Origin: a virus
Strand: one strand, 5' to 3'
Virus record (IMG/VR): IMGVR_UViG_3300035698_003803
Location: 1 to 23,081 of that record
Length of the DNA stretch: 23,081 nt
How positions within the stretch are numbered: the stretch's first letter is position 1; every line of letters starts with the position of its first letter. Of this stretch, positions 1 to 23,081 are shown one piece after another. Position numbers and translations under genes: made by a program. The notes beneath the pieces were generated by a model. It did not search any database, was not told the DNA's origin, and saw only the letters and a program-made list of their open reading frames with translations.

Positions 1-1
1 A

Positions 2-865
2 CTAGGTATGGCTGATGGCCACACCCACCTTGTAGAGCAGAACGTAGAACAGATTATTAAAAACGGCTTTTCGGAGGAACAGCTAGTTAACTTACGGTTA
101 GCCACAGACTTCTCTAAGAGCAAATCAACTGCCAATAACGGCGGTAACCAATCAGGCGAAGAGGATAATACCATGACTGATGCAGAAAAAGCCGCCGCTT
201 TGAAGGCGAAAGACGACTTAACGTTGCTTAAAAACCAGTTAGCACTGGCCGTAATTATGGGCAGCATGAGTGACGCGCAGAAAGCGCACCACACCACTTT
301 AGACGACGCGGGTAAAGCTGACTTCATCGCTAAATCTGCTGAAGACCGTGAAGCTATCGTTACTGCTGCTGTTAAAGCGGCTGAAGATGATAACGCTGTG
401 GTCTACAAATCTGAAAAGGGCATTGAGTTCTTTAAGAAAGACGACCCTCGTTTGATTCAAATGGCGAAAGACGGTGACATCCAATCAGCACAACTCGCTA
501 AAGCGGCCGAAGTTACGGCCAACCACGAAGTTACTAAGCGCGCGACTGAGCTGTTTAAGAACCTTTCAGGCACTGTTACGGCGCACACTGCACTGTTGAA
601 GTCAGTGGACGCCATTAAAGATGAAACCGTGCGCAAAGAAGTGATGGAAATCTTAGCAAAAAATGACGCGGGAATCGGTGCGATACTTACTGAGCACGGC
701 AGTTCGCATGTTGTCGCTAAAGCAGGTAGTGCTGATGAAGCAAACGCTAAGCTTGAAACGCTAGCCAAAGCGCACACCGCAGCTAACCCTACGGTTAACG
801 CGTTTGATGCTTACGGCATCGTAGCTGACGCTAACCCTGAGCTTTACAAACTAGCAGTCGGTTGA
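2..865 (+). CDS. Prohead scaffold-type protein (possibly fused to the tail end of a head protease), 5' end outside window
   Basis: The frame is open to the left edge. The first ATG (position 8) has no usable ribosome site, so the gene most likely starts upstream. The visible part is about 285 residues, acidic, rich in Ala/Lys/Glu and probably largely helical, with no enzyme motif. It opens with a DGHTH motif and a polar linker (SKSKSTANNGGNQSGEE), then continues as a helical protein. The position just before the decoration and major capsid genes is where tailed phages keep the prohead protease and its scaffold. I infer that it is the scaffold, or the scaffold half of a protease-scaffold fusion as in lambda C/Nu3 or Mu I/Z. 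No protease catalytic residues are visible in this part, so the protease link is inference only. Confidence 0.6.
   Translation, partial: LGMADGHTHLVEQNVEQIIKNGFSEEQLVNLRLATDFSKSKSTANNGGNQSGEEDNTMTDAEKAAALKAKDDLTLLKNQLALAVIMGSMSDAQKAHHTTLDDAGKADFIAKSAEDREAIVTAAVKAAEDDNAVVYKSEKGIEFFKKDDPRLIQMAKDGDIQSAQLAKAAEVTANHEVTKRATELFKNLSGTVTAHTALLKSVDAIKDETVRKEVMEILAKNDAGIGAILTEHGSSHVVAKAGSADEANAKLETLAKAHTAANPTVNAFDAYGIVADANPELYKLAVG
173..865 (+). CDS. Probable nested scaffolding protein from an internal in-frame start
   Basis: An ATG at 173 lies in the same frame as the longer gene. It is preceded by GAGG at 161-164 with 8 bases of spacing, which is a better ribosome site than any other at the left end of the window. 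It falls at the boundary between a Gly/Asn/Ser-rich linker and the helical Ala/Lys-rich body (MTDAEKAAALKAKDD). The product would be 230 residues. In lambda (C/Nu3) and Mu (I/Z) the scaffold is made from exactly this kind of internal start within a protease gene. What is seen is the start and its ribosome site. The separate product is inferred. Confidence 0.5.
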   Translation: MTDAEKAAALKAKDDLTLLKNQLALAVIMGSMSDAQKAHHTTLDDAGKADFIAKSAEDREAIVTAAVKAAEDDNAVVYKSEKGIEFFKKDDPRLIQMAKDGDIQSAQLAKAAEVTANHEVTKRATELFKNLSGTVTAHTALLKSVDAIKDETVRKEVMEILAKNDAGIGAILTEHGSSHVVAKAGSADEANAKLETLAKAHTAANPTVNAFDAYGIVADANPELYKLAVG

Positions 866-907
866 TACCGCTACTATACTTTTTTTAACTTTATTGGAGA
901 AGCTATC

Positions 908-1291
908 ATGGCTTATGAAAGTAATAGAACAATAACGTTACTACCTGTAGTAGCAAACGTTATCAACAAGCACCGTTTCGTGTCCATCCTAGCAGGTGGG
1001 TTAGTAGACGAGACACTCGCGAACGCCGATGCAGTGGGCGTGACTCAGGAAAGTTCAGCGGCAACAGCCTCTGTAGCTGTCCCAATCATGCTGTTAGACG
1101 GTGGTAAAATCGAAGTAGAAGCAGGCGCGACGGTAGCGGCGGGCGTACGAGTTATGTCTGATGCAACAGGTCGAGCTATCACAGCAACAGGCGCAACCGC
1201 GCGTACGCTGGGTTTCTCATTAAATGGCGCGGCAGTTGGCGAAGCTTTGACTATTGTTAGTCAAAAAGCGGCTGGCGAGTTTGTAGCTTAA
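908..1291 (+). CDS. Head decoration / capsid cement protein
   Basis: This 127-residue protein is small, Ala/Val/Gly-rich and probably mostly beta, with the pattern of phage capsid cement proteins (DUF2190-type): a hydrophobic strand, a GGLVDET-like turn, then a GATVAAGVRVMSDATGRA stretch that resembles the 'value-added-to-surface' repeats of this group. It sits between the scaffold and the major capsid gene, the classic place for a protein that binds the outside of the mature shell and stabilises it. The start has a GGAGA site 8 bases upstream. The assignment rests on size, composition and position more than on a catalytic motif. A small head fibre protein is the alternative. Confidence 0.7.
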   Translation: MAYESNRTITLLPVVANVINKHRFVSILAGGLVDETLANADAVGVTQESSAATASVAVPIMLLDGGKIEVEAGATVAAGVRVMSDATGRAITATGATARTLGFSLNGAAVGEALTIVSQKAAGEFVA

Positions 1292-1317
1292 TACTGACAT
1301 TACTAGGAGAATAAATT

Positions 1318-2298
1318 ATGTCTAATCCTTCAGCGAGTGATGTTCATGTTAACACGCCGCTTACTAACTTCGGTCAGCGGTACATACAGTCCGCAGACAA
1401 ATTCATTGCCATGCGCGCAATGCCTAACCTGCCTGTTGGAAAACAGTCGGACCTATACTACGAGTTTAATCGTGGTGACTTCTTACGTGACGAAGCGCAA
1501 GAACGTGCAGACGACGCCGAGTCGGCAGGTAGCGGTTTCCGTTTAGGGACCGACACGTACTTTGCTAAAGTGTACGCTTTCCACAAAGACGTTACTGACC
1601 GTCAGCGTGTAAACTCTGACCAACAAATCAACCTTGATAATGCTGCGACGATTTGGGTTGCGAGCAAAATGTTGATTAAACGCGAAACGTTATTCAACGA
1701 AGCCTTTATGGGCGCAGGTCGTTGGACTACTGAGCTTACTCCTGCAGCGGGCGACAGATGGAATGCGGCTACGAGTGACCCTGTGGTACAGGTTCGTACT
1801 GCTAAGCGTACTATTCAAGGCTTAACGGGCTACATCCCTAACAAGATGATTATCTCCCGTGACGCTTATGACGCTCTGCTCGATAACGATGCTATCTTGT
1901 CACGTATAACTGGTGGTTCTAGTACAGAAACTCCGGCAATGGTCATGAAGCAATTGTTAACTCAGTTGTTCGAGCTAGAAGACATCTTGATTCAAGATGC
2001 TGTCATCAACACGGCTCCTGCGAACATCGCAGACCCTACGGCTGACACTATTGCGTTCTTGAGTGCAGGACAAGCGTTGCTGTATTATGCGCCTAGCGCC
2101 TTGACTCTAGACGAGCCTACCGCTGGTGCTCAGTTCTCATGGACTGGTTACACTGGTGCTACTCCTGCAGGCTTCAGAGCCAGCAAGTTCCGTATGCCAG
2201 CTAGCGTTAAAACAGACCGTGTGGAAGGTGAAATGGCCTTCGACCTTAAAGTCACAGGTCCTGACTTAGGGTACATGTTCTTGGAAGTATTAGGCTAA
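1318..2298 (+). CDS. Major capsid protein (HK97-fold type)
   Basis: This 326-residue protein builds the icosahedral shell. The length, the mixed alpha/beta character, the absence of a signal peptide or catalytic motif, and the position after the decoration gene fit a phage major capsid protein. Recognisable stretches are an N-terminal region with NFGQRYIQS, a DVTDRQRVNSD motif and central helices with KRETLFNEAFM. A beta-rich segment near TGYIPNKMIISRDAYDAL resembles the P-domain region of siphovirus capsid proteins that lack a long N-terminal delta domain. The separate scaffold gene upstream agrees with that. The ribosome site AGGAGA precedes the ATG. A strong terminator follows directly, as expected for the most highly expressed gene of the operon. 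Confidence 0.88.
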   Translation: MSNPSASDVHVNTPLTNFGQRYIQSADKFIAMRAMPNLPVGKQSDLYYEFNRGDFLRDEAQERADDAESAGSGFRLGTDTYFAKVYAFHKDVTDRQRVNSDQQINLDNAATIWVASKMLIKRETLFNEAFMGAGRWTTELTPAAGDRWNAATSDPVVQVRTAKRTIQGLTGYIPNKMIISRDAYDALLDNDAILSRITGGSSTETPAMVMKQLLTQLFELEDILIQDAVINTAPANIADPTADTIAFLSAGQALLYYAPSALTLDEPTAGAQFSWTGYTGATPAGFRASKFRMPASVKTDRVEGEMAFDLKVTGPDLGYMFLEVLG

Positions 2299-2323
2299 TA
2301 CCTAACGGTACTAGCTAACCCCT

Positions 2324-2349
2324 AAAAGGCTGCTTCGGCAGCCTTTTTT
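2324..2349 (+). terminator. Rho-independent terminator after the major capsid gene
   Basis: The stem AGGCTGC / GCAGCCT closes on a stable TTCG tetraloop (2334-2337). It is extended by A:T pairs and followed by six T residues (2344-2349). It lies 25 bases after the capsid stop and ends 25 bases before the next start. It probably cuts down transcription of the neck and tail genes relative to the capsid gene. Confidence 0.9.
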
Positions 2350-2374
2350 ATAATCAACTATGAGGTATAAGCCC

Positions 2375-2824
2375 ATGGCTTTCCAAGGTATTTTTAGACG
2401 TCACAATACGTTCGTGGTAGTTAAACCTATACGTATTACGGCGCAAGACACTCTTGAGGTTGGTACAGTACTCAAGATAGGCGAAAACAACGTAAGGCTG
2501 TTTCAGCTACGTCTATGGTTTAAGCGCCGTAGAATAGGCACTCAAGACAGTCTTTGGGTTAATGAGATACTAGGTGGGTCTAGACGCCCTGAAGGTATGG
2601 CTATCAGCAAAACCCATGACATTAAAAAGTTGGCCGATACTCTCGGGGTTGTAGCCAAAGCTAAAGGCGGCGACAGCGATATCAAAACGCTAGAAGTCTC
2701 CCTGCAGAAAGAGCAAGGAGAAGCGGACGAAGCTAAAGCTAAATTGGCGGCAGCTAAGAAAGAAGCTAAGAACAAGCGCGAACGTGAACGTCGAGCGGCT
2801 AAGAAAGCAGACGGCGCTACGTAG
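2375..2824 (+). CDS. Coiled-coil, Lys-rich protein of the head-tail junction region, function unknown
   Basis: The product is 149 residues. An upstream in-frame ATG at 2360 has no ribosome site, whereas the ATG at 2375 has GAGGT at 2362-2366 with 8 bases of spacing, so I place the start there. The first 65 residues look like a small beta-type domain (VVVKPIRITAQDTLEVGTVL). The last 65 residues are a highly charged helix (KEQGEADEAKAKLAAAKKEA, then KRERERRAAKK), probably a coiled coil or a nucleic-acid-facing tail. In siphoviruses this slot, between the capsid gene and the gp10-like neck gene, often holds a head-tail connector or adaptor. I do not recognise a specific family. The stop codon directly abuts the next gene. 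Confidence 0.65.
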   Translation: MAFQGIFRRHNTFVVVKPIRITAQDTLEVGTVLKIGENNVRLFQLRLWFKRRRIGTQDSLWVNEILGGSRRPEGMAISKTHDIKKLADTLGVVAKAKGGDSDIKTLEVSLQKEQGEADEAKAKLAAAKKEAKNKRERERRAAKKADGAT

Positions 2825-3199
2825 GTGATTAGAGGCCAAAGGCGTAGAGTAATAGGCGAATTGAAAGCCTTTATTCGAGACACTGTCGTAAAAGTGACAG
2901 TAAACGTCACAGCTGAGTTAGGCGAGGACACCCCTAAGGACACAGGGTGGGCAGCTTCGAATTGGATACCTCGTATAGGGGAACGGACGGACACTCCCTT
3001 CGGCTCTAAAGAAGCCGTCAGCGAAGGCGCGAAGGCTTTGGGGCTCGCCGAGGTAGTAACTTCTTACGCCTTGCCCCAATTAGTCCACGTCACCAACCCT
3101 GTTTACTACATTCTAGACCTGAACCTTGGAACCTCAACGCAGGCCCCGAGGTTCTTCGTAGAAACAGCTATTGCCAAAGCGATTAGAAGCGTTGTATAA
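2825..3199 (+). CDS. Neck / tail completion protein, HK97 gp10-like
   Basis: This 124-residue protein starts at a GTG directly after the stop of the preceding gene, which suggests translational coupling. No ATG lies in frame. It shows the hallmark of the HK97 gp10 / tail-component family: an N-terminal helix leading into TPKDTGWAASNW (family form TPVDTGxxxxSW), then a beta-rich part with a tyrosine-containing strand (NPVYYILDLNLGT) and a C-terminal helix. Members sit at the head-tail interface and are needed to join tails to filled heads. The next gene being a tail terminator supports this. Confidence 0.78.
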   Translation: MIRGQRRRVIGELKAFIRDTVVKVTVNVTAELGEDTPKDTGWAASNWIPRIGERTDTPFGSKEAVSEGAKALGLAEVVTSYALPQLVHVTNPVYYILDLNLGTSTQAPRFFVETAIAKAIRSVV

Positions 3200-3230
3200 T
3201 CGGTTTTAATTACAACTTGATGCAAGCAAT

Positions 3231-3638
3231 ATGCCAACACTTAATGAAGCTCGTAAATCAGTTCAAGATAAGTTCATCACCGATTGGGACGATGAGACTA
3301 TCTTCGATTTTGACAACGCTGACTTCGGGCAACCTAGCGGTGCTGTGCAGTGGGTACGCCTCGTCGTACGGAGTACTCTACGGGCGCAAGTCACTATGGG
3401 CGAAACTGGCAACAGGAAGTTTAACTCTAAGGCCGTTATGGCTGCACAGGTATTCGTGCCTGTTGAGACAGGGACTAGCGAGGCAGACAGGTTGTCTACC
3501 AAACTAGCTAACATATTTGAAGGCACTCGCTTTGACGGTCTGAGCTTTTTAGCAGCAGAAACCCGAGAAGTAGGTGAAAGCGGTGGTTTCCACCAATACA
3601 ATGTAACATGTAGTTTCGACTACGAAGACATTAAATAG
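3231..3638 (+). CDS. Tail terminator protein (lambda gpU-like)
   Basis: This 135-residue protein has the features of small siphovirus tail terminators (DUF4128-like). An N-terminal helix (LNEARKSVQDKFITDW) is followed by strands including GAVQWVRLVVRS, and a long helix starting ETGTSEADRLSTKLANIF. The C-terminal strand ends YNVTCSFDYEDI. In the mature virion such a protein forms the ring that ends tail tube growth and contacts the neck. It lies exactly between the gp10-like neck gene and the tail tube gene. No strong ribosome site is seen before the ATG. The AGGAGG site for the next gene overlaps its own stop codon. Confidence 0.8.
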   Translation: MPTLNEARKSVQDKFITDWDDETIFDFDNADFGQPSGAVQWVRLVVRSTLRAQVTMGETGNRKFNSKAVMAAQVFVPVETGTSEADRLSTKLANIFEGTRFDGLSFLAAETREVGESGGFHQYNVTCSFDYEDIK

Positions 3639-3647
3639 GAGGCGGGT

Positions 3648-5165
3648 ATGAGCCGCGTACTGACGAATAACACATCATTATCTTATGCAATTGAAAGCGC
3701 ACTCGGCGTTTTGCCGGGCTCGCCTATTTGGCATGAACTCGAACCTAACACGATAGGTGCTTTTGGTGCTGAGATAACTACGGTAGCCCGTAGCCCGATA
3801 TCAAAGAACCGCCAACGTCGTAAAGGTACTGTAACAGACTTAGACAGCTCTCTTGATTGGGACGGCGACTTAACTCTAACTCATTTCACGGACTTCGCAG
3901 AAGGCTTTTGCTTCAGTGGTGCCGTAAATCAAAACTTAGACTTCGTTGGTAGCAACGGTACTGGGACAGGGTACACTGTTGCCGCACTAGTATCGGCACA
4001 GACAAACAAGTTGCACTTTGCCGCAACAGGTAACACATCTTTGTTGTTTGCCCGTGGCTACGCCGTGGCAGCTAACAACGGCCTTAACCCCTTGGACTCA
4101 CAGCCTATTAACACTGATACTGAGCTTACTACAGCTAACGCCGTGGTTGAAACTGCCCCGTCGAATGCAACCGTAGATATTGCAGGTATTCGAGCTGAGA
4201 CAGGTGACTTAGACGTCACAGTGACGTCGGGCGTAGCTACTATTACAAGTGGCAACGAAACCCCCGTGGCCACTATAGATTTCACCACACTCGGTCTAAC
4301 GCCAGGGCAGTTTGTCCACATCGGTGGCATGCTCGCCGCGCAACAATTTGACGGTAGCCTTGGGTATGGGCGTATTGTGTCTATTGCCGCAGCGGAAATG
4401 GTGCTGGACAAAATCGACGCGACGCTAATTACTGCGGCGGGTACCACTGATACAGTCGACATCTTGTTCGGTCGTTTCATTCGTAACGTACCTACCGACA
4501 ATGCTGAATTTCTAGAGCGCACGTTCCAATTCGAGCAGACGTTCCCTAACTTACAAGCGGTTAGCACTGACATGTACGAGTACGCCAAAGGCAACTTCGT
4601 AGATAGCATAGCTATCACTATGCCTTTAGCAGATAAATCGACAGTAGCTATAGGTTTTATAGGTACTGACACTGAAGTACCTAGCGTAACCCGTAAGACT
4701 AATGCGGCAGCCGCGTTAGCCCCTTCACGCACAGGAGCTTTTAATACCACTTCGGACTGTACCCGTTTACGTATAGCCGAGTTGGACGAGTCAGGAGTTT
4801 ACACTGACTTCAAATCGCTAACAGTCACGCTGTCTAACAACGTATCGCCTGAGAAGGTTCTTTGCAACCTTGGCGCTAAGTACATGAACTTCGGTAACTT
4901 CGAGGTTAACGTCGAAGCGCAGTTAGTATTCAGCGATGTGGGGGTTGCAGCAGCAATTCGTAACAACACCACCATTACCATGGACTTCGGTCTTAAGAAT
5001 GATGACGGTGCGCTGTTTATCGACATCCCGGCGATGACGTTAGGTGGTGGCGGCCGTGATTTCCCTGTGAATGAATCGGTGCTAATTAACACTACTGGTG
5101 AAGCTTTTGCTGACCCTACCTTAAACACCTCAATAGGAATCTCTTTATTCCCTATTGTTCCTTAG
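3648..5165 (+). CDS. Major tail tube protein
   Basis: The 505-residue product matches the large tail tube proteins of YuA-like and marine siphoviruses. The start resembles other members: SYAIESALGVLPGSPIWHELEPN, then FGAEITTVARSPISKNRQRRKGT and TDLDSS. These proteins stack as rings to form the tube through which DNA passes. The middle (about residues 170-290) is a separate beta-rich part (DFTTLGLTPGQFVHIGG) and the C-terminal third returns to tube-like strands (TLSNNVSPEKVLCNLGAKYM). A strong AGGAGG site overlaps the preceding stop codon. Position, size and motifs agree, and the only real alternative is a second tube-like subunit. Confidence 0.87.
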   Translation: MSRVLTNNTSLSYAIESALGVLPGSPIWHELEPNTIGAFGAEITTVARSPISKNRQRRKGTVTDLDSSLDWDGDLTLTHFTDFAEGFCFSGAVNQNLDFVGSNGTGTGYTVAALVSAQTNKLHFAATGNTSLLFARGYAVAANNGLNPLDSQPINTDTELTTANAVVETAPSNATVDIAGIRAETGDLDVTVTSGVATITSGNETPVATIDFTTLGLTPGQFVHIGGMLAAQQFDGSLGYGRIVSIAAAEMVLDKIDATLITAAGTTDTVDILFGRFIRNVPTDNAEFLERTFQFEQTFPNLQAVSTDMYEYAKGNFVDSIAITMPLADKSTVAIGFIGTDTEVPSVTRKTNAAAALAPSRTGAFNTTSDCTRLRIAELDESGVYTDFKSLTVTLSNNVSPEKVLCNLGAKYMNFGNFEVNVEAQLVFSDVGVAAAIRNNTTITMDFGLKNDDGALFIDIPAMTLGGGGRDFPVNESVLINTTGEAFADPTLNTSIGISLFPIVP

Positions 5166-5189
5166 AACACAACTTAACGGAGAAGTAAA

Positions 5190-5621
5190 ATGGCAAACTT
5201 TACTCGCTTAAAAGCACTAGAAGTAACAGCAGATAATGTTGTTGAATATGAAATGCCTGAGCTAGGCCCTAAAGCAGTACTGCTGCTACGTTCGGCTAGC
5301 GAAGGTAACTCAGGGTACATGAACGACCTTTTACGCCTTACCGGGCAGTCCAAGGGCGGCAGACGTAAGAAAGTAGTCGTAGACGCTAAGGCTATGGGTG
5401 ACATGCGCGAATATGACAAAGAGCTTTACCCTAAGCATGTTATCGTAGGGTGGAAGGAGGTGCTAGATGATAAGAAGAAAGCAGTCGCGTTTTCAATCGC
5501 GGAAGCTTCCGACCTTGTCACTCAGCTACCTGACTACCTGTTTGATGAAATGCGGGGCTATGCGAATGACCCGTTGAATTTCTTAGCGGTCATTGACTCT
5601 GAGGAAAAAGGAAAAAACTAG
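5190..5621 (+). CDS. Tail assembly chaperone, upstream frame (gpG-like)
   Basis: This 143-residue soluble protein sits between the tail tube and tape measure genes, the fixed position of the tail assembly chaperones. It is charged, with a central basic stretch (KGGRRKKVVVDAK) and an acidic, helical C-terminal half that ends in EEKGKN. The ribosome site GGAG lies upstream of the ATG. In lambda the equivalent gpG coats the tape measure while the tube polymerises around it. The last two sense codons are AAA AAC, part of a -1 slippery site that fuses a fraction of the product to the following frame. Confidence 0.85.
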   Translation: MANFTRLKALEVTADNVVEYEMPELGPKAVLLLRSASEGNSGYMNDLLRLTGQSKGGRRKKVVVDAKAMGDMREYDKELYPKHVIVGWKEVLDDKKKAVAFSIAEASDLVTQLPDYLFDEMRGYANDPLNFLAVIDSEEKGKN

Positions 5622-5980
5622 CACATCGGCTTCTCTGGGAGCTTCGGTATGAAAGGGATGGTTATCAAGCCGAAGCTGCTATCAGGAAGGGGCGAAGTGT
5701 CCCAGAGTGGTACGAGGATGAACCCGATGTGAACCCCGTTGACGACTTTTACATGAAGTCGTTTAACGACCTAGGTACTGAGCGTAACATAGGGATGTCA
5801 TTAGGCCCAATACCCTGGTCAAAAATGGTGCAGTATGCAGAAGAGTACGGGCTGGAGCCTGACGTTAAAGAAGCATTTGTAGATATAATTCGCACAATGG
5901 ACGTTGCTTTCTTAGAGCACAACGCCACTGAGCAGAAACGTAAAGCCGACGCGGCTAAACCCAAGAAGGTGACGAGATGA
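5190..5980 (+). CDS. Tail assembly chaperone fusion (gpGT-like) made by -1 ribosomal frameshift
   Basis: The -1 frame is open from 5618 to the TGA at 5978-5980 (120 residues), so slippage gives a fusion of 263 residues, read as join(5190..5618, 5618..5980). The second part begins LAHRLLWELRYERDGYQ and contains RSVPEWYEDEPDV and a helical core (PIPWSKMVQYAEEYGL), ending in a Lys-rich tail. It has no start codon with a good ribosome site of its own near the junction. An ATG at 5729 would give only 83 residues and would drop the conserved-looking start. The stop overlaps the tape measure ATG (ATGA). This is the same G/GT logic as in lambda. Confidence 0.87.
5612..5618 (+). promoter_or_regulatory. 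Programmed -1 ribosomal frameshift site, A AAA AAC
   Basis: The heptamer AAAAAAC is in the correct phase (A AAA AAC in frame with the upstream chaperone) and is followed at once by the TAG stop of that frame. A short possible stem (G5629-C5633 with G5638-C5642) starts about 10 bases downstream. A stronger inverted repeat, AGCTTCGG (5640-5647) with CCGAAGCT (5670-5677), overlaps it and could form an alternative or pseudoknotted structure. Confidence 0.9.
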
Positions 5981-8784
5981 CCGACTTTTTGATTGACGTA
6001 ATCGTAGACCCATCTAAGACCACAACGGGTCTAGACAAAGTCGACAGCCGTTTACGGAGAGTTGAAAAGTCCGGCCAACGCCTCCAAGGTACTTTGTCTC
6101 GTGCCTTGACACTAGTTGGGCTGACGGCTGTGGTGCGACAATTAGGTATCTTCGCCGACTCACTGACGAACGTCAAAAACCGTATACGACTTGTCACCAA
6201 GAACACGGTGCAGCTTAACGCTGTCACTCAAAAGCTATTCGATATATCGGCCCGAACCCGTACAGGTTTCGCGGCCACTGCTACAATATTCAGTCGTACT
6301 GCCTTGGCGGTAAAAGACTTGGGCTTGTCCCTACAGGAAACCTTAGATTTCACAGAAGCGTTAAACCAAGCCATCGTACTATCTGGGGTCAAGGCTCAAG
6401 AAGCGAACGCGGGCCTCATCCAATTATCCCAAGGTTTAGCAAGCGGCACCCTGCGTGGTGATGAACTGCGCTCCGTGCTAGAACAATTACCGAAAGTGGC
6501 CGACCTTATAGCAGGCGAGCTAGGTATACTCCGTGGCGAACTTAGGTTACTTGGTGAGCAGGGTAAGATAACTACTAAAGACATCATCAACGCGTTTACA
6601 GGCATAGCGGCCGCTGATTTAAAGAAAGCCTTCGGGGATTCTGTACCGACTATAAGCCAAGGCTTCAGCGTGCTAACCACTCGTATTATCCAGTACGTCG
6701 GTAAAGCCGACGAGGCGCGAAGCATAAGTGTAACTCTCGCTAGGGGCCTCATCACCCTGGCCGAAAACTTAGAAACAGTAGGCAAGTTTGCAATAGTTGC
6801 AGGAGCTGCCCTTGTAGGACCTTTTGCGAAAGCGGGGGTTCTGTTTGCCACAAGGGCAGTAACCGCATTAACAGCGGCCATAGCGGCCAATCCAATCGGG
6901 GCGATTATAGTAGTAGCCCTTGCTGCAGCAGCAGCTATCGACCAATTCGGGGACAGCATGTCTGTCACTGAGGATGGTTTGGTCTCACTTAAAGACGTTG
7001 CTCTGGCCACATGGAACTTTATTACTAACGCCGTACAGCCTTTAGTAGACACTATTACTCAAGGCTTTGCGATTGCTATTAACTTCATAACAAATGCTTT
7101 TGGCTCGTTGAACCTTACGTTTAGCGACGTGCTTGGCTTTGCCAAAACGTTTGTTAATAGATTCCTTGGCTTCTTCGTAGGGTTAGGGAAAGCGGTAACT
7201 TCGATATTTAATGACTTACGTGAAATATCCAGGGACGTACTGTTCGGCGACCTAACCGCAATTATAAGCAAGGTTTTCGTTTTTGTAGCGAAAGGGCTGA
7301 AGATTATACAAAAATTTGCAGGAAGCATCTTGTCTTCGCTTAAAGGTATATCCGGTGCGATAGGTAGCATCATCGGCGACGTAGACCCTAACGACAAGTC
7401 CTTTACAGGCACATTCGCCACTGTGGGTAAGAACGCCAAGGACGCCTTCCTTGAAGGTTTCAACACAGACTTCGTGGGTGGTATAGCGGCTCTAGTGGCC
7501 CCTGGCCTTAAGAAGATATCTGAAGACGCTAAGAAAATCAGCAACAAGAGAAACGCACCTGTAACTACCCCCGTCGTTGATGACGGCGTTAGCGACAAAG
7601 GTGTAGTGAAAGACGTACTGCCTTTCGCGCTTCAAGAGCAGATACGCTTGCTTGGCCTAGAAGCCAAAGCACTCAAACTGTCTAGCCGCGAGAGAGAAAT
7701 ACAGAACGAGCTTTTAGACCTAGAAGAGAAGCTACGTTCCTCTAACGTATCGCTGAACGATGACACTAGAGCCTTGCTTGAAACCGAGGTTAGAAGGCTT
7801 ACTGGGCTGCGTGAGCAGGCCGACGTAATGGACGCGCTAAACGGTCCACAGGATAAGCTGGAGTCAACCCAACAAGTCCTGAACGCGTTATACGCCGACG
7901 GGTCTATAAGCCTTGCTCAGTTTAACGAACAAATGTCCCAATTGGCTTTAACCCAATCTGAACTTAACATAGAACAGGGTCAAGGCTCATTCGTAGACGG
8001 CTTCCTCGTAGGGATAGAGAACATGTTAGAGTCGGTGCGTAACTTCGGTTCTGAGGCGGGGCAGACCTTTGCTTCTTTCTTCGAGGGGGCTACGACAGGC
8101 TTCGCAGATGCTACGGCTAACAGTATCGTGTTCGGGGACAGCCTTAGGGAGGGTCTCGGCAACGCCGCACGGAGCGCTGTAGCAGGTCTGTTATCAGGAC
8201 TAATTAAATTAGGGTTACAGTTCGTTCTAAACGCTACCTTAGGTAAGGCTTTAAGCTCAGGAATAACTGCTGCCTCGGCTATCGAAGCTAGCACTCTTGC
8301 TGCCGCATGGGCACCAGCAGCGGCCTTCGCGTCGCTCGCTACTGGTGGTGGGAATTCAGTACCAGCCCAACTAGGGATATCTTCTACGGTCGCGGTAGCC
8401 ACGGGCCTAGCCGCTACCCCGGGGTTTAAAGACGGGGGTTTAGTTTCCGGCCCTGGTGGCCCGACTTCAGACAGTATTAACGCCAGGCTTTCAGACGGGG
8501 AGTTTGTAGTTAACGCGAAGGCCGCAGCGAGGTTCAGACCTGAATTAGAATCTATGAACAGCAATTCGAGCAACGAAGCGTCTAGCACCCCGTCGTCAGG
8601 GTCTAGCAGCAACGGTGACGAAAGTCAAGGTAGCGGCTCAGGTGGTCAAAGCGTTCGTATTATCAACGTTTTAGACCCTAGCTTAGTGGGAGACTATCTA
8701 GATAGCACCCAAGGCGAGAAAGTGTTACTGAACACTATCGAACGTAACTCAGGTTCCATCAAACAACTTTTAGGAAACACATAA
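5977..8784 (+). CDS. Tail tape measure protein
   Basis: This 935-residue protein fixes tail length and is ejected with the DNA. The N-terminal 220 residues match the tape measure N-terminal domain (TIGR02675 type): QTLDFTEALNQAIVLSG-like text with SQGLASGTLRGDELRSVLEQLPKVAD and the KDIINAF motif. A hydrophobic region follows at about 265-320 (AAIAANPIGAIIVVALAAAA), then long helical and coiled-coil segments (residues 545-670). The C-terminal part carries the typical GGLVSGPGGPTSDSINARLSDGEFVVNA motif, written here in two overlapping pieces, GGLVSGPGGPTSDS and ARLSDGEFVVNA. The start overlaps the chaperone stop (ATGA) and the stop overlaps the next ATG by one base. No lysozyme or peptidase motif was found inside it. 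Confidence 0.93.
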   Translation: MTDFLIDVIVDPSKTTTGLDKVDSRLRRVEKSGQRLQGTLSRALTLVGLTAVVRQLGIFADSLTNVKNRIRLVTKNTVQLNAVTQKLFDISARTRTGFAATATIFSRTALAVKDLGLSLQETLDFTEALNQAIVLSGVKAQEANAGLIQLSQGLASGTLRGDELRSVLEQLPKVADLIAGELGILRGELRLLGEQGKITTKDIINAFTGIAAADLKKAFGDSVPTISQGFSVLTTRIIQYVGKADEARSISVTLARGLITLAENLETVGKFAIVAGAALVGPFAKAGVLFATRAVTALTAAIAANPIGAIIVVALAAAAAIDQFGDSMSVTEDGLVSLKDVALATWNFITNAVQPLVDTITQGFAIAINFITNAFGSLNLTFSDVLGFAKTFVNRFLGFFVGLGKAVTSIFNDLREISRDVLFGDLTAIISKVFVFVAKGLKIIQKFAGSILSSLKGISGAIGSIIGDVDPNDKSFTGTFATVGKNAKDAFLEGFNTDFVGGIAALVAPGLKKISEDAKKISNKRNAPVTTPVVDDGVSDKGVVKDVLPFALQEQIRLLGLEAKALKLSSREREIQNELLDLEEKLRSSNVSLNDDTRALLETEVRRLTGLREQADVMDALNGPQDKLESTQQVLNALYADGSISLAQFNEQMSQLALTQSELNIEQGQGSFVDGFLVGIENMLESVRNFGSEAGQTFASFFEGATTGFADATANSIVFGDSLREGLGNAARSAVAGLLSGLIKLGLQFVLNATLGKALSSGITAASAIEASTLAAAWAPAAAFASLATGGGNSVPAQLGISSTVAVATGLAATPGFKDGGLVSGPGGPTSDSINARLSDGEFVVNAKAAARFRPELESMNSNSSNEASSTPSSGSSSNGDESQGSGSGGQSVRIINVLDPSLVGDYLDSTQGEKVLLNTIERNSGSIKQLLGNT

Positions 8785-9773
8785 TGTCTTACCAACCTTC
8801 AGCCACAAACGGTGGCTCAGTAGCGGATGCAACCGATAGCTTCGATATGATGGACAAATTGATTGACTTTATCGATGGCACCACAGCGGGTACACCCGCC
8901 TTGCCCTCAGGTGAAAGGTGGACCGTACTTAAAGACGACAGCGTTTCTGTAGCGGACGAGCGGTTTGTCTATCTCAAAGGGCCAGGGTTGTCGGCCTCTG
9001 ACAACATACATGTTAACGTGCGTATTTACTCGGACCTTGCCGCCAACCTCCACAATTGGGAGATTAGAGGGGCCACAGGTTTCAGCTCTGTTGCCGACTT
9101 CGAAAATCAACCGGGTGGCAGCACGGTAGAGTCATACTTCACACTGAGCAACACCACTACACCTTTCTGGTTTGTGGTAAGCGGCCGGAGGATTATTATC
9201 GCAGCGCAAACCTCCGGGAGTGTTTCATACGCATGTTACCTCGGGTGGTATCTACCTTACGCAACGCCTTCGCAGTTCCCCTACCCTATGTACAACGGCG
9301 GGAGTGCGCACTCAGCCTCAGTAGGGTACTTAAACACTACTTACGCCGTTGGCAACTTTTACGATGGTACAAGGGGTCTAACCTCCGGCGCTCCTAGCTC
9401 AGGACAACTGCGGGACGTTAACGGGGTGTGGTTGCCGTGGGGTACGCACTCGATTTCTACGTCCGCGTCACGCCCTACCTCAGGTGAATCAGGTAGGTCT
9501 CGAATATCCCCTAATGACAGTAACTCGACCTCGTTCCCCGACTTCGGTATTATAGAAAACTTAGACGGTTCGTTCGTTCTTATGCCTTTTGTGTTATACT
9601 CGGAGGAAGGGAACGGCAACGTATACGGGGAGTTAGACGGGATATTCTACTCGCCTTTGGGCCAAATTGGGAAGAAATTCCCTGACACTATAACCCAAGG
9701 CGGTGACACTTACTTAGTGCTGAACAACGCCTACAGAACTTCAGAAGCCAACGCGGCTTTACTACTTAAATAG
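8784..9773 (+). CDS. Tail tip / minor tail protein, unknown family (first of two similar-sized)
   Basis: This 329-residue protein directly follows the tape measure, with a one-base overlap. It starts with a helix (FDMMDKLIDFIDGTTAG) and a GERWTVLKDD segment, then a long beta-rich body with many Gly, Ser, Asn and aromatic residues. The C-terminal part has FGIIENLDGSFVLMPFVLYS and DGIFYSPLGQIGKKF. This text resembles virion proteins of YuA-like and other marine siphoviruses in which two such genes stand between the tape measure and the distal tail gene. No enzymatic motif is visible. The role is probably structural, at the tail tip or as a decoration. That is inferred from position. Confidence 0.7.
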   Translation: MSYQPSATNGGSVADATDSFDMMDKLIDFIDGTTAGTPALPSGERWTVLKDDSVSVADERFVYLKGPGLSASDNIHVNVRIYSDLAANLHNWEIRGATGFSSVADFENQPGGSTVESYFTLSNTTTPFWFVVSGRRIIIAAQTSGSVSYACYLGWYLPYATPSQFPYPMYNGGSAHSASVGYLNTTYAVGNFYDGTRGLTSGAPSSGQLRDVNGVWLPWGTHSISTSASRPTSGESGRSRISPNDSNSTSFPDFGIIENLDGSFVLMPFVLYSEEGNGNVYGELDGIFYSPLGQIGKKFPDTITQGGDTYLVLNNAYRTSEANAALLLK

Positions 9774-9784
9774 GGGAGCCACCT

Positions 9785-10807
9785 ATGGCCTTTACCACTC
9801 AAGCGGGCGTTGCTAGCGCGGACGCCTTCATAGTAGCACTTGTCGCCTTTGCCGTAGCAAACGCAGGCTATGCCGACCACGGCACTGATACAGGGGGGAC
9901 CGAGACTTTATACCGCATTTCAAAAACGGTGGACGGTGTGCAAACATGGTACGGTTTAAGAGAACAGAACTCGTCCGAGGCTAACTACTCTGACAGCCGG
10001 GTGCAATCGCGCATGATGTTAGAGCTACCTACTGACGCAAACTTCGAGACTTTAGACAGGGGGCAAAGGTTTCCATCCCTCATGGGGTTTTACGATATCG
10101 CGCCTTCATGGGTAGGGTATTCTTTTTTTACTGACGGGGTCTCTGTCTTTGCGGTTCTTGAGCTAACTTCAGGGGTGTTTGCGCACATGGCGTTTGGCAA
10201 TATAACCAAGGCGGGGTCATGGGTTGGGGGGGCGTACCTAACTAGTAACAACTACCAGGCGTCAGGAACGACGTGGAGAGACCTCCTAGACGGTTCCCAC
10301 AACTCAAGTACGCAGCTTCTCGGGGCGCGAGTTAACCTTTCACTAGCAGCTAGAGCGGGAGGGGGTTATGTTCGAGTTAATATTGGTGGTAACGATAATA
10401 GTGACTTTACTAGGTTCGGCGGGAAAGACCACGCTACCGACGGTTCGTTAGTGGGGGTTTCGGGCACTATGTCTCCCAACTACACGGGTACGCGCTACAG
10501 TGGTAATGTTAACCAAGCCTTGACGGACATGAACAGAGAAATTCTCGAAGCCTCCCCCTCAGAAACAACTTTCATCTCCCCTTTGCTGCCTATTAACATT
10601 TTTCGTCAAAAGAGCACGTCGGACTACACACACTACGTACCCCTGGGGCACGTGCCTAACATTGCTTGCATAAACTTGACACTATTATCTGACAAAGACT
10701 TGGTCAACACTGATTGGCGTGTGTTCCCTTTAGCGTCTCAGGTAGACGATGACCAAGTGGCAACTTTCTCTTCATACTACGGCGTAGCCTACAAAGAGAT
10801 ACCATAA
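9785..10807 (+). CDS. Tail tip / minor tail protein, unknown family (second of two similar-sized)
   Basis: This 340-residue protein has the same overall plan as its neighbour: a short N-terminal helix (DAFIVALVAFAVANAGY), a segment with YRISKTVDGVQTWYGLRE, a beta-rich body, and a C-terminal part that names a display-like surface (SPLLPINIFRQKS, YVPLGHVPNIACINLTLLS). The C-terminal half resembles phage virion proteins with a 'tail/structural' label. Whether it shares ancestry with the preceding protein cannot be shown by eye. Its stop overlaps the next ATG (TAATG). A GGGGAG ribosome site lies before the start. Confidence 0.68.
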   Translation: MAFTTQAGVASADAFIVALVAFAVANAGYADHGTDTGGTETLYRISKTVDGVQTWYGLREQNSSEANYSDSRVQSRMMLELPTDANFETLDRGQRFPSLMGFYDIAPSWVGYSFFTDGVSVFAVLELTSGVFAHMAFGNITKAGSWVGGAYLTSNNYQASGTTWRDLLDGSHNSSTQLLGARVNLSLAARAGGGYVRVNIGGNDNSDFTRFGGKDHATDGSLVGVSGTMSPNYTGTRYSGNVNQALTDMNREILEASPSETTFISPLLPINIFRQKSTSDYTHYVPLGHVPNIACINLTLLSDKDLVNTDWRVFPLASQVDDDQVATFSSYYGVAYKEIP

Positions 10808-12477
10808 TGGCTACTTTCGCCGGACACCACCTTGACGGCTCTTTGGGTGAAGCGATAACCCCTGACACGGTTAAACGCCAGTCAGCTATTTACGACAATA
10901 CCCCCGTGCCTCCTACAGCCGTTACGGCGGTGGGTAGCACTGCAACCGTGTTCGGCCCACGGACGGACCAAGGGTTCCAATCCTTCCCCGCTAGCCACAC
11001 AGGGCATTACTTGCCTGGTTATAAAGAATTGTTTTACAATCGGATACTGTTCACGCCTAACCCGTTGGTAGCGGGGAATTTGTTGGCTGACAAAGAGTTG
11101 ACGCTTGGAGTGTTTAACGCTTACCTAGCCCCGTCTACCCTAGGCAGTATTACTTCAGCAAACGTGGACGGGATAACGCTAACAGGCCCTTCGACCCCCA
11201 CAACGTTCGGGGCGCTTCAAGAAATACCTTACACTGTAGCCGTTGCTATCAGTGGTGGACCCCCTACGATAGCGGGGCTATATACCTTCAATTTCACTGA
11301 CCCCGTGCTAACCACAGGGGTACCTGTTGAAGGCAAACGCATTTTAGCGTTACCGTATTTGTTCCAAGCGGGGCTGTTAGAGACACTTAAGTGGAAGACT
11401 AAGGTTATCACCTCTAATGACGGCTCAGAGCAACGCATGCGGCTTAGGGGAGCACCTAGGCAGGAGTTTTCGTTTAACATAGCTGTGCCCCGTGGTGACT
11501 TGACCTATTTAGACTCGCTACTTTACGCTTGGAGGGGCAACAACTTCGGTATCCCAGTCTCGTCTGAGTGCCGTGGCCTGTCAGCACCTACCTCCGCGAG
11601 CAGCGCGGTAATTACTGTTGACACCGGATACGGGGACTTTAGGGTCGGCGGGTTAGCCATGGTCTACAATAACGAGAGGGACTTCGAACTAGTCACAATA
11701 GAGAGTTTGACAACCTCGTCTATAACTGCTACAGCTAACATTAGCAAGGTGTACCCTTCGCTTACATTAGTGATGCCTGTTGTGGTTGCACGGCTTTTAT
11801 CTACACCTTCAAGGGCTACGACAGGGTACAACCTGCGCTTGTCTGCAGACTTTGGGGTCGTCGAGAACATCTCGTTAGCCACGTCGCCTTCTAGCCTACA
11901 GTACAAAGGTATTGACGTGTACGTTGACGAGCAGTTGACTTTAGGTAGGTTTGTAACTGATAAATACGAGCAGCGTGTTGACGTGGTAGATTACGAGACA
12001 GGGCTTGTCGACGTTTTTACGCCGTGGGCTAAAACTAAGATACAAAGAACCTTTGGTCTCCAATTAGACAGCTTAGAAGATGCGTGGTCACAACGACTGT
12101 GGTTGCACCGCCGTGCAGGCAAGTTGCGCCCTTTCTGGATGCCCACCATGGAAAGCAACTTTACGCTGCTGTCTACAGGTGCGTTGGTTCTTGACCTTAT
12201 TGTAGTCGACGAAGGCCAACAGTTCTTAATGACGGGGCGAGACGATATCGCTATTAAGACGACATCAGGGTGGCTCTTCCGTGAGATACTGACAGTAACG
12301 AAATCGGGGGATAACATAGTTTTAGGGGTTGACACTGACGTCGCTGTTTTAGCAGAGGAGGTATTGCTGATATCATTCCTAGGGAGGAAACGCCTGTCAA
12401 GCGATAACCTAGAAATAAATTGGCAGGGGAACAACACCGCGAACACTGTTGTCCCTGTGATAGAGATTAACAACTAA
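10807..12477 (+). CDS. Distal-tail-like minor tail protein
   Basis: This 556-residue protein sits just before the DUF2163-type hub gene, the place of the distal tail protein (DUF2460-type) in the gene transfer agent and related tails. A central stretch, ETLKWKTKVITSNDGSEQRM followed by LRGAPRQEFSFNIAV, is typical of these proteins: a 'W-T-D-V ... DG-EQR-R-R ... PR' pattern seen in phage minor tail proteins. A second such block lies near residues 410-470 (FGLQLDSLEDAWSQRLWLHRRAGKLRPFWMPT). It would form the ring that links tube to tip. There is no catalytic motif. The assignment is by motif resemblance and order. Confidence 0.65.
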   Translation: MATFAGHHLDGSLGEAITPDTVKRQSAIYDNTPVPPTAVTAVGSTATVFGPRTDQGFQSFPASHTGHYLPGYKELFYNRILFTPNPLVAGNLLADKELTLGVFNAYLAPSTLGSITSANVDGITLTGPSTPTTFGALQEIPYTVAVAISGGPPTIAGLYTFNFTDPVLTTGVPVEGKRILALPYLFQAGLLETLKWKTKVITSNDGSEQRMRLRGAPRQEFSFNIAVPRGDLTYLDSLLYAWRGNNFGIPVSSECRGLSAPTSASSAVITVDTGYGDFRVGGLAMVYNNERDFELVTIESLTTSSITATANISKVYPSLTLVMPVVVARLLSTPSRATTGYNLRLSADFGVVENISLATSPSSLQYKGIDVYVDEQLTLGRFVTDKYEQRVDVVDYETGLVDVFTPWAKTKIQRTFGLQLDSLEDAWSQRLWLHRRAGKLRPFWMPTMESNFTLLSTGALVLDLIVVDEGQQFLMTGRDDIAIKTTSGWLFREILTVTKSGDNIVLGVDTDVAVLAEEVLLISFLGRKRLSSDNLEINWQGNNTANTVVPVIEINN

Positions 12478-12487
12478 GGAGGCAGGC

Positions 12488-13315
12488 ATGTCTTTTAATA
12501 CAATCGAGATATCGGAGTACTTCCAACCTATCGAGCTTTTCGCTTTTACTAGGGGGCTTAGCGGATGGTACTTCACTTCGTCTGACGAAGATGTGAGTTT
12601 CGGAGGTAAGACGTACCTTGCTTCACCTATGAAGCGGAACCAAATTGAGTCTACTCAAGACATAGGTAAGACCACCTTGAAGGTTAGCACTAGCTTACGT
12701 AACCCTTTCGTTACCCAGTACCTATCCTCCCCCCCCACGGGAATCGTGGAGCTAGTAATAAGCCGCATCCATGCCTCAGACGCGGACCCTGCCGTAACTT
12801 TTAAAGGGCGGGTCATCAACATAGAGTTCAAAGAATCGGGGGTCACCATAATTTGCAAGTCCGTTCAAAGCTCTTTGCGTAGGCCAGGCTTGCGCAGGCT
12901 GTACCAAACTACTTGCCCTCATGTACTTTATGGAGCGCAGTGCCGCGCTACACGTGCAAGCTTCCTTGTTTCAGCAACCTTGTCAGCCGTTTCGGGTCTA
13001 GACATAACCAGTACTGCGTTTGCAGTTAGCATTAACGCCGCTTTCGACGCTTCATGGTTCTCAGGAGGTTACGTTGAGTTCACGCAAAACGGCGTGCTTT
13101 CTACGCGGTTTATAACTAATCACGATAACGCGACAGGTGTCTTGACGTTGAACCTACCGTTGCAAGGTGCGGCTGTAGGTAGTATAGTTACAGCTTTCCC
13201 CGGTTGTGACCACGCCAACGCGACTTGTTCAGGTAAGTTTGCTAACATAGAGAACTACGGGGGTTTCCCTTTTATACCCGAAAAGAACCCTATGGATGGG
13301 ACTTCAGTTTTTTAG
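12488..13315 (+). CDS. DUF2163 / BR0599-type tail hub protein with four-cysteine cluster
   Basis: This 275-residue protein matches the DUF2163 / BR0599 family, which includes the gene transfer agent hub gp13 and is related to lambda gpL. The N-terminal part is a hub-like beta domain (FAFTRGLSGWYFTSSDEDV). The C-terminal part carries Cys143, Cys152, Cys240 and Cys247, in YQTTCPHVLYGAQCRA and GCDHANATCSGKFANIENYG, then the family end GGFPFIPEKNPM. In lambda gpL and gene transfer agent gp13 four such cysteines bind an iron-sulfur cluster, so one is expected here. A strong AAGGAGG site overlaps the end of the previous gene. It contributes to the baseplate ring between the distal tail and the tip protein. 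Confidence 0.85.
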   Translation: MSFNTIEISEYFQPIELFAFTRGLSGWYFTSSDEDVSFGGKTYLASPMKRNQIESTQDIGKTTLKVSTSLRNPFVTQYLSSPPTGIVELVISRIHASDADPAVTFKGRVINIEFKESGVTIICKSVQSSLRRPGLRRLYQTTCPHVLYGAQCRATRASFLVSATLSAVSGLDITSTAFAVSINAAFDASWFSGGYVEFTQNGVLSTRFITNHDNATGVLTLNLPLQGAAVGSIVTAFPGCDHANATCSGKFANIENYGGFPFIPEKNPMDGTSVF

Positions 13316-13328
13316 GAGTGTTCAGATA

Positions 13329-13550
13329 ATGAGTTATATACTTTATGCAGTAATCGTAGTTGTTATCGCTTTTGCGTTACAACCTAAAGTGCCTGGGCAA
13401 AAACCCCCTGAACTTAGCGAGATAAACGTCCCTACCGCAAAGCAAGGCAAACCTATCCCTAAAGTCTTCGGGAGAAGGATAGTGCAAAGCCCTAACATTG
13501 TCTGGTATGGGGACTTAAGTTACAACAAAGTTCGCAGTAAGGGTAAGTAA
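13329..13550 (+). CDS. Small membrane-anchored tail-tip protein
   Basis: The product is 73 residues. The upstream ATG at 13296 overlaps the previous gene and has no ribosome site, so I choose ATG 13329, which has AGGAG at 13314-13318. It begins with a hydrophobic segment (YILYAVIVVVIAFAL), followed by a proline-rich linker (PKVPGQKPPELSEINVPTAKQ) and a motif common at the front of large phage tip proteins, KPIPKVFGRRIVQSPNIVWYGDL. It ends in VRSKGK. In related phages this sequence is found either as a separate short protein or fused to the next large tip protein. Here a 61-residue gene separates the two. It stops with TAATG, coupling to the next gene. Confidence 0.75.
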   Translation: MSYILYAVIVVVIAFALQPKVPGQKPPELSEINVPTAKQGKPIPKVFGRRIVQSPNIVWYGDLSYNKVRSKGK

Positions 13551-13735
13551 TGAAAGCAACGGTTATGGACGGCAGGGCTTGCGGCTACTGCATTAAAGGG
13601 CAACGGCTGTTCTTTAAAAAACACAACATCGACTTCGTGGACTTCATGAAGAATGGGATTGAACTTTCTGTTTTAGAAGCCTTAAACGACTCAATGGCTG
13701 ACAAAGTGGTGGAGGTGGCTCGTGGGCGGAAGTAG
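13550..13735 (+). CDS. Glutaredoxin-like protein inside the tail-tip operon
   Basis: This 61-residue protein begins MKATVMDGRACGYCIKGQRL: a strand, then a CGYC redox motif (Cys11, Cys14) at the start of a helix, the layout of glutaredoxin/NrdH. A second strand (NIDFVDFM) follows. It is shorter than usual (70-85) and lacks the cis-proline TVPxxFI segment and the GG motif, so it is a truncated or simplified glutaredoxin and its activity is uncertain. Its start overlaps the previous stop and its end overlaps the start of the large tip gene by 14 bases, so it is an integral member of the operon. A role in thiol or iron-sulfur handling for the neighbouring four-cysteine hub protein is only an inference. 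Confidence 0.65.
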   Translation: MKATVMDGRACGYCIKGQRLFFKKHNIDFVDFMKNGIELSVLEALNDSMADKVVEVARGRK

Positions 13736-15989
13736 TAAACAAACCGTAGGGTACAGGTACTTCATGGGGTTGCACATGGCTATATGCCACGGCCCTGTAG
13801 ATAGTGTAAACCAAATATTCGTAGGGAAAAGGTCCTTAGGGATTACTGCCGCAACAGCCTCCTCTTCAGTTTTTGTTCAAAAGAAAGACCTTTTTGGCGG
13901 AGACAAAAAAGAAGGTGGCATCCTAGGCAACGTGGACTTAGAATTCGGCAAAGCAGACCAAACCGTAAACTCGTACCTCTCAACGGTGCTAGGGGCTAAT
14001 ACTCCGTCCTTCAGGGGCGTCACCTGTGCTGTCTTCAGGAAAGGGGACGATATTTTAGAGTCATTCGGCGACTACAGCAGTTCCGGTGGCGGGGGCTACC
14101 TTGCCGCGATGAGCCCTTACCCTAAGCCGTGGGCCTTTGACATTACCGACATCCCAGGGGGTTCGTTTAACCCCACCAAACAGGTTGTGGATGGAGTCGC
14201 GAACGGTGGCCACATAATTTACGATTGCTTGGTTGACTCAGATTGGGGGCTAGGCAGTCTAGGCCCCTCGATAGATACTGCTTCTTTTACGGCCACTACA
14301 GACGCGCTGTTTACGGAAGGCTCGGGGCTGTCCTTTATCTACGCCCAACAGAGCAGCATGGAAGATTTTATTCGTCAGGTCTTGACCCATATTAACGGGG
14401 TGATGTACACTTCGCGTGTTACAGGGAAGCACGTATTAAAGCTAATTCGCGACGATTACGACGAGGCTACACTGACTGTGTTTGACGAAACTAACATAGC
14501 CTCATTGGTTAGCTTCGAACGTCCGGCGTTCGCCGAGCTAGTAAACGAGATTGTGCTCACGTATAGACTTAGAGATGCCCTCGAAGACTCCTCTATAACG
14601 GTGCAGGACTTGGCGTCCGTTCAAGCACAGGGTGCTGTTATTTCTCAGACGGTAGACTTTAGTGGTATAGACACCGCAGAGCACGCGGCACTTGTTGCGC
14701 AACGAGAATTAAAACAGTCTTCAACGCCGCTGGCGAGAGTTGTGCTTGTTGCCAATAGGAAAGCGTGGGACAAGAACCCTGGTGATGTCATCAAATTTTC
14801 ATGGGCTGCGTACGGCGTCTCCGAGCTAGCACTTCGCGTATTGGCGGTTAACTACGGTACCTTTGAACAAGGGCTAGTGAGGCTAGAGTGTGTAGAAGAC
14901 ATTTTCGGTCTCACTACTAGCTCGTACCTTGCGCCTGTAAACTCCCAATGGGTGGATGAAATAGTTGAAGCTACTGCCGCAGCTAGCACTAGGGTAGGGG
15001 AGCTGCCTTATTATGCGGTGCAAACCACTTTTGAGCAAACCGATATAGACGCCTTAGAGGTAGGTGCGTCGTTCCTTGAAAACGTTGCAGAGGACAGCTC
15101 GTCAGCATCCTTCGGGTATAAGCTAGTTACTAGGCAAGGGTCTGACGCATACGTTGAGGTGTCTGAAGGGACTTTTGCACCCACACTTGAGCTTAACGGG
15201 GTGATTACCGCTACAGCTAAGACGGCAATACCCATTAAAAACTTTAAAGGCGGTATCGGCCTAGTAACAGTAGGGGGCTACGCTTACTTAGGAACAGAAG
15301 CCCTTCGGATTGACGCCATAGACTTAACCCTACTAACAATGGACGTGGGCAGGGGGTACTTAGATACGATACCTACAGAACACGCGGACGAAAGCCTAGT
15401 CTATTTCGCAGACGGCAATACCGGGTTCGACCCTACTGAGTACGCCATTTCGGACGTGGTTGATTCTAAAGTGCTACCCCAAACCAGCATAAGCGCACTA
15501 GATGAATCGGACGCCACTGAAGACGCTCTCACTATGGCGGGGCGTTATGATAAGCCTTATCCCCCCGCCCAAGTTAAGATAAACGGCACCTACTATCCAG
15601 CCACTCTTGCAGACAGCCCCTCGATAGCGGTAACGTGGACGCACCAAGACCGCACCCAACAGCTAGTAAACGGAGGTGCCGACTGGTTCACCGTATCACT
15701 GGGCGCGCCTGAGTCGGGCGTATTGTACCAGGTGCGGTATTACAACAACGACAGCTCGGCCCTTTTGTTCACCGACGACAACCTTACGGGGAAGTTTTCT
15801 TCTTTTACTCCCGCTTCAAGCATAGGTGTAACCCTTAATGTCAGAGTAGAAATCGACGCGTACAGGGCCGGGAATTTTAACACACAGACGTTTAGCCATG
15901 TGCTGACGTACACCAAACCGTTAGGGGTTCGAGTCACCGAAAACCTTGACACACGTATTTTAGAGAATGGTGACCGCAGAGTCATCTAG
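13722..15989 (+). CDS. Large tail tip / hub protein (Phage-tail_3 / TipJ-like)
   Basis: This 755-residue protein starts at GTG 13722, with GGAGG at 13711-13715 inside the preceding gene. The opening MGGSSKQTVGYRYFMGLHMA, then CHGPVDSVNQIFVG, is typical of phage tip proteins of this group. Residues 220-400 resemble the putative tail protein family (Phage-tail_3): SMEDFIRQVLTHINGV, ERPAFAELVNEIVLTYRLRD, NPGDVIKFSW. The C-terminal 150 residues look like a fibronectin-III-type domain (SPSIAVTWTHQDRTQQ, VLYQVRYYNN). It probably closes the tail end, anchors the fibres and contacts the cell surface. A 3' ribosome site for the next gene overlaps its end. Confidence 0.85.
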   Translation: MGGSSKQTVGYRYFMGLHMAICHGPVDSVNQIFVGKRSLGITAATASSSVFVQKKDLFGGDKKEGGILGNVDLEFGKADQTVNSYLSTVLGANTPSFRGVTCAVFRKGDDILESFGDYSSSGGGGYLAAMSPYPKPWAFDITDIPGGSFNPTKQVVDGVANGGHIIYDCLVDSDWGLGSLGPSIDTASFTATTDALFTEGSGLSFIYAQQSSMEDFIRQVLTHINGVMYTSRVTGKHVLKLIRDDYDEATLTVFDETNIASLVSFERPAFAELVNEIVLTYRLRDALEDSSITVQDLASVQAQGAVISQTVDFSGIDTAEHAALVAQRELKQSSTPLARVVLVANRKAWDKNPGDVIKFSWAAYGVSELALRVLAVNYGTFEQGLVRLECVEDIFGLTTSSYLAPVNSQWVDEIVEATAAASTRVGELPYYAVQTTFEQTDIDALEVGASFLENVAEDSSSASFGYKLVTRQGSDAYVEVSEGTFAPTLELNGVITATAKTAIPIKNFKGGIGLVTVGGYAYLGTEALRIDAIDLTLLTMDVGRGYLDTIPTEHADESLVYFADGNTGFDPTEYAISDVVDSKVLPQTSISALDESDATEDALTMAGRYDKPYPPAQVKINGTYYPATLADSPSIAVTWTHQDRTQQLVNGGADWFTVSLGAPESGVLYQVRYYNNDSSALLFTDDNLTGKFSSFTPASSIGVTLNVRVEIDAYRAGNFNTQTFSHVLTYTKPLGVRVTENLDTRILENGDRRVI

Positions 15990-16002
15990 GAGCAAAAAAA
16001 TA

Positions 16003-16443
16003 ATGACTGACATCACACTGAGCACCTTACTGGCAAATTCGCCAGTAAGTACCGACCTCGACGGGGACGAGCCTTTAGAAACCGTCATATCGGGTGTGAG
16101 CAGGGCGTTTACGCTTCGGCAACTTAGCTCGACCCCTTTGCAGCACACCACCACAAACGTTACACTGAACCTTGCAACGCAGGGCGCGGTTTTGTCCATG
16201 AGTAATGACAGCGCCGCCAATGTCACGGTACCGCTTAACAGCGCCGTAGCGCTACCTATAGGCGCTACTTTGCTAGTACGTAGTTTAGGGCTAGGCGATG
16301 TCTCCATAGTGGCTGAAGCGGGGGTAACCATAATAAAACGGGCATCATCTAGCAACATACTGCTAGAGCAATACGCCCAATGTGTGTTGCATAAAATCAA
16401 TACAAACATTTGGCACCTTGCAGGGGAGTTACGCACCTTATGA
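16003..16443 (+). CDS. Small tail fibre-like protein
   Basis: The product is 146 residues. An earlier in-frame ATG at 15967 lies within the previous gene; ATG 16003 has AGGAG at 15988-15992, so I choose it. The C-terminal part, IGATLLVRSLGLGDVSIVAE, GVTIIKR and YAQCVLHKINTNIWHLAGEL, is a recurring phage fibre module: 'G..i.v.q.g.g.v.i..a.gvti', then 'a.l.k...n.W.l.G'. The product is likely a fibre or an adaptor joining the tip to the receptor-binding protein encoded next. Its stop overlaps the next start (ATGA). A 9-bp hairpin lies just inside the coding region at 16026-16049. Confidence 0.72.
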   Translation: MTDITLSTLLANSPVSTDLDGDEPLETVISGVSRAFTLRQLSSTPLQHTTTNVTLNLATQGAVLSMSNDSAANVTVPLNSAVALPIGATLLVRSLGLGDVSIVAEAGVTIIKRASSSNILLEQYAQCVLHKINTNIWHLAGELRTL

Positions 16444-18101
16444 TTCAAATCGGCGCTCTTATCCAAGGTACCTTAGGCGGCGGCCGTACCGCTGCCGCTG
16501 CGGGGGTTGTTACTATGACACCTATACCAGTTTACATAAACAATCAATGGCGTTCCTCAGTTTGGGCCGACGAGGACGACTACCCGCCCACACCCCCGCA
16601 AGGAGTTGGAGGTAGAGGTGTAGTTGTGAGTAGCGTAAGCAACGACGGGGTGATATACGACCAAACAGGTATCGACGGCGAAACGTTTTTTACAACGCCT
16701 TATCGTGACATATACCCTGAGGCGGCAGGTAATGAAACCGTTTTCATTTTACACGGAATTTTCGCTGCGTACCAGACAGGGAGTCAAGGGTGGGAAAAGG
16801 ACACCCTTTCGTCTGTACCGGGTTCTACCTTTGGTGGGGGCAGTATCACTTTCGTAAACTTCGCTAACGGACTGTTCCTGATAGCTAAAACGGGGGGCAC
16901 CGCTTTTAACTTGCTTACTACGGTCGATTTTCAAGTTTTCAATGGGATTTCGGGGTCGACTAACGCTTTAAAAGGCATGTACGGTGAGTCGGACTTACCG
17001 TTCAAGATACTGTATATCGCAGGTAGCTACGTAGCCTATTTTGAGCTTAGCGCAGGGGGCACTATACGCACCGCCACTTCCCCTGACCTCATTGCTTGGA
17101 CGGCTCAAGACGTAGCTTTGCCTCAACCGTCCAACGTTGCAACCCAAGGCGCTTCTACTCGCCCCTACAAAAATGTAGCTAGATTCGGTAGCCACCTTGT
17201 TTTAGTTTATTCAGACAATCCCGACGGGGACGACAACCTAAAAGAGTTGAAATTGCACTACAGCGTTAACGGGACATCTTGGACGGAAGTAACCATGACC
17301 AACTCTGTGGGTAACGAGGGGCTGTCTTGGTTTATAACTTCCGCAGCTATTGAACTGATTACAGCTACCCACGTATTTCGGTCTACCAATGGAACAACGT
17401 GGAGTGAACCTGTAATTGTTCACGCCTTACCTAAGTTCTCAGGGACAACGGCCGACATAGTCGGGCATGAAACATTGCCGGACCACATAGCTTTTCCGTA
17501 CGGGGATATAGTGCAAACTGGCGGCAGGGTGCTCGGGCTAGCTTCAGTGAACACCGCACCTGTAGTAAAATACCCTGATGTACCTACCACACAGTTAAGA
17601 GTTGGGTGGATTTTCGACAAGGTGTATGACCTCCGTGAGCAAGGTTTCCACGGGACAAGTGTTCTCGACAGCACTCAGGGGAAAATATCGGGGCTGTATT
17701 GCCGCAACACAGGACAGTACTACTTAGAGTTTGACACCTACCCCATATCCTCCCTGCACTTTCTCGGCTTTAGAATAGTAGGAGAGTCGTACTATAACGG
17801 GTCTGATGAGACAAGAGCCATGTTACGTAATGGCTTCTTAAACCTGTCCTCCGGTGAGATATCTTCTACCTACGATTCTAGCGTTGCCCAAATACTAGGG
17901 TTTCTGTTTGACTTTTCGGCAGCAACTCTAACCATATCCTCTGATGGGGTAACTATACACACGATTACTGGTATCGAAACGGGTAGAAGTTGGCAACCGT
18001 GGTACGAGTATGGTTTTTCAGGAGCAGGGCAAGTAGACATAAACGTGGGCCAGAAAGCTTTCTCCCACAACTCAACTGGTGCTACAGCATGGAGCGACTA
18101 G
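16440..18101 (+). CDS. Receptor-binding tail protein: Asp-box-like beta-propeller plus C-terminal SPRY-like domain
   Basis: ATG 16440 overlaps the previous stop and has GGGGAG 11 bases upstream, so I prefer it over an ATG at 16410. The product is 553 residues. After a Gly/Ala-rich N-terminus (attachment part) come repeats that resemble the Asp-box pattern S-x-[DN]-G-x-[ST]-W: TSPDLIAWTAQD, YSVNGTSWTEV and RSTNGTTWSEP, as in sialidase-type beta-propellers. The last 170 residues look SPRY-like: VGWIFDKVYD, QYYLEFDTYP, ILGFLFDFSAATLTISSDGV and INVGQKAF. No catalytic set is recognised, so binding of a surface glycan or protein is more likely than hydrolysis. It is the last gene before the sigma-54 promoter. 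Confidence 0.75.
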   Translation: MIQIGALIQGTLGGGRTAAAAGVVTMTPIPVYINNQWRSSVWADEDDYPPTPPQGVGGRGVVVSSVSNDGVIYDQTGIDGETFFTTPYRDIYPEAAGNETVFILHGIFAAYQTGSQGWEKDTLSSVPGSTFGGGSITFVNFANGLFLIAKTGGTAFNLLTTVDFQVFNGISGSTNALKGMYGESDLPFKILYIAGSYVAYFELSAGGTIRTATSPDLIAWTAQDVALPQPSNVATQGASTRPYKNVARFGSHLVLVYSDNPDGDDNLKELKLHYSVNGTSWTEVTMTNSVGNEGLSWFITSAAIELITATHVFRSTNGTTWSEPVIVHALPKFSGTTADIVGHETLPDHIAFPYGDIVQTGGRVLGLASVNTAPVVKYPDVPTTQLRVGWIFDKVYDLREQGFHGTSVLDSTQGKISGLYCRNTGQYYLEFDTYPISSLHFLGFRIVGESYYNGSDETRAMLRNGFLNLSSGEISSTYDSSVAQILGFLFDFSAATLTISSDGVTIHTITGIETGRSWQPWYEYGFSGAGQVDINVGQKAFSHNSTGATAWSD

Positions 18102-18117
18102 CTCTATAAGAAAATTG

Positions 18118-18133
18118 TGGCACAATACTTGCA
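18118..18133 (+). promoter_or_regulatory. Sigma-54 (-24/-12) promoter ahead of the lysis genes
   Basis: TGGCAC-AATAC-TTGCA matches the sigma-54 consensus TGGCAC-N5-TTGCW exactly, with GG (18119-18120) and GC (18131-18132) separated by the required 10 bases. It lies in the only gap of note in the late operon, 17 bases after the receptor-binding gene and about 50 bases before the holin-like start. Transcription would begin near 18143. A TATACT at 18141 has no good -35 element. Confidence 0.8.
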
Positions 18134-18181
18134 TAGAGGGTATACTTAAATTTTACACCCCCTTAATGCAAGGACGTGCCT

Positions 18182-18439
18182 GTGCGAAACGAAGATGATA
18201 AAATTACTATGACTGAGGCCGAGCTTAAGAGTGTTATTTCCGAAGCGGTTAAAGACACGCTGACTAACCTAGGCATACAGAGTGCGGACCCCATTGAGAT
18301 GCAAAAGGATTTTGTACACCTAAGGGAATGGCGTGAAGCTACGGGGGCTGTTAAGAAGAAAGGACTAGTCACCGCGATAGGCTTCATAATCGTATCGACC
18401 TTAGGGCTAGCTCTCAAAGCTTTCTTAGGCGATGGATAG
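18182..18439 (+). CDS. One-helix membrane protein, probable holin
   Basis: The start is uncertain. GTG 18176 is only one base from AAGGA (18170-18174), while GTG 18182 has 7 bases of spacing, so I choose 18182 (85 residues); ATG 18209 is a further option. The N-terminal 60 residues are charged and helical, with a DFVHLREWREATGAVKKKG stretch. A single membrane segment at the C-terminal end (LVTAIGFIIVSTLGLALKAF) finishes in LGDG. This arrangement, a soluble part then one C-terminal helix, is common in small phage proteins encoded just before the lysis enzyme, so a holin or holin-like role is inferred. It directly follows the sigma-54 promoter and overlaps the next gene by 8 bases. Confidence 0.65.
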   Translation: MRNEDDKITMTEAELKSVISEAVKDTLTNLGIQSADPIEMQKDFVHLREWREATGAVKKKGLVTAIGFIIVSTLGLALKAFLGDG

Positions 18440-19037
18440 GTCAACCTTATACCACGCATCTAACCTTAAAACTGGGGACATCATCTTGTTCTCCGGTACT
18501 TGTTTTGTATCACGTATTGTTAGACTTTTTACACGAAGTAAATGGTCACACATAGGCATGATAGTCGTAGACCCTGAATACCCTTACCCTCTGATATACG
18601 AATCTTCTCACGGCGCTAACCTCGTAGCACTTGAACTAGGAAGAAAGACAGTTGGCGTGCAGTTGCTCCCCTTTGGCAACCGCCGGAGAACGTTTAAAGG
18701 AGATATGGCTCTAAGGCGTTTAGACTACAAGCTTGACGAGAAAGAACTGTACCGCTTGAATATATTTAAGCGGTTTATGAGGGGGACACCCTTCGAGAAG
18801 AACACCCTCCAGATGCTAGCCTCAGCCTTTTCCTTCAGGTTCCTGCCTAACAGCCAAGACCTAACCAGTGTGTTTTGCAGCGAGCTGACAGCGCAGTGCT
18901 ACCAAGAGATGGGCTTACTGGGCCAAGACCAAGCCAGTAACACGTACTGCCCCGCCGACTTTTCTACTGACAGAGAGATGGTTCTAGTGAAAGGTAAGCT
19001 CGGCCCACAGATAATAATTAAAGAGTACCGCAGATAG
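18432..19037 (+). CDS. Permuted NlpC/P60 (YiiX/LRAT-like) cysteine hydrolase, candidate lysis enzyme
   Basis: This 201-residue protein has the circularly permuted papain-like order, histidine first and cysteine later. GDIILFSG (15-22) is followed by SKWSHIGMIV with His40, a polar/acidic site in YESSH (Glu57), and then SVFCSELTAQCYQEMG with Cys149 at the start of a helix. This fits YiiX/YebB-type members of the NlpC/P60 superfamily, which cleave peptide or amide bonds. It follows the holin-like gene, with an 8-base overlap, and ends the late operon, so a role in lysis is likely. A phage-encoded peptidase acting on another substrate is possible. No signal peptide is present, and no other endolysin or spanin is visible in the window. 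Confidence 0.72.
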   Translation: MDRSTLYHASNLKTGDIILFSGTCFVSRIVRLFTRSKWSHIGMIVVDPEYPYPLIYESSHGANLVALELGRKTVGVQLLPFGNRRRTFKGDMALRRLDYKLDEKELYRLNIFKRFMRGTPFEKNTLQMLASAFSFRFLPNSQDLTSVFCSELTAQCYQEMGLLGQDQASNTYCPADFSTDREMVLVKGKLGPQIIIKEYRR

Positions 19038-19038
19038 C

Positions 19039-19066
19039 AAAAAGCCGCAAAAAAAAGTGCGGCTTT
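19039..19066. terminator. Bidirectional terminator between convergent units
   Basis: The stem AAAGCCGC (19041-19048) / GCGGCTTT (19059-19066), extended by A49:T58, has an A-rich loop. It lies between the stop of the hydrolase gene (19037) and the stop of the - strand gene (19079). On the - strand it ends in a run of five T residues; on the + strand the run is shorter (TTTC). It therefore serves both transcription units. Confidence 0.85.
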
Positions 19067-19078
19067 CATACTACTAAT

Positions 19079-19384
19079 TTAACTCAACATTCGGTCAAAA
19101 TTAGAATTTTGCTTAACAGCGGTGTTGGCGATTAAAGCTACCCGAGTGTCGAGGTTCATGGGTCGGATAGGAACAGGCGTAGCAGTGTCAAGCACTACTA
19201 CATAATCGGCCGCTGCAACGAAGCTGTCAGGCTTAACTATCGTACTTTCGTCTCGGTTATACTCCGTAATCAACATGGGTGTTGACAGGGTATACTCCTG
19301 AACGTCAATTGGTGCCGCGTAAGCGGAAACCGATAGTATCAACCCACATATCGTGGAAGCGAGTATACGTCTAAAAGAGCGCAT
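19079..19384 (-). CDS. Small exported protein of unknown function, moron-like unit
   Basis: This 101-residue protein has a clear Sec signal peptide: basic start MRSFRR, hydrophobic core (STICGLILSVS) and an AYA cleavage site before APID. The mature part (about 78 residues) has no cysteine and no recognisable family; it is beta-leaning (ADYVVVLDTATPVPIRPMNL). Cysteine-free mature form and lack of a lipobox argue against a lipoprotein. AAGGA lies 6 bases before the ATG. It has its own sigma-70 promoter and a terminator, with opposite orientation to the late genes, so it forms a self-contained unit. Such cassettes often modify the cell envelope of the host (for example superinfection exclusion). 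That role is a guess. Confidence 0.75.
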   Translation of the reverse strand: MRSFRRILASTICGLILSVSAYAAPIDVQEYTLSTPMLITEYNRDESTIVKPDSFVAAADYVVVLDTATPVPIRPMNLDTRVALIANTAVKQNSNFDRMLS

Positions 19385-19462
19385 ATATTTTCCTTATGTA
19401 GTGGTTAAAAGTTAAAAGCTGTAACGCGCGTTTTACACCTGAGCGTCATTGGTGAGTCCTGA

Positions 19463-19490
19463 AGTATACACGGTTACACTAAGGCGTCAA
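19463..19490 (-). promoter_or_regulatory. Sigma-70 promoter for the exported-protein gene
   Basis: On the - strand, TTGACG (19490-19485) and TATACT (19468-19463) are separated by 16 bases, five of six matches in each box. The start of transcription would be near 19456, giving a leader of about 70 bases. The leader contains a tandem TTAAAAG repeat (19405-19418 on +) and the palindrome AACGCGCGTT (19423-19432), which might be regulatory. Confidence 0.75.
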
Positions 19491-19494
19491 CCCT

Positions 19495-20142
19495 TTATTT
19501 TGCACCGCCCAAACCTATAAGGGTGTTCAAGTCTGCTACCATTACCGTGGGTAGGCTAGGTTTCGCCTCCTCGATGTCTGGTGAAAGAAGGTCTTTGGCT
19601 TCAGGCCATTCCGCCAACAATTTTTCAACTGTAGTAAACTGGTCTAGGCTAGCCCGCACTACGGCGCGTACGTTCTCTTCCCGCTCATCAATGTCCTTAC
19701 TTGCGTTTTCTATAGCCAAGAACTCCTTCGTAAACCTGTGCTCAGCGTCATACGTGACATTTTCGCAAAGGGGCGTCGGAGTTTTATGTACGTTCTCCTC
19801 CTGTGGCGAATCCCATTCACTGGCGTGGCCGTTGTACTGTAGCGTAACGCGCATACCCCCTAAGTTAATATGGTACAGCTCGTAGTTTGAACGCATGGCG
19901 ACGCGGGTGGGTACTGCGACGTTGCACAGCAGCCCTTTGTTTTCTTCCAAGAGGGTGTTTACTCTTGCCACTACGGTCCCCATATGGGCTATGTTCTGCA
20001 CCCCGCCGAGGGCGTCGACCCGTATTGCCTCCGCGAGAGCTGCCCGACGAGTTCTTAGTTCCACGTAATCTTGGTTTATGCCCGCGATGTCTGCAGCTTT
20101 TGCAACCGCGTTGTTTCTAATTCTAGCGTTTAATCGTGTCAT
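19495..20142 (-). CDS. Conserved phage protein, possibly Nmad5-like
   Basis: An upstream GTG (20181) opens the frame, but ATG 20142 has AAGGGA 7 bases upstream, so I choose it (215 residues). The protein is soluble and mixed helical with an N-terminal basic helix (MTRLNARIRNNAVAKAADIA). The C-terminal 60 residues hold TTVEKLLAEWPEAKDLLS and end LPTVMVADLNTLIGLGG, which reminds me of the 'nucleotide modification associated domain 5' group (LLxxWPEA ... LPxxxxxxLNxxLGL). I am moderately unsure of this. Thymidine hypermodification is known in YuA-like phage M6, which would fit, but no modification enzyme is visible here. It lies downstream of the polymerase in the same - strand operon. Confidence 0.6.
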   Translation of the reverse strand: MTRLNARIRNNAVAKAADIAGINQDYVELRTRRAALAEAIRVDALGGVQNIAHMGTVVARVNTLLEENKGLLCNVAVPTRVAMRSNYELYHINLGGMRVTLQYNGHASEWDSPQEENVHKTPTPLCENVTYDAEHRFTKEFLAIENASKDIDEREENVRAVVRASLDQFTTVEKLLAEWPEAKDLLSPDIEEAKPSLPTVMVADLNTLIGLGGAK

Positions 20143-20215
20143 TCTGGTGTCCCTTTTCGGTGTTGGGTAAATGTTGCTCACGTTGGGCCTGCTTCAGCTC
20201 CTCGTACTCAGTCAT
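20123..20215 (-). CDS. Possible 30-residue ORF between polymerase and the Nmad5-like gene
   Basis: ATG 20215 lies 4 bases after the polymerase stop and has AAGGA 8 bases upstream, a good ribosome site. The product (MTEYEELKQAQREQHLPNTE, then KGHQNDTIKR) is a short charged helix with no family resemblance. The end overlaps the start of the next gene by 20 bases. It may be a real micro-protein or a leader that couples translation from the polymerase to the next gene. A longer frame from 20359 lies inside the polymerase and is a shadow. Confidence 0.45.
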   Translation of the reverse strand: MTEYEELKQAQREQHLPNTEKGHQNDTIKR

Positions 20216-20219
20216 ATAG

Positions 20220-23081
20220 CTAATCCTTTTGGTAAACTTCGTGTTCCCAACCTGCGGCCTTGATTGGCCACCACGGGCACCACGCTGGGTTCTCAGCCAT
20301 AATGGCGCACATCTCATCGATTGAGCCACGCCCGTAAGGCACTTCGCTGATACCCTCATCGTGGGTGTGCATCGCTACAGGGTAGCCGTAGCTTTCTAAC
20401 CTAACCAACGCTTCGGCCTGAATGTCCGCGCCAACAGCTTGGCAGATGTTCTCGAATAATCGACCGCCGTAGGTTTGCAAGATGTGCCACCCTACTGCAC
20501 CTTTTTGGGTGTTACTGTTCCAACCTTCGAACATTATCTCGTAGCAAGGGCCGCGCTTAAGCTTATCGTCACCGTCGACTAGGCGAGGGCGATGGTAGGT
20601 TAGGAAGCGTCCTGAAGGCAAGCGGCAATACAGTATGTCTTCTAGAACATGGTATGTGATGTCGATGTAGGTGTAATGGCACCCAGGGTTCAATATGGCC
20701 ATGATTGCCATGCCTTCGAGGCCATGTAGCTCTGGCTTAGCGTTCCAAGGCTTAGGGCCTATCTGGCGGAACTGCCCTCCCCACATTTCGACTATCTCAG
20801 GGCTAGCTGCGCGCCATGCGATTATTTGCTGCTTAATCTCCTCGTCGGTGCCCTCTGCCCCGAAAGCCTTGTAGGCTCCTATCCAACCGCCGTACCCTGA
20901 GTTGTGGACCAGCAAATGTCCTGAGTCAGTTTTAATCGTGAACCTGTGTCGTGGCCCCGCATTTGCAATGTCGTAGACGTCGTTCAAGCTCGTCGATTCG
21001 CTTTTGCATCTCGACGATAGTGCGTTTGTTGAGATTGTTCTTGCGTTTGGTAATAAAGCGGATATTGCCCGGCTCATAACCCCTTTCGTTATTGATTCTA
21101 TCCATTTCCAACTCGGGAACATCCCACCCTTCGAGGTCCCTGGCGTGGAGCAGGAAATATCTCGCCCCTTCTTCTCCCCGCCAAGCGTCGAACACTTTGA
21201 TGCCCCTGCCGCCGTAGTTGGCGTACTGCTTGCAGTTAGGACTGTGGCACCTTGTGATAGCTGCGCGTAGTCTGTTGACGAGCCTTCTGCGGTGCTCGAT
21301 GTCGGGCATAACGTCGGCGTACTTTGAGTAGAGTTTGACGTAAGTTTCAGCGCTTTTCTTACGACCGCACTTAGCGCATCTAGTAGCCTTCTTTTTATGG
21401 AGATTAGACAGGGACACGAAGTAGGGTTCCCCACCGCAGGAGCATCGCACTTTCGCACCCCTGTCTTTGCTCGTTCTTTCAGGGCACACGACGGTAAGTT
21501 CGCCGAACCTGTCGCCAGCGCAAGGCTCAGCGTACTTGGGTTTGAAGCGAGTTTGCTTGCCTCCACCCACGAACCGTTCAAGCTGACCGGATGGTCCGGG
21601 GTTACTCGCACACCGTCCAATTTTATCGTTTCTCTTTTTCCCTTCGGCACTACCCCGTCGCTCGTCACCCATTCTACACCATCCCATAAGAAGTCCCTGT
21701 AATTGACCTCCACCATTCGCACATACCCCCGCTTTGTCAAAACCTGAGTATCGTGGGTGAAGCAAGCTAGTTCTGCAACCTTACCTATTTTCTTGCGGTC
21801 TGAGTGGTCGAAGCCATTGTCTTTTTTATACTGCATATAGACGTCGAGAGGCGTACCTGTAATCGTACTGGCTGACATTTCATATATTTTTCCGTGAGTG
21901 CTGAAAACGTCAATTCGCCATTGGCACCGCGATAGACAGGCCGCTATTACTGCTTCGATTGCAGAGAAATCACAGCAAATAAAGCGGGTACCTTCCTTGG
22001 CTATGAAAAGCCCACGTAAACAGCCGCAGAGCAGTGTGGCGGGGTCGCCCCATACCTGTTCGATATAACTCAAACGGTTGTGTATTAAATCGTTCTTAGC
22101 GTCCATGACGGCTTCAACCGTCCAATCGTTCATCTTATGGTACATAGTGGAGCCGCACCTAGGGCAGCCCTCGCCTATAGGGTTGAAGTGTTTGTTACAG
22201 CCCTCACACTTCGCTGACTTAGGGCCTTTAGCCGTTATGTTCTGCAGCTGTACCCCCCCTGCAGACCATCGGCCTGTACGGTCGGCACCACAGTAAGAGT
22301 ACTGGTCGCGAAGTCTACCGTCACTAGATATTCGTAGCAGCAACGTAGGTATCTTTTTGATATTGGCGCTCGCTAATATGCTGCGAATCTCTAACGCCCT
22401 ATAAGCGCTTGGGTCCCGCTGCAACCTGCGTTCGTAGTGCCCTGCGTCAAGGTCGTGCATATCTTCGGTAGTTACGCGCCCGTTAGCGGCCCATTGCTTA
22501 GCTACCTCCCACCCTTTGAGAACCTCATCGACAGTATCGGCCGTCATGTCCACCATGTAAATGTCTCTTGTCTCCAACCACTTGCCTAGCGCCGCCACCT
22601 TAGAGGCGCTGTCTACTGCGCCCCCGGTTATATGCTTAAGCTCAGCCACATATTGGACGAACATCTCGTCCATAATTCTCTGCATTGCGTCGAGAGCCAC
22701 TGTGTCAACTCTAACGCCCCGTGCGTTGATTGTTTGGTCGGTAAGCCATGTCTGCCTCTCGTAAGGCGTTAAGTCGGGTATAAGTGCAGCTGCGTTGTCC
22801 TCAGCACGCACGTCGTCCGCGCAGTAACTGTAAAACTTGACGTAGTCATCCCATGCGTTACTGAAATCCCAATACGGTAGGGGCCTATTCTTTGTTGCTG
22901 AAATGGGTCGGGTTAGTTTGTTAATTAAACGGGTACCCTCTTTATCCTTAGGAGCGGTGCCTAGTACCTTAGCTGCGTTAGCTAGGCCGCCAGGCATGCT
23001 GTGACGTCGAGACTTGGCCATGGCACAATAACACTGGTTAAGCTGCAAAGGTGGCCAGCCGAACTGGCGAACGCAAACCAT
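20220..23081 (-). CDS. Family A DNA polymerase with intein, 5' end outside window
   Basis: The frame is open to the right edge (953 residues visible), and the first visible Met is unlikely to be the start. The visible part begins near the end of the 3'-5' exonuclease domain: FYSYCADDV (22811-22832) holds the Exo III YxxxD motif. The polymerase domain follows: motif A in FICCDFSAIEA (near 21961-21990), motif B in DRKKIGKVAELA / SGYGGWIGAYKAFG and motif C in AMHTHDEG (HDE at 20355-20363). Between palm and fingers lies a zinc ribbon, CEGC...CPRC (22149-22210). Motif B is split by an intein of 288 codons, so the mature enzyme would form only after splicing. It replicates the phage genome. The operon runs leftwards. 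Confidence 0.92.
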   Translation of the reverse strand: MVCVRQFGWPPLQLNQCYCAMAKSRRHSMPGGLANAAKVLGTAPKDKEGTRLINKLTRPISATKNRPLPYWDFSNAWDDYVKFYSYCADDVRAEDNAAALIPDLTPYERQTWLTDQTINARGVRVDTVALDAMQRIMDEMFVQYVAELKHITGGAVDSASKVAALGKWLETRDIYMVDMTADTVDEVLKGWEVAKQWAANGRVTTEDMHDLDAGHYERRLQRDPSAYRALEIRSILASANIKKIPTLLLRISSDGRLRDQYSYCGADRTGRWSAGGVQLQNITAKGPKSAKCEGCNKHFNPIGEGCPRCGSTMYHKMNDWTVEAVMDAKNDLIHNRLSYIEQVWGDPATLLCGCLRGLFIAKEGTRFICCDFSAIEAVIAACLSRCQWRIDVFSTHGKIYEMSASTITGTPLDVYMQYKKDNGFDHSDRKKIGKVAELACFTHDTQVLTKRGYVRMVEVNYRDFLWDGVEWVTSDGVVPKGKRETIKLDGVRVTPDHPVSLNGSWVEASKLASNPSTLSLALATGSANLPSCALKERAKTGVRKCDAPAVGNPTSCPCLISIKRRLLDALSAVVRKALKLTSNSTQSTPTLCPTSSTAEGSSTDYAQLSQGATVLTASSTPTTAAGASKCSTLGGEKKGRDISCSTPGTSKGGMFPSWKWIESITKGVMSRAISALLPNARTISTNALSSRCKSESTSLNDVYDIANAGPRHRFTIKTDSGHLLVHNSGYGGWIGAYKAFGAEGTDEEIKQQIIAWRAASPEIVEMWGGQFRQIGPKPWNAKPELHGLEGMAIMAILNPGCHYTYIDITYHVLEDILYCRLPSGRFLTYHRPRLVDGDDKLKRGPCYEIMFEGWNSNTQKGAVGWHILQTYGGRLFENICQAVGADIQAEALVRLESYGYPVAMHTHDEGISEVPYGRGSIDEMCAIMAENPAWCPWWPIKAAGWEHEVYQKD
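20901..21764 (-). mobile_element. Intein (288 codons) inserted in polymerase motif B
   Basis: The N-terminal junction is ELA / CFTHDTQVLTKRGY, with Cys1 at 21764-21762 (block A). Block B is GVRVTPDHPV. Block F is NDVYDIANAGPRHRFTI, and the end is LLVHN / SGYGG: penultimate His, Asn288 (20903-20901) and Ser as +1 nucleophile. All residues needed for Cys/Asn splicing with a Ser +1 are present. The middle 190 or so codons in the intein frame are Ser/Thr/Ala-rich and match no endonuclease or splicing motif. An HNH gene is read there in another frame. Splicing would restore an intact O-helix. Confidence 0.9.
20932..21687 (-). CDS. HNH homing endonuclease encoded out of frame inside the intein
   Basis: This gene is read in the -1 frame relative to the polymerase-intein frame. 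The first open codon (TTG 21765) lies in the intein start; ATG 21687 has AGGGA 6 bases upstream and is my choice (251 residues), while GTG 21570 is another option. The recognisable protein starts near KPKYAEPCAGDRFGELTVV, followed by two Cys pairs (VRCSCGG, RCAKCGRKK). The HNH core then reads RCHSPNCKQYANYGGRGIKV and ELEMDRINNERGYEPGNIRF, with KNNLNKR. A coiled coil (EMQKRIDELERRLRH) ends it. This is the phage YGGRGI-type HNH endonuclease. It would cut inteinless polymerase genes and so spread the intein. It overlaps block F of the intein. Confidence 0.8.
   Translation of the reverse strand: MGWCRMGDERRGSAEGKKRNDKIGRCASNPGPSGQLERFVGGGKQTRFKPKYAEPCAGDRFGELTVVCPERTSKDRGAKVRCSCGGEPYFVSLSNLHKKKATRCAKCGRKKSAETYVKLYSKYADVMPDIEHRRRLVNRLRAAITRCHSPNCKQYANYGGRGIKVFDAWRGEEGARYFLLHARDLEGWDVPELEMDRINNERGYEPGNIRFITKRKNNLNKRTIVEMQKRIDELERRLRHCKCGATTQVHD

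What the first reader, a model, noticed from the sequence alone, without database searches (positions are those of the whole stretch)
20901..21764. Intein whose homing endonuclease is encoded in a different reading frame
In the polymerase frame the splicing blocks A, B, F and G are intact, but the part where an in-frame endonuclease would sit is a featureless Ser/Thr/Ala-rich stretch. The -1 frame of the same DNA encodes a convincing HNH endonuclease, from before 21560 to 20932, that even overlaps block F. Both frames are free of stops: from GTG 21570 to the HNH stop that is about 212 codons, for which a uniform-base estimate is about (61/64)^212, near 4 in 100,000; real codon bias will change this. 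The spliced-out intein needs only to be stop-free in its middle, so selection could keep the polymerase frame open while the HNH is translated on its own. Standard inteins fuse the endonuclease in frame, and 'fractured' genes with split inteins have a free-standing endonuclease between two halves. A contiguous intein with a nested out-of-frame endonuclease looks like an intermediate or a new type. The alternative is a pair of compensating indels in a formerly in-frame HNH (or two sequencing errors).
Basis: partly seen in the sequence, partly recalled or inferred. Interest (0 to 1): 0.92.

Follow-up and report, generated by a model that had tools for sequence, protein, structure and literature searches.

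The report
Inteins hiding an overlapping endonuclease gene
A self-removing protein insert (intein) in a phage DNA polymerase carries a complete endonuclease gene written in a different reading frame of the same DNA, and the same arrangement turned up in over a hundred other phage and bacterial sequences, so it is a real, repeatedly evolved and largely unnoticed kind of mobile element.

Summary
The window's family-A polymerase carries a class-1-type intein at 21764-20901 (-). Its splicing blocks are conserved and are predicted to fold as a HINT domain (pLDDT about 97). The 162 residues between them are predicted disordered. The same DNA read in the -1 frame encodes an HNH-type endonuclease, 21672 (or GTG 21570) to 20932.

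It is neither an artefact nor an intermediate. [quoted passage not shown] They fall in three HNH groups: frame -1 in one, +1 in two, always constant within a group. No intact in-frame example was found. A fourth group (helicase inteins) hides a DUF559/Vsr-like nuclease instead.

The endonuclease frame is under purifying selection (omega-like 0.08-0.16). The host frame drifts (1.8-2.7) but acquires no stops: 0 seen, about 37 expected. Starts usually have an internal Shine-Dalgarno-like sequence.

Best reading: a mini-intein hosting an overlapping, separately translated homing endonuclease gene. Splicing, HNH expression and cleavage are inferred. The closest published case, the ShiLan domain, lacks splicing domains and has an unrelated HNH. 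One uninspected preprint may overlap.

The parts
20220..23081 (-). Family-A DNA polymerase ORF (5' part missing at the contig end) with contiguous intein
   Evidence: open frame; PHROG DNA polymerase matches E 9e-67 and 2e-44, weak Pfam DNA_pol_A match on the N-extein
20901..21764 (-). Intein, 288 aa, Cys1 to His-Asn, inserted between Ala and Ser in the polymerase motif B region
   Evidence: blocks A, N2, B (TPDH), F, G aligned with 24 relatives; empty site in phage PY6 aligns without gap; HINT fold
21486..21764 (-). N-terminal splicing half (residues 1-93, blocks A, N2, B)
   Evidence: pLDDT 95-98; invariant C1, T6, T55, H58
20901..20999 (-). C-terminal splicing half (residues 256-288, blocks F and G, ending VHN)
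   Evidence: pLDDT about 96-97; invariant D265, H287, N288
21000..21485 (-). Middle of the intein in the polymerase frame (residues 94-255): unconserved, predicted disordered, only required to lack stops
   Evidence: pLDDT below 50; host-frame omega-like 1.8-2.7 and no stops
20932..21672 (-). Nested HNH endonuclease ORF, frame -1 to the polymerase, ATG 21672 to TAA 20932 (246 aa)
   Evidence: PHROG 374 E 1.6e-34; model pLDDT 80.7; purifying selection in group I
21568..21570 (-). Alternative GTG start of the HNH
   Evidence: column with GTG/TTG/ATG in several relatives, weak SD
21677..21685 (-). SD-like GGGATGGTG upstream of ATG 21672, encoded inside the intein's conserved WDGxEW block
   Evidence: duplex energy -7.7 kcal/mol; group-wide enrichment
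21022..21135 (-). Predicted beta-beta-alpha metal core of the HNH (LEMDRINN..YEPGNIRFITKRKNNLNKR)
   Evidence: invariant columns D191, R192, N203, N212, N215; DSSP of model

Best explanation
This is a mobile intein whose homing endonuclease is a separate overlapping gene. The polymerase frame makes an intein with a complete HINT splicing domain split by about 160 residues of meaningless linker, and the intein is predicted to splice itself out of the polymerase. The same nucleotides, read one base back, encode a free HNH-type endonuclease. It is most likely started by internal ribosome binding at ATG 21672, using an SD-like sequence that lies inside the intein's own coding sequence. The endonuclease would cut polymerase alleles without the intein and so drive homing. 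Selection keeps the endonuclease frame as a protein and the host frame merely free of stops. Shown by sequence: architecture, conservation, selection in both frames, empty site, predicted HINT fold. Inferred: splicing, internal initiation, cleavage, homing.
For: Splicing blocks and empty site; HINT model matching solved mini-inteins. In 108 nested loci there are 0 host-frame stops, against 12-19 on average in the third frame and 5-13 in free-standing homologues. Deduplicated pairs: HNH omega-like 0.16/0.08/0.16, host 2.42/2.67/1.75; HNH-synonymous changes that would create a host stop: 37 expected, 0 seen. Frame offset constant within groups. The same HNH group in polymerase, SNF2-helicase and terminase-like inteins. 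SD-like sites upstream of the best start in 83-90% of loci versus 16-32% expected. Inteins with the HNH mostly deleted yet host frame kept (L215, L217). A second nuclease superfamily in the same arrangement.
Against: No direct evidence of splicing, HNH translation or DNA cleavage. The position expected for the first catalytic His of HNH carries Arg in the whole group, so catalysis may be unusual. The fold search of the HNH model found no convincing structure. The SD-like sequence lies in a conserved protein block and could be partly incidental. The selection test is a simple counting method that uses only isolated substitutions.
Confidence: 0.85

Rival explanations
1. A formerly in-frame HNH domain was thrown out of frame by a pair of compensating indels or sequencing errors.
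For: The older SETP3-type assembly L036 has an intein-N + HNH in-frame fusion caused by an indel.
Against: Same offset in all 35 group I loci, and constant +1 in the intein-containing loci of groups II and III; also in 16 of 17 bacterial-genome loci including complete chromosomes; current SETP3 record is intact; HNH frame under purifying selection.
Confidence: 0.01
2. The element is a group I intron with an HNH ORF, as the Sodalis phage SO-1 record states ('type I self-splicing intron').
For: Annotation in NC_013600.
Against: No Rfam intron match in the nine sources searched, SO-1 and the window included; intact intein blocks and no stop in the host frame.
Confidence: 0.02
3. The HNH is made by -1 ribosomal frameshifting, giving an intein-N::HNH fusion, rather than by internal initiation.
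For: The window holds a canonical GGGAAAA heptamer in the polymerase frame upstream of the HNH core.
Against: A slippery heptamer occurs in only 3 of 31 group I loci and is not conserved; an HNH-frame stop lies inside the intein upstream of the HNH in most loci; groups II and III would need +1 shifts; SD-like signals are enriched.
Confidence: 0.08
4. The HNH acts in ways other than homing, such as cutting the genomes of competing phages that lack the intein.
For: It would be specific for inteinless polymerase genes; strong purifying selection.
Against: No functional data; HNH decay or deletion in some inteins fits a homing cycle.
Confidence: 0.15

Closest known systems
ShiLan domain and Pacc40 insertion: out-of-frame HNH inserted in actinophage methylases (PMC11855218; Applejack gp54/gp55, PMC12613952)
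   Same: HNH gene nested out of frame in a contiguous host ORF that stays open; disjunct distribution
   Different: No splicing domain (reported there); the ShiLan-type HNH from Applejack has no detectable similarity to these groups and its host no match to these inteins
Canonical mobile inteins with an in-frame endonuclease domain
   Same: HINT splicing domain with the endonuclease at the usual place between blocks B and F, conserved active-site insertion point
   Different: Endonuclease is in another frame, a separate protein with its own start and stop; the polymerase frame has only filler there
Mini-inteins (e.g. Spirulina DnaX 7cfv, gp41-1 6qaz)
   Same: Splicing halves match in fold
   Different: About 160 extra disordered residues that exist because another gene overlaps
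Fractured genes with split inteins and a free-standing endonuclease between the halves
   Same: Endonuclease as a separate protein encoded between intein halves
   Different: Host gene and intein are contiguous; no trans-splicing needed
Jerseyvirus/Dhillonvirus polymerase inteins annotated in public records (Ent1 mat_peptide 'intein', Pubbukkers, SO-1 gp39)
   Same: Group I relatives, same insertion site and same frame offset
   Different: Records note either the intein or the HNH (SO-1, called an intron); none inspected describes both together

Membership tests
Intein (class 1) | Cys/Ser at position 1 and block A | tested here: met
   C1 invariant in 25 aligned inteins
Intein (class 1) | Block B TxxH, penultimate His, C-terminal Asn, Cys/Ser/Thr +1 | tested here: met
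   T55, H58, H287, N288 invariant; +1 Ser in window, Cys or Ser in relatives
Intein (class 1) | HINT fold | tested here: met
   pLDDT about 97 on both halves; PDB hits nearly all inteins or hedgehog/HINT domains
Intein (class 1) | In-frame insertion with intein-free alleles | tested here: met
   PY6 aligns without gap across the junction
Intein (class 1) | Protein splicing activity | not testable with these tools
   needs expression
Canonical large intein | Endonuclease domain in the same frame as the splicing domain | tested here: not met
   HNH at offset +2 in the window; offset +1 or +2 in all nested loci
HNH endonuclease (PHROG 374) | Profile similarity | tested here: met
   E 1.6e-34; other groups E 5.6e-22 to 6.2e-59
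HNH endonuclease (PHROG 374) | Canonical His-Asn-His catalytic residues | tested here: inconclusive
   Arg at the expected first His in all 25 rows; no structural match to fix the equivalence
Homing endonuclease | Cuts the empty allele and converts it | not testable with these tools
   only indirect: scattered distribution and several host genes
ShiLan-type hidden HNH insertion | Out-of-frame HNH in a contiguous host ORF | tested here: met
ShiLan-type hidden HNH insertion | No splicing domain; same HNH family | tested here: not met
   HINT domain present; no similarity to Applejack gp55
Group I intron | Catalytic intron RNA structure | tested here: not met
   no Rfam intron match at gathering threshold
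Split intein / fractured gene | Host gene in two separate ORFs | tested here: not met
   single ORF 23081-20220

The most novel reading that the evidence does not exclude
Mobile inteins have repeatedly, and in at least two unrelated nuclease superfamilies, placed their homing endonuclease in an overlapping alternative frame, creating a stable class of two-gene inteins in which one DNA stretch encodes a splicing protein's linker and a free nuclease, with internal translation start signals supplied by the splicing domain's own codons. This would explain many inteins now recorded as having splicing domains but no endonuclease.
Probability: 0.8. Interest if true: 0.88.

Novelty: new variant of a known kind. 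Interest (0 to 1): 0.83.

Why it matters
It changes how inteins without a visible endonuclease are read: many may be mobile after all. It uncouples homing from the splicing polypeptide, so the nuclease can be expressed, evolve and decay on its own while splicing is kept. It is an unusually clean natural system of overlapping genes, with one frame constrained as a protein and the other only to lack stops, replicated in at least three groups. It is also directly testable in cultured phages, because Dhillonviruses, Jerseyviruses and many Vibrio phages carry it.

Tried and rejected
Whole-polymerase query in viral contigs found nothing. Pfam does not recognise the HNH. Fold search of the HNH model gave only noise; the A2 (group II) profile gave a weak hit to I-HmuI 1u3e (E 0.14). 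Group I intron rejected. Frameshift expression judged unlikely. Homology with the ShiLan domain rejected. Loci L050 and L084, flagged as nested by ORF geometry, lack intein blocks and were dropped. A first selection count held duplicate pairs and was redone. Literature searches found the ShiLan work but no description of an out-of-frame endonuclease inside an intein; the preprint doi 10.1101/2025.01.02.630785 is not held.

Full report
WHAT IS THERE. The minus strand holds a family-A DNA polymerase ORF, 23081-20220, cut at its 5' side by the contig end. Residues 440-727 of this ORF (21764-20901) are an intein beginning CFTHDTQVLT and ending GHLLVHN, followed by Ser. In the -1 frame (offset +2) an ORF runs through the whole intein to TAA 20932. 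It matches PHROG HNH-endonuclease families (best E 1.6e-34). The window is a 23 kb virus record with head and tail genes.

THE POLYMERASE FRAME IS AN INTEIN. An alignment with 24 related inteins shows invariant C1, T6, T55, H58, D265, H287 and N288, and no conservation in the middle. An AlphaFold model built from that alignment gives pLDDT 95-98 for residues 1-93 and about 96-97 for 256-288, but below 50 for 94-255. Foldseek matches are almost all inteins or HINT domains, the best being the DnaX mini-intein 7cfv. The polymerase of Pseudoalteromonas phage PY6 aligns across the two flanks at 69% identity with no gap at the junction, so it shows the empty site. No group I intron was detected in this or eight related sources.

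THE OTHER FRAME IS A REAL NUCLEASE. Its model is ordered from about residue 41 on, mean pLDDT 80.7. Given its amino acids and local codon usage, an open polymerase frame over 246 codons has probability 7.5e-6.

IT IS WIDESPREAD. A tblastn of the polymerase found intein-bearing relatives. Vibrio phage 97.13, Pseudomonas phage MR14, EBPR siphovirus 2, Dhillonviruses and Jerseyviruses have the same HNH in the same frame at the same polymerase site. Streptococcus phage Javan107 and Gardnerella phage AB1 have a different HNH in the +1 frame at that site. APSE phages, Caulobacter phage RLK and Shewanella phage SFCi1 have a third kind, +1, at a second polymerase region. Scans of IMG/VR with the three HNH groups, together with those records, gave 110 loci where the HNH lies inside a longer ORF of another frame; two lack intein blocks. 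Of the rest, 103 have both intein ends, in 70 clusters at 90% nucleotide identity. Offset is +2 in all of group I and +1 in groups II and III. Of 17 loci from bacterial genomes, 16 are nested, three of them on complete chromosomes. Group II inteins also sit in SNF2-type helicases (L118, L126) and in L115, a terminase-like protein by my reading of its sequence (no family match). In an HNH tree the nested loci form one clade each for I (support 0.20) and III (1.0), and two for II separated by free-standing HNHs. I therefore infer three or four separate associations.

A SECOND NUCLEASE SUPERFAMILY. The SNF2 helicase of L118 carries a second intein whose +1 frame encodes a protein matching Pfam DUF559 (E 1.6e-5), a Vsr-like fold by established knowledge. 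Relatives are hidden the same way, offset +1, in helicase inteins of MR14, Vibrio phages including CP-T1, and Corynebacterium phage phi673. About 40 phage records match; five were checked. MR14 thus has two such inteins, in polymerase and helicase.

SELECTION IN BOTH FRAMES. Over 108 nested loci the host frame has no stop; the third frame averages 12-19, and free-standing homologues 5-13 in each other frame. In deduplicated pairs the HNH omega-like ratio is 0.16, 0.08 and 0.16 (groups I, II, III), the host-frame ratio 2.42, 2.67 and 1.75. Host-frame ratios above 1 are expected where an overlapping frame is constrained. HNH-synonymous changes that would put a stop in the host frame: 6.5 + 12.9 + 17.7 expected, none observed. 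So the endonuclease is kept as a protein, and the intein middle is kept open and nothing more. L215 and L217 lost most of the HNH yet kept the host frame, leaving inteins of 168 and 124 aa. In L108 and L075 the HNH frame is broken while the host frame is open.

HOW THE NUCLEASE IS MADE. In most group I loci the first suitable ATG overlaps the intein's WDGxEW block and is preceded by a GGGATGGTG-like sequence; in many group III loci an AGGAGGT-like sequence precedes it. The best start has duplex energy of -6 kcal/mol or lower in 90%, 83% and 83% of loci, against 32%, 21% and 16% expected from background. A -1 slippery heptamer occurs in 3 of 31 group I loci, one being the window. I favour internal initiation; this is inference.

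COMPARISON WITH WHAT IS KNOWN. The ShiLan domain work reports out-of-frame HNH insertions in phage methylases that stay open but have no splicing domain (PMC11855218). The HNH of Applejack, a ShiLan-type case, has no detectable similarity to these groups. Records of relatives mention an intein (Ent1) or an HNH called an intron (SO-1), but I found none that joins the two. I could not read doi 10.1101/2025.01.02.630785, so priority is open.

LIMITS. The survey started from these nuclease groups, so the fraction of inteins with this architecture is unknown. The HNH's first catalytic His appears replaced by Arg. No experiment shows splicing, expression or cutting.

Noticed in passing
L118:1090-1971 and L239 (MR14 helicase), L240-L243: Helicase inteins hide a DUF559/Vsr-like nuclease in the +1 frame, a second nuclease superfamily in the same architecture; Pseudomonas phage MR14 carries both kinds in two genes.
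   Followed up: partly
L215, L217: Inteins of 168 and 124 aa at the same polymerase site in which most of the HNH has been deleted with the host frame preserved.
   Followed up: partly
L036 and L236: The older SETP3-type assembly (40793 bp) has an indel that fuses intein-N and HNH in frame and breaks the polymerase ORF; the current record NC_009232.2 has an intact ORF.
   Followed up: yes
L185:3452-5334: HNH, C-terminal intein half and C-extein are present without the N-terminal half in the locus; the HNH ORF is joined to a sigma-like ORF upstream. Could be a split derivative or a recombination or assembly product.
   Followed up: partly
L006 (NC_013600 gp38/gp39): Public annotation calls the nested HNH a type I self-splicing intron; the sequence shows intein blocks and no intron match.
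   Followed up: yes
L020, L021, L027, L028, L034, L035, L037, L042: The HNH stop codon falls within the codons of the intein's last His-Asn; the ShiLan insertion is likewise reported to end in TAAC.
   Followed up: partly
window 21637-21643 (approx.): Canonical -1 slippery heptamer GGGAAAA in the polymerase frame upstream of the HNH core, not conserved in relatives.
   Followed up: yes
L011 (APSE-7, LR794149): Polymerase annotated as partial and 'missing a large internal portion'; it carries a complete intein with hidden HNH.
   Followed up: no
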